From: Victivallis lenta
GTDB taxonomy: Bacteria; Verrucomicrobiota; Lentisphaeria; Victivallales; Victivallaceae
Reading direction: 5' to 3'
DNA length: 64,000 bases
Assembly (NCBI RefSeq): GCF_009695545.1
Contig: NZ_VUNS01000009.1
Location: 62,001-126,000, forward strand
Of this stretch, positions 1-64,000 are shown piece after piece. A program made the translations under genes and the position numbers. How positions within the stretch are numbered: position 1 is the first letter of the stretch; each line of letters starts with the position of its first letter. Below the pieces are notes generated by a model that had not been told where the DNA came from, searched no databases, and saw nothing but the letters and a program-made list of their open reading frames with translations.

Positions 1-2075
1 TTGCAGAGATAGGCCGCATCGAGAAAACTCTTTTCCCCCGAATAAGCGTAAGCGGCCAGCAGCGTCAGCGCGCGCCGGAGCGGATGACAGTTCCCCCAGG
101 ACATCCTGCCCGCCTTCCAGTTCCGCGCGCCGTACCACGCAATCCGGTACGGATAGCCGCCATCGATCTGCCCGGCCATCTCGCGGGCTTCCTGAACAAC
201 CCTGCCGGTCCAGAAGCGGCGGAGCTCCCCGAACTCCTCCAGCCGGTCCCGGAAAACCTCGAGCTCGACGAACAGAAACGGCGACCAGCGCCATGACTCC
301 CGCCGGATCAGGTCAGCCAGCTCCTTCCCTCTCCCCGCAAGCGGTTCGAGATAAGCGGCATCGCCGTACAGCAGCCGGAGATTCGCACCGGCTTTGAGCA
401 GGAATTCCGCCGGCAGCTCCTTCGGTTCGCGGTAGCTGATCATCTGCTTGCGCTTGTCCAGGTAATACGAATAATACTGAATCTTCCGGTTCGCCGGATT
501 CAGGGCATACTCCCAGGCCCGGCGCGCCGACTCCCGGCAGAGCTCCGAACCGGCGGCATCCCCGGCCTGCCGCAGCGCGAGCGCGAGCATCGACGCATAG
601 GCGGCATATTCGAGCGTGCCCGCCCGGGTCGCCAGGGAGAGCCGGAACGGTTTCTGCGGGCTCGACGGCAGGTACTCGGCCGGTGTCGGGTGATGATCGG
701 TCTCGATCCAGGTTCCGACGCCGCCGTCCGGCTGCTGCGCGAGCCGCAGGTGTTCGAGTCCCCAGCGCGCCTCGTCGAGAATGTCCGGCACGCCGTTGCC
801 GCTCTCCGGAAGATCGAGCTGCCCGTCGCTGAAGTTCTCCGGTTTCAGCAGATACGCCGCAGCCAGGTCACCGACGATCGACAGGTGGCAGGGACGGCGG
901 TCGAAGTCGGCCGCATCGTGCCAGCCGCCGGGCAGGAACAGCGGCTCCGGGTCGGCCGGAAGATTCTCCGCAATCAGGTTGAAATGCTTGACGGATATGC
1001 TGTTGCCGTGTGAATCGAAGAATCCCCAGTCGCGCGTTTTCCCTTTCGGAGCGGCGTTGTACTGACCGTCGTCCGGCGGGAACGTGCCGCGCAGGACTTC
1101 GCGGTGGCAGAGCGGCGTCGTCCAGTTCGTATACGGCTTCTCCTTTGCGATCCCGCAGCGCTTGTGGTAGAGCCCGCGGGCGTGGATGTAGAAGGCGTCG
1201 GCGATGCTGCGGCCGTCGATCCGGAAATCCGGACTGCGGCCGATGCCGGGCACGCGCAGGAAATAGGTTCCCGGCGCCGAAACGGACGAAAAATCGAGCT
1301 CCGCCGTCTCTTCGCCGGTAAATGGCGTCCCCTGCGGCGAAACCGGGTCCTCCATCCGCGCCGCGACCGGACCGGAAAACACCGCACTGCCGGTCGCCGC
1401 ATCGCACAGCTCGAAGCTCCTGCCGATATATTCCTTCATCGGCAGCGGCCCCGCGTCGCCGAGCCATGCGCCGAGATACGCATATTTGCGCCGGGCCTGC
1501 GGCGCATAACCGAGCTGGTTCTGTTTGAACAGGAGGGACGGCACATTGTCCGGGTCGAACCGGTAAGCGAGCGTCTCGCCGGTCGGCAGTGAAATCACAT
1601 AGCCCGCCCCCGGCGCCAGCGGCTCCGCAAAACGCAGGAAGACGAAGTGCGCGACATCGGCGTTCCGCGTCAGCCGCTCCCGTCCGTTCCCGTCCGGAAA
1701 GCGGGCCGCGCCGGTCGGATTCAGCCAGTAACCGGCCTTTTCGACGGCGTGCGCGCTTCCGGCGGCGTCCGTCACCCGGATGCGGTCGAACTGCTGAAGC
1801 ATCCCGGCGATCTCCGGCCGGTACCGGCCGATCACCCCGGCGGCGGAAAAGTTGAGGCCGAACGTCCGCTTCCACTCCGGCGACGGCTGCCGGCAGAGCT
1901 CCTTCAGCGCCTCAAGCTTCTCGGCGGCGTAGCGTTCGCGCAGAAAACTGGTATAATCGCCGGTCAGCGCCAGCGTCCTCCCGTCGAGATGCTCGATTCT
2001 CCAGACGCCGCGCGGTTCGGCGGCGGCAAGCGACAGCATCGCCGCAACTGCTGAAATGCAAAGCAGAATTTTCAT
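1..2075 (-). CDS. Glycoside hydrolase family 9 enzyme (partial, 3' end outside window)
   Basis: This reading frame is open to the window edge, so about 691 N-terminal residues are visible and the stop codon is missing. It starts with a signal peptide (MKILLCISAVAAMLSLAAA). An Ig-like domain of the type preceding GH9 catalytic domains follows. The catalytic domain begins near residue 340 and shows the family motif GGWHDAADFD with the base/nucleophile aspartates at D387 and D390, then SGNGVPDILDEARWGLEHL. The C-terminal catalytic Glu region lies beyond the window. The start ATG overlaps the stop of the upstream glycosyltransferase (ATGA at 2072-2075), implying translational coupling. As the last visible gene of an exopolysaccharide operon it probably trims the polymer in the periplasm, like BcsZ in cellulose operons. 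The family call is firm; the substrate is unknown. Confidence 0.88.
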   Translation of the reverse strand, partial: MKILLCISAVAAMLSLAAAEPRGVWRIEHLDGRTLALTGDYTSFLRERYAAEKLEALKELCRQPSPEWKRTFGLNFSAAGVIGRYRPEIAGMLQQFDRIRVTDAAGSAHAVEKAGYWLNPTGAARFPDGNGRERLTRNADVAHFVFLRFAEPLAPGAGYVISLPTGETLAYRFDPDNVPSLLFKQNQLGYAPQARRKYAYLGAWLGDAGPLPMKEYIGRSFELCDAATGSAVFSGPVAARMEDPVSPQGTPFTGEETAELDFSSVSAPGTYFLRVPGIGRSPDFRIDGRSIADAFYIHARGLYHKRCGIAKEKPYTNWTTPLCHREVLRGTFPPDDGQYNAAPKGKTRDWGFFDSHGNSISVKHFNLIAENLPADPEPLFLPGGWHDAADFDRRPCHLSIVGDLAAAYLLKPENFSDGQLDLPESGNGVPDILDEARWGLEHLRLAQQPDGGVGTWIETDHHPTPAEYLPSSPQKPFRLSLATRAGTLEYAAYASMLALALRQAGDAAGSELCRESARRAWEYALNPANRKIQYYSYYLDKRKQMISYREPKELPAEFLLKAGANLRLLYGDAAYLEPLAGRGKELADLIRRESWRWSPFLFVELEVFRDRLEEFGELRRFWTGRVVQEAREMAGQIDGGYPYRIAWYGARNWKAGRMSWGNCHPLRRALTLLAAYAYSGEKSFLDAAYLC

Positions 2076-3178
2076 TTTCCCGCCGCCTTTCCCTTCAGGG
2101 CGATCAACGGATAATAGAGATACCTGAAGTAACAGCGCACCGGGTACTCCCAGCCTGTTTTCCACGCCAGCAGCAGCAGCGGCGTCGCCAGACGCTTCGC
2201 GCGCGGCGCATGACGGGCCACCTCGCGGCAGCGATGTCCCTGGCGGTTGAAAAACTCGAAAAACGCCTCCCGGCGGTCTTTTTCCGGAAACTTCACGATA
2301 TATTGCGGATGATAGAAGTACCAGAAGAAAACCGACAGCCAGTGCGAAGCCCATACCCTCCTGAGCTCCCCGGACGCATCGTGACTGAACCAGAAGTCGA
2401 AAAGCGCGTCGAGCGCCGCGGCGATGTCATGAATCGACTGCGGAATCAGGCTGGTCGTAACCGACCCCGCGTGCTTCCGGTAATTCACGAAGGAGTAGTC
2501 GAGCACGGCCGTCCGTTCCGCGAAATACCAGACCCTCGGCACCCATTCGAGATCCTCGTGCCGCATGCCCGGCACCTGAAAAAGCGCGTGTTCCAGCAGA
2601 AACTCCCGGCGGTAGACCGACAGGCAGACGCAGACGCTCGGCAGCCGGCCGGCCCGGAGCACCCGCACCGCCGCCTCGTTCCCGGTCATGATCTTCCCGG
2701 CGTCGGCGCCGTCCAGATTCAGAAAGCGCCCCAGATAACGGCAGCCGCCGTCCGGCCGTTCCCCGTACTCGCTGCCGCACGCAAACAGAATGTCGAGTTC
2801 GCCGTATTCGCGGACCGCTTCGCGAAATCTCCCGATCGACTCCGGCTCGATCCAGTCGTCGCCGTCGAGGAAAACCAGATATTTCCCGGCCGCATGGCGG
2901 ATTCCGTAATTGCGCGAATTCGACGCCGAACCGCTGCGCGGCAGGGAGATCACCCGGAAACGCGCATCCCCGGCCGTCTCGGCCCGGCAGATCTCCAGCG
3001 TGCCGTCGGTCGACTCCTCGACCACCAGAAGCGCTTCGAAATCCGGATCGGTCTGGTTCCGGATCGAAGCGATCATATCCTTCGCATAACGGCCGACGTT
3101 GCAGGCCGGCACGACAATTGAAAATTCCGGCTGCGTCACTGCGTCTCCCATCGTTGTTTCCGACTCTGAATGCTGCAT
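2072..3178 (-). CDS. Family 2 glycosyltransferase
   Basis: A GT2 (GT-A fold) enzyme of about 368 residues. The N-terminus has the strand FSIVVPACNVGRY, then the acidic EEST and the DGDDWIEP motif that binds the nucleotide-sugar and metal. The C-terminus is basic and aromatic, suggesting membrane association. I prefer the ATG at 3178, which follows the upstream stop by one base; a start at 3151 is also possible, and the longer open frame to 3325 lies inside the upstream gene. It is a close paralogue of the enzyme at 4240-5346 (shared RSGSAS, DGDDWIEP). It sits in the exopolysaccharide operon and probably adds one sugar to the lipid-linked repeat unit; donor and acceptor are unknown. Confidence 0.87.
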   Translation of the reverse strand: MQHSESETTMGDAVTQPEFSIVVPACNVGRYAKDMIASIRNQTDPDFEALLVVEESTDGTLEICRAETAGDARFRVISLPRSGSASNSRNYGIRHAAGKYLVFLDGDDWIEPESIGRFREAVREYGELDILFACGSEYGERPDGGCRYLGRFLNLDGADAGKIMTGNEAAVRVLRAGRLPSVCVCLSVYRREFLLEHALFQVPGMRHEDLEWVPRVWYFAERTAVLDYSFVNYRKHAGSVTTSLIPQSIHDIAAALDALFDFWFSHDASGELRRVWASHWLSVFFWYFYHPQYIVKFPEKDRREAFFEFFNRQGHRCREVARHAPRAKRLATPLLLLAWKTGWEYPVRCYFRYLYYPLIALKGKAAGK

Positions 3179-3179
3179 G

Positions 3180-4250
3180 TCACTGCACCTTTCCCGCGTT
3201 CCGGCGGCGTCTCCGGCCGAACGCGTCCTTCTTCCGTTTTGCATGGCACAACAGCGGCAGGAGCGGCAGACAGTGCAGCAGGAAAAACCAGAAGAGCCCT
3301 CCCGTGCCGGAACCGCCGCCGCCATCTTCCCGGCGCGCCCGCTCCGCCAGAAGCTTCAGCCGCGCCCGGCGTGCCGCCGCGCCGCAGGAGGGGTCGCAGC
3401 AGACGGACTGCGCCGCATGATAGTACTCCCGCAGCCGGAATTCCGCGGCCAGCTCCGGATATCGCTCCGCCAGGCCGCTGTTCCGGAAAATCTCCCGCTG
3501 CTTCCGGGCCCGCAGAACCCAGTTCCGCTCCCGGTCTAGATCGGAACCCTCCTTGTAATACGTTGCGCACAGAGAAGCTTCGAAGCGCAGATAATCGTAA
3601 AGCGGGCGCTCCGTCGCCGTCAATCTCCGCACCAGCAGAAGATATTCGAGCAGAAAGAGTTCATCCTCCTTCATGCTCAGATTTTCCACAAAGCGGATTT
3701 TCCGCTTCTCCACCAGGTCGCGGCGGAACAGGCAGCAGACCAGAAAGCCGTTGCACTCCGGACGCCCGCACAGAAGCGGCAGGAAAAAACGCTCGATGAT
3801 TTCCCCGCGCTCCATGACGGCCGATTCGCCGCGGAACGGAAAATCCGTCAGAATCCTCTCGCCGTCCGGCGCGATCCGGCGGATCGCGCAGCAGCTGAGT
3901 TCGGCATTCCGGGCGACGGCATTGGCGTGCAGAACCCGGTAAAGCTCCGGATCGGCCCGGTCGTCGGAGTCGCAGAAAGCGATCCACTCGCCGGCCGCGG
4001 CATCGAGTCCCCGGTTCCTCGCCGCGCTCACGCCACGGTTCGGCCCGCTGAAAAACCGGATCCGGCCGGGATCGCGCGATTGAAACGCCCGGCAGATGTC
4101 CGCCGACCGGTCGGTCGAACCGTCGTCAACCAGAATCAGTTCGAGATCCGCCGCAGTCTGCGCCAGCAGCGATTCAAGACACGCCTCCAGCCGTTCGGAG
4201 GTGTTGTAGACCGGGACGATGATGCTGAGCAGCGGACGTTTATCCGGCAT
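3180..4250 (-). CDS. Family 2 glycosyltransferase
   Basis: A 356-residue GT2 enzyme starting MPDKRPLLSIIVPVYNTSERL. It has LVDDGSTD near residue 50 and FCDSDDRADPELY near residue 100 as the nucleotide-sugar and metal site. The C-terminal third is helical and ends in a strongly basic tail (GRRRRRNAGK), fitting membrane anchoring. The start at 4250 overlaps the upstream gene's stop by 11 bases, and its own stop lies one base before the next start. It differs from the two flanking GT2 enzymes, so it likely forms a different linkage of the same repeat unit. Donor sugar not deducible. Confidence 0.87.
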   Translation of the reverse strand: MPDKRPLLSIIVPVYNTSERLEACLESLLAQTAADLELILVDDGSTDRSADICRAFQSRDPGRIRFFSGPNRGVSAARNRGLDAAAGEWIAFCDSDDRADPELYRVLHANAVARNAELSCCAIRRIAPDGERILTDFPFRGESAVMERGEIIERFFLPLLCGRPECNGFLVCCLFRRDLVEKRKIRFVENLSMKEDELFLLEYLLLVRRLTATERPLYDYLRFEASLCATYYKEGSDLDRERNWVLRARKQREIFRNSGLAERYPELAAEFRLREYYHAAQSVCCDPSCGAAARRARLKLLAERARREDGGGGSGTGGLFWFFLLHCLPLLPLLCHAKRKKDAFGRRRRRNAGKVQ

Positions 4251-5346
4251 GGCGCGCCCCCTTCTCCCCCGAACCATTCCGGAACAGCGGCAGGAACCGG
4301 TTGAGCCAGAAACGGCAGAAATATTCCGACAGCCGGAAAAATCCCCTTTTCCGCGCCAGATACATCAGCGGAATGAACCAGAGCTGCGCACCGCCCGCCG
4401 CACGGACGATGCGGCAGTAGGAACGGAACTGCTCCCTCGTGCCGAGGCAGGCCAGCAGCGCCCGGCGGCAATCCTCCCGCGGGACGAGCCTCCGGAGCCG
4501 CTTCCCCGAATAGTTCCGCAGCAGGAACGGCGCATGCAGAAAATGACGGCAGAAATGACGCGCCAGCGTCCGCCGGAACGAGGCCGGATACTCCCCCGCC
4601 TCGAAAAACCGGCAGGCCGATTTCACGTTTTCGGCCCGGTCGTACATGGTCTTCGGCCCCGGCGCATGCGTCACCGAAGCGGCGTGAATCCGGTAGTCGT
4701 AATGCCGGAACGGCGCAACCGCGACTGCACCGGCCTTCAGAAAAACCCGGTAGGTCCACTCGTCGTCCTGATGCAGGCGCCCGGGCGCCTGATAAAGCCC
4801 GTTCCCGTGCAGCAGCTCCCGGCGATAGAGATTCATCCAGGTCGCAGGAATCCAGCGGTCTGCGAAATCGACCGACTCCAAAAATGCGACGCCCGATCCG
4901 AACCGCGCTCCCGGCGTTCCCTGCATATGGCCGCCGGAACGGACCGGAACTCCATCCGCCAGCTGCCGGTAATCGTATGACCCGCCGGCAATCAGGTCGA
5001 GCTTCGGATGTGCCGCCAGCAGCGTTGCAAATCCTTCCAGCGCATCCGGTTCGATCCAGTCATCTCCATCGACGAAAAGCAGATAGCCGCCGCGCGCGTG
5101 GTCGATCCCCCAGTTGCGGGAGGCCGAGGCCGAGCCGGAGCGCGGCAGCGTCACGACCCGGAAACGCGGATCGTCTCCGATCGCTTTGCGGATCACCCGC
5201 TCCGTGCCGTCATCCGACTCCTCGACAACGGCCAGGCATTCGAACCCGGCATAGCCCTGCGCCCGGATCGAACCGATCATCCGCTCCGCGTACGGCGCGA
5301 CGTTGCAGCAGACCGCAATGACGGAAAACAACGGCGCTTCTCTCAT
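4240..5346 (-). CDS. Family 2 glycosyltransferase
   Basis: A 368-residue GT2 enzyme. N-terminal MREAPLFSVIAVCCNVAPY leads into the GT-A fold, with EESDDGT near residue 55 and LFVDGDDWIEP near residue 95. The start at 5346 is chosen because its ATG overlaps the upstream stop (ATGA, 5343-5346); the open frame continues to 5562 but that part lies within the upstream gene. It closely resembles the product of 2072-3178, so the pair probably arose by duplication with the third enzyme between them. Role inferred as sugar addition to the exopolysaccharide repeat unit at the inner membrane. Confidence 0.87.
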   Translation of the reverse strand: MREAPLFSVIAVCCNVAPYAERMIGSIRAQGYAGFECLAVVEESDDGTERVIRKAIGDDPRFRVVTLPRSGSASASRNWGIDHARGGYLLFVDGDDWIEPDALEGFATLLAAHPKLDLIAGGSYDYRQLADGVPVRSGGHMQGTPGARFGSGVAFLESVDFADRWIPATWMNLYRRELLHGNGLYQAPGRLHQDDEWTYRVFLKAGAVAVAPFRHYDYRIHAASVTHAPGPKTMYDRAENVKSACRFFEAGEYPASFRRTLARHFCRHFLHAPFLLRNYSGKRLRRLVPREDCRRALLACLGTREQFRSYCRIVRAAGGAQLWFIPLMYLARKRGFFRLSEYFCRFWLNRFLPLFRNGSGEKGARHAG

Positions 5347-6296
5347 CTGCCGCTCCCCTGCGTTTTCATCCTGCGGAGCAGGCGTTTGAACTTGTGCCGG
5401 TACAGGACCGGGCCGGCGAGGAGAGAACACCAGGCGCGGTTCTCCCGCCGCAGCGAAAACGGCAGCGGCCCCGGCAGCTCCAGCCCCGCTTCGACCGCGT
5501 AGTCGACCACGTCGAGATAACGCCCGAACTTCGGCAGCGACGACGGCGTCCACCCGACCCACGGCTTCGGGTGGCAGACGAAATGGACGAAGAGCGCCTC
5601 CGGCTCCCGGTCGAGCCGGTATTCGTCCGAGACGCGCGGCGCGCCGGGCAGGAAGCAGAGCAAACTGTTCAGCACCGATTCATCGAGCTGGTGGTAGAAC
5701 GGGAGCCTCCGGTCGACGACCCCGACGTTGCCGGAGGGAAGCACCCGCGCCATCTGGTCGCGCCAGGCCTCCAGCAGCGAACGATGCGAACGGTGCAGCG
5801 AAAGCAGGCAGTCCGAACAGCAGCGCGGAATCCCCGGCGCCGCCTCCCCCGCCCCCGGCACATCTTTCCGCCACGCTTCAAGCACTTCCGCCGGAATCGC
5901 CCGGCCGTCGCCGCCGAAGCGGTGGCTTGCGAATGCGAGGGCGTTCTCCGCTTCGCCGCGCATCCGGATATGGATCTCACCGGGCGAAAGCGGAACCAGC
6001 TTCTCCGACACGTTCCCGGTAAAGAAACCGTCGCTGTCCACCCAGGTCACAAACTCCGTATCAGCCAGCAGCATCGCATCCGGCTTGCTGCAGGCCAGCG
6101 TGCGCGCGGTCGGCGGGGCCGGAACCACCCGCACGCCGCCGAGCCCTTCGAGAATCCGCGATTCGCGCTCTCCGCAGCCGGCGGCGCAGACGATCACCGG
6201 TTCCTCCATGCCGCTTTTCCGCATGGAGGCGATCAGCAGGAAGACACCCCACAGATAGCTGCGGTCCCCGATGGTTACAACCGTATTGTTCCTCAT
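5343..6296 (-). CDS. Nucleotide-diphospho-sugar transferase-like protein
   Basis: A 317-residue protein with a GT-A-like pattern: an N-terminal strand (NTVVTIGDRSYLWGVFLL), a region around FVTWVDSDGFFTGN near residue 90 that supplies a DxD motif, and a C-terminal FVCHPKPW segment resembling the HxxGxxKPW block of GT8-type enzymes. No signal peptide or clear membrane segment. It lies 7 bases after the polymerase gene and overlaps the next glycosyltransferase by 4 bases. I read it as a glycosyltransferase of the same exopolysaccharide pathway. The family assignment is less certain than for the three GT2 enzymes. Confidence 0.7.
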   Translation of the reverse strand: MRNNTVVTIGDRSYLWGVFLLIASMRKSGMEEPVIVCAAGCGERESRILEGLGGVRVVPAPPTARTLACSKPDAMLLADTEFVTWVDSDGFFTGNVSEKLVPLSPGEIHIRMRGEAENALAFASHRFGGDGRAIPAEVLEAWRKDVPGAGEAAPGIPRCCSDCLLSLHRSHRSLLEAWRDQMARVLPSGNVGVVDRRLPFYHQLDESVLNSLLCFLPGAPRVSDEYRLDREPEALFVHFVCHPKPWVGWTPSSLPKFGRYLDVVDYAVEAGLELPGPLPFSLRRENRAWCSLLAGPVLYRHKFKRLLRRMKTQGSGR

Positions 6297-6303
6297 AGTC
6301 GTT

Positions 6304-7650
6304 TCACGCCGCGGCGGGCGTCTCCTCCTTTTTGCGGAAGAGGGCTTCGCGGTTCCGTCTCTTCCGGAGTTCGTTCAGATAGCCGACGACGGCAAACACA
6401 ATCATGATCTGCATGAAATTGATCTGCTGCTTCAGGACCCACTCCAGGACGGACTGCATATAGACCGCCGCAAGGCCGCCGCATACGCCGGCCGGCACAT
6501 AAAACCGGGCCGTCCCGGCAAGCCGTGGCAGCAGCCGGGCCGCCAGCACCCAGTAATAGCCGAACCAGCCGAGCAGGACGGCGAGTCCGCCGTAACCGCA
6601 CTCAGCGCCGACCAGCAGATAGATCGTCTCGACGATGCCGTCCTTGTAATCCTCGTGATAGCCGAGAGCCGGGTCGCGGTGCCGGCTGTAGGTGTACGGC
6701 GGATTGATCTTGATCCCCCAGTTGTTGACGCCGACGCCGAGGAGCTTGTCGTCCATCATATTGAACGCGGCGACGGCGAAATTGAGCCGGGTATTGCCCG
6801 ACGCCTCCGGCGCGGTTTCGAAGCGTTCGACGATCCTCGGCAGGAATACGACGAATACGAGCAGCGCAGCCACGCCGGCCGCAGCCGCCGCAGTCAGCTT
6901 TCTCCGGTCGAACGAATAGATCAGCGACAGCATGACCGTCAGCGCGCAGCCGACCGGATAACAGGCCAGCGCCCCGCGCGAATAGGTCAGAACCAGCGAG
7001 ACGGACGCAACACCGAACGCGGCCGCGAAAAACCAGCGTCCGAACCGGCCGCCGCAGTTGAAGAAGCGGGCCAGAAACAGATTCCCGGCCAGGCTCATGT
7101 ACATGCTCATGCTGTTCTGGTGCGGAAACACGCCGTGCGCCTGATAGACGCCGCTGCAGTACCCCCAGACGACCGCCGGGAAATTCAGCAGCACCACCGT
7201 CCCCATCGCATACCAGAAGAGCTCCACGTCGTCCGTCAGCTCCAGGTAATTCCAGACCGCCAGAAACACGAGGTAGATCATGACCATCTTCCAGAGCTCG
7301 AAGAACGAGTAAAGCAGACTGTCGGCATTCAGCGTCGAGACGAGGCAGCTCAGGAAATAGGCGCAGTAAAGCCAGCTCCCGGCTCCCGGCAGGAGGCGCA
7401 GTCTCCCGCGCCGCATCAGGATCGCCAGCAGAATGACCAGCGCGCAGAGATAGGAGAGCGACACCTCCATTCCGCGCGACGTTCCGCGATACAGCTCATG
7501 CGAGAAGAAGTTGATCGCGGTCTGCTGGAAAGCCAGCGCGCAGAGCGGGATCAGGAACGCCGTGATCCGCAGCAGCCTCCGGTCGTAAACCATGAAGAAT
7601 GCCGCCGGGATCACGCCCGCCGCCGCAATGCTGAACAGAATGTACTTCAT
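6304..7650 (-). CDS. O-antigen ligase/polymerase family membrane protein (Wzy-like)
   Basis: A 448-residue, very hydrophobic protein with about ten predicted membrane segments and one large extracytoplasmic loop in the second half (about residues 275-345, containing NMMDDKLLGVGVNNWG and a YSRHRDPALGYHEDY stretch). This is the Wzy/WaaL topology, and the LGVGVNNW motif is typical of the family. In this operon it most likely polymerises lipid-linked repeat units at the periplasmic face. Start ATG at 7650 is preceded by a GGAG site. A Wzx-type flippase, its usual partner, is not seen in the window. Confidence 0.85.
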   Translation of the reverse strand: MKYILFSIAAAGVIPAAFFMVYDRRLLRITAFLIPLCALAFQQTAINFFSHELYRGTSRGMEVSLSYLCALVILLAILMRRGRLRLLPGAGSWLYCAYFLSCLVSTLNADSLLYSFFELWKMVMIYLVFLAVWNYLELTDDVELFWYAMGTVVLLNFPAVVWGYCSGVYQAHGVFPHQNSMSMYMSLAGNLFLARFFNCGGRFGRWFFAAAFGVASVSLVLTYSRGALACYPVGCALTVMLSLIYSFDRRKLTAAAAAGVAALLVFVVFLPRIVERFETAPEASGNTRLNFAVAAFNMMDDKLLGVGVNNWGIKINPPYTYSRHRDPALGYHEDYKDGIVETIYLLVGAECGYGGLAVLLGWFGYYWVLAARLLPRLAGTARFYVPAGVCGGLAAVYMQSVLEWVLKQQINFMQIMIVFAVVGYLNELRKRRNREALFRKKEETPAAA

Positions 7651-7665
7651 CGCCTCGCTCCCGTG

Positions 7666-8721
7666 TCAGAATCTCGTCCAGTAGAATGCCGGAGTCAGGA
7701 ACAGATTGATCAGCTGCCCGGTCGGCATCAGCTTGCGGATGAAAACGTTGTACTCGGAGATGTTGTCTCTCGGGATATAGACGATATCCCCGGGTTCGAG
7801 CATGACGTTCGGCTTCTTCCCCTGCAGCACGCCGTCGAGGTCGACCCGGTAGTAGGTCGGGTCCGCGATGCCGCCGCGCATGATGACGGCATATTGCCAG
7901 TAGGTCTCCCTGAGCCCGCCGCCGTCGGCGATCAGCTCGAGCAGCCCGAGCGTTCTGTTCCAGATCCGCCGGTGCGGATTATGGACTTCCCCGAGGATCG
8001 TGACCATCGTTTCGGAGCGGACCGCGATGTAGATATAATCTCCGCGGTGCAGCTTGATGTTGTTCCAGTAGTCGCCCTTCTCGATCGCGGCGGCGAAATC
8101 GACGTCGATGATCCGGTCGCCGCGGATGAACAGCGAGTGCTTGAAATCCGCCACATCGACGACCTGCCCGTCGAACAACCGGCTGGAGGAGCCGCCGGCC
8201 TTCGCAAACAGGTCGGAGAGGCGCAGGCCGCTGCTTACGCTGTACATGCCGGGATGTTCCACGCCTCCGGCGATCGTCACGCTCTGGGAGTTGATCGACA
8301 CCGGCGAAATGCCGACCACCGGATTCTTGATGTAAGTCTCCAGCGCCTGTTCGATCCTCTTCGAAGCCTCCGGCAGCGTACAGCCGCCCACCTTGACCTG
8401 GCCGACGAACATCATCCCGACATGGCCGTCCGGAGTGACCGGCGTCTGCGTCTCGAGGTCGGGGTGATTGTAGACCTTGATGTTCAGCACATCGCCGGCG
8501 TCAAGCTCATATTGCGGATACGGTTCTTCGGCCAGCTTTTTGAGCCGCTCGAAGCGGACCCGCCGCTCCTCCTCGCTCAAGGTCGCGATCTCCACGATCG
8601 AAGCGTTCGTCTCGGTCAGTTCCGGATAGTCCAGATAGTTGCCGGTTCCGCGGTCATATACCGTGCAGGAGCAGAGCCCGAGCAGGAGAGCGGCAGACAG
8701 GATACAAACATATTTCAACAT
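7666..8721 (-). CDS. Outer-membrane polysaccharide export lipoprotein (Wza-like)
   Basis: A 351-residue lipoprotein: signal peptide with lipobox LCSC around residue 19. A polysaccharide-export domain begins near residue 80 (YELDAGDVLNIKVYNHPDLETQTPVTPDGHVGMMFVG), followed by SLBB-type repeats (VTIAGGVEHPGMYSV; VTILGEVHNPHR). The C-terminal part (about 290-351) would contain the amphipathic helix of the outer-membrane channel. It lies 6 bases downstream of the copolymerase gene, the usual Wza/Wzc pairing. Role: conduit for exopolysaccharide across the outer membrane, implying a diderm host. Confidence 0.92.
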   Translation of the reverse strand: MLKYVCILSAALLLGLCSCTVYDRGTGNYLDYPELTETNASIVEIATLSEEERRVRFERLKKLAEEPYPQYELDAGDVLNIKVYNHPDLETQTPVTPDGHVGMMFVGQVKVGGCTLPEASKRIEQALETYIKNPVVGISPVSINSQSVTIAGGVEHPGMYSVSSGLRLSDLFAKAGGSSSRLFDGQVVDVADFKHSLFIRGDRIIDVDFAAAIEKGDYWNNIKLHRGDYIYIAVRSETMVTILGEVHNPHRRIWNRTLGLLELIADGGGLRETYWQYAVIMRGGIADPTYYRVDLDGVLQGKKPNVMLEPGDIVYIPRDNISEYNVFIRKLMPTGQLINLFLTPAFYWTRF

Positions 8722-8727
8722 ATCACC

Positions 8728-10716
8728 TCACCTCGCACCAGCTGCCGGAGTCCATTTCCTGACTCCAGTTAAAATCACGGCCGCCACATGCCCGCAGGCG
8801 CGCTGAAGCGCCACGGTATGCCGAAGCAGCCGCCGGGATGTCGCCCCGGCCCCGAAACAAAGCAGCGAACAATCGCTGAATTCCATCATCTGCCGGAAGA
8901 AGAGATCGTTCTGCCGAAGCGGCTCTTTCCGCGAAAGCACCAGCAGATCGCAGTTCCGCAGCAGCTCCTTCGCGTCGCTGCCGAGCATTTCGAGCTCGGC
9001 GGGCGAAAGCGCCTGCAGATTTTCGACCGGCAGGAATCCCTGCTGGCCGACGCACTGCACCGCCACAAGCGCCTCGCCGCCGGAACCGTCCGCCGGAGAA
9101 TCAAAGTCACGGGCCGAAACGATGTTGACCTGAAACAGCTTCATGCCGGTCATCGCGGCATTCCATTTCAGCGACTCCTGAATATCCGGAACGATCGCGC
9201 CGCCCTCCAGCGCGCCCTCGAACAGGATGTGCCTGCCGTTCAGCGCCTCGCGGAATCCGTAATAGATTTCATGCAGCACGGCCTCCTTCTCGGCCGTCGA
9301 ACGGAAAAGCTCCGGCGAGGCCGGATACGAACCGACCGGAACCAGGCCGTTGCAGGCCGCCAGCTCCTCAAGGCTTTCCACCCTGCCGAACAGAATCTGC
9401 TGCGCCAGCAGCAGCAGCACGGAGAAGCCGGTCACGAAAAACGCAAGAAACAGAATCAACGCGACGACCTTTTTGCCGAACGCGGACTCCGCGTCGGCGG
9501 TACCGACCTTCTCCACCTGCTGAATGTCGCTCGGAGTCGAGGCGATCAGCAGCTGCAGATCGCTGATCGACTCCTCCACCGTGCGCAGAATCGCAATGAA
9601 CGATTCGCGGCGGGTTTCGAGCTCGCTGTATTTCGGCAGCAGCCCGGTCAGCTCCAGAACCGCGCTGCGGTTCCGCGCGATCTCCGTTTCGAATGCGTGT
9701 TTATTCTGCTTCAGAAATTCGAGTTTCCCGGTCGCGTCGGCCAATTGGAGCTGCAGGGACTCCGCCATCCGCAAAGCGTCCGGGTCGTAATTTTCGATCT
9801 TCTTCTCCTTCAGGTACGCCCGGTAGGCGGCGAGCGCATCGTCATACTCCGAAACGGCGGCGAGCAGCCGCGGATTCTTCTCCGTATACAATTGCCGCAG
9901 GCGGGTTATTTCATGTTTCAGCCGCTCCTGTTCGTCCTGGAACGCCTTCAACTGCGCGGCGTGCTTCAGTGCGGTCGCGTCGATATGCGAAAGCTGCTCC
10001 TGAAACTTCCTGCTCTTCGCCTCCTCGTTCGCAATCTGCACATTGATCTCCGAAAGCGACGCCAGAGAGGTCGACATGACCCCGCGCAGCCGTTCGAGCT
10101 CCTGCGCCGGCGTCATCGAATTCAGGAGCCTGACCAGTTCGCGCTGCTCCTTCTCGCAGCCGGCCACCGACTCCTCGAGCTCCCGCTTGCGCCCCTCCAG
10201 CGTTTTAAGCCGATTCCGCAGATCGTCGGTGCGGAAGGAGACGTATTCGTCGATGCACACCTCCGCCACGGTGTTTGCAAACAGGGTCGCCGCCTCCGGC
10301 TGCGCATCCTTCACCGTGATCCGGATCAGGTTCGGGCGCCCCTTCTCCTGGTTGATTTCAAGCCGGCTCTTCAGGGTCGCACGATCCATGCCGCCGAGGT
10401 TCAGCCGGTCCGCCACCTGGCGGCGCATGGCGAGGCGGGAGAACAGCTCCAGCGTCTGTTTCGCATCCATCGCTCCGTAACGCTTCGTCTGCTTCGGGTA
10501 GAAGAAAAGCCCGGTCCTCGCCTCGTAACGCACTCGCGAATTCATGAAGCGAAACTGAAAAAACGCCGCCAGGCCGATCAGGGTAACCAGAAAAATCAGC
10601 ACGATCATGCGCCAGCGCTTGAGCAGCACCGAAAAGCACAGCTTCCGGTACAGCTCAAACTGCCGCATCCGTTCCTGCTCTTCCGCCAGCAGGTCGTATT
10701 CTTCGTCACGATTCAT
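8728..10716 (-). CDS. Polysaccharide copolymerase (Wzc/Wzz-like) with degenerate tyrosine-kinase domain
   Basis: A 662-residue protein with Wzz architecture: transmembrane helix at about 37-54, periplasmic Wzz domain, long coiled coil at about 165-350, second membrane helix at about 417-438, and a cytoplasmic domain at 455-662 positioned like a BY-kinase. That domain lacks a Walker A P-loop (the corresponding segment is ILFEGALEGGAIVP near 497-510), lacks the acidic Walker A', and has CDLLVLSRKEP where a Walker B would be. There is no C-terminal tyrosine cluster. It probably controls chain length and export without tyrosine autophosphorylation. A GGAAGAGAG ribosome site precedes the ATG at 10716. 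Confidence 0.87.
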   Translation of the reverse strand: MNRDEEYDLLAEEQERMRQFELYRKLCFSVLLKRWRMIVLIFLVTLIGLAAFFQFRFMNSRVRYEARTGLFFYPKQTKRYGAMDAKQTLELFSRLAMRRQVADRLNLGGMDRATLKSRLEINQEKGRPNLIRITVKDAQPEAATLFANTVAEVCIDEYVSFRTDDLRNRLKTLEGRKRELEESVAGCEKEQRELVRLLNSMTPAQELERLRGVMSTSLASLSEINVQIANEEAKSRKFQEQLSHIDATALKHAAQLKAFQDEQERLKHEITRLRQLYTEKNPRLLAAVSEYDDALAAYRAYLKEKKIENYDPDALRMAESLQLQLADATGKLEFLKQNKHAFETEIARNRSAVLELTGLLPKYSELETRRESFIAILRTVEESISDLQLLIASTPSDIQQVEKVGTADAESAFGKKVVALILFLAFFVTGFSVLLLLAQQILFGRVESLEELAACNGLVPVGSYPASPELFRSTAEKEAVLHEIYYGFREALNGRHILFEGALEGGAIVPDIQESLKWNAAMTGMKLFQVNIVSARDFDSPADGSGGEALVAVQCVGQQGFLPVENLQALSPAELEMLGSDAKELLRNCDLLVLSRKEPLRQNDLFFRQMMEFSDCSLLCFGAGATSRRLLRHTVALQRACGHVAAVILTGVRKWTPAAGAR

Positions 10717-10734
10717 AAGACAACTCTCTTCCGC

Positions 10735-11829
10735 TTAACTGATTACCCGCCACAACCGATATAAAAGCGCACGCTCTTCCGGCACTCCGGGCCCATTCCG
10801 GTCCGGCTCCGCCGCCGCCAGCAGCCGGTAAATCCGGCGCAGCATCCTGAGTTCCGGCGCATCGAGCCAGTCGCATACGGAACCGGGCGAATGCGTTTTC
10901 GCCACCCATCTCAACAAATTCCGGATTCCTTTCCGGCCATGCAGGGCGCAACCGGCATGCAGTTGCCGCAGAACCGTTTCCGTTTCCGCATCCGCGGCGC
11001 AGCCGGCCGCGCCGGCCACGCTTTCGCACCAGAAACCGCGTGCCCGTTCCCAGGCCGCCCGCCAGTCGTCCGGCGGGCAGACGTGCGGTGTGCGCCTGAA
11101 TTCGAGCGCCGCGGCATATTCCTGCACCCGCTCCGGCGCCAGCCCCCGCTCCGCGGCCAGCGCCCCGAACGCCTCGAGCCGTTCCCGCGCCCGCCAGCGG
11201 TAACGGTGCGCACAGATCAGCTGCGCTTCCGCCCCGCCGAGAACGGCCTTGTTCAGATTGCGCAGAACAAAGCCGGCGTCCTCCGCTCCGTCACGGACCC
11301 GTTCGGCCGCCATCAGGAGCCCCATGCCGCGATTCAGCAGAAGCCGCGCGCCTTCGAGCGGCGGCAGCTCCGATTCCCGCAGCGCCGGCAGCGCGGCCAG
11401 CACATCGGCCTCCCCGCAGACCTGCCAGTATCCGTGCTTCAGCTCCTGAAACATCAGAGTATGGGAGACCCGCCCGAGGTCGCCGGTATTCTTGACCGGC
11501 CCGAAATCGACGTCGATCCCGAGCGCCCGCGTCCAGCGCCGCGCGACCGGCTCGACCGCCCGGTCGATTTCGCGTTTCCGGCGGCGGCCCGCCCCGGAGG
11601 AGAACACGAAAAAATCCAGGTCGTTGAACAGCCGCGGCACACCGTCCGGCCCGGCGCAGACGCCGCCCTCGCCGCGACCGTACCCGCCGCCGAGGCAGAC
11701 GCCGGCCAGCTCGGGGATGCCGAGCGCCAGCACATCGGCGCCGATCGCCGGAACCACGCGCTCGAGCAGAGCCTCCACCTCCGGCTCCCGGTTCGCCGTG
11801 CAGCAGATGTGTGTTCTATAACATGTCAT
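10735..11829 (-). CDS. Nucleotidyltransferase-fold protein of unknown role
   Basis: A 364-residue soluble protein. The N-terminal third has a polymerase-beta-type nucleotidyltransferase signature: GGGYGRGEGG near residue 47, followed by the acidic motif NDLDFFVF near 70 and DVDFG near 103 as a candidate third carboxylate. The rest is helical, rich in Arg and Ala, and not recognised. The start overlaps the upstream gene by 14 bases and the stop is 18 bases before the copolymerase gene, so it belongs to the exopolysaccharide operon. It might modify a sugar, lipid or protein with a nucleotide, or be a non-catalytic relative. Substrate unknown. Confidence 0.7.
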   Translation of the reverse strand: MTCYRTHICCTANREPEVEALLERVVPAIGADVLALGIPELAGVCLGGGYGRGEGGVCAGPDGVPRLFNDLDFFVFSSGAGRRRKREIDRAVEPVARRWTRALGIDVDFGPVKNTGDLGRVSHTLMFQELKHGYWQVCGEADVLAALPALRESELPPLEGARLLLNRGMGLLMAAERVRDGAEDAGFVLRNLNKAVLGGAEAQLICAHRYRWRARERLEAFGALAAERGLAPERVQEYAAALEFRRTPHVCPPDDWRAAWERARGFWCESVAGAAGCAADAETETVLRQLHAGCALHGRKGIRNLLRWVAKTHSPGSVCDWLDAPELRMLRRIYRLLAAAEPDRNGPGVPEERALLYRLWRVIS

Positions 11830-13048
11830 CCGAAAGAAACATCCTGTTCACGAACGCCTTGGCCGCCGTCCTGACGATCAGCAGCGGATTGCGGTGATGA
11901 TAATAGTAACGGTCGTCCAATTTCTGCTGCAGCGCGTCGCGCCGCATCGAAAAGCTGTCGGAGAAACAGAATACGAAATCCTCGTTGCGCCCGGAGCGCC
12001 GGATCAGGCTGCCGCGGTGCCGCACCACCAGCCAGAGCTTCGGATAAAGGTCGAAGGAGCACTTGACGAACCAGCGCGTCCTCCGCAGCAAAAACCGTAC
12101 CGGCAGCGTCGCGGCATACGGAATCAGGAACAGCACGGCCAGGAACAGCGAAAACAGATATTCGAAAGCGCCGGTCCAGTCGATTTTCCCCCAGCCGCCG
12201 TCGAGCCCGGACGATATCCCGGCCTCCTCCAGATCGACGGAGGCCTCGCTGACCGGGTCGATGATCCGCCCGGAGACGACGATCTTGTCGGAGAATTCCA
12301 TGTTCTTGCCGATGTAGGTATGGTCGAACACGACGCAGCGCCGCAGCACATTTCCGCTGTCGATGATGACGTCGTGCCCGATCACGACTCCTCCTTCGAG
12401 GCGGCAGTCGCGCTCGAGACAGATGTTGTCGCCCAGCACCACCGGCGGTTTGATTTCGCAGCCGGGCATGATGACGACGTTCATGCCGGTGTGGACCCCG
12501 TTCTCGGCCCGGTACCCGGGCAGCACCTGGTTCCGCGGCGTGTTCAGGAGCTGGAAATTCAGCTCGAAATACTGATTCAATGTGCGCATGCTGCGCAGCG
12601 GAGCCGGACAGCGGAACAGCCGCCCCTCCCGGAACAGATAAACGCCGTCGCGCCGCTTTTCGCCGGGCTGAATTTCCTCCAGATTGCCGAACAGCGCCTC
12701 CCGGCTCTCGAATTCGGGCAGGACCGGTCCCATGACGAGCAGGACTTCGCCTTCCCCGGCGAAACCGCGGTGCTCGTCCAGCAGCTGCGGAATGTCGCGC
12801 CGGATGCCGGAGCCGAGATAGTGCAGCACGAGAGACCAGCGGTCTCCGCGCCCGAGCTTCCGCTTCAGCGCCGAATCGTAGTTGTAGTCGAGCAGCGTGA
12901 TCTCATCGACGCCGAGAATCGAAACGGAATCGATCTGATACTCCGCGAACTCCTTGCCGGCGACCGGCAGCGAACAGATGCTGCGGTCCGGGAAGAACTC
13001 CTCGCACCACCTCAGCGTATGGTTGTACGGGTTGATGATCGCCTTCAT
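11816..13048 (-). CDS. Left-handed beta-helix sugar-nucleotidyltransferase-like membrane protein
   Basis: About 410 residues. The N-terminal 150 residues look like a reduced nucleotidyltransferase-type domain (AIINPYNHTLRWCEEFFPDRS). A hexapeptide-repeat beta-helix follows at about 170-270 (TGMNVVIMPGCEIKPPVVLGDNICLE and further I/V-G-x4 turns). A hydrophobic segment at about 300-325 (YLFSLFLAVLFLIPYAATLPV) suggests membrane anchoring, and the C-terminal domain is unrecognised. The ATG at 13048 lies 2 bases after the priming-transferase stop; a TTG at 13054 would overlap it. It may supply or modify an activated sugar at the membrane. The fold call is good, the activity unknown. Confidence 0.72.
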   Translation of the reverse strand: MKAIINPYNHTLRWCEEFFPDRSICSLPVAGKEFAEYQIDSVSILGVDEITLLDYNYDSALKRKLGRGDRWSLVLHYLGSGIRRDIPQLLDEHRGFAGEGEVLLVMGPVLPEFESREALFGNLEEIQPGEKRRDGVYLFREGRLFRCPAPLRSMRTLNQYFELNFQLLNTPRNQVLPGYRAENGVHTGMNVVIMPGCEIKPPVVLGDNICLERDCRLEGGVVIGHDVIIDSGNVLRRCVVFDHTYIGKNMEFSDKIVVSGRIIDPVSEASVDLEEAGISSGLDGGWGKIDWTGAFEYLFSLFLAVLFLIPYAATLPVRFLLRRTRWFVKCSFDLYPKLWLVVRHRGSLIRRSGRNEDFVFCFSDSFSMRRDALQQKLDDRYYYHHRNPLLIVRTAAKAFVNRMFLSDDML

Positions 13049-13050
13049 GA

Positions 13051-13779
13051 TCAATACGCCCCCCGCCCGGTCAAAATCGCCGGAACCGTTTTGACCAGAA
13101 TCCGGCAGTCCTGCCAGAAACCGCGCGAAGCGATATACTCCTTGTCAAGCTGGACCTGCTTCGAAAACGGAATGTCGCTGCGGCCCGAGATCTGCCAGAT
13201 GCAGGTGAGCCCCGGAACCACGTTCAGCCGTTTGCGGTCCTCGAGCGTGTAAAGCCGGACCTCGTCGGGCAGCGGCGGCCGCGGCCCGACCAGGCTCATG
13301 TCGCCGATCAGCACGTTGAACAGCTGCGGCAGCTCGTCGATGCTGAACTTGCGCAGATACCGGCCGATCCGGGTCACCCGCGGATCGCGCTTCATCTTGA
13401 AGATCACTCCGTCGGCCGACTGATTTTCGGCCATGAGCCGCTGCTTGATCCGGTCCGCGTCGATCCGCATCGTGCGGAACTTGTAGAACCGGAAATGGCG
13501 TCCGAACCGGCCGACCCGCACCTGCCGGTAAATGACCGGTCCGGACGAGTCGAGCTTGACCCAGACCGCGACGGCCAGCAGGAACGGCGACAGCGCCGCA
13601 AGCGCCGCAAGCGACAGCACAATGTCGAAAAAGCGCTTGAGGCGGTAAGACGTCCCGACCGTGAAATACCAGACATGCATATGGAAAGTCCGCTTCATGC
13701 GGTCCCGGCGCCGCCGGGCGAGCTCTCCGGATATGCGGGTCAATTCCCGATCCAGGCTTGTCTTGGAATGACTGATCAA
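13051..13779 (-). CDS. Undecaprenyl-phosphate sugar phosphotransferase (priming enzyme, WbaP/WcaJ-like)
   Basis: A monotopic polyprenyl-phosphate glycosyl-1-phosphate transferase of about 242 residues. A membrane helix around RFFDIVLSLAALAALSPFLLAVAVW is followed by the family motifs FYKFRTM, RKFSIDELPQLFNVL and GDMSLVGPRP, then PGLTCIWQISGR. It starts repeat-unit assembly by moving a sugar-1-phosphate to the lipid carrier. No ATG fits well: a TTG at 13779 has GGAG seven bases upstream and lies 4 bases after the HPt stop. A TTG at 13803 would overlap that gene and has no ribosome site. This gene marks the junction from signalling to polymer genes within the same transcript. Confidence 0.9.
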   Translation of the reverse strand: MISHSKTSLDRELTRISGELARRRRDRMKRTFHMHVWYFTVGTSYRLKRFFDIVLSLAALAALSPFLLAVAVWVKLDSSGPVIYRQVRVGRFGRHFRFYKFRTMRIDADRIKQRLMAENQSADGVIFKMKRDPRVTRIGRYLRKFSIDELPQLFNVLIGDMSLVGPRPPLPDEVRLYTLEDRKRLNVVPGLTCIWQISGRSDIPFSKQVQLDKEYIASRGFWQDCRILVKTVPAILTGRGAY

Positions 13780-13783
13780 AATA

Positions 13784-14098
13784 TCACTCCAATTCCGCCG
13801 CAAGACGGATCAGTTCCGCGATCCGCGCATTGCACGCCGCGATGTCCGACTCCTTCGCCCCGTTCTCGATACCGAGCGAGCATTCGTGCGCCGCGGGGTG
13901 GCCGATGTTGAGCGCACACCCTTTCAGCGCATGCCCGAGGCGGCGGAGCCGTTCGAAGTCGGCCGCAGCGGCGGCCTCTTTCATCTGCGCGATCGAATCG
14001 GTCACGGTCCGCTTGTATTCCGCAATCAGTTCATCCTGGAGCTCGGCGTCGTCGATGCCCAGCGTCCCGGCCAGGTGCGCTCTGAATTGTTCGTTCAT
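13784..14098 (-). CDS. HPt domain phosphotransfer protein
   Basis: A 104-residue, all-helical single-domain protein with the HPt signature HALKGCALNIG; the phosphoacceptor is H56. It overlaps the upstream receiver-phosphatase gene by 4 bases (ATGA) and has a strong GAGGAGAG ribosome site. A free HPt is the missing middle step between the receiver domains of the three hybrid kinases upstream and the stand-alone receiver of the preceding gene. It probably shuttles phosphate between them, like HptB with HsbR in Pseudomonas. That role is inference from gene order and domains. Confidence 0.88.
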   Translation of the reverse strand: MNEQFRAHLAGTLGIDDAELQDELIAEYKRTVTDSIAQMKEAAAAADFERLRRLGHALKGCALNIGHPAAHECSLGIENGAKESDIAACNARIAELIRLAAELE

Positions 14099-15750
14099 CT
14101 GTCTCTCTCCTCTCTGCCTTCGGCGTTTTCGTATTTGACGGTGAAAATCGTTTCGTTGAGGCCGCAGAGATGCCTGCGGCTGATCTGCGGCGAAAGCTTG
14201 CGGATCAGCGGAATCCCGCGGCCGCTCTCGGCCTTCTTCCGGCTCAGCTCCGCCAGAAGCTGGTCGACCTCCTCGGTGGAATCCTCATCGCCGTTCTCCC
14301 AGAACCTGCCCCGGTCGAGCACGGTGACGTTGACGCCCTCCTCGACCCCCCTGATCAGCACGGCGATCACGTCGGTCGCTTTCTTGTAGTTGCCGAGCCC
14401 GTGCTTGAAGATGTTGACCAGAAACTCGCTGAGCTGAATCTCGACCCTGCCCGCCAGTTCTTCGGAGTGCAACTGTTTCTCGATGAATTCCGCCGCCTCC
14501 TGCGTGGCCCGGTCGATCGAAGCCATGTCGGGCGGAATCTGGCGCAGGAAGATCGTTCTGCCGACCTCCGAACTGAGCTTCTTCAGCGCGAAGAGCGAAT
14601 AGTCGTCCATCGGCGTGTCGTAGCCGATCTGCTCGAGCGCCCCGGAAAGACGGAACGGAATCTCCACGACATAGTTGTCCTTCACCGCCGCCGAAGCGAG
14701 CTGCTGGAAGGTCTTGACATCGACGCCCGCCTGGTCGTTCGGATGCGTTCCGATATCCCACAATCCGTCGGAATGGGCGAGGAACACGGTGTCGTCGGCG
14801 AATTCCAGCTCCACATTGTTCGACTCGAGATAGTCCGCCTCGCGCAGCATACCGACCGGCAGACTGCCGCGCTTGCGCGGATTCGGGTCGAACCATTCGC
14901 CGTTTCCGGCGTGGAAGCAGAGCAGATCGGGGTGGCCGGCATTGTGGTAGATCAGCCGGTTGTCCCGGAAATTCCAGATACCGATCAGGCAGGTCATGTA
15001 ACTGCACATGTTGAGCTTCTCGCAGAAAAAATCGTTCAACTGCCGCAGAATCCGGTCCGGCCGCAACTCGTCCGGCGCATGAATCGTGATCATCTGCTTC
15101 AGAATCGACTGGACCGCCGTCATGGTCAGCGCGGAATGAATGCCGTGTCCGGAAATGTCGCCGAATACGCACAGGCAGCTCTGCGGATCGATCGGAATCC
15201 ACTCGAAGAGGTCGCCGCTGATCTTGAAGAGCGGCCGGTAGATGAAGCTGAACTCATAACACTCCGTGAAACGAATCCACGGCGGCAGCATGGCGGTCTG
15301 CACCTGCGCCGCCAGCTCGAGGTCGCTCTCAATCTTCTTCTCGAGCTGGGAGATCTCGTTCTGCGCCTGATACGCCCTCACGACCTGATCGAGCTTTTCA
15401 AGCAGGCTCGTGCGCGTGAAGTTCTTGTTCAGGTAATACGAATAACTGTCCTTCATGATCTGGTTGATGAGCGAGTTGTCGATGTCGTCCATGAGGGAGG
15501 TCAGGAAGATGATCGGAATCCGCTTGTTGTAGTTGCGGATCATGTCCCTGAACTTGAACCCGTCCACCGAATCCATCATGATGTCGGAGAGCACGGCGTC
15601 GAACCGCTTCTGCTTGAAAGCGTCGAGCGCCTGCTCGGCGTGGTCCGCCGTCGTCACCTGAAAGGGGCCGTTCTTGAGGCAGGCGGAAACAGTCAGCAGG
15701 ATGAACTTTTCATCATCCAGAACCAGTACGTTGTATTTGCGATCACTCAT
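14095..15750 (-). CDS. Response regulator with PP2C (SpoIIE-type) phosphatase and HATPase serine-kinase domains (HsbR-like)
   Basis: A 551-residue, three-domain protein. The receiver domain (about 5-125) has acceptor D56 in LSDIMM and LNKNF as the conserved-lysine region. A linker coiled coil leads to a SpoIIE/PP2C phosphatase (about 150-390) with metal ligands in SGDLFEW, FGDISGHG, SDGLWD and a terminal DDYSL. The C-terminal RsbW-like HATPase (about 410-545) has an N-box-like SEFLVNIFKHG and GRGIPLI as G2 box. The order matches Pseudomonas HsbR, which phosphorylates or dephosphorylates an anti-anti-sigma factor. All catalytic motifs look intact. No STAS-domain partner is encoded in the window. 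Overlaps both neighbours by 4 bases. Confidence 0.9.
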   Translation of the reverse strand: MSDRKYNVLVLDDEKFILLTVSACLKNGPFQVTTADHAEQALDAFKQKRFDAVLSDIMMDSVDGFKFRDMIRNYNKRIPIIFLTSLMDDIDNSLINQIMKDSYSYYLNKNFTRTSLLEKLDQVVRAYQAQNEISQLEKKIESDLELAAQVQTAMLPPWIRFTECYEFSFIYRPLFKISGDLFEWIPIDPQSCLCVFGDISGHGIHSALTMTAVQSILKQMITIHAPDELRPDRILRQLNDFFCEKLNMCSYMTCLIGIWNFRDNRLIYHNAGHPDLLCFHAGNGEWFDPNPRKRGSLPVGMLREADYLESNNVELEFADDTVFLAHSDGLWDIGTHPNDQAGVDVKTFQQLASAAVKDNYVVEIPFRLSGALEQIGYDTPMDDYSLFALKKLSSEVGRTIFLRQIPPDMASIDRATQEAAEFIEKQLHSEELAGRVEIQLSEFLVNIFKHGLGNYKKATDVIAVLIRGVEEGVNVTVLDRGRFWENGDEDSTEEVDQLLAELSRKKAESGRGIPLIRKLSPQISRRHLCGLNETIFTVKYENAEGREERDR

Positions 15751-18059
15751 ACGATATCCGATAATTTGTTGGTTGTTTTATGTTTGCTGCGGAGCATCTC
15801 CGCAAAGTCAATCCGTTCGATATACATCCAGCCGACCGTCTCGATCTTCTGGAAGAAATAGAGCCGGCGCACACCGTCTTCAGTGACGAACAGCCGCCCG
15901 TTCCGCCTGTCCCGGATCGTCCGCAGCAGCTCCGGATTCGGGAACTGCCGGAACCCGTCGTCCTCCGGCGCGGTTTCGTCCTCCGGGCCGGAACCGCTGC
16001 CGATGATGACGCGGCCGCCCCCGTCAACCAGATAACGGTTCGTGACGGCGCGGGAGGCATTGACGTTCTGCAGCATCATTTCACGGAGCCGGGCCAGCGT
16101 GATATCCGCCGCCGCGACGCCGAGCACGCGGCCGTCGTCCCCCGTCACCGCCCGGGCGCAGGTGACGATGAGTTCGCCCCGGCCGGTCTTCGCGGCGGCG
16201 CCGTGGCCGACGTACGGTTCGCTCCATACCGCCTGACGGTCCGCGGCCTCTTCCGCCAGCCGGTACCACGGCCGCTGCCGCGGGTCGTAATCCTCATCGC
16301 AATCGTCGTGGTACGGGTAGCAGACATACAATCCGGATTTCAGCCCGACATAGACCCACGCAAACGGCGGCTTCGCAAAAGAGCGGATCATCTCTTTCTG
16401 CTTCTCCTCCCCGGCCGGAACCGGCGAAACTTCCGCCAGGCTCTGCGAAACGAGCCGGAAAAATCCGCGGCGGAGCGGATCGAGCTTCAGCAGCGTCCCG
16501 CGCAGTTCCACCGTCTCCGGCCGTACCGCGCGCGGCACCAGATAAACGAAAGTGTCGAGATCGATCTTCCGCCGGTAGACCGGCGAATAGGCGAAGCCGG
16601 GCGGTTCGCCTTCCGGCCGCGCCGCGCCGGAGAACCCGTAAAACGTCATTTTCTCCCCCCCGGCGGCCGGGCGTTCGAGCAGAAGCGACGTCTCCCAGGA
16701 GAGCGTATTGAGCAAATTCTCGAAGGAGTGCAGCCGGAAATCGAACTGGGTCGCCGCATGGACCCCCTTCGAATAGATCTCCGAAAACGCCGCCTCCGTC
16801 TGCCTGCGTACGGCCTCTTTCTCCATCTCCCGGTAAAGAAACAGCGAAACCAGACACATGCAGCCCAGGAGCAGCATCCCCCAGATCAGAAGCAGCGGCC
16901 GGTAATTGCGCCGGAAGCTGCGGAACAGCCGGCCGCGGATGCCGTCCGGATTGGCCGAAACCTCGTCGCACCGCAGATAGCTGCGCAGGTCCTTCATCAG
17001 CGATTTGACGTTCTGGTAACGCTCCGCCGGCAGGGGGGCGAGCGCCTTGCGGACGATCATCGTCAGATCCCGGTCCACCCGGCAGCGGAAACGGTGATCG
17101 CAGAACGCGATGCGCCCCTTCCGCGCCATTTCGACCGCCTCCGGCATCGAGCCGGACGGATAGGCCGGCTTCAGGTAGACCATCTCGAACAGAATCAGCC
17201 CGAGCGAATAGATGTCCGACCGCGAATCGTAAGCCTGGCTGTTGATGATCTCCGGCGCCGCATACTGCACCGTGCCGGAGAATTTGCCGGACGCGCTCCC
17301 GGCATCCTTCCAGGACTGGTGCTCGGCGATTCCCCAGTCCATGACGTAAGTCTCGCTGAACGAACCGATCATGATGTTCTCCGGTTTCAGGTCGCGGTGA
17401 ATCACCTTCCGGTGATGGGCATACGCGACCGCTTCACAGACCCGCAGAAAGATCTCGAGCCGCTGCTGGAGCATTTTCCGTTCGCCGCGTTCGACCTGCC
17501 TGCGCGGCATCCTGCGGTACAGAGACGCGGTCTTGTCCAGATACTCCTTCAGCGTATCCCCGCGGACCAGCTTCATCGCCAGATGCAGATTGCCGGCGGA
17601 ATCCGAATAAAGCCCGTGCACCGGCACGACTGCCGGATGGTCGAGCCGGCCGGTCACCCTCGCTTCGGCGACAAAGGCATTCCGGCTGCTGCTGCGCTCC
17701 TTCAATGTTCCATTCAGGGTCTTCACGGCGACGATGCGGTTGAGCTTTTTATCGACCGCCCGGCTGATGAGCCCCTGTCCGCCGTCCGCGATCTGCTCCC
17801 GAAGTTCAAAGTTTTCGTCGAAATCGGCAAACTCCTCCCTGACCGTGTTTTTCCGCAGTTCGAGCTCTTCGTCGTCCCCGATGTCCGTCCGGCCCGGCAG
17901 TTCGCCGGCATTGGCCGTTTTCGACCCGAACCTGCCGAGGAAGAAGCTGAGCCGCGAAACACGGACGGAGCGCTCCCGGACGTCACCGGACACAACGGTG
18001 CATCCGGGCATCCCGGTTCCGGTATTCCGCGTCTCGAAACAGCTCTCCCGCCGTACCAT
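15747..18059 (-). CDS. Transmembrane Ser/Thr protein kinase with C-terminal Cache-type sensor
   Basis: About 770 residues. The kinase domain (about 83-365) has a glycine loop ADGGQG, the ATP-binding lysine K113 (AVKTL), catalytic HRDLKPEN with D223, DWG in place of DFG at 241, and YAAPE. One membrane helix lies at about 387-408. The extracytoplasmic-looking C-terminal half (about 410-740) resembles a double Cache domain (WYRLAEEA, VWSEPYVGH, VLGVAAADITL). The start at 18059 shares a base with the upstream stop (TGATG); the open frame to 18290 lies inside the upstream gene. It is the only Ser/Thr kinase in the operon and may act on the phosphatase encoded next. Ligand unknown. Confidence 0.88.
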   Translation of the reverse strand: MVRRESCFETRNTGTGMPGCTVVSGDVRERSVRVSRLSFFLGRFGSKTANAGELPGRTDIGDDEELELRKNTVREEFADFDENFELREQIADGGQGLISRAVDKKLNRIVAVKTLNGTLKERSSSRNAFVAEARVTGRLDHPAVVPVHGLYSDSAGNLHLAMKLVRGDTLKEYLDKTASLYRRMPRRQVERGERKMLQQRLEIFLRVCEAVAYAHHRKVIHRDLKPENIMIGSFSETYVMDWGIAEHQSWKDAGSASGKFSGTVQYAAPEIINSQAYDSRSDIYSLGLILFEMVYLKPAYPSGSMPEAVEMARKGRIAFCDHRFRCRVDRDLTMIVRKALAPLPAERYQNVKSLMKDLRSYLRCDEVSANPDGIRGRLFRSFRRNYRPLLLIWGMLLLGCMCLVSLFLYREMEKEAVRRQTEAAFSEIYSKGVHAATQFDFRLHSFENLLNTLSWETSLLLERPAAGGEKMTFYGFSGAARPEGEPPGFAYSPVYRRKIDLDTFVYLVPRAVRPETVELRGTLLKLDPLRRGFFRLVSQSLAEVSPVPAGEEKQKEMIRSFAKPPFAWVYVGLKSGLYVCYPYHDDCDEDYDPRQRPWYRLAEEAADRQAVWSEPYVGHGAAAKTGRGELIVTCARAVTGDDGRVLGVAAADITLARLREMMLQNVNASRAVTNRYLVDGGGRVIIGSGSGPEDETAPEDDGFRQFPNPELLRTIRDRRNGRLFVTEDGVRRLYFFQKIETVGWMYIERIDFAEMLRSKHKTTNKLSDIV

Positions 18060-21000
18060 CAGATCTGCGCTCCTTCCGGCCGCTCCGGACTTTCGACGGA
18101 ACGGATATGCTTCAAACACTCCTGCAGCGCCTCCAGCGTCAGCGGCTTCAGCAGAACTTCCCGGAAATGGCTGCGGACATTCCGGCCGATCTCGAGATCC
18201 GACGTCACAACTACGACCGGAACCGAAGCCGTTGCCGGATTCCGGGCCAGGAATCCGGCCAGTTCGTCCCCGCCCATCTCCGGCATCCACAAGTCCGTGA
18301 ACACCGCCGCCGGAATCGCCCGGCCGACCTCGCCGATCGCCTCGCGCGCCGACGCGCAGCAGGTGTGCGGAATTTCCAGGCGGTTGAACATCGCGCTCAT
18401 GACCTTCAAATTCATCGGAACATCATCCACGAGAAGAACACGGTCGTTCCTCTCCCCGCCGGGCTCCGCCGGCTCCACCGTTTCCGCCGGTGCGGACGGC
18501 ACGCACGGCAGCTCCCGGAAAACGACGGTGAACGAACCGCCCCCGCCGGAGCCGCCCGTGCATTCGAGGCTGCCGCCCATCCGGCTGCAGAGCCGCTGCG
18601 AAAGCTTGTATTCGAGTCCGGCCTCCCCGGCGCCGCCGAAACGGCCGGTGACCAGGGCGCACTCCACCGCATTGCCGGCCGCGATGATCCGGATCGCCAG
18701 CTCGCCGTGACCGGAAGCGGCTTCAGCCATCGCGAATTTCGCCGAGATGACCACGCTCCCGTCCCGTACCGACCTGACCGCCCGGCCGACCAGGTTCAGC
18801 AGGACCTGCCGCAGCCGCTGCGGATCGAGCACCACCCGCGGCATGTGCTCAGGCAGAATCAGCTCAAGCTTCAGATTCCGGCCCTCGGCGGTCTGCCGGA
18901 AAATCATGAAGATCTCCGAAAGCAGCTCCCGCAGATTCATCGGAGAAGGCTGGATCTCAAGCTTGTCCGTCTCGATCTCCGTAAAGTCGAACACATTGTT
19001 GACCATGGCCAGAAGCGTGCGCCCGGCCAAGTTGACGGCCTGCAGATCCCGCAGGACCTCCTCGCGCGGAATGCCGTCCATCTGCAGCAGCTCCGAAAAG
19101 CCGATCACGGCATCGAGCGGAGCGCGCAGCTCGTGGCTGACCCCGGCGATAAAACGGCTTTTGTCGCGGTTGGCGGCCTGCGCCGACTCCATCGCCTCGC
19201 GGAGTTGCTCGCGCTGGCGGACCAGTTCGGTAATATCCTGAATGATGCCGTAAAACACCCGCGCGCCGTTCTCGCCGGTTTGCGGGGATTTCACGAGGCG
19301 CATCTCGTAGCTGCGCTTCGGAGTCTCGCCGCCGGCGCGGTAGAAGCAGTTGACCGCGTCCGCGGCGCCCGAGAAGAGCCGGGTCAGCTCGCGGCGGTAT
19401 CCGTCCAGATCGGCCGGTTCGAGCCACTCCTCGGCCGGAACCGGCCCGCCGTCGCGGCAGCCCCAATGACGGCCGAAATCGCCGAGCGGCGTCATCCGGC
19501 CGGTCTCGTCGCAGCGGAAATAGACGATGCGGGCGACCTCGGTCGCATTGCGCAGAATCGCATTCTGCGCATCGAGCGTGGCACGCTTCTCGAAATCGTC
19601 CGTCACGTCCCGGAAAAAGAGAACCGCGCCGGAAATTTCGCCGTCCGCCTCGCGGATCGGAGAAGCGCTGGCCGTAACGTGATACCGTTTGCCGTCGCGG
19701 GAAAGCAGCTCCGTGTGATTGTCGAAGCGCACCTCTTCGCCACGGTCGAGCACGGCGCGCACGATCGTCTCCTCCCCCTTTTCCCCGGCCGCCGGGACGA
19801 CGGCGAACACGTCATCGACCTTCCGGCCGACCGCCGTATTCTCCTCCCACCCCGTCAGCTTCCGCGCCATCGGGTTCATCCGGACAATAACGCCGTCGCA
19901 ATCCGTCACGATCACGGCATCTCCGATCGAATCGAGGATCAGCCGGAAATTGTCGGCAAGCCGGGTCATGCCGGTATACGCCTTGTGCAGCTGCGTCACA
20001 TCCGCCGAAATCCACATGACCGCCTCGCGCCGGAAAATCTGCCGGGGCAGACTCAGCAGCTCCAGCTGCAGATAAGTGCCGAATACGCCGTATTCGAGCC
20101 GGGCCGGCGCACCGGTGCGGAACACCTCGGCCAGCGGCCGTTCAATCTCCCGCAGAAGCTCGAGCGGCAGTTCCGGCAGCCGCTTCGGCCGCCGGGTCGA
20201 AAAGACCGGGTTCCCGGCCTGGTAGAACAGAATCCGCCCCCTGCCGTCCACCACGCCGACATGGATCGGCAAAGCGGCGAACAGCGCATTCATCTTTTTC
20301 CGGCTCCGGTCCCGCTGCACCGTGAAAAACAGATAAGCGGTCAGCGCAATCAGCACAACCGCGATACCGGCCGCACCCTCCTGATACCACGCCTTCCAGC
20401 CCGGACCGGGCCGGTTGACGAACGCGGTCTCCGGCGGCAGCTGTCCCGGCGACAGCTCCAGTTGCGGCAGGGCGTTCCAGTCCATGACCGGCTGCGCACC
20501 GCTCCGGAGAACCGGGAGTTCGCCGGCCCGCTCTCCGCCCAGAATCCGGGAAGCGAGCGCCGCCGTCTCCCGTCCGTGCGCGCCGCCCCGCAGCAGAATC
20601 CCGCCGGCGGCGCCGTCGCCGAGTCCCGTGTCGAACAGAGTGAACACCGGCCGGCCGGCCGCGGCGACGATCTTTTCCCGCATGAGCTTTTCCGGAACGG
20701 ACGGCTCCGGCAGGGCGCTCCGCCAGCCGGCCAGAACCACGAAGGCCTCCTCCGGCAACTGCCGGAGCTGCCGGAGCATCTCTTCCGTCCCCATGAACGA
20801 GCCGTGCAGGAACACGATTCCGGGACCGTCGAAACTCTTCGCTTCCGCGGCGAATTCCCGATAAAGCGCCTCGCCCTGCGGCGACCCGGCCGTGACGACC
20901 GCGATCTTCTGCGTCCGGGGCAGCAGCGACAGGCCGAAACGCACATTGTCCATCAGGCTGCCGGGCAACTCCACGCCCGTCATATTCGGATATTGAACCC

Positions 21001-21457
21001 GCTTCGTGCGGTCGAAATTCATATAGCCGCAGAAAACGATCTGCGTCTGCCGCGGAATCTCCGCATGGCGCGACATGACCAGCTCCGTCGCCGCGTATCC
21101 CTCCGTGACGACGACATCGTACTTTCGTCTCCGCATGGCTTTCAGCAGATACTCACTGTCCTGCCGCCGCACGGCAAACTCCGGATTGCGCAGAATCCCG
21201 AGCTCTGCGACGTCGATCTCCGGCCGGGCGTTCCCGCGGCGGATGCCGTCGAGAAACCCGTCGAGCACCTCTTCCGTCCAGAGGGCGGAGCCGTCGGCGG
21301 AAGCGATGTAGAGAATCCGCTTCCGGACGGCGATCTCCTCCGCCGCCCCCGCTTCCCGAGGAAGCAGGCAGCCAAGCAGCAGGAGCAGCAGGAACACGGC
21401 CGCAGCCGGGCTCCTCTTCCTCCTTATGCCGGAATCATTTGTTCTGCAGAACGCCAT
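18059..21457 (-). CDS. Hybrid sensor histidine kinase with PBP-like sensor and degenerate ATPase domain
   Basis: An 1132-residue protein. Order: signal peptide (AAAVFLLLLLLGC), periplasmic-binding-protein-like sensor of the ABC_sub_bind type (about 45-365), membrane helix near 385-405, PAS-like domains, HisKA with H775 (VSHELRAPLDAVIGF), an HATPase-position domain (about 870-985) and a receiver (about 1004-1132; FTDLWMPEM, LLKPLT). The ATPase domain has lost its motifs: R892 replaces the N-box Asn seen in the two sister kinases, the DTGIGI box is absent, and GxGLGL has become AGLEYKL. It may lack kinase activity and act as phosphatase, phosphate acceptor or partner. ATG at 21457 has a GAGGAAAG site and overlaps the upstream gene by 23 bases. 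Confidence 0.88.
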   Translation of the reverse strand: MAFCRTNDSGIRRKRSPAAAVFLLLLLLGCLLPREAGAAEEIAVRKRILYIASADGSALWTEEVLDGFLDGIRRGNARPEIDVAELGILRNPEFAVRRQDSEYLLKAMRRRKYDVVVTEGYAATELVMSRHAEIPRQTQIVFCGYMNFDRTKRVQYPNMTGVELPGSLMDNVRFGLSLLPRTQKIAVVTAGSPQGEALYREFAAEAKSFDGPGIVFLHGSFMGTEEMLRQLRQLPEEAFVVLAGWRSALPEPSVPEKLMREKIVAAAGRPVFTLFDTGLGDGAAGGILLRGGAHGRETAALASRILGGERAGELPVLRSGAQPVMDWNALPQLELSPGQLPPETAFVNRPGPGWKAWYQEGAAGIAVVLIALTAYLFFTVQRDRSRKKMNALFAALPIHVGVVDGRGRILFYQAGNPVFSTRRPKRLPELPLELLREIERPLAEVFRTGAPARLEYGVFGTYLQLELLSLPRQIFRREAVMWISADVTQLHKAYTGMTRLADNFRLILDSIGDAVIVTDCDGVIVRMNPMARKLTGWEENTAVGRKVDDVFAVVPAAGEKGEETIVRAVLDRGEEVRFDNHTELLSRDGKRYHVTASASPIREADGEISGAVLFFRDVTDDFEKRATLDAQNAILRNATEVARIVYFRCDETGRMTPLGDFGRHWGCRDGGPVPAEEWLEPADLDGYRRELTRLFSGAADAVNCFYRAGGETPKRSYEMRLVKSPQTGENGARVFYGIIQDITELVRQREQLREAMESAQAANRDKSRFIAGVSHELRAPLDAVIGFSELLQMDGIPREEVLRDLQAVNLAGRTLLAMVNNVFDFTEIETDKLEIQPSPMNLRELLSEIFMIFRQTAEGRNLKLELILPEHMPRVVLDPQRLRQVLLNLVGRAVRSVRDGSVVISAKFAMAEAASGHGELAIRIIAAGNAVECALVTGRFGGAGEAGLEYKLSQRLCSRMGGSLECTGGSGGGGSFTVVFRELPCVPSAPAETVEPAEPGGERNDRVLLVDDVPMNLKVMSAMFNRLEIPHTCCASAREAIGEVGRAIPAAVFTDLWMPEMGGDELAGFLARNPATASVPVVVVTSDLEIGRNVRSHFREVLLKPLTLEALQECLKHIRSVESPERPEGAQI

Positions 21458-24400
21458 GAATCACTTTCCTCAGCACATCCGGGGTTATGGGTTTCAGCAG
21501 GACGCCGTTGAAAACGCCCGGCAGGTCGGCGGCGATCTGCGTATCCGCCGTCACGGCGATGACCGGAACCGGCCGGGCGGAAGCCGCGATCCGTTCGGCA
21601 AGCTCCGTCCCGTTCATTTCCGGCATCCACAAATCAGTCAGGACGGCGGCAAACGGGCCGCCCGCCCCGAACACGCGCAACGCCTCGGCGCCGGACGAGG
21701 CACAGACGCACTCGAGCCCCAGCTTGCCGACCATGGCCTGCAGGACGCGCAGATTCATCGGAACGTCGTCGACCAGCAGGAGGCGGAGCGGCCCGAGCGG
21801 AAGCTCCGCCGTCTCCTCCGGTTCGGCTGCATGTTTCTTCACGGCCTCCGCATAGGCGACCTCCGGCAGTTCGAGAATGAAATTGCTGCCCTTGTCCGGC
21901 TCGCTTTCCACGCGCAGCGCTCCGCCCATTCCGACCGCGAGCCGCTGCGAAATGGTCAGTCCGAGCCCGGTGCCGTTGAACACCCGGCTGTCGCGCGCGG
22001 CATCCTGCTGAACGAACGGCAGGAAAATCCGCTCCTGCGCCTCCGCCCTGATACCGATGCCGGTATCGGCCACGCTGATCGAAAAATGCCCCTTTCCGGC
22101 ATCCCGCCGGGTGAAGGCCACCGTCAGAAGGATGCCGCCGCGGGCCGTGAACTTGACGGCGTTGCCGACCAGATTCAGCAGAATCTGGCGAAGCCGCTGG
22201 CTGTCGACCTCCAGCACCGGCAGATCCGGCGGGACCACGAGCCGCAGGCTGAGCCCCTTCTCCTGGACCTTGTACTGAAATACCGTCATGATCTCGCGCA
22301 GCAGCGGTTCGATCTCGGTCGGCTGCGAAACGATGACCATCTGCTCCGCCTCGATCTTCGAAAGGTCCAGAACGTCGTTGATCAGGTTCAGGAGCGCGTT
22401 TCCGGCCAGGTTGATCGACTGCGTATACTCATCCCGCTCCGCCGACGGCAGATTCACCGCCTTCAGAAGCTCGGAAAATCCGATCACGGCATTGAGCGGC
22501 GTGCGCAGCTCATGGCTCATCGTGGCCAGAAACGCGCTTTTGGCCTTGTCGGCGGCCTGCGCCGCCCGCATGGCGACTTCGAGCTGGCGGCGGCTTTCGT
22601 TGACCTCGCTCATATCGATCATATTTTCGAGCACGTGCAGAATCTTTCCGTAACGGTCGCGGATCGGCGCGGCACTGACCAGACACTCGTGCCCGTTGAT
22701 CCTGATCTCGTGCGAAAACGGTTCTCCGGTGGAAATCACGTTCCTGACCGGACAGAACTCCGGCACCTCCGCCAGTCCGCACAGATGACGGTTGCACGGC
22801 CGGCCGGACAGCTCTTCGGCCGAAACCCCGGCCAGCGCCGCCGCGGCCGGGTTGCAGCGGATCAGCGCGCCATTCTCGTCGAACAGGCAGATCGGCACCT
22901 GAATCGAGCCGATGATCATCCGGTTCTGGCGGTCCAGCGCATCGAACGACTCGCGCTGGATCTGATGCTCGCGCGAAATGGCGATCAGTTTCGCGGCGGA
23001 CCGCATGATATTCTGGTCCAGTTCGGAGATCTCCCGGCACTCCCGGATAAAGCCGACCCCGAGAATGCCGCACAGCTCGCGGTCCACCCAGATCGGGGCG
23101 CAAATCAGCGTCCGGCAGCCGGGTTCGCGCAGAATTTCCGCATACTCCGAATGGTGGATGTCCGGAATCATCAGCAGCTCGTTGTCGCGGAATCTGCCGT
23201 ACCATTTCGGGAACTGGGCGTAAAAACGGCAGTCTCGGATATTCTTCAGCGAAGTCACACCGTCGTTCAACCACTCATGGCAGAAACGGAATTCCGCACC
23301 GTCGCGCTCGAACACCCCGAAATAAGCCCGGTCGCTGTCGAGCTGCGTGGCGATGATCCGCAGAATCTCCTCGACGTTCCGGTCGAAATCCTCCTCCAGC
23401 ACGATCTGGGAGAGCCCGGCATTCACGATCCGCTCGTTCTCGACGTAATTGTTCAGCGACTTGATCAGCTCCTGACGTTCCGCCGCCATGGCGATGTCGG
23501 CGGAAATATCGAGCAGGACGCCGATAAACAGCTTCCGGTCGTTCCGGTCGCGCGTCACCACCAGCCGGTAGCTGCGCCGGTCGCCGGCCGCGTCCGAACG
23601 GCAGACCATCTCAAGCGTGTCGTGCTCCCCGGAGACAATCCCGGTCCGCAGCTGCGAAAACTCCCCGCGGTCCTCCGGAATCAGCCAGTCCTCAAAACGG
23701 AACGACCGGCTGTGTTCCACCGGCAGCCCGGTCCCGGTACTGCCGCCGATGATCCTGGCATCGCCTTCCGCATTGCCGGTGAAATAAGTGATCTTCGCAA
23801 CCGCCGCCGCGTTGTTGAGCAGCAGATTCTGCATCGACAGCCGGCGGGCCTGCTCCTGCTGCTCCGACACATCCAGCGCGGTCTCCAGCACATGGATCAT
23901 ATCGCCGGCGCGGTCGAACACCGGCTGGGTGTAGACGATATACTCGCGGCCGTGCCCGGCGAATTCGACCCTTGCGCTCCGGCGGGTCTTTACGGTCTCC
24001 CTCATCGGGCACCACTCCGGCGGAGAATCGCTGTTGCAGAGCACATGATAGCACTTGGAGCCTACCAGCTCGCTCTCGCGCAGCCCGGTGGATTCGCAGG
24101 TGTTCCGATTCACGCTCAGGATGTTGAAATCCGGATCGAACAGAATCACCGGGGTCGGGATATTGTCGATCATCTGGCGGTGAATCGCCGCGCTGTCCTC
24201 GATCTCCCGCAGGCGGCGTTCGCGCTCATACGCGAGCAGAAAGAGGCTGCACGCATTGCCGACGCTGCCGGACTCCTCCGCCGTGAAGCAGTGAGCGGAG
24301 CTGACGAAATCGATGCCGGCAAAGCCGATCAGACGCCCTTCACGCCAGATTCCCGCTATCAGGAGCGACCGGATTCCATACGACACGGCTTTGTCCGCCA

Positions 24401-25679
24401 GCGCCTCGAGCCCGGGCGGCGGGCAGAGCGCATCCTGAATCACAACCTCTTCATGCGCGTTCAATATATCGCAAAAAGAGCCGAGTTCCCGCGGATCAAG
24501 CCTGTCAAGCCGCCCCTTCAGGGAAAGCGCCTCCGTGCGGCTCCACTCGTGCGAATTCAGAAACGTGCCGCTCGGTTCATCGTAAAGAAAAATAAAACAG
24601 CGCGCCGCCTCCGACCTGCCGCAGAGCTCCTGCAGGAACGAAGTCACCACGGTGTCGAAATCCCCGCTGCCGGAGACGAAGCCGAGGCAGCGGTTCATGC
24701 TCTGCTCATCGCGGACGTGCCCGTTCAGCTTCTCGATATTCTTCTCGAGTTCAAGCTCAAGCTCGTGCTCATGCGTGACATCGATGCCGATGTCGACGAT
24801 CAGCCGCGCGCCGTCCGCCCGGACCAGCAGCTGCTTGAAAATCTTCAGGTAACAGACGCTCTGCCCGTCCCGGAAAACGCTGACTCCGCAGAATTCCCTG
24901 CCTGTCCGCGCAATTTCCTCATCCTGCCTGCGGTAACGCGCGGCCTCGTCCGGCGGAAACAGCTCCGCATCGGTCATGCCGAGACTCGCTTCGGAATGCC
25001 AGCCGAGAAGCGGATGATGCTTCCGGTTGACCTGCACGTAGCGGAAATCGTCATCGGCATCCTTCACGAAAACATAGCCGGGCAGATTGTCGAGAATATT
25101 CCGGAACATGAAGTTCGTATTCTCGACTTCCGCCCTGCCGGCCTTGATGTCGGTCACATCGCGGATGATGCCGGTGCAGCCGCCGTCCCGGTCCGCCGCG
25201 CGCCGGACCCGCATCTCAAAATATCTGCGGCTGCCGGAACGGTCGGAGCGGTATTCGAGAAGAATTTCCTTTCTTTTTCCGCCGAGCAGCTCCGCCCATC
25301 CGGCCAGGAACGGAGCGACATCTTCGGGAATGAGCCACTCTTCGACCGGAACCGGAGAACCGTCCCGGAACGGCCAGAACCCCTCGGCGCCCGACGCTTC
25401 GAACGCACGGCCGCCGGAGTCGCAGCGGAACGGCACAATGCCGACCGCATCGCAGGTATCCTGCAGAATCCGGCTCCTGCTCTGCCCGCCCTCGGAGAAA
25501 ACGGCCGGCGGATATTTCCGCCCGGCGGAAACGCGCATTGCGAAAACGACCGCAACTCCGCCGGCGACGGCGCCGGCACAGGCGGCAAACACGATTCCCG
25601 GCCATCCGGCCGCGGGAACGAATCCGGTCAGACAGCCGCCTAGCAGCGCCGACGCCGATAAAGCCATTTCGCCTGTCAT
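21435..25679 (-). CDS. Hybrid sensor histidine kinase with multiple PAS and GAF domains
   Basis: A 1414-residue kinase with no periplasmic sensor: hydrophobic N-terminus (about 5-48), then alternating PAS and GAF modules (PAS about 70-300, GAF about 350-480, PAS about 510-740, GAF about 760-900, PAS about 920-1030). HisKA follows with H1056 (MSHELRTPLNAVIGF), an intact HATPase (LLNLVGNAVKFT, VADTGIGI, GTGLGLTIS) and a receiver at about 1298-1414 (LTDLWMPEMNG). Two PAS domains carry a three-cysteine pattern ending CPM or CPV. Overlaps the upstream kinase by 4 bases (ATGA). It likely senses a cytoplasmic signal and feeds the HPt protein downstream. Confidence 0.9.
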   Translation of the reverse strand: MTGEMALSASALLGGCLTGFVPAAGWPGIVFAACAGAVAGGVAVVFAMRVSAGRKYPPAVFSEGGQSRSRILQDTCDAVGIVPFRCDSGGRAFEASGAEGFWPFRDGSPVPVEEWLIPEDVAPFLAGWAELLGGKRKEILLEYRSDRSGSRRYFEMRVRRAADRDGGCTGIIRDVTDIKAGRAEVENTNFMFRNILDNLPGYVFVKDADDDFRYVQVNRKHHPLLGWHSEASLGMTDAELFPPDEAARYRRQDEEIARTGREFCGVSVFRDGQSVCYLKIFKQLLVRADGARLIVDIGIDVTHEHELELELEKNIEKLNGHVRDEQSMNRCLGFVSGSGDFDTVVTSFLQELCGRSEAARCFIFLYDEPSGTFLNSHEWSRTEALSLKGRLDRLDPRELGSFCDILNAHEEVVIQDALCPPPGLEALADKAVSYGIRSLLIAGIWREGRLIGFAGIDFVSSAHCFTAEESGSVGNACSLFLLAYERERRLREIEDSAAIHRQMIDNIPTPVILFDPDFNILSVNRNTCESTGLRESELVGSKCYHVLCNSDSPPEWCPMRETVKTRRSARVEFAGHGREYIVYTQPVFDRAGDMIHVLETALDVSEQQEQARRLSMQNLLLNNAAAVAKITYFTGNAEGDARIIGGSTGTGLPVEHSRSFRFEDWLIPEDRGEFSQLRTGIVSGEHDTLEMVCRSDAAGDRRSYRLVVTRDRNDRKLFIGVLLDISADIAMAAERQELIKSLNNYVENERIVNAGLSQIVLEEDFDRNVEEILRIIATQLDSDRAYFGVFERDGAEFRFCHEWLNDGVTSLKNIRDCRFYAQFPKWYGRFRDNELLMIPDIHHSEYAEILREPGCRTLICAPIWVDRELCGILGVGFIRECREISELDQNIMRSAAKLIAISREHQIQRESFDALDRQNRMIIGSIQVPICLFDENGALIRCNPAAAALAGVSAEELSGRPCNRHLCGLAEVPEFCPVRNVISTGEPFSHEIRINGHECLVSAAPIRDRYGKILHVLENMIDMSEVNESRRQLEVAMRAAQAADKAKSAFLATMSHELRTPLNAVIGFSELLKAVNLPSAERDEYTQSINLAGNALLNLINDVLDLSKIEAEQMVIVSQPTEIEPLLREIMTVFQYKVQEKGLSLRLVVPPDLPVLEVDSQRLRQILLNLVGNAVKFTARGGILLTVAFTRRDAGKGHFSISVADTGIGIRAEAQERIFLPFVQQDAARDSRVFNGTGLGLTISQRLAVGMGGALRVESEPDKGSNFILELPEVAYAEAVKKHAAEPEETAELPLGPLRLLLVDDVPMNLRVLQAMVGKLGLECVCASSGAEALRVFGAGGPFAAVLTDLWMPEMNGTELAERIAASARPVPVIAVTADTQIAADLPGVFNGVLLKPITPDVLRKVIHGVLQNK

Positions 25680-28600
25680 CTGCTCATCTCCCGTCCGGTC
25701 AGAATGTGTTCGAACATTTTATGCAACGACTCCCGGGTGATCGGCTTGAGCAGAATATCGCGGAATACCCCGGTCTTCCCGGCCAGCACCTGCGTATCGG
25801 CGGTAACGGCGACGACCGGAATGCTCCTCCAGTCGGCGGACTCCGCAATCCGCCGCGCCAACTCAAACCCGTTCATGCCGGGCATCCACAAATCAGTCAG
25901 CACCGCATCGAACCGCGGCGTGTCGCGCAGCAACCGCAGCGCCTCCTCGCCGGAGCCGGCGCAGGCCGCGGAGATGTCCAGTTTCTTCAGCATGGCTTCG
26001 AGAACCTTCAGGTTCAGGGCAACGTCGTCCACCAGCAGTACGCGGCGGCAGGCCGTCGCCGCAGGCAGCGGTGCCGGCGCAGCGGAAGGCGGTTCCGCCG
26101 TGTCCGCCGCCGGCAGCTCATATTTCAGATTGTCGATCCGCACCGTGAAGGTGGTGCCGGAGCCGGGAACGCTGGCCAGCTCGATCCGGCCGCCCATTTT
26201 GTCCACCAGCCGCCGCGAAATCGCCAGCCCGAGCCCGGACCCCTCGTAAATCCGGGCGCCGCGGGTCGTATCGTCCTGCACGAAGGGGTCGAACACCTTG
26301 CCGATATTTTCCGGGGAGATGCCGATCCCGGTATCGGCCACCCGGATCAGCAGGGTGCCGGTTCCGGCTGCCCCGTCCGGAACGAATTCGGCATGGACCG
26401 ACACGCCTCCCGCCGGCGTGAACTTGATCGCATTTCCGACCAGGTTCAAAATCACCTGGCGCAGTCTCTGCCGGTCGAGGCTGAGCAGGAATCTCACGTG
26501 TGAACAGTCGACCTTTAAAAAGAGATCCTTCTCCTGCGCCTTCAGGCGGAAAACCGACGTCGTTTCGGCGACCAGCGAGGCGACGTCGGTCCGCGCCTCC
26601 AGCATGTTCATCTGTTCCGCCTCGAGCTTCGAAAGGTCCAGGACGTCGTTGATCAGGTTCAGAAGCGCGGTTCCGGCGAAATTGATCGAACGCAGGTACT
26701 CCCTCTGCTCCGCGGGCTCGACACTGCCGGTCTGGAGAAGCTCGGAAAACCCGATCACGGCATTGAGCGGCGTACGCAGCTCGTGGCTGACCGTGGCGAG
26801 GAAAAAACTCTTCGCCCGGTTCGCGGCCTGCGCCTGCTCCATGGCGGCCTGGAGTTCCTGCTTCTGCAAAACCAGATCCGTGATGTCCACTTCGGACTTC
26901 AGGACATAAATCATCTTCCCGTGCCGGTCGAAAATCGGCTGCGAGGTCACGTCGAAGCGGCGGTGATTGTATTCGGCCTCGACATGGTGCATGCGGCCGT
27001 CCCTCAGCGTCTCCCGCATCGGGCACCACGGCGGCGGCTCCGGGTTCCGGCAGATCACATCGTGGCACTTCCGGCCGACGAGCTGCTCCGGCGACAGCTC
27101 CGTCAGATCCTGGATGCTCGGATTCGCAGTCACAATCGTGCAGTCGAGATTCAGAATCACGATCGGGATGGCGATGTTGTCGACGATCTGCCGCTGCAGC
27201 GACACGCTGTCGGCGATCCGCTCGAGCTGCTGGAAGCGCTCGCGCGTGAGCAGAAAAAGGTTGACGATGCTGCGGACGGTATGGATGTCGCAGTCCGAAA
27301 AATCTTTCCGGCTCCGGACGAAATCGAGCCCGACGAAGCCCCACAGCTTATTGTCGATCCAGATCCCGCTGACCAGCAGAGAGCGGATCTGCTGCCGCTT
27401 CAGGAAGGCCGCCTCGGATTCAAGTCCGGCAGGCGGATGATCCAGGTCGGAGATGACGATCTCCTCCCGGTTCTGCAGCAGCCGTGTCCACCCCGGCGTG
27501 TCGGTCATATCGCTGTGCTGCAGATTGGCGATCTGCGGCTCGATTCCGTCGCGGACCCACTCGTAGATGTTGTCGGAATATTCATACGAACCGTCCGCAT
27601 ACCGGAACACGTAACAGCGGTCGGCGCCGCTCTGTTCCCCGATGATGTCGAGCATGCTCTGCACCGCCGCGTCAAAATCGTTCTCCAGCGTGATCTTCGC
27701 CAGCGAGCGGTTGATGATCCGTTCGCAGTTGATGTAATTGTTCAGCGTATCGATCGTGCGCGTCTGCTCCTGCTCGAGCTCATACTGGCGCGAAACGTCG
27801 ATCCCCATGCCGATCAGCAGCCGGGTTCCGTCGGAGCGGACGATCGCATTCTTGATGGTGCGGACGATGAATTCGCGCCCCCGGACATTGCGGAAGACCT
27901 CCTGGCAGTCGAACTGTTCTCCGGAGGCGACCAGCCGCGCATCGTCCTCCCGGAATTTCTTCGCCGCCGCACGGTCCATCGGAAAGATCTCATGATCGAA
28001 ACGGCCCGGAATCTCCTTCGAATCGACGCCGAGCATTCCGGCGAAGATGCGGTTTCCCAGAATATAGCGGAAATTGTCGTCCGCGTTCTTGACGAAGACA
28101 TATCCGGGCAGGTTGTCCATGATCGTCTCAAGCAGTTTCAGGTTGTCGCGGTAGCGCATCTCGTTCTCCCGCGCATGGGTGATGTCCTGAATCACGCCGC
28201 AGAATTCGCGGCGGCTGTTGAGCGGATTGACGGACTCCTCCGCCAGCATTTCAAAATAACGGCGTCTTTTACCCGTTCCGGCGGAGTAAACCAATTGCAG
28301 CTCAGATGATTCGCCGGATTTGAGTTTCCTCCACGCCTCGAGGAATTCGGGCAGCTCCCCGGGCGAAATCCACTCTCCGGGCGAAAGCGGACGGCCGTCG
28401 CGGAACGGCCAGAACTGTTCCGGGTCCCCGGAAGCCTCCAGCACTCCGTTCTCCCCGTGCCGGAAATAGAGGATCTTCGCAATCTTCGCCACGCTCTTCA
28501 GAATCACGGAATTGGCCCGGAGCCGGTCCAGCGTGCGGTAATCTTCGGTGACGTCGCGGAACACGAGCACGCCGCCGGCGATGCTGCCGTCCTCCGGGTT

Positions 28601-30400
28601 CCGGATCGGCGCCGCGCTGTCGGCGATGTTCCGCCGCTCCCCGGTCCGGGAAATGAGGTCGGTATGATTGGCCAGCTGCACGATGGCGCCGGTTTCCAGC
28701 GCCTTCCGCAGCGGCGACTCCACCGGAGCGCCGTCGGACGAGCCTGCAATGCGGAACACTTCGTCCAGCTTCCGGCCGACGGCGTCCCGGTCCGTAAACC
28801 CGGTCAGCCCGGCAGCCACCGGGTTGATCAGCGTGATCCGCTCCTCATTGTCGGTGGCGATGACGCCGTCGCCGATCGATTCGAGCGTAAGCCGGAACCG
28901 CTCCGCCAGCTGTTCCACGGCCAGACGGCTGTTGTGCAGTTCGGTCACATCGCCGGAGATCACCATGACAACCCGGGTGCGGAACGGATTGCTCTCCGGC
29001 ATCGGGATGAATTCGGCATGACGGCAGCGGTCCGAAAGCTGGTAATCGATCTCGATCTTCCTGCCGCCGCGGAACGCCTCATCCACAGCGGAAACGAAAA
29101 TTTTCCGGACCTGCTCCGGCAGTTCGCCGATTTTCCGGAACCGGGTCGGCATCGACGGCTCGCGGCTGTCCGGCACATGGCTGTACAGGACGTTTCCGGC
29201 CGTATCGACCACCAGAATCCGCTGCGGCAGGTTGCTGAACATCGCCTCAAGCTTGCGCTGGGTCAGCTTCCGGTAATGAAGCGCCGCGATATAGAACAGC
29301 AGGACCGCGACCAGAAGCGCCATGCCGAAAACCAGTTCCGTGCGATGGACGGAAATAAAGTCCGGAGGTTCATTCACAAATCCGGTCCCGGCCGGCAGCG
29401 CTGCGGGGTCCAGCCCGCTCTCCCGCAGCGCGGCATAATCGAACAGCGCCTTGTCGCCGCCCCTCAGTACCGGGATGCTCCCGGCCGGAACTCCGTTCAG
29501 GATCCGGACGGCGAGGTCGCCGGCCTGACCGCCCTGCTCCAGCCCGCAGACCACGATGCCGCCTGCGGCGCCGTGTCCGATATAGCTGTCGAACTTGCCG
29601 AAGACCACTCCCGGAAAAATCCGGCGGATACGCGGCAGAATCGTGTAACCGTTCTCCGGGAACTCCTCCTTCGCGGAACTCCAGGAGTGGAACAGCATCA
29701 GCGACTCTTTCGGCCACGTCGCCAGCTCCCGGAGCATCTCCTCCGTGGACAGGCTGTCGCCCCGCAGCACGCGAATCCGCGCCTGCACATCCGGGGGGAA
29801 GCTCTGCTTCACAAAATCCATCGGCAGATTGTCCCCGTCCGCCGAAGCGCCCACGACAATGACGACCGGCACACCCGCCGGCAGCAGACGGAGGCCGTAG
29901 CGGAGATTGTCGAGCAGATTCCGCTTCGTCTCCACGCCGGTCATGTTGAATTTCTTCTGCAGCTCCGGCGTCAGTTCCCCGTGATAGGAGGAGGCCAGGA
30001 GCGGCGTCCCGGGCGGCAGCGTGAGAATTCCGTCGAAAAACAGATTCGCCGCAGCGTTGTTGGTCGTCACCACCAGGTCATAGCGGGTCGCCGCGAGCTT
30101 GCGCCGCAGCGCTTCGACATCGGCTCCGGCCGGCGCGATGCCCGGCTGATAGCGGACCCCGAGCTCGTACTTCTCGTAATTGACCCTCAGCCGGGTCCGG
30201 TTCAGGCTCGACCGGAAGCCGCGGCCGAGTTCCACCGTCCAGACATCCGCCGATGAATGGGAATCGACCATGAGGATGCGCTTCACCTCCCGGTTCGCGT
30301 CGCCGCCGCACAGCCGGCTGCCCGCGGCAAGGACCGAGAGCAGCAGGATGACGCGGAAACCGCCGCAGGCGGCAATCGGGAGGGAGAACATTTCGCGCAT
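25676..30400 (-). CDS. Hybrid sensor histidine kinase with periplasmic PBP-like sensor, PAS and GAF domains
   Basis: About 1574 residues from the preferred ATG at 30400. Order: signal peptide (GFRVILLLSVLAAGS), ABC_sub_bind-type ligand-binding domain (about 38-330), membrane helix (about 355-372), PAS domains, GAF, PAS, HisKA with H1206 (VSHELRTPLNAVIGF), intact HATPase (LNLVGNAIKFT, VADTGIGIS, GSGLGLAIS) and receiver (about 1451-1574; LTDLWMPGMNG). It is the first gene of the operon. The frame stays open upstream, with in-frame ATGs at 30520 and 30568. I prefer 30400 because the signal peptide follows it directly, but it lacks a clear ribosome site. Sugar or oligosaccharide sensing is plausible, not shown. 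Confidence 0.9.
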   Translation of the reverse strand: MREMFSLPIAACGGFRVILLLSVLAAGSRLCGGDANREVKRILMVDSHSSADVWTVELGRGFRSSLNRTRLRVNYEKYELGVRYQPGIAPAGADVEALRRKLAATRYDLVVTTNNAAANLFFDGILTLPPGTPLLASSYHGELTPELQKKFNMTGVETKRNLLDNLRYGLRLLPAGVPVVIVVGASADGDNLPMDFVKQSFPPDVQARIRVLRGDSLSTEEMLRELATWPKESLMLFHSWSSAKEEFPENGYTILPRIRRIFPGVVFGKFDSYIGHGAAGGIVVCGLEQGGQAGDLAVRILNGVPAGSIPVLRGGDKALFDYAALRESGLDPAALPAGTGFVNEPPDFISVHRTELVFGMALLVAVLLFYIAALHYRKLTQRKLEAMFSNLPQRILVVDTAGNVLYSHVPDSREPSMPTRFRKIGELPEQVRKIFVSAVDEAFRGGRKIEIDYQLSDRCRHAEFIPMPESNPFRTRVVMVISGDVTELHNSRLAVEQLAERFRLTLESIGDGVIATDNEERITLINPVAAGLTGFTDRDAVGRKLDEVFRIAGSSDGAPVESPLRKALETGAIVQLANHTDLISRTGERRNIADSAAPIRNPEDGSIAGGVLVFRDVTEDYRTLDRLRANSVILKSVAKIAKILYFRHGENGVLEASGDPEQFWPFRDGRPLSPGEWISPGELPEFLEAWRKLKSGESSELQLVYSAGTGKRRRYFEMLAEESVNPLNSRREFCGVIQDITHARENEMRYRDNLKLLETIMDNLPGYVFVKNADDNFRYILGNRIFAGMLGVDSKEIPGRFDHEIFPMDRAAAKKFREDDARLVASGEQFDCQEVFRNVRGREFIVRTIKNAIVRSDGTRLLIGMGIDVSRQYELEQEQTRTIDTLNNYINCERIINRSLAKITLENDFDAAVQSMLDIIGEQSGADRCYVFRYADGSYEYSDNIYEWVRDGIEPQIANLQHSDMTDTPGWTRLLQNREEIVISDLDHPPAGLESEAAFLKRQQIRSLLVSGIWIDNKLWGFVGLDFVRSRKDFSDCDIHTVRSIVNLFLLTRERFQQLERIADSVSLQRQIVDNIAIPIVILNLDCTIVTANPSIQDLTELSPEQLVGRKCHDVICRNPEPPPWCPMRETLRDGRMHHVEAEYNHRRFDVTSQPIFDRHGKMIYVLKSEVDITDLVLQKQELQAAMEQAQAANRAKSFFLATVSHELRTPLNAVIGFSELLQTGSVEPAEQREYLRSINFAGTALLNLINDVLDLSKLEAEQMNMLEARTDVASLVAETTSVFRLKAQEKDLFLKVDCSHVRFLLSLDRQRLRQVILNLVGNAIKFTPAGGVSVHAEFVPDGAAGTGTLLIRVADTGIGISPENIGKVFDPFVQDDTTRGARIYEGSGLGLAISRRLVDKMGGRIELASVPGSGTTFTVRIDNLKYELPAADTAEPPSAAPAPLPAATACRRVLLVDDVALNLKVLEAMLKKLDISAACAGSGEEALRLLRDTPRFDAVLTDLWMPGMNGFELARRIAESADWRSIPVVAVTADTQVLAGKTGVFRDILLKPITRESLHKMFEHILTGREMSR

Positions 30401-30432
30401 AAAATCATAAATCTGCAAATAAATATGCAAAA

Positions 30433-30464
30433 AAGAAGCTCCGGAACATGTTGCGGAGCTTCTT
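30433..30464 (-). terminator. Intrinsic-terminator-like hairpin in the operon leader (possible attenuator)
   Basis: A perfect 11-bp stem (30433-30443 with 30454-30464) encloses a 10-base loop. On the minus strand it is followed by six T residues (30434-30429). It lies between the promoter at 30576-30604 and the kinase start at 30400, with no minus-strand gene upstream to terminate. An attenuator in the leader is the simplest reading. Confidence 0.6.
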
Positions 30465-30575
30465 CTGCTGCGGTTGTTTGCTGTATTCACATAATTAAAA
30501 TGCTTATCATAAATCTGCATCGGCAGATATTCCCCCGGTCGGTCCCTGCGATCGACACAATTTTTCATGTTTATT

Positions 30576-30604
30576 ATTATATTGCATCCGGACCGTTTTG
30601 TCAA
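30576..30604 (-). promoter_or_regulatory. Sigma70-type promoter of the signalling/exopolysaccharide operon
   Basis: On the minus strand TTGACA (30604-30599) and TATAAT (30581-30576) are separated by 17 bases, matching the consensus exactly. Transcription should start near 30569, next to an in-frame ATG at 30568 and about 170 bases before the preferred start. No other clear promoter is seen in the tight minus-strand gene chain down to position 1. Confidence 0.8.
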
Positions 30605-30657
30605 GTGTTCGAACGATCCGGACGATCATTAAAATCATAAATTTTTCCAAAACCGGG

Positions 30658-30686
30658 TTGACATCGGAACCGCCGCAGGCTAGATT
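30658..30686 (+). promoter_or_regulatory. Sigma70-type promoter of the divergent LacI-family gene
   Basis: TTGACA (30658-30663) and TAGATT (30681-30686) are spaced by 17 bases. The predicted start near 30693 gives a leader of about 24 bases before the ATG at 30717. It is back-to-back with the kinase operon promoter, with 53 bases between the two -35 boxes. Confidence 0.65.
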
Positions 30687-30716
30687 AATGACTCAACCCT
30701 GAACCCCCAGGCATGA

Positions 30717-31790
30717 ATGTCACGTATGAATATCCGGGAATTCGCCAAACTCTGCGACGTTTCGCCTTCCACCGTTTCACGGGCGCTCGGCCGTCCGTGG
30801 GAGAAGTCGGAGCTGAGCCGTGCCCTCTATGACCGGATCCGCGGCAAGGCGGCGGAGGTCGGCTTCCGGCCGAATTTTCATGCCAAAGCCATGCTCGGCC
30901 GCCAGTCCGGCTGCATCGGCTTCATCGCGGGCTACAAGATGTCCTTTGCGGTCGGAACCCTTCTGGAAGGAATCTCCTCGGTGCTGACGCCGCTCGGTAA
31001 AAATCTCTCCATCTACCCCTGCCGCAACCAGCGCGACCTTGAGGCGGAGGCGTTCGATACGCAGCTTTACTGCGGCGTCGACGCGATCATCTACCTGCCG
31101 TGCCTGCAGCCGTTCAACCGATACGACGCCGACCATATCCGCGGGCAGCTCGACCGGCATTCGCAGCTTCCGCCGGTCATCACGCTCTATTCCGGCAGCG
31201 AAATCGCCGCGTTCCACCAGCTCCGCTTCCGGGATTACGAGATCGGCAGCCGCGCCGCGCTGCGCCAGCTGGCTGAAGGCAGCAGCCGTTTCGGGATCAT
31301 CGACACCATCATCACCACGCTCAGCAACCGGGAGACCGCACGCGGCTACCGCGAAACCCTCCTGCTCCACGGAGTCCCGGCTGAGGAGGTCTGCGAAGTG
31401 CTCCTGTACACGCCCGGCCACGAAAAAAACCTTGCGCCGCTGGCCGGAGCCGACGGACTCCTCTGCAGTTACCTCATCACCCTGCCCGGCTGCCTGCCCG
31501 CACTGTCGAAACTCTGCAAGGCGGAGGCGATCAACGTCGACGCGCTCTGCTCGACCGAAACGCAATCCCTGTTTCAGTGGCTGCTGCCGGCCGCGACCGG
31601 AGAAAACGGCAGCCGGCAGCCGTTCCGGACCCTCCAGCTGCACATCAGGGATTTATTCGACATCGGCGTACGGTCGGCCGAATTCGCCCGGAAGCTGATC
31701 GACAATCCCGGGTCCGCTCCGTATACCGAATACCTCGACGTCGTCTCGGACAGCTACGAAAACGCAATCGACGCGGATATTTTCCGCTGA
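30717..31790 (+). CDS. LacI-family transcriptional regulator
   Basis: A 357-residue protein. The N-terminal helix-turn-helix (MNIREFAKLCDVSPSTVSRALGRPW) has the LacI-type recognition helix VSPSTVSRAL, and a hinge and periplasmic-binding-protein-like effector domain follow (SGCIGFIAGYKMSF onward). The effector domain is less typical than that of the other LacI proteins here. Start ATG at 30717 (30726 is an in-frame alternative). The gene is transcribed away from the kinase/exopolysaccharide operon from an adjacent promoter, so it could regulate that operon, itself, or the sugar genes downstream. Ligand unknown. Confidence 0.87.
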   Translation: MSRMNIREFAKLCDVSPSTVSRALGRPWEKSELSRALYDRIRGKAAEVGFRPNFHAKAMLGRQSGCIGFIAGYKMSFAVGTLLEGISSVLTPLGKNLSIYPCRNQRDLEAEAFDTQLYCGVDAIIYLPCLQPFNRYDADHIRGQLDRHSQLPPVITLYSGSEIAAFHQLRFRDYEIGSRAALRQLAEGSSRFGIIDTIITTLSNRETARGYRETLLLHGVPAEEVCEVLLYTPGHEKNLAPLAGADGLLCSYLITLPGCLPALSKLCKAEAINVDALCSTETQSLFQWLLPAATGENGSRQPFRTLQLHIRDLFDIGVRSAEFARKLIDNPGSAPYTEYLDVVSDSYENAIDADIFR

Positions 31791-32182
31791 CCCCGGAGCA
31801 GAGAAGCCGGTCAGCAGCACGTCTGCGCGCGCAAAGGCGGCAGAGCTTCCCGTTTGAAACATGCGGATTCGGAAGTATATTTCCCGCCTTGTCCGACGAT
31901 GGAGAACTGCGGCGGCATACCGGGATTTTTTACGGAGCAACAGGTGAAAATGCGTCAGGAGCTCCTGACGGCATCTGCCGCACAGCGGTGAACATTGCGG
32001 AAACATGGTGCTTTGCACGAAGCTGCCCGATAGATACCGGCCGCACACGGAACGGGAGTTCACGATCCGAACCGGAAACAACCGGCAATCTCCCTGCCGT
32101 GCAGGAAAATCAATTTTATCGTCCGCCATGCCCCCCCGGGGACGGGACATCGAATAAAAATGCAAAAAAAATCTTTTTGCTC
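31791..32182. other. Intergenic region without a recognisable gene
   Basis: About 390 bases between two LacI-family genes. Open frames on both strands here have no recognisable domain and no ribosome site, and I do not call them. The region contains a perfect 18-bp palindrome at 31953-31970 and, at 32162-32180, an A/T-rich short inverted repeat just before the next promoter. No terminator with a T-tract is clear after the first LacI gene. Confidence 0.6.
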
Positions 32183-32211
32183 TTGACTTTTCACATCGAT
32201 TTGAATATAAT
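32183..32211 (+). promoter_or_regulatory. Sigma70-type promoter of the second LacI gene
   Basis: TTGACT (32183-32188) and TATAAT (32206-32211) are spaced by 17 bases. The predicted start is near 32218. The spacer between the boxes is occupied by the left operator arm, and the start region runs into the right arm, so repressor binding would block the promoter. Confidence 0.8.
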
Positions 32212-32240
32212 ATTAATAGCTTTCAAATCGATGTGAAAAG
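32187..32240. promoter_or_regulatory. Paired LacI-type operators in a perfect inverted repeat
   Basis: Two 19-base arms (32187-32205 and 32222-32240) are exact reverse complements, separated by 16 bases. Each arm is itself a near-palindrome centred on ATCGAT (TCACATCGATTTGA), the shape of a LacI-family operator with a central CG. The arms flank the -10 box and end 11 bases before the regulator's start codon, a strong sign of autoregulation. Confidence 0.8.
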
Positions 32241-32251
32241 GTTATTGAGCC

Positions 32252-33253
32252 ATGACAATCTATGATATCGCAAAAGAACTGGGCGTCTCGCCGACAACGG
32301 TGTCTCAGGCCTTGAACGGCAACACCCGCGTCGCCGCCAAAACCCGGGCGCGGGTCACCGAGTTCGCAATGCACAACGGTTTCCGGCGCAGCGAACAGGC
32401 CAGGAATTTCCGGCTGAAGCGCACCTTCAACATCGCAATCGTCGTGTATAATATCGACAATGATTTCTGGTGCGGCTTCGTGAAAGCGGTGGAGGACGCG
32501 CTCGGCGAAGAGTATAATGTACTGCTCTGCAATACGGAGGGGAATCCGGAAAAGGAGAAGAAAATCTTCCTCAACCTGATGCAGCGGAATGTGGACGGCG
32601 TCATCGTTCAGCCCGCTTCGGATGAAAAAAAACATTTCACGGACATGGTCCGGAACTCCATCCCCGTCGTTCTGCTGGAAGAGACGGAGGAGCCGGAACT
32701 CTCCTTCGTCAAAGGCAACGATCATCTGGCGGCATACCGTTCCACAAAGGTCTGCATCGAACAAGGCTACCGTAAAATCGCTTTCCTGTCGATCCCCCCC
32801 GACTGCGTCGGAGGCCGGGAATGGATTCGCGGTTTCAAACAGGCTGTCGCGGAAGAGGATTGCACCGGGGAAGTCCTTTATGTGAAGGAAACCACCTGTG
32901 AGGAAGTGGAAAAAGTATTTCTGCCGCGGGTCGGGGAGTTCCCCCTGGTGTTCTGCGACACCCATCTGATCTGCATGCTGCTGCGGGTGCTGTTTACCCA
33001 CCATGTCCGGATTCCGGAAGATCTGTCCCTGATCGCCTGGAGCAACAAATATTTCCTCTCTTACATGACGCCGTCCATTTCGATCATCTCCATCCCCGTG
33101 GAGGAGATCGGCAGGCGGGCGGCCGGCATCATTCTCCGGAATCTGAACGGGGAACCGCATGTGGAGAAAACTTTTATCGATGAGACGCTGATTCTGCGGG
33201 AATCGTTTCAGCCGTCTGCCGGCTCTCCTCCGGCCGGCGTTTCCGGTCAGTAA
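32252..33253 (+). CDS. LacI-family transcriptional regulator (probably autoregulated)
   Basis: A 333-residue LacI protein. The helix-turn-helix MTIYDIAKELGVSPTTVSQALNGNTRV is followed by a hinge region and a sugar-binding effector domain (FNIAIVVYNIDNDFW; VDGVIVQPASDE; EDLSLIAWSNKYF). An AAAAGG site precedes the ATG at 32252. Its promoter is framed by matching operator arms. The genes that follow encode a prepilin-like protein and secreted glycosidases, so these are the likely regulon, although I found no further copy of the operator in front of them. Effector sugar unknown. Confidence 0.92.
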   Translation: MTIYDIAKELGVSPTTVSQALNGNTRVAAKTRARVTEFAMHNGFRRSEQARNFRLKRTFNIAIVVYNIDNDFWCGFVKAVEDALGEEYNVLLCNTEGNPEKEKKIFLNLMQRNVDGVIVQPASDEKKHFTDMVRNSIPVVLLEETEEPELSFVKGNDHLAAYRSTKVCIEQGYRKIAFLSIPPDCVGGREWIRGFKQAVAEEDCTGEVLYVKETTCEEVEKVFLPRVGEFPLVFCDTHLICMLLRVLFTHHVRIPEDLSLIAWSNKYFLSYMTPSISIISIPVEEIGRRAAGIILRNLNGEPHVEKTFIDETLILRESFQPSAGSPPAGVSGQ

Positions 33254-33350
33254 AGCACCGGCTGATTTCATATAACAGCAATCCGTGCGGAAACTCGTTT
33301 TCCAGCCGCGGCAGGGGCGTTTTGTGTCCGGCCCCGGAAAGGAAGTGTCC

Positions 33351-34091
33351 ATGAGAGAAGCGGCCCGTTTCACGCTGTCCGAATTATTATTGACAATAGT
33401 AATTATTATGCTGCTCTTTTCTCTGGCAGCGGCGGCAGCCGGTTCGGCTCAGGGAAGTTCAAAGGCGGCCGGCTGTGCGGACAATTGCCGCCGCATGGGA
33501 ATGGCGTTCCATACATATGCAAATGATTTTGAAGGACTTCTGATCTTCATGAACTGGACGGAAAAAGACGGGGTCATCCCGTGGACAAGGGTTGTTTTCA
33601 AACGCCCGGACGATCCGCGAAGCCTCGGCTATGCGGAGTATGGAATCGGGAGCTGTCCCGATGATGAAAACAGGACAACCGATGGAATCTGGGTGGGGAT
33701 GAACGGTCTTTACAACTATCGCCGCGATGCCGGTTACTGGGAAAAACAGCGGAAGACAAACAGGAACGGCCGGGATTTCCCGGGCGAACTGGTCTACCGC
33801 ATGAATGACGACGACGGCTTTTGCCATATCCGGCTGTTCAGTTCCTTAAAACCCGGTCGAACCATTCTTTACGGGGACTCATACCATAAGGCGCACCGGG
33901 CCGGAGCCTGGTATTTCACCGGAGACGCGCTGCAGGAAAACGGCAATATCGGCTTTATCCGCCGGCACGCGGGGAAAGGGACCGTGCTGATGTTCGACGG
34001 CCATGCCGAAATGCGGGGACGGAAGAGTTCTCAGTTGAAAATCTCCTTTGCGGAAGACGGAACGCCGCAGGACGACCGTGAAAAGCCATAA
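33351..34091 (+). CDS. Prepilin-like protein with H-X9-DG motif (atypical N-terminus)
   Basis: About 246 residues from the ATG at 33351, which has AAAGGAAG eight bases upstream; the frame is open from 33285. The N-terminus REAARFTLSELLLTIVIIMLLFSLA resembles a class III prepilin signal, but S replaces the usual I and Arg precedes FTL. The C-terminal part carries the prepilin-associated motif H-(9)-DG (HAGKGTVLMFDG near residue 218). It lies between the LacI gene and a secreted glycosidase, 14 bases before the latter, so the two are likely co-transcribed. Function of this pseudopilin class is unknown; surface display or secretion is a guess. Confidence 0.8.
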   Translation: MREAARFTLSELLLTIVIIMLLFSLAAAAAGSAQGSSKAAGCADNCRRMGMAFHTYANDFEGLLIFMNWTEKDGVIPWTRVVFKRPDDPRSLGYAEYGIGSCPDDENRTTDGIWVGMNGLYNYRRDAGYWEKQRKTNRNGRDFPGELVYRMNDDDGFCHIRLFSSLKPGRTILYGDSYHKAHRAGAWYFTGDALQENGNIGFIRRHAGKGTVLMFDGHAEMRGRKSSQLKISFAEDGTPQDDREKP

Positions 34092-34105
34092 ACGAAAGAA
34101 ATCAG

Positions 34106-37024
34106 ATGAATTTATTCCGGACAATACTGCTCTTCATCCTGCCGGCCTGCCGGGTGCTCTGCGCCGCGGATGCCCCGGCGCGGGTGATTCTGGACGATTT
34201 TTCCACGATCAGCTCCTACTACTGGGATGACGGCCCCGGCTCCAATCCGGACGCGGAGCGTTACTGGTGCCCGCTCGGCAGTGCGGAGGACTCTTCCCGC
34301 GACGACGGCTGGTGCGGACGCCTTGAATTCGATTTCCTGCAGGACAACGGCGAAGGCTACGCCTATAAGAACGAGATTTACAAAACGTTTCTGGATCGGA
34401 ACGCCGTCGGACTCCGGCTGTGGGTGAATCCGCAGGGATTTTCCGGCCGCATCAGTCTGGATCTGGAACGGAGCGACAGGAAAAAGGTCCGCACCGTTCC
34501 GGCTGCCGTCTCCGGCAGCGGTTGGCGGGAGATCTTCATTCCGTTCGAACCGGCGCTGGAGGGGAAGGCTCCGTTCGTCATTCACAACCTGATCTTCACG
34601 GCCGACAAGGCAGGCAAAGGCGAAATGCTGATCGACGATCTCCAGGTGGAATATTCCACGCTGCCGGAAGAGTCTGCACCGCTCGGAGCGCTGCCGGTTT
34701 ACCGGCAGCTCGGCTGGCGTCCCGGAGAGCCGGCCGTGCCGGAATACCGTTTCCGCAACCGTCTCGGGAAGCCTTTCCGCGGCATCGTGAAAATGCGCGT
34801 CGGCGAGCGCGAGGTCAGCCGTGAAGTCGACCTGCCGCCTTACGGCGCAAAGGTGATTGCATTTGATTTCGGCGTATTCGACCGGAAGACCGCACTGCCG
34901 CTCGAGCTGACATGGGAAGGAAAACTGCTTCACCGGGGGTGGGTTACGGTCTTCGAGCCGAACCGCGGCCGCCTCAACCGACGCCCGATGTGGTTCTCCG
35001 TCGAGGACCAGGAGCTGAACAACGCTCCGGCCGAGAACGCGCTGCACGCTTCCTGGCTGCCGCTGCTCGGCGTCGACATGATCCGCGCCGGAGTGATGGG
35101 GAATGTCGAGATGACCAAAGGACGCTTCAAGGCGGAGGCGCTGCGTAAACTGTGGCAGCCGCATATCAGGGCCGGCGTGATGCTGCAGATCGATTACGCC
35201 GGATATTTCCCCCCCTGGGTGGCCGCCCGCCCCCAGACCTCGCCGATGGATTGCAACTGGGCGGAATTCGATCTGTTCATGGAGCATCTGGCGAAATTCT
35301 TCCATACCCTTCCCGGCGCGCGTTACTTCGAGTTCATCAACGAACCGAACTTGCACGACGTGACCACACCGGGCAGCAGGATGACCGATCACTACATGGC
35401 CGCCATCCGGCGGATGTATCCGATTTTCAAAAAACATGCGCCGGAAATTCAGGTGATGACCGGCGGCGTCTGCCCGGATGTCCCGTATTCGCAGCCCGGA
35501 TTCATCGAACGGCTGATGGCGCAGCCGGAAACCTTCGACGCGGTCGCCTACCACGAACATTCGGAATATCCCCGTTATGCCGATACCTTCGGCACCATGC
35601 GGCGGCTCATGGGGGAGATCCGCAAGCCGGTGTTCAATACCGAAGCGGGCTTCCGGTCGCGTTACACGGAGCCGGATCAGTTTTACCGCCAGGCCGCCCA
35701 ACTGGTCAAAAAGATCGCTTACAGCAAAGCCGCCGGGATGGAAGGATACAACTGGTTCATGGTTCAGGACTTCTGGGACAAGGGGCGGAATGCCGAACGG
35801 GACGACACCTTCGGTCTGGTTACGATCCACAATCAGCCGAAGCCCTCCTTTGCCGCTTACGCCGAACTGATCCGGCAACTGGCCAACCGCACGCCCGGAG
35901 AAGCGGCAGAGCTCGACCGGCGGCTTGACGGCTGCCGCTTCGAAGGGGAGACGGACGAAGTGTTCGTGCTTTGGCCCCGGCGGGAAAACGAGACCTTCGA
36001 CTTCATGGTCCGCTCCGACGTTCCGGTTGAATACCGCGACATTTACGGCAACAGCGAAATGCTGCCGCCCCGGAACGGCATCGTCATGCTCAGTGCTTCG
36101 GAACTGCCGTTCTACCTGCGGACGCCGAAAAAGGCGCTGACGGCGATTGAACCGCTGCTCTCGTTCCGGTCTCCCGTATGCGGGATGCCCGGCGATAAGG
36201 TTCCCGCGGTTCTGCTGCTGAACAATCCGTACGGAGAGGAGCTCGCCTGGTCGCTGGCAGTGGGCGGAATTCGCCGATCCGGACGGATCGGACCGGGAGA
36301 ACAGCGGGCTGTACCGGTGACGGTGGCGGTCCCCCCGCATGCGCAGTCGGGAATGCGCACCCTGACCCTGCCGCTCACGCTGCAGGGGAAGCAGGAAAAG
36401 CCGGTCTATCAGGGTGGAATTTCGCTGAACTATTTCTGCTGCGGAAAAATCGCCGGAACCAGCCGGAAGGCGCAGCCGATCATTCTTGATTCCGCATCGT
36501 CGCTGCAGGAGCTGGTGTTCGATCCCCGGCTGCCCGCCTGGCAGGGGCCGGAGGACCTTTCCGCCGAAATTGCGGTATGGTATTCCGAAGCGGGGCTTTC
36601 CTTCGATTTCAAGGTCACGGATCAGGAGCATTGCGGAAATGAGAACGGCATTTACCTCTGGCGGAACGACTGCGTCCAGATCGGCATTGCCCCGATGGAG
36701 GGAGAGATGAGGGAGTATGCATTTTCCCTCACCTCCGCCGGGCCGGAAGGCTACTGCCATATTCCTCCGCCGGGCATGGAAGCGGGGCCTTTTCAGGGCG
36801 GTTTTTCCATCGTGCGCGAGGGTAATCTGACCCGGTACCGAATCACCATTCCCGGTAATCAACTGTTTTTTCCGCTCCGGCCCGGAACGGCTTTCCGGAT
36901 GGCGCTGCTGGTTTGCGACAACGATTCCGGCGTGCGTCTCCGCACCATGAATTACTTTGCCGGAATCGACGGCGAAAAGAATACCCGGCTGTACGGAGTC
37001 ATGCAACTGAGTTCGGAACAATGA
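34106..37024 (+). CDS. Secreted clan GH-A glycoside hydrolase with CBM9-like C-terminal domain
   Basis: A 972-residue protein with a signal peptide ([21 protein letters not shown]). The N-terminal beta-rich domain (about 25-190, [10 protein letters not shown] onward) looks like a carbohydrate-binding module. A (beta/alpha)8 catalytic domain starts near 290: candidate acid/base E413 in FEFINEPN and nucleophile E513 in FNTEAGF, the clan GH-A arrangement (GH39/GH5-like). A CBM9-like domain follows at about 800-965 ([21 protein letters not shown]). It is a full-length paralogue of the product of 37927-40839, with a prepilin-like gene between. Probably attacks a plant or mucin glycan outside the cytoplasm; substrate unknown. 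Confidence 0.82.
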
Positions 37025-37035
37025 TTTTTCCATAA

Positions 37036-37065
37036 CGCGGCCGGCGCCGCCTGCCACCGGCCGCG
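37036..37065 (+). other. GC-rich intercistronic hairpin
   Basis: A perfect 9-bp stem (37036-37044 with 37057-37065) with a 12-base loop lies between the glycosidase stop and the next start. No T-tract follows, so it may stabilise or attenuate the transcript rather than end it. Confidence 0.4.
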
Positions 37066-37094
37066 CCGATCCACCCAACATGAAAGGAATAGGA

Positions 37095-37856
37095 ATGAAA
37101 CAGAGCAGCAAACGGCCGTCCGGAAGCGGGAGAAACAGCTTCGGATTTACACTCATCGAACTTCTGGTCGTGATCGCGATCATCGCGATTCTCGCAGCCA
37201 TGCTCCTGCCGGCGCTGAACAAGGCGCGGGCGCGGGCGCACAAGATATCCTGCGCGACCAATTTGAAAACCATGGGCACCGGCATTGCGCTTTATGCCGA
37301 CAGCTACGACAGTTATGTGCCTTACGGCCACTGGTCAAGCTCCTGGGATCACCATTCCCGCATCTGGACGCAGCTGCTCTACGGAGTGATCGGCAACGCC
37401 AAGGTCTTCCAGTGTCCGGCCGATTCAAGTCGATTGCCGTTGGAACACGAAGTTTTCTATTTTTATGATCAGAACGATCAGGAAATTTCCCGTTATAACT
37501 CCTATGGCGTGAATGGTAATATCGCCGGTTCGTTTTCCCAGCCGAACGTTGCAAGCGACAACTGGCTGACCTGGCCTGCCGTAAAAATCGTCAGCCTGAA
37601 AGCTCCCTCGCGTCAGGTATATGCCACAGACTATGCCGGTACCGGAACTACGGCAAAATTCATTTATGCCGCTCCAGAAATTCCGTTGGATTACGCCTTT
37701 GAAAGTTTGGTGAAATCCCACGGGGACAGCATCAATCTTCTTTGTACAGATGGTCATGTTTCTTCTGCCCGGCCGCGTTTGACGGATGCGAGCTGGAGCA
37801 ATGAATTCCGTTGGTGGCGTGATACGACGCGCCTTGCCGGCGGAGCATACGAATAG
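37095..37856 (+). CDS. Prepilin-like protein with H-X9-DG motif
   Basis: About 253 residues from the ATG at 37095, which has AAAGGA upstream; an in-frame ATG at 37080 is an alternative. A basic leader ends in G before [16 protein letters not shown], a canonical prepilin peptidase site and N-terminal helix. The body has cysteines around FQCPADS and the motif [12 protein letters not shown] (H-X9-DG) near residue 217. It sits between two paralogous secreted glycosidases. The family is abundant in Lentisphaerota and Planctomycetota; it would be inner-membrane anchored and could assemble into a pseudopilus. Exact role unknown. Confidence 0.88.
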
Positions 37857-37926
37857 TCGGGACAGCAGACACATCCTGATGAAACTCGTCACACTTTTCA
37901 ACGTTAATTTACCTGAAGACATTCTC

Positions 37927-40839
37927 ATGAATTTAAAATTTCTCAAACTCAAGGGGTTGCTGTTCTGCTGCCTGACGGCGGCCACCGCAACCGCGCAGCC
38001 GCCGGCCCGGGTGATGTTGGACGATTTTACGACCATCACGACCTGGCAGAACATGGGAGGCACCGAGAATCCTGAAGAAAACATCTACTGGAGCCGCTGC
38101 GGCAGCTTTCCGGACGCTTCGCGTCCCGACGGATATTGCGCAAAGCTCACCTTCGACGCCGCGGGACGGGAAGCCGAGTTCGGCATGGGCAACAACCGCG
38201 TCTTTCTCCAGAAGCTGGACGAAAATGCGGAAGGCATTCGCCTGCAAGTCAATCCATGCGGTTTCAACACCCGCTTTACGGCTGATCTCAAGTTGAGCGA
38301 CGGACAGTTGATCCGTACTGCTTATGTACCCGCCTCCGGCGACGGCTGGCGCGAAATCTTCATCCCCTTTCCGAAAGAGAAGATCGCCGGACGCCATCCC
38401 TTCTCCGTTTACCGGCTGGTGGTGTGGTTCTCCGGCCCGGCCAGAGGGGAGATCTTCTTCGACGATGTCGAGGTGGATTTCAAAAAACTGCCGGAAGATC
38501 TCGCTCCGCTCACCGCCGAACCGGTTTACCGCAAGCTCGGCTGGCGCCCCGGCGAACAGGTGACGCCGGAATATCTGTTCCGCAACCGACTTTCCACGCC
38601 GTTCTCCGGCGAAATCACGGTAAAGGGAGCCGGGAAGGAATTCACCCGGAAGATCGAACTTCCTCCCTACGGGCTCTGCTATCAGCAATTCGATTTCGGC
38701 AGTTTCGACACGCAGGAGCCCCATCCGGTCGCCGTCGCGTTCGGCGGCGAGCCGCTGCATCTCGGCTGGATCTCGGTTTTCGAACCGAACAGCGGCCCGG
38801 TCAACAAGCGGCCGATGTGGTTTTCCGTCGAGGACCAGGAGCTGAACAACTGTTACGAAGAGGGAGTGCTGCACGCCTCCTGGCTGCCGCAGCTCGGCGT
38901 CGACATGATCCGCGCCGGCCTGATGGGCAACGCCCAGATGGCCAAAGGCAAATTGCGCGCCGAAGCGCTGCGCAAACTCTGGACGCCTCCGATCGAGGCC
39001 GGCGTCAAACTGCTGATCGATTATGCCGGGTATATGCCGCCGTGGGTGATCAGGCCGAACCCGACTTCGCCGCTCGACTGCCGCTGGGAGGAATTCGACG
39101 CGCTGATGACCGAATTCGCCAAATTCTTCGGCGCCATGCCGGAAGCGCGGTATTTCGAGTTCATCAATGAACCGAATCTCAACCACTCCCGGACGATGAC
39201 GGATGATTATCTGACCGCCCTGAGCCGCCTGTATCCGATCTTCAAAAAACATGCTCCGCATGTAAAGATCACCACCGGCGGCTTCTGCCCGGCGATCCCC
39301 GGCTCGCAGCCGCAGTTCATCGAGCGCCTGCTGGCCCGCCCGGAGATCTTCGACGTCATCGCCTACCATGAGCACGGCAATTACCCGCACTACCGCTTCA
39401 CGTTCGACATCGTGAAGAAAATCGCGGGCCCCGGCCACAAGCCGATCATCAATACGGAGGCCGCCACCCGTTCCTTCATGGCCGCCCCCCGGGAATTCTA
39501 CGCCCAGGCCGACCAGCTGGTCAGGAAGATCACCTACAGCAAGGCGGTCGGCATGGAATATTACAACTGGTTCATGATGCAGGATTACTGGGACAAAGGC
39601 ATCGGCGCCGACGACACCTTCAGCCTGGTGACGGTCTACAACCAGCCGAAACCCTCCTTCCTGGCTTACGCGGAACTGATCCGGCAGCTCTCCAACCGTG
39701 ATTTCAGCGGCATGGCGGAGCTCGATCCGCTGCTGGAAGCCTTCCGCTTCACCGGAGAAACAGACGAAGTGACCGTCGTATGGGAAAAACGCCGGGCGGA
39801 TGGGCTGAAATTCGTCCTCCGTTCCGACGTTCCGGTCCTCCGCACCGACATTTACGGCAACACCCGGACACTGAAGCCGCAGAACGGCCTGGTCACAGTG
39901 GAAAGCGCAAGTCTGCCCTTCTACCTGAAAGCACCGAAGGGAAAACTCCAGGCACAGCCCCGGCTCCTTTCCTTCCGGGACGGTTTGGCGGCGGTGCCGG
40001 GAGAACGTGTAAAGACGGTTGTGACCCTCGTCAATCCCCTGCCCCAGGCGCTGCGCTACCGGCTGAAGCTCGGCGGACGCTCTTTTTCGGGTGAGCTCAA
40101 GCGGGGAGAAAGCAGAGAAATTCCGGTGAATGTCACGATCCCGGCGGAGCAGCTCCACGGCGAAAGCGTGATTCCCGCCGAACTGATCCTTTCGGACAGA
40201 AACGGAAAGGTGTTCGAGGATTCGCTGCCGATTCCTTATGTCTGCTGCGTCGAAATCCCGGAGAAAGGCGCTCCGGAAAAGACGGTCGTGCTGGATTCTC
40301 CCGCCGCGCTGCGCGAACTGGTGTTCGTGCCGACCATCCCGCGCTGGAGCGGCAAAGAGGATCTCTCCGCGACGCTCTCCTTCAGCTGGTCCGGGGAAGG
40401 GCTGCATGTCAGATGCCGCGTGACCGACCAGGAGCACAACGGCGACCACACCGGCCCCCATATCTGGAAAAACGACAGCATCCAGTTCGGCCTCGACCCG
40501 ATGAACGGCAGGAACTGGAGCGAATACACCTTCTCGCTCACCGGCGACGGCGCGGCCGCCTGGAACCATAATCCGCCGGAAGGATTCAAATCCGGAAAAT
40601 TCGACGGAGCCTGTTCCGTCACCCGCAGGGGCAACCTGACCGAATACAGCTTCACGATTCCTCCGGAGCGGCTCGGCTTCGAGCTGAAGGACGGCACGCA
40701 ATTCCGCATCGCCCTGCTGATCAACGACAGCGACGGCGGCATCCGCTCGCGCACGATGCTGTTCTTCGACGGGCTGGACGGCCACAAGGACACCGGCAAG
40801 TTCGGCCTTGTGCAGCTGCGTTCCGGGCGCAGGAAATAA
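37927..40839 (+). CDS. Secreted clan GH-A glycoside hydrolase with CBM9-like C-terminal domain (paralogue)
   Basis: A 970-residue protein with signal peptide (LKGLLFCCLTAATATA). The ATG at 37927 is chosen because the signal peptide follows; the frame is open from 37786 inside the preceding gene. Domain order matches the product of 34106-37024: N-terminal beta-rich module, TIM barrel with acid/base E415 (FEFINEPN) and nucleophile E511 (INTEAA), and a CBM9-like domain at the C-terminus (DLSATLSFSWSGEGLHVRCRV). The stretch [14 protein letters not shown] is shared exactly with the paralogue. The two probably cleave related linkages of one polysaccharide. Confidence 0.83.
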   Translation: MNLKFLKLKGLLFCCLTAATATAQPPARVMLDDFTTITTWQNMGGTENPEENIYWSRCGSFPDASRPDGYCAKLTFDAAGREAEFGMGNNRVFLQKLDENAEGIRLQVNPCGFNTRFTADLKLSDGQLIRTAYVPASGDGWREIFIPFPKEKIAGRHPFSVYRLVVWFSGPARGEIFFDDVEVDFKKLPEDLAPLTAEPVYRKLGWRPGEQVTPEYLFRNRLSTPFSGEITVKGAGKEFTRKIELPPYGLCYQQFDFGSFDTQEPHPVAVAFGGEPLHLGWISVFEPNSGPVNKRPMWFSVEDQELNNCYEEGVLHASWLPQLGVDMIRAGLMGNAQMAKGKLRAEALRKLWTPPIEAGVKLLIDYAGYMPPWVIRPNPTSPLDCRWEEFDALMTEFAKFFGAMPEARYFEFINEPNLNHSRTMTDDYLTALSRLYPIFKKHAPHVKITTGGFCPAIPGSQPQFIERLLARPEIFDVIAYHEHGNYPHYRFTFDIVKKIAGPGHKPIINTEAATRSFMAAPREFYAQADQLVRKITYSKAVGMEYYNWFMMQDYWDKGIGADDTFSLVTVYNQPKPSFLAYAELIRQLSNRDFSGMAELDPLLEAFRFTGETDEVTVVWEKRRADGLKFVLRSDVPVLRTDIYGNTRTLKPQNGLVTVESASLPFYLKAPKGKLQAQPRLLSFRDGLAAVPGERVKTVVTLVNPLPQALRYRLKLGGRSFSGELKRGESREIPVNVTIPAEQLHGESVIPAELILSDRNGKVFEDSLPIPYVCCVEIPEKGAPEKTVVLDSPAALRELVFVPTIPRWSGKEDLSATLSFSWSGEGLHVRCRVTDQEHNGDHTGPHIWKNDSIQFGLDPMNGRNWSEYTFSLTGDGAAAWNHNPPEGFKSGKFDGACSVTRRGNLTEYSFTIPPERLGFELKDGTQFRIALLINDSDGGIRSRTMLFFDGLDGHKDTGKFGLVQLRSGRRK

Positions 40840-40957
40840 CCCGGACCAAAAGACCGGGACCATCGTGTTTCGCCGGCCGGAGAAGGACGGCGGGACACAA
40901 TCGTCCCTTTTTCACCCGCCGACAACCATATTGACATCAAACCTGAACCGGAATAAA

Positions 40958-43900
40958 ATGCTTGACTCTATTCTCTCCCGTCTGCCGGCCCCCGGCAAAG
41001 AATTTCGCGGCGCTCCCTTCTGGGCGTGGAACGGCAAACTCGAACCGCAGGAGCTGCGGCGGCAAATCAACGATTTCCGGGGAATGGGCTTCGGCGGATT
41101 TTTCATGCATTCGCGCGTCGGCCTCAACACGGAGTATCTCGGGCGGGAGTGGTTCGAGTGCGTCCGGGCCTGCATCGACGAAGCGAAAAAATGCGGCATG
41201 GACGCCTGGCTCTACGACGAGGACCGCTGGCCTTCCGGCGCGGCGGGCGGGCTCGTCACCCGCAATCCGGAATACCGCAGCCGTTTCATCCAGTGCATTT
41301 CCGGGGACGAAGCCCGGGCGGAGGACGGGTGCCGGACGCTCGGCTGTTTCGCCGCGGCCGACCTGAACGCGCGCCGCTGCTCCTCCTTCCGCCGCCTGGA
41401 AAGCGCCGGTGAACCGCTGGCCGAAAATGAAACGCTGCTGCGCTTCCGGCTGTCCGTCGCCCCCGACAGCTCCTGGTTCAACGGCGAAGCCTATCTGGAT
41501 GTGCTGAATGAAAAAGCTGTGGAGGAATTCATCCGCGTCACCCATGAGAGATACCGGGCTGAACTGGGTTCGGAATTCGGCGGCACGGTCCCGGGAATCT
41601 TCTCCGACGAACCGAATTTCCGGACCGGGTTCCTGCCGGGCAGCATGAGCATGCCGTGGACGGAATCCCTGCCGCAGACCTTTGCAGAATTGAGCGGCGG
41701 CATGAAGCTGTCCGACCGGCTGCCGGAGCTGTTTTTCAAGGTGGGTGACGAAGATTTTTCGCCGGTGCGCATGCACTACTACAACACCCTGACGCATCTC
41801 TTCGTCAATGCCTTCAGCCGCCGGATCGGCGCGTGGTGCGAAAAAAACAACCTGCTTTTCACCGGCCACGTCCTTCTCGAAGACAACGTCGTCAGCCAGA
41901 GCAGTTTCGTCGGCAGCGCCATGCGTTTCTATGAATATATGCAGAGTCCCGGAATCGATCTCCTGACCGAGCATTGGAATATTTTCCTGGCGGCCAAGCA
42001 GTGCGTTTCGGCCGCCCGCCAGTTCGGGCGGTCTCTCCGGCTCAGCGAAACCTACGGCTGCACCGGCTGGGATTTTCCCTTCGCCGGGCACAAGGCGCTG
42101 GGCGACTGGCAGACCGCGCTGGGAATCAACTTCTTCTGCCCCCACCTGGCCTGGTACACGATGGAGGGGGAAGGCAAGCGGGATTATCCGGCCGGCATCT
42201 CCAGCCAGTCGCCGTGGTTCGAATCCTATCACCGGATCACGGATTATTTCGCCCGGATCAACCTGGCCCTCTCCGGCGGCGCCGAGGTGCGCGATCTGCT
42301 GGTCGTGCATCCGATCGAATCGACCTGGGGCGTCTTCTACGAAGGGCGCGACAGTGCGGAGCCGGAGTGGAACACAGCGGAAGAAAACCGGCTGGTCCAT
42401 CTGACCAACTTCCTGCTCGGGCAGCATCTGGATTTCGATTTCGGCGACGAAGAGATCATGGCCCGGCACGGCGCGGCGGAAGAGGCCGGACTCCGCATCG
42501 GCCAGGCAGTTTATCAGGCCGTGCTGCTGCCGGAAATGCGCACCATCCGCAGGAGCACGCTCGAACTGCTGACTGCGTTCCGCCGCAACGGCGGAACGGT
42601 CTGTTTCCTCGGCGCGCCGCCGGAACGGACCGACGGCGCAATTTCCGGGGCGGCTGCGGAGGCTTACCGGAATTTCCGGAAGGCGGCGGAGCACGAACTC
42701 GCGGCGGCACTCGGCCCGGCGGTGCGTCATCTCTCCATTGCCGCCGCCGGAACGGAGGCGGAAAGCATTCTCTGCCAGTTGCGCCGCCATGACGATTGCG
42801 AAGTTCTCTTCTGCTGCAACACCGGGGTGGAAATGCGCGACCGTCAGATGGAGATGCCGCTGGTGCGCGACCGCAATCTGGAATATCCCGCAGTCCGGAT
42901 CGCCTGGAAGCTGCCGGCCGCTTACCGGATCTATGAAATCGACCCATCATCCGGGGAGATTTTTCCGGTCGACGGCTTTTATGAAAACGGCTGCCGGGCG
43001 GCGGACACCTCCTTCGCCGCGCTGCAATCCCGGCTTTTCATTGCTGCGCAGGAGATTCCGGCCTGCCGTAAACGCCGGGACGCCGCGCCGGGCGCCCCGG
43101 TGGTGGAAATCCCGGCGGGCGTTCCGCTCCCCGTCCGGCGCAGCGAGCCGAACGTGCTGCTGCTGGCGGAGCCGGAATACCGGATCGACGGCGGCGGCTG
43201 GCAGGCGTCGGAACCGGTTCTGAAGCTGGACGACCGTCTCCGGGAACGGCTCGGAGCCCGGCCGCGCGGCGGCGAAATGATCCAGCCGTGGCTCGCCCCC
43301 CGGCGGGAACCGGAACGCAAACTGGCGCTGGAGCTGAAATACGAGTTCGACTGCCGGGATATTCCGCCGGAAGAGTGCCGTCTGGCGCTGGAGAGGCCGG
43401 AACTGTACGAGGCCGAATTCAACGGAGTTCCCATCGCGCCGCTGCCGGATGCGTGGTGGGTGGACCGTTCCCTGCGGCTGCTGGCGCTCCCCCGTGCGCT
43501 TTTCGTACAGGGCCGGAACCGGATTACGCTCAGAACCGCCTACCATGCCGGAATGCCGGGGCTGGAATACTGTTATTTGCTCGGCGAATTCGCGGTCGGG
43601 GAGAACGCCGTTCTGACCGCTCCGCCGCAGACGCTGGTCCGCGGGGACTGGACGAAGCAGGGACTGCCGTACTATTCCGGCAACCTGACTTACCGGTTCG
43701 ACCTGCCCGACGGCACGGCGGATGGAACGGTTCTGGAGCTCGGCCCCTGGCGTGGAACCGCAGTGCTGGTATCCGTCAACGGCGGAAAGGCGGCGATGGC
43801 CGCCTGGCCGCCGTACCGCACGGTACTGACGGGGCTGACCGGCCGCGGCGACCGGGTGGAGGTCACCATCCTCGGTCACCGCCGCAACTCCCACGGCCCG

Positions 43901-43999
43901 TTCTACCTGAAGGACAAGTGGCCGGTCTGGACCGGGCCGTTCGAGTTCCGGAAGTACGAGACCGGAGAGCCGCAGCTGGTGCCGGCGGGGCTTCTGTAA
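40958..43999 (+). CDS. GH106-like glycoside hydrolase (alpha-L-rhamnosidase family)
   Basis: A 1013-residue protein without a signal peptide. The N-terminal block GAPFWAWNGKLEPQELRRQI and GFGGFFMHSRVGL is characteristic of the GH106-like family. A candidate catalytic glutamate is E218 in GIFSDEPNF. The C-terminal third contains beta-sandwich segments (WTKQGLPYYSGNLTYRFDLP) as in that family. The ATG at 40958 is chosen because conserved sequence begins about 20 residues later; the frame is open upstream to 40808 but overlaps the previous gene. Cytoplasmic location suggests it acts on imported oligosaccharides. Rhamnosidase activity is assumed from the family only. Confidence 0.78.
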   Translation: MLDSILSRLPAPGKEFRGAPFWAWNGKLEPQELRRQINDFRGMGFGGFFMHSRVGLNTEYLGREWFECVRACIDEAKKCGMDAWLYDEDRWPSGAAGGLVTRNPEYRSRFIQCISGDEARAEDGCRTLGCFAAADLNARRCSSFRRLESAGEPLAENETLLRFRLSVAPDSSWFNGEAYLDVLNEKAVEEFIRVTHERYRAELGSEFGGTVPGIFSDEPNFRTGFLPGSMSMPWTESLPQTFAELSGGMKLSDRLPELFFKVGDEDFSPVRMHYYNTLTHLFVNAFSRRIGAWCEKNNLLFTGHVLLEDNVVSQSSFVGSAMRFYEYMQSPGIDLLTEHWNIFLAAKQCVSAARQFGRSLRLSETYGCTGWDFPFAGHKALGDWQTALGINFFCPHLAWYTMEGEGKRDYPAGISSQSPWFESYHRITDYFARINLALSGGAEVRDLLVVHPIESTWGVFYEGRDSAEPEWNTAEENRLVHLTNFLLGQHLDFDFGDEEIMARHGAAEEAGLRIGQAVYQAVLLPEMRTIRRSTLELLTAFRRNGGTVCFLGAPPERTDGAISGAAAEAYRNFRKAAEHELAAALGPAVRHLSIAAAGTEAESILCQLRRHDDCEVLFCCNTGVEMRDRQMEMPLVRDRNLEYPAVRIAWKLPAAYRIYEIDPSSGEIFPVDGFYENGCRAADTSFAALQSRLFIAAQEIPACRKRRDAAPGAPVVEIPAGVPLPVRRSEPNVLLLAEPEYRIDGGGWQASEPVLKLDDRLRERLGARPRGGEMIQPWLAPRREPERKLALELKYEFDCRDIPPEECRLALERPELYEAEFNGVPIAPLPDAWWVDRSLRLLALPRALFVQGRNRITLRTAYHAGMPGLEYCYLLGEFAVGENAVLTAPPQTLVRGDWTKQGLPYYSGNLTYRFDLPDGTADGTVLELGPWRGTAVLVSVNGGKAAMAAWPPYRTVLTGLTGRGDRVEVTILGHRRNSHGPFYLKDKWPVWTGPFEFRKYETGEPQLVPAGLL

Positions 44000-44005
44000 C
44001 CGACG

Positions 44006-44039
44006 GGAGCGAACGCATCCGGCAGGGCGCGTCCGCTCC
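44006..44039. terminator. Hairpin between convergent genes
   Basis: An imperfect stem (44006-44016 with 44029-44039, one mismatch in 11 positions) lies in the 53-base gap between two convergent genes. It could stop transcription from both sides, but no T-tract is present. Confidence 0.35.
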
Positions 44040-44052
44040 GGCGCTTCCGGAA

Positions 44053-46050
44053 TCAGCGGCCGCGGCGCCAGGACGCGACGGTTTCGGAATCGTAGAGAAG
44101 CCGGATGAAAAGGCCGCCGACCACGGAACGGGCCTGAAAGCCGACCTGCGCCCCGCTTCCGGTATCATACCAGTCGGTCATCGGCACCCGGCTGGGCGAC
44201 TCCTTCAGGAAATCGATCACCGGAGACAGCAGGGCCTGGAAATCGTCATCTTTTCCGGTCAGGCAGGCGCAGTAGAGAAGCCAGTCCAGCTTGGTGTAAT
44301 CCGCCCGGCTGTCGAGCGGCAGTCCGTAGCGGTTCTGGTGCGCCCGGTAGAAGGCGACCTCGCGCTCCGCCAGCGACGCAGGAAAAAGCTTCAGTTCGAG
44401 CAGCCGGTCATAAACCAGATTGTATTTCTGGCTCCAGGAACCCGCCTGATCGAAGGCCAGACGGGTGCATTCGCCGCCGTCGGCGGCCTTCAGCCATTCA
44501 GCGGCGAACTTCTCGGCAACGGCGCGGAAATATTCCGCATCGTCCGTTTCTCCCAGGATTCCGGCCGCCTGCGCGAAAGCGCCCAGCCCGAGGATCGCCT
44601 TCAGCGCCAGATTGGCGTTGTGCGCCAGATGCCCGGCGAAATCGTCGGTACAGAGCTGGGAAGCCGGGTCCATGCCGTTGCCGACCAGGTAAACCGCCCA
44701 CTTTCTGAGCTGTCCGTAGTGGCGGCCGACGAATTCACGGCGGTCGCCGAATTTGAGCAGAGCTCCGGCCAGAAGCAGCATGTTGCCGCATTCTTCGACC
44801 GGCATCTGCGTTTCCGGGTTGCAGTCGTACTGGCCGTTGGCCAGCGGATAAGTGCCGAGATCATGCGGGGCGAAATCACATTTCCAGCGCCGCGATTCGA
44901 GAAACTCAAATATCGGGACCAGCATGGCTTCGAGCAACTCCGGCGCGACGAGCAGAAACAGCGGCGCCGAAGGATAAGTCACGTCGACCGTCGCAATGCA
45001 GCCGTTGGAATGGTTCTCCTTTGAGAAGAACAGCGCCCTGCCCCGCCGGTCGGCGGCCAGCTTATGGGCGGCGACTGCCTGCCGGTAAGCGCCGGCGCAG
45101 AGCACGGCATAGTTTTCGCCCCCGAGTTTCCGGCAGTCGGCAAGCAGCCGGTCATCGAATTCCGCCGCACGGCGCTCGATTCCGGGGTAGTCGGCAAAAG
45201 CCCTGCCCAGCATGGCGGCGAAACTTTCTCCGTCTTTGCGCCAGTAATCGACCAGCTTCTCATTCAGGAACTCTATCGCGAAAATATCGTCGCAGGCCAC
45301 CGCCAGCCGCAGCGTCTCCGGGTCGGCGCCGACTCTGCCGAAATCATGTGACGCCGCGCAGACCGGCCAGTTGAAAAGCAGGGTGGTCATCGGGTCAAGC
45401 AGATCGTCGCAGCCGTCGATGGAACCGTCCCGGCAGAAACTCCCGCGCAGGATTTCGGCTTTCTGATACCGCAGCACGGTTGCCGGATCGGCCGGAGCGG
45501 CCAGATAGAGCCGCCCCCAGTCGATCTTGACGATATCGCCGCATTCGCGGAGCGGATGGTCGTTCAGGCCGCCGGCAAACGCCAGCTTCAGCCCGGCCGC
45601 TTCGCCGCGGCCGCCGGCAACCTGACGCCCGGCGCCGTTAACGATCCAGTCGGCGCCGCAATCCAGGTAGAACTGCACGTCGTGTTCACGGCCGTCGATG
45701 GCGCGGACCTCCGGAACCAGATAGCAGAGCGGGCGGCTGAGAAGTTCCGGATCATCCGGCAGCAGCGGCGAAAGGAAAGTGAATTTCAGCTCGACGCCGC
45801 CTGCCGAAAAGGTATAGATCGTCCGGGTCGGCAGAACTTCGCAGCCGGTCTGCTCCATCGCCTCGCCGCCGTCGGGACCGGCGAAACGCAAACTTCGGCC
45901 GTCGATCCGCAGAATGCCGGAGAGCCTGCTGTCGGCTCCTCCCCAGTGGCAGCTCCAGCTTTCGGTCAGCCGGTCGGAAAAGCTCCAGACGCTGAAAAAG
46001 GGGTCATGGACGACCAGCGGAACAGCGGGATAACGCCTCTGTTGTGTCAT
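44053..46050 (-). CDS. Glutaminase-A-like family protein (DUF4965/DUF5127/DUF1793)
   Basis: About 665 residues from the ATG at 46050, which has AAGGA nine bases upstream; the frame is open to 46155 but that part overlaps the esterase gene. The N-terminal motif PAVPLVVHDPFFSVWSFSDRLTE is typical of this family, and an (alpha/alpha) toroid-like C-terminal half follows (FAPHDLGTYPLANGQ; PVEECGNMLLL). Fungal members are called glutaminases, but bacterial ones cluster with glycosidases and probably act on carbohydrates. No signal peptide. It is the last gene of the minus-strand sugar cluster. Activity uncertain. Confidence 0.8.
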   Translation of the reverse strand: MTQQRRYPAVPLVVHDPFFSVWSFSDRLTESWSCHWGGADSRLSGILRIDGRSLRFAGPDGGEAMEQTGCEVLPTRTIYTFSAGGVELKFTFLSPLLPDDPELLSRPLCYLVPEVRAIDGREHDVQFYLDCGADWIVNGAGRQVAGGRGEAAGLKLAFAGGLNDHPLRECGDIVKIDWGRLYLAAPADPATVLRYQKAEILRGSFCRDGSIDGCDDLLDPMTTLLFNWPVCAASHDFGRVGADPETLRLAVACDDIFAIEFLNEKLVDYWRKDGESFAAMLGRAFADYPGIERRAAEFDDRLLADCRKLGGENYAVLCAGAYRQAVAAHKLAADRRGRALFFSKENHSNGCIATVDVTYPSAPLFLLVAPELLEAMLVPIFEFLESRRWKCDFAPHDLGTYPLANGQYDCNPETQMPVEECGNMLLLAGALLKFGDRREFVGRHYGQLRKWAVYLVGNGMDPASQLCTDDFAGHLAHNANLALKAILGLGAFAQAAGILGETDDAEYFRAVAEKFAAEWLKAADGGECTRLAFDQAGSWSQKYNLVYDRLLELKLFPASLAEREVAFYRAHQNRYGLPLDSRADYTKLDWLLYCACLTGKDDDFQALLSPVIDFLKESPSRVPMTDWYDTGSGAQVGFQARSVVGGLFIRLLYDSETVASWRRGR

Positions 46051-46103
46051 AATCGAAAATCCTTTTCTGTACGTGAAGATTGAAGATTCCCAAATTCCTG
46101 CGG

Positions 46104-46961
46104 TCAGGGCATGTCCGCCTGCCGCCTCAGCCAGCCGGCGGCAAGCAAAGGCCAATCCGCTACCGGCCTGCCGCTGCGGAGAATGCCGTAACCATGCCCG
46201 CCTTCGGCAAAAATATGAAGCTCCGCCTGAACCGATGCCCGTTTCAGGGCGCGGAACCAGCCGAGCGAATTCTCTACGCGGACCTGGTCATCCTCCGCCT
46301 GAACCATGAAAGCCGGAGGAGTTCCGGAGTCGATACGGAATTCCGGCGCCGGCGCAAGAGCGTCGTCGCAGAGATAGGCCGGATAAATCAACGCGGTGAA
46401 ATCCGGCCGGAACGGCAGCCGGTCCGCATCGTCAACCGGCGCATACGGCACCGGCTCCGCGGGGGCGGCAATCGACGCCGTCAGGTGCGCTCCCGCCGAG
46501 AAGCCGAGACAACCCGTCCGATCCGGCTGGATATGAAACGATTCCGCATGGAAGCGGATGAAACGCATCGCTCTCGCGGCGTCGGCGTGCGCGGCCTCCC
46601 GGCGATCCGGGCAGCGGTATTTCAGCAGAAAAGCGGAAAAACCGATCGAATTAAGCCAGCCGCAGATATCGCGGCCTTCATGGTTCCAGGCCAGAATCTC
46701 ATAGCCGCCGCCCGGACAGACCAGCACCGCCGGGTGCGGTCCCCGGCCGCTGGCCGGGAAGAAGGTCAGCGTCGGCCGGACGACGTCCGTCAGCCGGTCG
46801 ATCCCGTCCTCCGACGCCAGAAAACGTTCCGTGACAACACAATCCCCGTCCCGGGCGAAAGGAGCGGGCAACTCCCACAATAAATACTCCGGATTGCCGG
46901 CTCCCGCGCCGGTCACGCCGGAAGAGAAGCGCAACTCCTCCGGGACACCTTTGATACTCAT
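46104..46961 (-). CDS. Alpha/beta-hydrolase esterase (BD-FAE/acetyl-xylan-esterase-like)
   Basis: A 285-residue alpha/beta hydrolase. The oxyanion-hole motif HPAVLVCPGGGYEIL lies at about 76-90, the nucleophile elbow GFSAG has S155, AEDD near residue 236 supplies the acid and GGHGYG near 263 the histidine. The HEGRDICGWLNSIGFSAFLLKYR segment is typical of bifunctional feruloyl/acetyl esterases. No signal peptide. Start ATG at 46961 has GGAGGA seven bases upstream. Within the cluster it would remove ester groups from imported oligosaccharides so that the neighbouring glycosidases can act. Confidence 0.87.
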   Translation of the reverse strand: MSIKGVPEELRFSSGVTGAGAGNPEYLLWELPAPFARDGDCVVTERFLASEDGIDRLTDVVRPTLTFFPASGRGPHPAVLVCPGGGYEILAWNHEGRDICGWLNSIGFSAFLLKYRCPDRREAAHADAARAMRFIRFHAESFHIQPDRTGCLGFSAGAHLTASIAAPAEPVPYAPVDDADRLPFRPDFTALIYPAYLCDDALAPAPEFRIDSGTPPAFMVQAEDDQVRVENSLGWFRALKRASVQAELHIFAEGGHGYGILRSGRPVADWPLLAAGWLRRQADMP

Positions 46962-47009
46962 CGGAAAATCCTCCGTTTCAAACTGTCAGTTCCTGTCCGC
47001 CGGAAAACA

Positions 47010-48773
47010 TCAGAACCGAAGTTCCAGAAGTCCGGACTTCGAGAACGGTATCCGGGAAAGCCCGGCGGCGAGCGGCGCTCCGGAAATCCTCCGGCCGGTC
47101 GCGTCAAACCGGACGGCCTCCCGGGCCGGCAGCGGCAGGTCCAGCAGCAGCTGATCCGCACCGCTGCCGTTGACGATCCAGCAGCACGTTCCCGGCCTGC
47201 CGGGGACCCGTACCTCCGTCCCGGCGCCGTAAACGGCAATCACCGTTTCCGCGTCCGTCTCCGCAACCACCAGCGGATAATTGAGTTCCGGGTGGTACGG
47301 AGTCAGTTTCCCGAACAGCAGGACCTCCCAGTGGACGCGCATGAAACCAAGCCAGAACTTCAGCATGTTCCGATGCTCCTCCGGAATGGCGGCCAGCCGG
47401 ACGGAGATCTGCGGCACGCTGAAAATGACATTCAGCAGCTGCAGCGCGGCGTTTTCCGCCGTATCCCGCGCACTCCACTCCAGCATGTCGGAGTGAACCG
47501 CGGTATTGCCGGAGCTCAGCCGCAGATCGATCGTGCTCAGGCGATTGGACAGAATATCGCCGGGGCAGTCTCCGGCCCGGAACAGATTACCGTATTTGCG
47601 CACCGCCGGACCGATATAGCTCTGGCGGAACTCGATCAGGATTCCCGGCCTGATCCGTTCCAGGCGCGAACGGGTTTCCGAAAGCAGGCGGTTGACCGCC
47701 TCCGGCAGCGATTTGAAGTCCCGCCCGGCGTAATTTTCCCGGATGGCGGGGTCCTCCCCCTCGAAGCGGAAGCTGTCGATGAAATCGAGCTTGAAGCCGT
47801 CGATATCCCACTCCCGCAAGGTCTTCACATACGTGGAGATCAGAAACTCCCTCACCTCCGGAAAGCGCGGGTCGAGCACCGCCGTCTCCAAAGCCGGAAT
47901 CCGGTAAAGCACTTTATCCCGGAAACGCTCCCGGTTCCGGCTCCTGTCGCCCACGAACGGAACGGAGAACCAGACCAGATATTTCATCCCGAGCCGGTGA
48001 ATCCGTTCCACATGCGCCCGCATGTCGGGGAAGCGCCTCTTCGAAATCTCCCAGTCGCCGCAATACGCATACCCGCGCCGGTTGTCATCGGTCTGCCAGC
48101 CGTCGTCGACGATCAGCCCTTTCATGCCGTACTGCGCGGCAAGCGCGCATTCACGCTCCAGCTCCGGCGCGAAGAGCTCCTGGTGGTAGCTGTACCAGGA
48201 GGAGTAGAACGGCTCGTAAGCGGCCGGCGGAACGGCGGCGGCCACATATTCCGGAAAGGCGGCAAACCAGGCGAAGGCGTCGCGGATCGCGTCGGCATAG
48301 AAGAGCGGCCGGAAATCGAGCCGCAGCTCCGCATGATACGACGAAATCGGCGCTTCCGGACGGGAAAAGAGTTCGACCGAGCAAATGACTTCACAGCTTT
48401 CCTCGTGCACTCCGGCTTTGAACCGCACGGGACGCATGGCCTCGGAAACGGCGAACAGCAGACGGTTTTCCCCGGACTGGCTGCCGAGCAGCAGCACCGG
48501 CGCGGAGGTCGCCAGGTCGGAATTCAGCGGCGCACACCAGTCGGCCGGAATTTTTCGGACGAAAGCCCCGTTCGGCTGCCAGAGGAAGTGCATGTCCACG
48601 AGCGGCATGCGCCATTCGACAGTCAGCCGGGGCGGCGTCTCCGGCTCCGGACACTCCAGGTCAAGCCGGATCAGTTCCAGCCCGGGTTCAACAGTCTCCC
48701 GGGCGGCAGCCGGCCGCCAGCGGCCGAGCTCCCCGGTCAGCTCGATCTCTCCAATCAAACACGCGATTTTCAT
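47010..48773 (-). CDS. GH36-like glycoside hydrolase (alpha-galactosidase family)
   Basis: A 587-residue clan GH-D enzyme. The TIM barrel (about 185-500) shows VDDGWQTDD near 222, nucleophile D330 in DGFKLDFID and acid/base D402 in RAGDCPGD. An N-terminal beta-sandwich (1-170) and a C-terminal beta domain flank it, as in GH36. No signal peptide. It follows the SGNH hydrolase gene by 8 bases with GAGG before the ATG at 48773. Probably hydrolyses alpha-galactosides, or a related alpha-linked sugar, in the cytoplasm; specificity is not certain. Confidence 0.88.
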   Translation of the reverse strand: MKIACLIGEIELTGELGRWRPAAARETVEPGLELIRLDLECPEPETPPRLTVEWRMPLVDMHFLWQPNGAFVRKIPADWCAPLNSDLATSAPVLLLGSQSGENRLLFAVSEAMRPVRFKAGVHEESCEVICSVELFSRPEAPISSYHAELRLDFRPLFYADAIRDAFAWFAAFPEYVAAAVPPAAYEPFYSSWYSYHQELFAPELERECALAAQYGMKGLIVDDGWQTDDNRRGYAYCGDWEISKRRFPDMRAHVERIHRLGMKYLVWFSVPFVGDRSRNRERFRDKVLYRIPALETAVLDPRFPEVREFLISTYVKTLREWDIDGFKLDFIDSFRFEGEDPAIRENYAGRDFKSLPEAVNRLLSETRSRLERIRPGILIEFRQSYIGPAVRKYGNLFRAGDCPGDILSNRLSTIDLRLSSGNTAVHSDMLEWSARDTAENAALQLLNVIFSVPQISVRLAAIPEEHRNMLKFWLGFMRVHWEVLLFGKLTPYHPELNYPLVVAETDAETVIAVYGAGTEVRVPGRPGTCCWIVNGSGADQLLLDLPLPAREAVRFDATGRRISGAPLAAGLSRIPFSKSGLLELRF

Positions 48774-48781
48774 TCAATCCT

Positions 48782-49477
48782 CTAATCCTGTGATGCAAAA
48801 TGAACGGCGGCCGGCGCATCTCCATCCAGCAGCCGCTTCAGAAAAGCCGGATAAGTTTCGCCCGTCGCACTCCCCTGCCCTTCCATATAGGCGCCGCAGG
48901 TGATGCTGTCCCCCAGACAGACCACCCGGCGCGGATGCCAGTCAAACTCCTGAAACCTCCGGTACAGCGCCCGGGCCATCATCCGGTATCCTTCGGCGGT
49001 CGGATGCACGCTGTCAACCGCTCCGCTGTTGGCCGGATTGCGCAGCGGGGAGTCGAAGCTGTCCAGGTCGAAACGCGAGAAAATCCGGTGAATATCGCAC
49101 ACAGAAAGCTGCAACTCCTTCTCCAGACGCTCGATGACCGCATTGCCGAGTGCAATGCGCTCCGTCGGCGTTTCCGTCCATTTCTCCGCAGGCTGGAGCT
49201 GGTACTCCCGCTCCTCCGCCACGGGCGGGATGGTCAGCACCATCACCCTGCCCGCCGCCGAGAGTGCGGAAATCAGATATCTCATGTTGCTCTCGTACTC
49301 CTCCGGAGAAACTCCGTGACCGGCATCCCCGAGCATATCGTTGGTTCCGGCCAGCAGGAGGAAAACCTCTCCTCCCAGAGACAGCGCCTCCGGCAATTCC
49401 CGGCGGATGATGTCGCCGGTCCTGGCTCCGCAGATGCCGAGGTTGAAAACTTCCGATTGACGAAACGGTGAATTCAT
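48782..49477 (-). CDS. SGNH-family hydrolase with circularly permuted block order
   Basis: A 231-residue protein whose SGNH blocks run in the order II-III-V-I. The N-terminus has FNLGICGARTGDI (block II glycine), then LLLAGTNDML (44-47, block III Asn), then DSVHPTAEGY (D155, H158, block V). Only after that comes RVVCLGDSITCG with the catalytic S191 (block I), which ends the protein after about 40 more residues. In ordinary SGNH enzymes GDSIT is N-terminal. All catalytic residues are present, so the fold could close normally. ATG at 49477 has GGAAAG upstream; the open frame to 49540 is ignored. Likely a carbohydrate esterase in the sugar cluster. Confidence 0.85.
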   Translation of the reverse strand: MNSPFRQSEVFNLGICGARTGDIIRRELPEALSLGGEVFLLLAGTNDMLGDAGHGVSPEEYESNMRYLISALSAAGRVMVLTIPPVAEEREYQLQPAEKWTETPTERIALGNAVIERLEKELQLSVCDIHRIFSRFDLDSFDSPLRNPANSGAVDSVHPTAEGYRMMARALYRRFQEFDWHPRRVVCLGDSITCGAYMEGQGSATGETYPAFLKRLLDGDAPAAVHFASQD

Positions 49478-49529
49478 ACTGAATCTTTCCTGTATTGGGT
49501 TGAATAAACAAACAGCTGATCTGCAAAGG

Positions 49530-51836
49530 CTATTCGGCATCCCGCCGTCCGCCCCTGTCGACGGATTCCAGCTCGGCTTTGTCGGCGAGAGACATGTGCC
49601 CCTCCACGACGCCGTTGTCGAGGTCGTTGACGGCGGTGCGGCTTTCGAGGTCCCGGAACAGCCGGAAAAGGTCCCGGACTCCCCCGATGCCGAACCAGAC
49701 GGTGGTTACCGCCGCCAGTACCAGCGGGATCGCCAGCTGAACCACGAAGAAGTAGTGTCCCCACCACTCCAGCGGCCACGGCGAGAACAAATTCCAGAGC
49801 AGCACCCCCAGAAATGCCAGGCAGAAGGAGTAGACGAAGCTGTAGCCGAACAATCCCCACGCGATGACCCGGTCGCCGCGGGTGTACTCCGGCGTTATGC
49901 CGATCACATTCGCGAAAAATTCGCGCGGCGACCAGTGGAGTTTGAACCGCTTCGTCCCGTCGATCGCATATTTTCCGCGGTGGAGCATGCGGTCGAGGTT
50001 GAACGGCTCCCGGCAGGTCGCATACGAAACCAGGCAATAGAGCACGAAGGTCACGATCATGGTGAGGAAATAAAATTCGTAGGAGTTGACCGGGCATTTG
50101 ACCGCATCCATCTTCCAGACGATCCAGGGGTGGAAGGGTCCGGAGAGCGTCTCGAGCGCATTCCCCACCGCGACCGCCAGCCCGTTGCCGTCCAGAAACG
50201 GATAGATCGTATCGGCCCAGTTCCGCTGGATCAGAACTCCGCCGACCGCCATGACCATTCCGGTGATCAGCGAGGTGAAAGCCCCCGCCGTGGTGCCGAA
50301 CCGGCTGTAAAGACCGAAAATCATCACGGGAGCGCAGCCGCCCAGCCAGATGGAGGTCATCAGCGTCACGAACAGGTTGATGTAGTCCAGCTGCGACATG
50401 AAGTACGAGCCGCAGAAGAAAAAGACGCCGACGCCGATCGACACCAGCCGGATCACCCGGATATGCGACTCCGGCCTGAGCGGTTTTCCGCACAGCGGAA
50501 CGATCACGTCCTGCGTAATCGTCAGCGAAGCGCTGTAAATGCGCGTGTCGTCGGTGGAGAGCATGGCCAGCACCAGCAGCAGCGCGAAAAGCCCGAGGAT
50601 CACCGGCGGCAGAAGCTCGCGCATGGCGACCGGCAGCATCAGCTGATAATAGAGGGTGCGGAACTCCTGGAAAACGGCATTGCCGTTCCCGGTCTCCTGC
50701 AAAGTCCGGTGGACCGTTTCAAGATATGCGGTATCCAGGTTGTTCCGGTCGGCAAGCGGAGCGTCGCGGCCGATCACATGCTTCTGCTCCGGAATATCGC
50801 GGAGGCCGGCGACCAGCTTCGAACGCATCCCGTCATCCGGGACAAGTCCGTCCGCGATGCGGGTCGAGAGCCGGGTGCGGATCTCCCGGGCCTCATGGGA
50901 GAAACTGCCGTGGTTGAGCACGACGATCACCGCCACCGCGACCAGCAGATAAAAGATCACCCCGAGCATATTGCGCCAGGTGCCGAGCAGGCCGGCCATC
51001 TTCTGTTCGTGCGGAGATTTCGCGGCAGAGGTGATTCCCGCCCCGATCCAGCTGGCCTGATGCACGATCATCGTGGTAAAGGTGACGACCAGCATGAACA
51101 CGTTGAAATCGCGCATCTCATCGACGTCGAAGGGGTTCAGAAAGCTTTCGCCGGCCACGCGGTCCATCATGACCGGCACGATTTCAGTGCTCCATGAAAA
51201 TCTGTACAGCACGAACACGATCATCACCACCAGCAGCGGATAGCAGAACATGCCCTGAATCGCATCGGTGATCACCAGCGTCAGGGTTCCCCCGCAGCAG
51301 ATCAGGGTGATCGCCATCACCAGCACCAGAACCACCAGAAGCATGAAGGTCGGCAGCTCGCAGCCGAAAAACCCGATGCGTTCAGGCAGATCGAAGAAGT
51401 AGATGAAAAAACGCGCCGCCACCGCGGGCATGATCATATTGGCCAGCATTTCCGAGAGCGACCGCAGCGTCGCGGCGAAAATGCGCAGCGGGCGGCTGTA
51501 GCGCATTTCGAGGAACTGGCCCAGCGACATCGCCCGGGTTTCGCGGAAGCGGTAAGTGCAGTATCCGGTCAGGGCGATCACGATGCTCAGCGGCATCGCA
51601 AAGCCGTTCCAGAAGCTCAGGGCAAAGCCGGTTTTGTACTGCGCTTCCACATAGGCGACCAGCCCGATGATGGCCAGCGCGTTGGCCACGTCGCCGACGC
51701 TGATCACATACCGCCCGCACAACCGCCCCGCGACCAGGAAATCGGCCACGCTTTTCACGTATTTGCGGGAATAAAATCCCATTCCCATCACAAAGAGCAC
51801 GGGAACTGTCACAATCAGCCAGTCAAGAAGAGTCAT
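49530..51836 (-). CDS. Sodium:solute symporter (SSS family)
   Basis: A 768-residue membrane protein with about 13-15 predicted helices. The N-terminus (LLDWLIVTVPVLFVMGMGFYSRKYVKSVADFLVAGR) and the helix FLEMRYSRPLRIFAATLRSLSEM are typical of SSS sugar and sialic-acid carriers. A long loop near 320-385 and a C-terminal hydrophilic tail (DNGVVEGHMSLADKAELES) make it longer than most members. It is the only transporter in the window and lies among glycosidase and esterase genes, so it probably imports the released sugar or small oligosaccharide with sodium. Start ATG at 51836 has AAGG upstream. Confidence 0.9.
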   Translation of the reverse strand: MTLLDWLIVTVPVLFVMGMGFYSRKYVKSVADFLVAGRLCGRYVISVGDVANALAIIGLVAYVEAQYKTGFALSFWNGFAMPLSIVIALTGYCTYRFRETRAMSLGQFLEMRYSRPLRIFAATLRSLSEMLANMIMPAVAARFFIYFFDLPERIGFFGCELPTFMLLVVLVLVMAITLICCGGTLTLVITDAIQGMFCYPLLVVMIVFVLYRFSWSTEIVPVMMDRVAGESFLNPFDVDEMRDFNVFMLVVTFTTMIVHQASWIGAGITSAAKSPHEQKMAGLLGTWRNMLGVIFYLLVAVAVIVVLNHGSFSHEAREIRTRLSTRIADGLVPDDGMRSKLVAGLRDIPEQKHVIGRDAPLADRNNLDTAYLETVHRTLQETGNGNAVFQEFRTLYYQLMLPVAMRELLPPVILGLFALLLVLAMLSTDDTRIYSASLTITQDVIVPLCGKPLRPESHIRVIRLVSIGVGVFFFCGSYFMSQLDYINLFVTLMTSIWLGGCAPVMIFGLYSRFGTTAGAFTSLITGMVMAVGGVLIQRNWADTIYPFLDGNGLAVAVGNALETLSGPFHPWIVWKMDAVKCPVNSYEFYFLTMIVTFVLYCLVSYATCREPFNLDRMLHRGKYAIDGTKRFKLHWSPREFFANVIGITPEYTRGDRVIAWGLFGYSFVYSFCLAFLGVLLWNLFSPWPLEWWGHYFFVVQLAIPLVLAAVTTVWFGIGGVRDLFRLFRDLESRTAVNDLDNGVVEGHMSLADKAELESVDRGGRRDAE

Positions 51837-51899
51837 TGATCCGCAACCTTACTATCTGTATTTTCGCGCCATCCTGCCTTGCGCGGGCGCGACGGAAGA

Positions 51900-51927
51900 G
51901 AAAGCCGCCGTTGGAGGAGCGGCTTTC
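51900..51927 (-). terminator. Hairpin between prepilin-like and symporter genes
   Basis: A perfect 9-bp stem (51900-51908 with 51919-51927) with a 10-base loop lies in the 143-base gap. On the minus strand TCTTCC follows, a weak T-rich tail. It may partly terminate the transcript of the prepilin-like gene and set a lower level for the symporter. Confidence 0.4.
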
Positions 51928-51979
51928 CGCATGTTGTAGAGCGATTCCCGGGAAAATCCCGGTGTTTTCCGGAAAACGG

Positions 51980-52693
51980 TTATCTGCCGGTAATCTCCAG
52001 CCAATCGTCCAGAATCTTGTAGCCGGGCTTGTCGAAATCCGCGACATGGCCGTCGCCGTAAAAGATATTCATGCCGCCGGGATGGGCCGCAAAGGGGCCG
52101 ACGGAAAGAGCCGCCGTGCGCCACAGGTAGAATTCGGAAAACCATGCGGCATCCGGATTCTCCAGCCAGAAGCGTTTCCAGGAGTCGCCGATGCAGATGA
52201 CCCGGGACGGATTTCTCCGGTCAAGATCGCTCCGGGTGAAGAGGAACCATTCCCTGGGAGCCGGCCCCCAGGGGTTGTCCCCCACAAATTCGTTGTAACC
52301 GTAACTCAGGGGCAGCCGGGTCACCTGCCAGGCGTCGTGTCCGGAGTCGGCCGGGCAGCTGAGCACGGTCCGGGCCGTGGTCTCTTCGCCATAGTGGCCG
52401 ATATACAGCTTCACCAGAAGCTCCCACCACGGCAGCTGAGGATGAATGTCGGTCTTCATGCTGTTCGGCAGGAGATGTCCCGCGTGATCGTCGGAGTAGA
52501 TCGCGTAAAAAGTCCCCACCTGCTTGAGATTTCCCTTGCACTTGACGCTGTGAGCTGTCGCGCGGGAGCGATTCAGGGCGGGCATCAGAAGCGCCGCCAG
52601 GATGGCGATGATCGCAATCACGACTAAAAGTTCGATAAGTGTAAAACCGGACACCGCTTTGCGCGTGTTCCCCTTCCGACCGTACCTGCACAT
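51980..52693 (-). CDS. Prepilin-like protein with H-X9-DG motif
   Basis: About 237 residues from the ATG at 52693, which has AGGAG eight bases upstream; an open frame to 52765 is ignored. Basic leader, then G before [20 protein letters not shown] (prepilin peptidase site and helix). The body has cysteines around LSCPADSG, and [12 protein letters not shown] (H-X9-DG) lies near residue 205. It is located between the GH123-like enzyme and the symporter, repeating the pattern of one such protein per glycan module. Function unknown. Confidence 0.88.
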
Positions 52694-52771
52694 ATATTTA
52701 CTCCTGATTTTATTGGTTAAGACGCATCCGCTCCCGGCAAGGCGAAGCGGATGCGGCCCGTTCACACCTGT

Positions 52772-54931
52772 TTACTTCTCCCCGGGAATGAAAGCCTTCA
52801 ATTTCTCTTTTTTGAATGCTTCCATTGCCTCGTCCAGAGCAGCAGCGTCCTTCGTGCCGCACATCGTCCGGATTTCGCCGCTGACGTCGATGCCCTTCTG
52901 CCGGAGGGCGGCGACCAATGCGTAATCATCGATTCCCAGCTCCCACAGCGCCCAGCGGCGGGACGGATAGCGCACGCCGTTTTCATCCAGATAGGTCATG
53001 CCGTAATTGACGACGCCCTCCGGCGGCGTGATCGAAGCGTGCCGGAACTGCAGGCCGGTCAGGCTCCAGAACGTGAAACCGTCCCACCCGCGCTGCACGG
53101 AATTCAGCGCCATGCGCCGGTAGTTGTTCAACGGATGCCGCGGCTGCGAATCGCACTCGTAGATCCAGAGCGGCTTCCCGGTGCTTCTCAGCAGCTCGAC
53201 GGCCTTGTTCCCGTTGTTCGCGTCTTCCTGCAGGAACCATGATCCCAGGCAGAAACAGTCCAGATAGGGAAGGAACGGACGCAGCTGTTCCGCAGTCGCC
53301 GGGGGCGGGTCGGAGAAGATGCGGATCTGCGGGTCCAGCCGCTTGATATTTTTCGCGCCGTTCAGGAATTTGTCGTTCAACACCTCGTCGAAGCAGTGAA
53401 CGATCCACTGGTCGTAGCGATAGCCGCGGGACTTCATATAGGCGGCAAGCTGCAGGTAGTAATTGTCCAGGTCCGCGTTCCACCTGTCGGCTGCCCCGGT
53501 GAACCAGTTTTCCAGGAAAAAGGTAACCTTGCCGCGGTCGCCGTTGGCATCGACCCGGTCCAGAACCTGCTTCAGGTTGCTCTTTTCCCAGTTGACGGCT
53601 TCCTTCGCGTCGTATCCGCCATCGATATGGAAGACATTGACGCGGGCGTTGCGGAGGAACTCATAATCCGCCTGATCCTTCGTCACGCCGTAGTCCCAGT
53701 TGAAAACCGCCACCGGCAGCTCCTTCGGGGATTCGATCGCCGCCACGGTCTGACGGACCGGCACCCGAAGCTCCGCCGCGGCGGCCGGGTCCAGCGGGGT
53801 GAAAACCAGAGTGCCCCGGTAGACGCCCGGCTTCCAGTCGCGGCTGCGGAGATCGATCCAGATTCCCCTGGTCTCGCCGTCCGCCACTTCAAACACGCCG
53901 TCGAACGGCAGAGGGGGCATCGCATCGAAGAATCCGCCGACCGGAATCATGCGCCGCAGCTGCGGAGCCGGGACGTCCTTCGCTTCCCAGCGGGGCCGGA
54001 AGTACTGGGTGCGTCCGGAATGGTTGCGGATAAGCAGGATTTTCGCCTCATAGCCGTTCACCGGCATCAGCACATCCACTTCCGGCTCCGTCTCCGGGGC
54101 TATCGGCGTATCGACGTCGAACTCGGCCGACGGGTTGACGAGCCGGGCTTCCAGTGCATACTGCCGGCAGGAGGCGATCACCGCGGCATCCGCCGGGGTG
54201 AGGCGGTCGTTCCTGAAATTGTCCTGCGCCGTCACCAGCTGCTTCAGCAGCTGTTTGTCAACCGGCAGTCCGAGGGCGGCGTCGCGTTTGTAACTGTCCG
54301 CCAGGGCGTCGAACCGTTTGCGCTGGGACTGCATCCTGCGCATTTCCACCGAATCAGTGCCAGGAGCTTTCAACTCCGGCAGCGGCGGCAGTTCATCGGC
54401 GCATTCGAGCGTCACTTCGTCGATCAGCATGCCGGCGCCGGTGGCTCCGTAGCCGATGCCGACGGCAAGGCTCGCCATGCTTCCCGGCGTATGTTCGCCC
54501 TCCACCACAAGCCGTTCCCAGCCATGTCCTCGGGTGGTCGCCACCCCCACCCGGCCCATAACTCCGTCGCAGTAGGAGTGGCCGTCGACCAGACCGGCTT
54601 CGGCCTTTCCGGCGAAGTCGCTCTTGCACCAGGCGGTAAGACGCATCTTCCTGCCGCGGAGCCGCTCCGCCGGGATATCGACCATCAGGAACATCCACTG
54701 CGCCTCGTCGGACGATTCCAGGTAAAGCGCCTGCCTGCCGAAAGCCGCCTCCTTCGACGGCACATGTATCCAGGGCCGGGGTTCCTGCCCCCGGTAAAAA
54801 ACCGTAATGGGCCATGCCGCGGGGTCCCCCTCAAAATCTTCGTGATAAACGATCTCCGCCGCTGCCTGAAGCGCCGCGCACACCAGCAGCGCCGCGCACA
54901 CCGGCAGCGTCAGTCTCCGATACTTACCCAT
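52772..54931 (-). CDS. Secreted GH123/DUF4091-like glycoside hydrolase
   Basis: A 719-residue protein with a signal peptide (LTLPVCAALLVCAALQAAA). The N-terminal beta-sandwich (about 25-185, YHEDFEGDPAAW) looks like a carbohydrate-binding module. A helical linker follows, then a beta domain and a TIM barrel from about 405. The barrel contains the acidic pair D515-E516 in HCFDEVLN, in the position of the GH123 catalytic Asp-Glu, and later LWIYECDSQ and GWDGFTFWSL. This architecture is usually annotated DUF4091. Family resemblance suggests hexosaminidase-type chemistry, but the substrate is unproven. GGAG lies nine bases before the ATG. Confidence 0.78.
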   Translation of the reverse strand: MGKYRRLTLPVCAALLVCAALQAAAEIVYHEDFEGDPAAWPITVFYRGQEPRPWIHVPSKEAAFGRQALYLESSDEAQWMFLMVDIPAERLRGRKMRLTAWCKSDFAGKAEAGLVDGHSYCDGVMGRVGVATTRGHGWERLVVEGEHTPGSMASLAVGIGYGATGAGMLIDEVTLECADELPPLPELKAPGTDSVEMRRMQSQRKRFDALADSYKRDAALGLPVDKQLLKQLVTAQDNFRNDRLTPADAAVIASCRQYALEARLVNPSAEFDVDTPIAPETEPEVDVLMPVNGYEAKILLIRNHSGRTQYFRPRWEAKDVPAPQLRRMIPVGGFFDAMPPLPFDGVFEVADGETRGIWIDLRSRDWKPGVYRGTLVFTPLDPAAAAELRVPVRQTVAAIESPKELPVAVFNWDYGVTKDQADYEFLRNARVNVFHIDGGYDAKEAVNWEKSNLKQVLDRVDANGDRGKVTFFLENWFTGAADRWNADLDNYYLQLAAYMKSRGYRYDQWIVHCFDEVLNDKFLNGAKNIKRLDPQIRIFSDPPPATAEQLRPFLPYLDCFCLGSWFLQEDANNGNKAVELLRSTGKPLWIYECDSQPRHPLNNYRRMALNSVQRGWDGFTFWSLTGLQFRHASITPPEGVVNYGMTYLDENGVRYPSRRWALWELGIDDYALVAALRQKGIDVSGEIRTMCGTKDAAALDEAMEAFKKEKLKAFIPGEK

Positions 54932-55124
54932 GTCTCACATCTCTCCTTTGTGTTTGAACCGTCTCCCACTCCGATCGTCAATGGAAGCATTTCCGGCAAG
55001 ATAAAACTCCAGACAAAAGCAACCGCTTCCGCCGGAATATGATACGAATTCTCCGCCGAAGCGGGGGCAGCCCGTTCCGTTCCCACTCCCCGAACCGGTC
55101 CGCAGGCTTTTCAGGCAATACCGG

Positions 55125-55159
55125 GCCGGCACGGCATATTTATTCAAAGACGTGCCGGC
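55125..55159 (-). other. Inverted repeat downstream of the LacI gene
   Basis: A 9-bp perfect stem (55125-55133 with 55151-55159) around a 17-base AT-rich loop lies in the 254-base gap between the LacI stop and the GH123-like start. No T-tract follows, so it could be a weak terminator or a binding site. Confidence 0.35.
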
Positions 55160-55185
55160 AGTCGCGGTTCAGGCCGCCGAACTCC

Positions 55186-56181
55186 TCATTTCGGACACTC
55201 GATAACCGATTCCCGATGAACAAGCTGCGGAGAAATCATGACGGAACGCAGCGGAGCGTCGGGCTCGTCGATCCTGGCCAGCAGCAGTTTTACCAACTGC
55301 TCCGTGATCTCCGAAAAATCCAGATCGAAGGAGTCCAGTGCGGGAGACAGGAATGCAGTCATGAACGAACTGTCAAGCGCGATCACCGATAGATCGTCCG
55401 GCACCCGGATTCCGAGCTTCGCGGCGCTGGAAAGCGCCGCAATCGCCTCCGTATCGCTATGACAGATCAGCGCATCCGGAATGGCGCCGCCGCACTCCCG
55501 GTAAAATTTGCCGAACGCATCCAGCGGGCGGCGGCTCCAGAAAGTCAGTTCGAAAATCCACTCGGGTTTCGATTCCAGCCCGCAGCGGCCCACATGCTCC
55601 CGGAAAAACCGGTTGCGTTCCCCCACGCTCAATATGCCGATCCGGCGATGGCCGAACTTTTTCAGGTGCTCCAGCGCCCGGATGATCATCTGTTCTTCAT
55701 CCAGAACGACATAATCATAGAATTCGTTCCGGTATCCGTACACCACCGCCGGAATTTTCTCCTCCCGGAAACAGGGCGAGGCATCCCAGCTGATCACCCC
55801 GCTGATGCTGCGTTCAAAAAAAGTCTGAAGCGTCTGCGCGTGCAGCTCCGGCGAATCATCGCCGCCCCAGAAGGAGAACAGGCTCGTAAAACCGCGCTTT
55901 TTGATTTCACGCTGCAATTCGAGCGCCATATTGCCGTAGATTCCGGTACCGGACATCGGCATCGCCACGCCGATGGTCGAGGACTTCCGCGCCCGCAGCT
56001 CCCGTGCCGCCGTATTCGGCCGGTAGTTCAGCGCCTTGACCGCTTCGGCCACCTTGCGGCGGTTCTCCGGCGTGCTGTTGCGATAACCGGAATTGCTGAT
56101 GATGAAAGCGACCAGGCTTCGTGAAAGTCCACAGTAGTCCGCCACATCTTTGAGCGTAACCCGTTTTTGTCGTTCCGGCAT
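55186..56181 (-). CDS. LacI-family transcriptional regulator (probably autoregulated)
   Basis: A 331-residue LacI protein. The N-terminal helix-turn-helix (VTLKDVADYCGLSRSLVAFIISNSGYRN) has SRSLVAFI as recognition helix and a STPENRRKVAEAVKALNYRPNTAAREL hinge. The effector domain starts SSTIGVAMPMSGTGIY. AAGGA precedes the ATG at 56181. Its promoter and a palindromic operator lie just upstream. It is the first gene of the minus-strand sugar cluster and probably represses it until the matching sugar appears. Ligand unknown. Confidence 0.92.
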   Translation of the reverse strand: MPERQKRVTLKDVADYCGLSRSLVAFIISNSGYRNSTPENRRKVAEAVKALNYRPNTAARELRARKSSTIGVAMPMSGTGIYGNMALELQREIKKRGFTSLFSFWGGDDSPELHAQTLQTFFERSISGVISWDASPCFREEKIPAVVYGYRNEFYDYVVLDEEQMIIRALEHLKKFGHRRIGILSVGERNRFFREHVGRCGLESKPEWIFELTFWSRRPLDAFGKFYRECGGAIPDALICHSDTEAIAALSSAAKLGIRVPDDLSVIALDSSFMTAFLSPALDSFDLDFSEITEQLVKLLLARIDEPDAPLRSVMISPQLVHRESVIECPK

Positions 56182-56203
56182 CCTAAGGTCCTTGCCATAT
56201 TGT

Positions 56204-56219
56204 TGTAGATCGTTCTACA
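56204..56219. promoter_or_regulatory. Palindromic LacI-type operator
   Basis: The 16-base site has perfect 6-base arms TGTAGA and TCTACA around TCGT, giving a central CG as LacI-family proteins prefer. It covers the predicted transcription start of the adjacent LacI gene, so autorepression is likely. Confidence 0.7.
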
Positions 56220-56222
56220 TTA

Positions 56223-56251
56223 ATTATACCACAGACGTTTTGCGATGTCAA
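56223..56251 (-). promoter_or_regulatory. Sigma70-type promoter of the LacI gene and possibly the sugar cluster
   Basis: On the minus strand TTGACA (56251-56246) and TATAAT (56228-56223) are spaced by exactly 17 bases. The start would be near 56216, inside the palindromic operator, 35 bases before the ATG. Confidence 0.82.
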
Positions 56252-56305
56252 GAGCCGAAGGAAAAAAAACCGGAAATAATACGGCGGATTTTCCGGCGCC
56301 GGGGC

Positions 56306-57001
56306 TCAATCGTCTCCGCAGAAATAACGGTTGAACCGCGCCTCCCGGCTGCCCCAGAGACACGCCACGGCCGCCGGGGACATCGGCGCGACGTGGCCGT
56401 CGAAGAAGCCGACGTTCACCATTCTGCGGTGACGGTAGACAAGCCTCCCGTTCGGATTCCCCTCCTCGCTTTCGGGGAAACAATCCGGATTATTCTGCGC
56501 ATAAGCGCCAAGCGTATCGAACCATGCCGCCGAACCGGACGGCTTCAGGATACGCGGCAGCCGGAAGGCGTACCGGCGATAGCCGTCCCGGGAGAGGTTG
56601 TCCCGCGTCATGCCGTACGAGAAACAGGCTAACGGACGGTTGAGCCGCACGGCGGAAGATGCGGGGCAGAGCAGGTCCGGGGGAAACGCCGACTCGGCAT
56701 TCTCCAGGCCGTTCTTCGGCCGGACCGGCGCTCCGACCAGACGCCGGAACTCGATCCGGTCGTACCATGCCGGATTCGCCGGGGGAATCCAGTAATCCGA
56801 GAAGCTCCCGGCATACAGCACGCCGGCCTGAGTGAAGCTTTTCAAATTGCCGGTGCACTTGAGACGCCGGGCGCTGATCCTCGCATCGAAAAGAGCGGGA
56901 ATCAGCATGCCGGCCAGAACCGTCACGCTCGCAACCACGGTCAGCAGCTCAATCAGCGTGAATTTTTTCACGCGCTTCACTTGATTAACAATAAACTTCA
57001 T
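56306..57001 (-). CDS. Prepilin-like protein with H-X9-DG motif
   Basis: About 231 residues from the ATG at 57001 (a TTG at 57010 is in frame). The leader MKFIVNQVKRVKK precedes FTLIELLTVVASVTVLAGMLI, with K rather than G at the cleavage position, a common variant in this phylum. HRRMVNVGFFDG (H-X9-DG) lies near residue 193. No strong ribosome site is visible. It is separated from the LacI promoter by only about 50 bases and is transcribed in the same direction. Function unknown. Confidence 0.85.
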   Translation of the reverse strand: MKFIVNQVKRVKKFTLIELLTVVASVTVLAGMLIPALFDARISARRLKCTGNLKSFTQAGVLYAGSFSDYWIPPANPAWYDRIEFRRLVGAPVRPKNGLENAESAFPPDLLCPASSAVRLNRPLACFSYGMTRDNLSRDGYRRYAFRLPRILKPSGSAAWFDTLGAYAQNNPDCFPESEEGNPNGRLVYRHRRMVNVGFFDGHVAPMSPAAVACLWGSREARFNRYFCGDD

Positions 57002-57460
57002 ACAAATCAATAAAAGTCAAATCGACGCGCTTCCGGTTCCGAAAATCGGCAATATTTCAATTTCCGGTCATGGTAAATCGGGCAGAAAACACAGTCGAAA
57101 CGAGGAGCACAAAATCATATAACCACATAATTATTAAAATATTACACACAAAAAACAAGAATTAATCTAACGCACAAGACCGGAAAGTCAAACCGGAAAA
57201 AGAAGAAAATCGAATCCGGCCTCCCCGAAAGGGCATCCTCATCAGCAGGAGTTCCGGCTCCCGACCTCCGCACGGCATAGCCATGCCTTTGCGGGAAAGA
57301 CGGCTGACCGGTGCTGAATCCGCCGATTTCCGATGAGTGAAGATTGTAATTTCCCGATATGGTGATATTTTGTCCTGCCGCACCTGATTCGCCAGGCAGC
57401 CGGAAATCATCGCGCAAAGAGAAAAATACCGCTTCCGGAGCAGCAGTGAAAGATGAATTT
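57002..57460. other. Divergent intergenic region
   Basis: About 460 bases between the prepilin-like gene (minus) and the AraC gene (plus). The segment 57095-57175 is markedly AT-rich and probably holds the minus-strand promoter, but I cannot name convincing -35/-10 boxes. The open frames crossing it (57142-57627 minus; the upstream extension of the AraC frame from 57359) show no recognisable domain. Confidence 0.5.
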
Positions 57461-58378
57461 ATGAAGATCCTCCGCGACTCATCGATCTTTGACTCGGAAA
57501 AGGGGACCTGCTGGCGCAGCGACCCCACCTTTGTCGGATATGGAGCCGGATATCCGGAACAGGTCGAACTTCTCAATTTCACGGGCCGCCCGTCGGACAC
57601 AAGCATCCCCTGCCGGATGGAGGTCATGCTTCATTCGACCGTGCAGACCAGATATTATCAGCACCGCACCAGGCAGACGCAGAAATTGTCGGTCTTCTGC
57701 ATCTGTTCCGGCAGGATGTATTTTCGGAGCAACAGCAGCGTCCTGTCGGCCGAAGCGGGCGACTGCGTGCTGCTCAAGCCGCATTGCAGAAATGACTTCC
57801 TGTATGCAGATGAAAGGCAATGCTCCTATTATGAGTTTATCCTGACCGGCAATATGCTGGACGAGTTTCTCCGGATTTATGATCTGGAACAGGTGTTCGG
57901 CCTGAAATTGAACGATGAGAAGTTTTTCCGGAAGCTTTTCGAACGGATGAAGAACCTGACGGATGTGAAGCCGCTTTCCGCCATCTTCCCCGAGCTGACC
58001 GGAGTCGCCTTCGAGCTCCTGCAGAGAATTTCATCCGCCGTTCAAATCCAGGCCCGCTCGTCGTATGTCGCCGAAATCCGTGACTTTCTGGAGCAGCGGA
58101 TCAAAGAAAAAATCTCCATGCCGGAGGTCGCCGGAAGGTTCAAGATCGACATTCACGATATGAACCGGGATTTTCAGGATGCGTTCGGGGTGACGCCTTA
58201 TCAATACCTGAAACGGTTCCGCTTGCGGAAAGCAGCCGAAATGCTGCGGGCCGGAATGCTCGTGAAGGAGACTTCGGCCGCAGTCGGCTATCGCAACGTC
58301 AAAACATTTTCCGCGGAATTCCGCCTGTTCTACGGCAAATCCCCGCTCGATTGCCGGAAACGCCGTCCCGGCAGGTGA
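57461..58378 (+). CDS. AraC-family transcriptional regulator
   Basis: About 305 residues from the ATG at 57461. A GTG at 57446 with GGAG five bases upstream is an equally good start, and the frame is open from 57359. The N-terminal half is a cupin-like sensing domain (LSVFCICSGRMYFRSN; GDCVLLKPHCRNDFLYADERQCSYYEFILTG). The C-terminal 100 residues form a double helix-turn-helix (EKISMPEVAGRFKIDIHDMNRDFQDAFGVTPYQYLKRFRLRKAAEMLRAG, then KETSAAVGYRNVKTFSAEFRLFYGKSPLDCRKR). It heads the plus-strand run of three glycosidases and probably activates them on binding a sugar. Confidence 0.88.
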   Translation: MKILRDSSIFDSEKGTCWRSDPTFVGYGAGYPEQVELLNFTGRPSDTSIPCRMEVMLHSTVQTRYYQHRTRQTQKLSVFCICSGRMYFRSNSSVLSAEAGDCVLLKPHCRNDFLYADERQCSYYEFILTGNMLDEFLRIYDLEQVFGLKLNDEKFFRKLFERMKNLTDVKPLSAIFPELTGVAFELLQRISSAVQIQARSSYVAEIRDFLEQRIKEKISMPEVAGRFKIDIHDMNRDFQDAFGVTPYQYLKRFRLRKAAEMLRAGMLVKETSAAVGYRNVKTFSAEFRLFYGKSPLDCRKRRPGR

Positions 58379-58451
58379 CCGCCGAAAAATCGGCTCGCAC
58401 GATTCCGAACCTTTATTCATTTTTCATGGCTCAAATTTCTCCTGCCTCCTA

Positions 58452-58480
58452 TTGTGATTTCCATTCGTTTCAGGTAAAAT
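58452..58480 (+). promoter_or_regulatory. Possible promoter in front of the GH5-like gene
   Basis: TTGTGA (58452-58457) and TAAAAT (58475-58480) are spaced by 17 bases. The predicted start (about 58487) coincides with the ATG whose frame is out of step with the enzyme, so the message would have no leader. Confidence 0.4.
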
Positions 58481-58628
58481 ATTAACATGAAACGCGGGGG
58501 GCCGGAACCGGCCGCTCGTTTTTCCGCAGGGAAAAGAAGGTCCGTTCACCATCAAAGAGGGGCCCGATTGGAAAAAGCTGGAACTCAGGCGCCGGATCCT
58601 GCCGGGCAGTCCGCTGGATTTCTCCGCC

Positions 58629-60434
58629 GTGGTGCCGCAGGATGCACCGGCCGGCCAATACGGTTTCGTCCGTTCCAACGATCAGGGTGAATTCGTTTTT
58701 GAAAATGCGCCGGGGAAGAAGATCCGTTTCTACGGCGCCAACCTCTGCTTCACCGCCAACTTTCTCGACAAGGCAGTCGCCGACAAGCTGGTGGAGTATC
58801 TGGTCCGCATGGGCTACAACGCCATCCGCTTTCACCATCACGACGGGCGGCTGGTCGATCCCGCCGTTTCGGATTCCGTGAAACTGAATCCGGAAACGCT
58901 GGACAGGCTCGACTACCTTTTCGCCCAATGCAAAAAGCACGGCCTCTACGTGACCACCGACCTCTACGTCAACCGGAACTTCAAAAGCCCCGCCACCGGC
59001 TGCTACGGACTGAAAGCGCAACTGCCCGTCGATGAACATGCGATGGAAAGCTGGAAGGATTTCGTGCGCAGCTGGATGACGCACCGGAACCCGTATACCG
59101 GACTCACCTGGGGGGAAGACCCCGCGCTGATCTCGCTGTGCCTGGTCAATGAAGACACGCTCAGCGCCAATTGGAGCGCGAATCCGAAGGTCGCGGCCCT
59201 CTACCGCAGCAAATTCACGGAGTGGAAGAAAGGGCGGGAGGGCGACGACCAGACGCTGTTCCGGGAATTCCTGTTCGAATTGCAGGGAAACGTACTGGAC
59301 CGGCAGATCGATTTCGTCAAAAATGAACTCGGCCTCAAAACGATGATCACCAGTCTGAACTGGATCACGGATGCCCCGCTGACCCGGCTGCGCGAGAAAC
59401 TCGACCTGGTGGATATGCACCAGTATTTCTCCCACCCGACCTTTCCGGAAAAAGCCTGGCAGATGCCGATCGGAGTCGATCAGGGCTCATCCATCCGGCG
59501 CGGCGCGAGCCTGCCCCGCGAAATGATGCCGACCCGGATTTTCGGCAAGCCCTTCACGGTCACCGAATTCAATTTCTGCAACCCGAACCGGTTCCGGGCC
59601 GAGGGCGGCCCGCTGATGGGCGCTTACGCGGCGCTGCAGAATTGGGGCGGGTTATGGAGATTCTGCTGGAGCCACTCCGATGCCGGAATCATCCGCAATC
59701 CCGGCCAGAACTCCTTCGATGCGTCCAACGACCCGATGCAGCAGCTCAGCGACCGCATCATTCTGGCGCTGTTCCTGCGGGGAAACCTCGCGCCGTCGAA
59801 AGCGAAAATCTCTTATCCCGTGGCGCCTTTTTCCAAAAACAGCCCGGCGATGTCTTATCCCGGCGATTTCGCCAATCTCGGGCTGGACGCCCAGATCGGC
59901 TCCCACGCGGCGGAACGGAAACTCCCCGCCGGAGTCGTGTGCTGGCGTCCCGGCATGAAAACGCAGGAGCCCCCCCGGATCAGACTGGACCGGAAGGCCG
60001 GAACGCTGGCGGTTTCAACACCGCTGACGGAGACGGCGACGCTGCCGGCGGGAGACCTCGCCGTAAAGAAGCTGCGGGTCAAAGACGCCTCCAAATTCAT
60101 GACGGCGGCAGCAATCTCGCTGGACGGCAGGCCTTTGACCGAAAGCGACAGCATCCTCGTCATCCATCTCAGCAACATCAGCCAGAGCGGAGCCGGTTAC
60201 GGCAGTTCCACCCTGCTTCGCGCCTGGGGGAATTCACCGGAACTTCTGGTCGAACGCTGCACGGCGACACTGGAACTTGAATGTCCGGGGACGCCGTGGC
60301 GGGTGGCTGCACTCGCGCTCGACGGCTCCGAAACCGGCGAAGTCCCGGGCAGCCTGAAAAACGGAGTTTTCCGCTTCACCGCCGACACGACGGCCTTCCC
60401 CGGCGGCGTTCTCGCCTACCACCTGTCGCGCTGA
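58629..60434 (+). CDS. GH5-like clan GH-A glycoside hydrolase, 5' end probably frameshifted
   Basis: The 601 residues from the first usable in-frame start (GTG 58629) contain a clan GH-A barrel: GYNAIRFHHHDGRLV near 62, acid/base candidate Glu in LCLVNEDTL near 175, and nucleophile candidate Glu in FTVTEFNFCNP near 314. A C-terminal beta domain follows. The frame is open back to a stop at 58488, and the extra part (FPQGKEGPFTIKEGPDWKK and on) reads as real coding sequence, with no start codon. The ATG at 58487 is one base out of frame, with a run of six G between. Either the start has been damaged or the sequence has an extra G. No signal peptide remains. Confidence 0.75.
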   Translation: MVPQDAPAGQYGFVRSNDQGEFVFENAPGKKIRFYGANLCFTANFLDKAVADKLVEYLVRMGYNAIRFHHHDGRLVDPAVSDSVKLNPETLDRLDYLFAQCKKHGLYVTTDLYVNRNFKSPATGCYGLKAQLPVDEHAMESWKDFVRSWMTHRNPYTGLTWGEDPALISLCLVNEDTLSANWSANPKVAALYRSKFTEWKKGREGDDQTLFREFLFELQGNVLDRQIDFVKNELGLKTMITSLNWITDAPLTRLREKLDLVDMHQYFSHPTFPEKAWQMPIGVDQGSSIRRGASLPREMMPTRIFGKPFTVTEFNFCNPNRFRAEGGPLMGAYAALQNWGGLWRFCWSHSDAGIIRNPGQNSFDASNDPMQQLSDRIILALFLRGNLAPSKAKISYPVAPFSKNSPAMSYPGDFANLGLDAQIGSHAAERKLPAGVVCWRPGMKTQEPPRIRLDRKAGTLAVSTPLTETATLPAGDLAVKKLRVKDASKFMTAAAISLDGRPLTESDSILVIHLSNISQSGAGYGSSTLLRAWGNSPELLVERCTATLELECPGTPWRVAALALDGSETGEVPGSLKNGVFRFTADTTAFPGGVLAYHLSR

Positions 60435-60451
60435 AACAACTCCCCCTTCCT

Positions 60452-60482
60452 ATCCTGCCGTTCCTCCCGGCGGCAGGATTTT
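60452..60482 (+). terminator. Intrinsic terminator after the GH5-like gene
   Basis: A perfect 9-bp stem (60452-60460 with 60471-60479), a 10-base loop and then TTT follow the stop codon by 17 bases. The downstream glycosidase gene starts at 60523, so this may end or reduce transcription between them. Confidence 0.6.
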
Positions 60483-60522
60483 CATAATTCCATCATCGCT
60501 CAAAAGAAAGTGCCCTTTTTCC

Positions 60523-62106
60523 ATGAACACGCCCGCCTTGTGCCCGGAAACTCCCTGCTACCGTGCGGAAATCAAAGTCGATATCCTCACGCCGACCGTG
60601 TTTCTCTACTCCACCGTCAACAACATGGCCATTTCGCGCGAACTGCCTTCGCTCCAGAGCATCACCGCATTCGAAAGCGAATTCCCCAGCGAAGACGTGA
60701 TTATCGTCGGCGATCCCGTACACTCGAAGTTTCTGCTGGCCGGCGCGGTGACGGCAAATCGTTCCTTCACATTCTTCACGGCGGTCCGAGAAGCCCGGCG
60801 GCTGGTCAAAATCCTAGTTCGCCAGCCTTCGATCGGGCCGGAGGAGCCGCCGGAGGAAATCCTGATCCTGACCGGCAGCGACTGGCGGGAACTGCTGGTG
60901 CAGTATGCGGAGGCCGTGGCGGATAAAGCGGGCGTCAAACCCATGAAACCTGCGGAGAACCTGACCGGCTACTGCACCTGGTATTATTACTATACGGCAG
61001 TCTCCGCACAGGATTTTCAGGAAAATCTGAATGCGCTGCAGCTCCACAGGGAGAGTTATCCGGCGCGGGTGGTCCAGATCGACGACGGCTACCAGACCTT
61101 CATGGGCGACTGGTTCGACCGGAATGAACGCTGGCCGGAACCGCTTGAAACCGTCGCCCGGAGAATCCGCAAGGCCGGAATGAAAGCCGGCATCTGGCTG
61201 ATGCCGTTTCAGGCCTCCACCGCCAGCCGGCTGTACCGCGAGCATCCCGACTGGTTCGTCACAGACGAAAACGGGGAAACCGCCGTCAGCGAGGGGTGGT
61301 CGCCGGACCCGGATCATCTCTGGGCCTGCCTCGACGCCACGATTCCGGCAGTGCGCGGCCACCTTGCGAATATCTTCCGGACATTCCGCGCGCAGGGCTT
61401 CACCTATTTCAAATTGGACGGTCTCGGCTTCGCCCTGAAGAACGGCCGCCGCCGCGACCCGGCGGCCACCGCCGTCAGCGCCTTCCGGCTGGGGCTGAAA
61501 ACCATCCGGGAAGCCGTGCCCGATGCGTTCCTGCTGGGCTGCTGTTCGCCGTACCTGCCCTGTGCCGGCCTGGTCGATATGTGCCGCGTCGGGCCGGACA
61601 CCCAGCCGGAGTGGGGAACCATGATTCCCCGGGCGATTCACTGTTCCCTGGAGCGCTGGTGGATGTTCGACCGCTGGTTCCGGGCGGACCCCGACGTGAT
61701 GTTCACCCGGACGGACCGCATCAGGCTGACATTGGGGGAGTGCCGGCTCACGGTTCTGGTTGGAATTCTGACCGGCGTCACGCTGACCAGCGACAACCTC
61801 GGAACGCTGCCGCCGGACCGGCTGGCGCTCCTCCGCCGGGCGGCGCAACTGCGGATGCGGAACGTGCGGCCCGCGAAATGGCAGCTTAATTGTTATTTGA
61901 ATACCTTTTCCGGCACCGTGGACGGCAAAGCGGCGCTGGCCGTCCTGAATGAGACGGAGCAGGAGATGACCGTGAATTTTTCCGATTTTGATCTGCCGGA
62001 GGAAATGGAGGAAATTCTCCAGCCGGCCGGAATGCAGAAAAGCCAGATTACCGTGGCGCGCCATGACGCGGTCCTGCTGGTTGCGAACCGGAGGGAAACA
62101 AAATGA
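60523..62106 (+). CDS. Melibiase-like glycoside hydrolase (clan GH-D, GH36-like)
   Basis: A 527-residue enzyme without signal peptide. The barrel begins near 147 (YCTWYYYYTAVSAQDF) and has VVQIDDGYQTFMGDW near 183, nucleophile D299 in FKLDGLGF and acid/base D359 in CRVGPDTQP. A C-terminal beta domain follows (AALAVLNETEQEMTVNF). It differs in sequence from the GH36-like protein at 47010-48773, so two subfamilies are present. Its stop overlaps the start of the next gene (ATGA, 62103-62106), so the two enzymes are made together. Alpha-galactoside hydrolysis is the family activity; specificity not certain. Confidence 0.86.
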   Translation: MNTPALCPETPCYRAEIKVDILTPTVFLYSTVNNMAISRELPSLQSITAFESEFPSEDVIIVGDPVHSKFLLAGAVTANRSFTFFTAVREARRLVKILVRQPSIGPEEPPEEILILTGSDWRELLVQYAEAVADKAGVKPMKPAENLTGYCTWYYYYTAVSAQDFQENLNALQLHRESYPARVVQIDDGYQTFMGDWFDRNERWPEPLETVARRIRKAGMKAGIWLMPFQASTASRLYREHPDWFVTDENGETAVSEGWSPDPDHLWACLDATIPAVRGHLANIFRTFRAQGFTYFKLDGLGFALKNGRRRDPAATAVSAFRLGLKTIREAVPDAFLLGCCSPYLPCAGLVDMCRVGPDTQPEWGTMIPRAIHCSLERWWMFDRWFRADPDVMFTRTDRIRLTLGECRLTVLVGILTGVTLTSDNLGTLPPDRLALLRRAAQLRMRNVRPAKWQLNCYLNTFSGTVDGKAALAVLNETEQEMTVNFSDFDLPEEMEEILQPAGMQKSQITVARHDAVLLVANRRETK

Positions 62107-63962
62107 AAAAACTGCGCAGATTCTTTGCATACCGCTCGTTCTGGCCGGAACTGGAGACCGTTCGGCGTTTCGGAGAAATCGGAATCAATACCGTGGCGGT
62201 TTTCCCTTCCAACACCTGCAATTCGCTGGGGGAACCCTACAGCAAATATCCGCCGAACTGGCTCTGGTTCGACACATACGATTTCGAGCCGGTCAAACGG
62301 CAGTTCGACGACCTGCTGTCGGCCAATCCGAACGCGGAATTTCTGGTCATGCTCGACCTGAATTCTCCGCTCTGGCTGACGCGGCAGCTGTATGCCGTAA
62401 ACGGCGACAGTTATGCCAATCTTTCCGAAGCGGTTTCGATTCCGCGCTGGCGGGAGGCGACCGGAACCTACTGCGATGCGCTGGTTGACTTTCTGGAGGA
62501 ACATTACGGCAGTCGAATCCGCGCCTATATCCCCGCCTGCGGAAGTACCGACGAATGGATGGATCTCTGTGACGGCGGCGCCGGAAAATATAAATCGGAA
62601 CGCTATCGGGCCTGGTGCCGGGAAAAGGGCCTGCCGGTTCCGGACGACGTCCCCGCGCGTTCCCGGCGCAGCAGGTTCGGATTTGAAAATGTGCTGCGCG
62701 ACCCGGCGACCGATGCCGAAAGCATCCGCTACTGGCGTTTCACCTCCAGCCTGGTCTGCGATACAATCCGGGAATTCGCGGATCGCGTCCGCAAACGCTG
62801 CGGCCGCGAAATCGAACTCGGCGTCTTCTACGGCTACATCCTCGAACTCGGCGGCGACTGGGTCAAGAAAGGTCACCTCGCCTATCAGGAACTGCTTGCT
62901 TCCGGCAGCATCGATTTCCTGATCAGCCCCGGCACCTATGAGCACCGGAAGATCGGCGACGGAGGCGGATTCATGGTTCCGATGGGAACGGTGCGCCGTT
63001 TCGGGCGGAACTACCTGCATGAATGCGACCAGCGCACCCACTGCTTCAATCCGAACCTTTCCCGGGCCGTCAGGCTCGAATTCCAACACTGGCAGGACGA
63101 AGCGGAAGATATCGCCGGGATGCGCCGGGAAATGGCGCTGTCCCTGATACACCACACCTCGCTCTGGTGGTTCGACATGTGGGGCGGCTACTATCAGTCG
63201 CCGGCGGTCTTCGACAATCTCGCCCGGATGAAGGAGCTCTGGGACCGCTATTCCGGCGACGATTCCCCCGGGCGCGCCGAGATCGCCCTGGTGGTCGATC
63301 CCGACGGGGCCGCGCTGGTCAACGATGAAGCGGCGGGGGCGGACCGTTTCCACCGCGACCTCTGCCATCTGCTCAACCGGGTCGGCGCGCCGTTCGAGGC
63401 GGTCAGCTTCGACGACCTGCTTGAACCAGGCGCGGCGGAAAAATACAAATTTCTGGTATTCGCCTCCATCTTCGAACTGAACGAAGAACGGCTTCGCCGA
63501 TACCGGGAACGGATTGCCGGCGGCGGACGCACGATCCTCTGGCTCTATGCCGCCGGAATCAGCGACGGCATACAGATCCAACTCGAACGCAACCGGGAGC
63601 TTGCCGGAGTTCCGTTCGGCACTCCCGGTCTCTCCCTGACCGAATATGACAGCCACCGGACGCTCTACCTCTGCCGCCCGGAGGAGCTGACCGTGCCGCT
63701 GCTGCGGCAGGCGGTCCGCGATGCCGGAGTCCATATCTGGACGGAAGAAGAGGCCCCGGTATTTGCCAATGCCCGCCTCGCCGCATTTCATACCGCCCGG
63801 GGAGGAGAACGCAGCCTGATGTTTCCCGCGGAGGTGGCTGCCGTTACCGAACTGTTCTCCGGGCGGAGATTCGAGTTGAGGAATCACTGTCTGGCATACC
63901 CGTTCGACACGCCGGACACAGTGCTTTTCGAACTCCACGCCGACAGTTCCGGGCCAAGATGA
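62103..63962 (+). CDS. GH42-like clan GH-A protein with beta-galactosidase trimerisation-like domain
   Basis: A 619-residue protein without signal peptide. An N-terminal TIM barrel (about 1-390) starts FFAYRSFWPELETVRRFGEIGINTVAVFP. IPACGSTDEWMD near 145 supplies a candidate acid/base, and LWWFDMWGGYYQ near 355 matches the late barrel strands. The second half (about 395-560, AEIALVVDPDGAAL; YKFLVFASIFELNEERLRRYRERI) looks like the trimerisation domain of GH42 beta-galactosidases. GGAGG lies just before the ATG. Co-translated with the melibiase-like enzyme. The canonical GH42 NEY and MEQ motifs are not evident, so activity is uncertain. Confidence 0.72.
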   Translation: MKKLRRFFAYRSFWPELETVRRFGEIGINTVAVFPSNTCNSLGEPYSKYPPNWLWFDTYDFEPVKRQFDDLLSANPNAEFLVMLDLNSPLWLTRQLYAVNGDSYANLSEAVSIPRWREATGTYCDALVDFLEEHYGSRIRAYIPACGSTDEWMDLCDGGAGKYKSERYRAWCREKGLPVPDDVPARSRRSRFGFENVLRDPATDAESIRYWRFTSSLVCDTIREFADRVRKRCGREIELGVFYGYILELGGDWVKKGHLAYQELLASGSIDFLISPGTYEHRKIGDGGGFMVPMGTVRRFGRNYLHECDQRTHCFNPNLSRAVRLEFQHWQDEAEDIAGMRREMALSLIHHTSLWWFDMWGGYYQSPAVFDNLARMKELWDRYSGDDSPGRAEIALVVDPDGAALVNDEAAGADRFHRDLCHLLNRVGAPFEAVSFDDLLEPGAAEKYKFLVFASIFELNEERLRRYRERIAGGGRTILWLYAAGISDGIQIQLERNRELAGVPFGTPGLSLTEYDSHRTLYLCRPEELTVPLLRQAVRDAGVHIWTEEEAPVFANARLAAFHTARGGERSLMFPAEVAAVTELFSGRRFELRNHCLAYPFDTPDTVLFELHADSSGPR

Positions 63963-63978
63963 CCGGCAATGTGAAGCT

Positions 63979-64000
63979 ATGAAAACGGCAGAAGAAACGC
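63979..64000 (+). CDS. Possible start of a further gene (truncated by window end)
   Basis: An ATG at 63979, 16 bases after the previous stop, opens a frame (MKTAEET) that runs to the window edge. Only seven codons are visible and no clear ribosome site precedes it, so this is a weak call based on operon spacing. Confidence 0.3.

Follow-up and report, generated by a model that had tools for sequence, protein, structure and literature searches.

A circularly permuted SGNH hydrolase of Victivallis lenta representing a widespread family of probable carbohydrate esterases

The window, that is, the whole stretch of 64,000 nucleotides of Victivallis lenta DNA that was analysed, carries a gene for an SGNH hydrolase with a non-canonical order of catalytic blocks. 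The gene, its blocks and its neighbours are listed in Table 1. Its extent and strand agreed with an initial annotation made from the sequence alone. The ribosome site claimed there was found as AGGAAAG, located 7 nt 5' of the ATG, and the gene lies between the glycoside hydrolase and symporter genes, at distances of 8 nt and 52 nt, respectively. A GtaA-family protein was also encoded downstream in the operon. In addition, the minus strand around the operon carries two long genes without a Pfam match, at 52772-54931 (719 aa) and 40937-42790 (617 aa).

Table 1. Coordinates of the permuted SGNH hydrolase gene, its catalytic blocks and the neighbouring genes in the window
Feature	Position	Strand	Remark
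Permuted SGNH hydrolase gene, 230 aa	48782..49477	-	ATG at 49477, stop 48782-48784
Block II strand and turn, EVFNLGICG, residues 9-17	49427..49453	-	New N-terminus just ahead
Block III, GTND, residues 44-47	49337..49348	-	
Block V, DSVH, residues 155-158	49004..49015	-	
Block I, GDSIT, residues 189-193	48899..48913	-	S191, presumed nucleophile
Block I helix, YPAFLKRLL, residues 209-217	48827..48853	-	Final structured element of the chain
Sodium/solute symporter (PF00474, SSF)	49530..51836	-	Upstream neighbour, 52 nt from the SGNH gene
Alpha-galactosidase-like glycoside hydrolase (Melibiase; GH36-like)	47010..48773	-	Downstream neighbour, 8 nt gap
Alpha/beta hydrolase (BD-FAE, PaeX/AxeA1 acetylesterase-like)	46104..46961	-	Second candidate esterase in the operon
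LacI-family regulator	55186..56181	-	Upstream of the cluster

Canonical SGNH hydrolases carry the GDS motif near the N-terminus and the DxxH motif near the C-terminus. Every catalytic block of the superfamily was present in the window protein. Block II had its core NLGICG at residues 12-17 (N12, L, G14 and G17), following a predicted strand (E9-12 in the AlphaFold2 model). The two oxyanion-hole residues, the block II Gly (G17) and the Asn of GxND (N46), were both found, as were the Asp and His of the block V DxxH motif (D155 and H158) and the GDS(I/L) signature of block I with its serine (G189-D-S191-I-T). The canonical SGNH/GDSL enzymes (PF13472/PF00657), such as AlAXEase (7ddy) and the E. 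faecalis acylhydrolase (1yzf), share these blocks and the predicted fold. However, their linear order is I-II-III-V, whereas that of the window protein was II-III-V-I (G-N-H-S), with the chain ending 39 residues past S191.

The native window protein matched PF13472 in two stretches with an E-value of 2.5e-20, one of several results that speak against a chance pattern of motifs. The main stretch covered profile positions 35-177 of 178, and the C-terminal 45 aa alone matched the start of the same profile (from position 1 to 35-39; E=0.0016). With the last ~50 residues put first, the rotated protein gave a single-stretch match both to PF13472 (1-177/178) and to PF00657 (1-208/208). We then compared two profiles derived from one alignment of 46 permuted proteins, one in the native and one in the rotated order. 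Intact permuted members scored better by 25-72 bits with the native profile than with the rotated one, while the rotated profile was about equal or better for canonical SGNH proteins. For AlAXEase 7ddy, the rotated profile gave 1e-24 over 2-212 and the native profile 5.4e-17, mainly over the II-V part; the corresponding values for 1yzf were 9.2e-23 over 1-215 and 5.3e-15, again mainly over the II-V part. In the search with the rotated profile, no close unpermuted relative was found: permuted members matched mostly from position ~41, and canonical proteins gave end-to-end but weak matches of 105 bits or less. No named subfamily with the G-N-H-S order was found in Pfam or NCBIfam. The standard domain models catch permuted members from block II only and do not flag the order, which constitutes a blind spot of annotation.

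The initial annotation had proposed structure prediction as a check. AlphaFold2, run on the 46-member alignment, returned a complete fold of the window protein with a mean pLDDT of 94.0 and a pTM of 0.91. The block I segment, consisting of the strand E184-189, the nucleophile helix H191-194 and the helix H209-217, was predicted with a pLDDT of 95-98, and a Chitinophaga homolog gave the same elements (pLDDT 97.4, pTM 0.93). The pTM of the window protein indicated that the last fifth of the chain is not expected to float free. A fold search against the PDB (Foldseek, VIA) returned SGNH hydrolases as top matches, in agreement with a flavodoxin-like alpha/beta/alpha SGNH fold, and the sequential structural matches were all SGNH hydrolases or designs built on an SGNH scaffold. 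The best superposition was with 1yzf (Z 16.2, 155 residues), in which residues 3-181 of the model aligned with residues 35-190 of the chain; the portion of 1yzf left unaligned was the N-terminal block I segment, as expected of a permutation. The matches listed by the fold search included no solved structure of the AlgX type, which is no argument against a similarity.

In the preferred reading, the chain begins at the block II strand and finishes with the block I strand and helix. The former C-terminal helix would be joined by a short linker to the former N-terminal strand, and the break point would fall in the loop that leads from the block I helix to the block II strand. The GDSIT strand at the C-terminus is expected to take a central position in the sheet, which may place S191 beside D155 and H158 in a catalytic triad. 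G17 and N46 would form the oxyanion hole, and normal SGNH catalysis would presumably follow. A terminal block I segment on a linker (28-34 residues from His to Ser) is also a usual setting for domain swapping, in which this segment of one subunit would complete the active site of another and the enzyme would work only as a dimer. Such an arrangement was considered very unlikely, for AlphaFold2 folded the monomer completely and with high confidence, and the permuted domain also occurs within long multidomain chains, at either end; a monomer prediction is, however, compatible with an exchange of the C-terminal segment between subunits.

To evaluate the conservation of individual residues, we examined the 46 aligned members. 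G17, G44, N46, D47, D155, H158, C187, G189, S191, T193, P210 and L213 were invariant (46/46), G14 was found in 45/46 and Y209 in 44/46. The spacing between His158 and Ser191 was 32 residues in 35/46 members. In some members, the permuted domain is part of a large glycoside-hydrolase-like protein, a context in which a binding module would be plausible, and it might thus be an inactive SGNH-like domain, such as a sugar-binding module. This alternative appeared extremely unlikely, given that the Ser/Asp/His triad and the oxyanion residues were kept in all 46 sequences, which would be unexpected without catalysis; an active esterase was the preferred reading. The invariant C187 (codon 48917-48919) lies two residues ahead of GDS. 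In one family member (L122), GAS replaces GDS in block I (CFGASLT).

The Victivallis lenta genome encodes three paralogs with the identical block order (33-36% identity). The first has a hydrophobic, signal-like N-terminus immediately ahead of the block II strand, the second is a short, cytosolic-looking protein, and the third carries the permuted domain at the C-terminus of a 1806-residue protein. The initial annotation had also proposed a database search for the same block order, and this search found matches in at least four phyla: Verrucomicrobiota, Planctomycetota, Bacteroidota and Acidobacteriota. A scan of genome contigs revealed same-order homologs in Lentisphaeria, Verrucomicrobiales, Planctomycetes, Gimesia and many Bacteroidota, including the isolates Flavihumibacter cheonanensis, Chitinophaga varians, Parapedobacter indicus, Tamlana sedimentorum and Membranihabitans maritimus. 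In Victivallaceae, where all or nearly all candidates were scored, a full-length permuted match was found in 27/78 genomes. With part of the candidates per genome scored, permuted matches were found in at least 38/388 genomes of Verrucomicrobiota (full span, at least 150 bits), at least 9/294 of Planctomycetota, at least 4/395 of Bacteroidota and at least 2/149 of Acidobacteriota. Under the same scoring, and with no positive control inside either group, no match was obtained in Pseudomonadota (0/249) or Bacillota (0/199). Judged from sequence, the permuted SGNH protein is a widespread family rather than a single oddity.

Many standalone homologs carry a signal or lipoprotein peptide only a few residues ahead of the block II strand. 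These peptides abut block II, indicating that no block I is concealed upstream and that the mature protein consists of the permuted chain. GDS was absent from the 90 residues upstream of block II in the standalone members checked, and no member checked had a second II-III-V set downstream, as a tandem SGNH pair would. The C-terminus of standalone homologs lay 15-28 residues past GDSIT, compared with 36 in the window protein. An apparent upstream extension of one homolog (G015) was rejected, as it read through stop codons and was merely the signal-peptide region. Fusion partners of some homologs were a beta-helix domain or a DUF6259 domain. The permuted domain was observed as a C-terminal module of secreted-looking enzymes of 1500-1800 residues and as an N-terminal module ahead of DUF6259; the loci of multidomain fusions were L126:2627-8047 (in the same genome as the window), L128:2156-6691 and L127:130-3492.

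The order II-III-V-I would also be produced by a truncated tandem pair, that is, by a damaged or misassembled gene in which an SGNH gene without block I runs into the start of a second one, and a few homologs do contain in-frame stops. However, the order and the end points were identical in 46 distinct sequences with invariant catalytic residues, the homologs span at least four phyla, with the later searches counted, and include isolates, secretion signals stand directly ahead of block II, and the predicted fold was complete and confident. An assembly error, which the initial annotation had named as a possible refutation, was ruled out by the homologs in independent assemblies. Consequently, a damaged or misassembled gene was assigned almost no probability. 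The block order read in the initial annotation was confirmed by the split Pfam match that rotation unified and by its retention in the 46 homologs. Its interpretation as a true circular permutation was supported by the paralogs, the homologs in isolates, the rotation match, the profile comparison and the confident fold. Apparently broken copies were seen in a genome of the same genus (L007), where an in-frame stop follows block V and precedes block I, and in Sphingobacterium humi (L040), with a split reading frame.

Circularly permuted SGNH enzymes have already been established, namely AlgX/AlgJ, WssI and PatB1 (PMC9487903, PMC4148444, PMC10302187; also PMC5697884). In all of them, the chain is opened between blocks III and V and the motifs are altered. 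AlgX, AlgJ and WssI have the order H-S-G-N (V-I-II-III), or H-S-G-Y/D by residue; AlgX/AlgJ carry GTSYS as block I, DxH as block V and Tyr in place of the block III Asn, which is Asp in WssI (PMC9487903, PMC4148444, PMC10302187). PatB1, of the DHHW family, has a circularly permuted SGNH core in HSGN order with KDS and TDHHW motifs (PMC9487903). The present family resembles AlgX/AlgJ/WssI in its permuted SGNH-like fold and in the Asp/His that precede the Ser in the chain. In contrast to AlgX/AlgJ, its order is G-N-H-S, its cut lies between blocks I and II, and it has GDSIT, DxxH and GxND; the permuted core is shared with PatB1, but KDS and TDHHW are absent. The window protein had no match to Pfam ALGX up to an E-value of 0.1, and one paralog reached E=0.015 (15.4 bits), under the cut-off of 26.5. 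The initial annotation had stated that no described family with this order was known. A literature search, with subscription papers and preprints outside its scope, found no description of the G-N-H-S order, which is no proof that none exists; SGNH permutation itself is known, in the H-S-G-N order, which was the only permuted order in the literature searched. On the motifs and their order, the family is a second type of SGNH permutation, in which the canonical motifs are retained and the chain opens between block I and block II.

To examine the origin of the permutation, a tree was built by a quick method from 58 rotated permuted sequences and 34 canonical sequences, the latter being weak matches to the permuted profile. 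The permuted sequences all fell on one side of a branch, which corresponds to one order change, whereas shuffled labels required 27.6 changes on average; the support of the branch separating permuted from canonical sequences was only 52. A single origin would be the simplest, albeit weakly supported, reading. A possible route is that an SGNH gene was duplicated in tandem and that block I of the first copy and II-III-V of the second were then lost; a duplication intermediate was not found. Collectively, the window protein is very likely (probability of roughly 0.9) an ordinary serine esterase of SGNH fold that has been circularly permuted, belonging to an old and widespread family that probably arose by one permutation and probably deacylates sugars. 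It also seems likely that a second, independent SGNH permutation (G-N-H-S) gave rise to a widespread carbohydrate esterase family that lacks an annotation and occurs across four phyla both as standalone proteins and as modules.

Natural permutations that shift the catalytic nucleophile to the opposite end of the chain are uncommon, and the family offers a natural test of how far the fold tolerates rewiring. It also adds candidate carbohydrate esterases of glycan-degrading bacteria. Our best guess for the function is a carbohydrate O-acyl esterase, most likely an O-acetyl esterase, acting in a sugar-utilisation operon. O-acetyl or similar acyl groups would be removed from sugars that enter through the neighbouring symporter and are cleaved by the GH36-like enzyme encoded next to it in the operon. 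A signal peptide was not evident in the window protein, which is in line with a putative intracellular deacylation of imported oligosaccharides. The neighbours of the homologs included FAD-dependent oxidoreductases (PF12831), a sulfatase, a GH95 enzyme and a 3-keto-disaccharide hydrolase. A gene for a PF12831 oxidoreductase adjoined the permuted SGNH gene at four loci of Bacteroidota and one of Lentisphaeria (L043, L044, L046, L048 and L052), and this recurrent pairing suggests a shared pathway.
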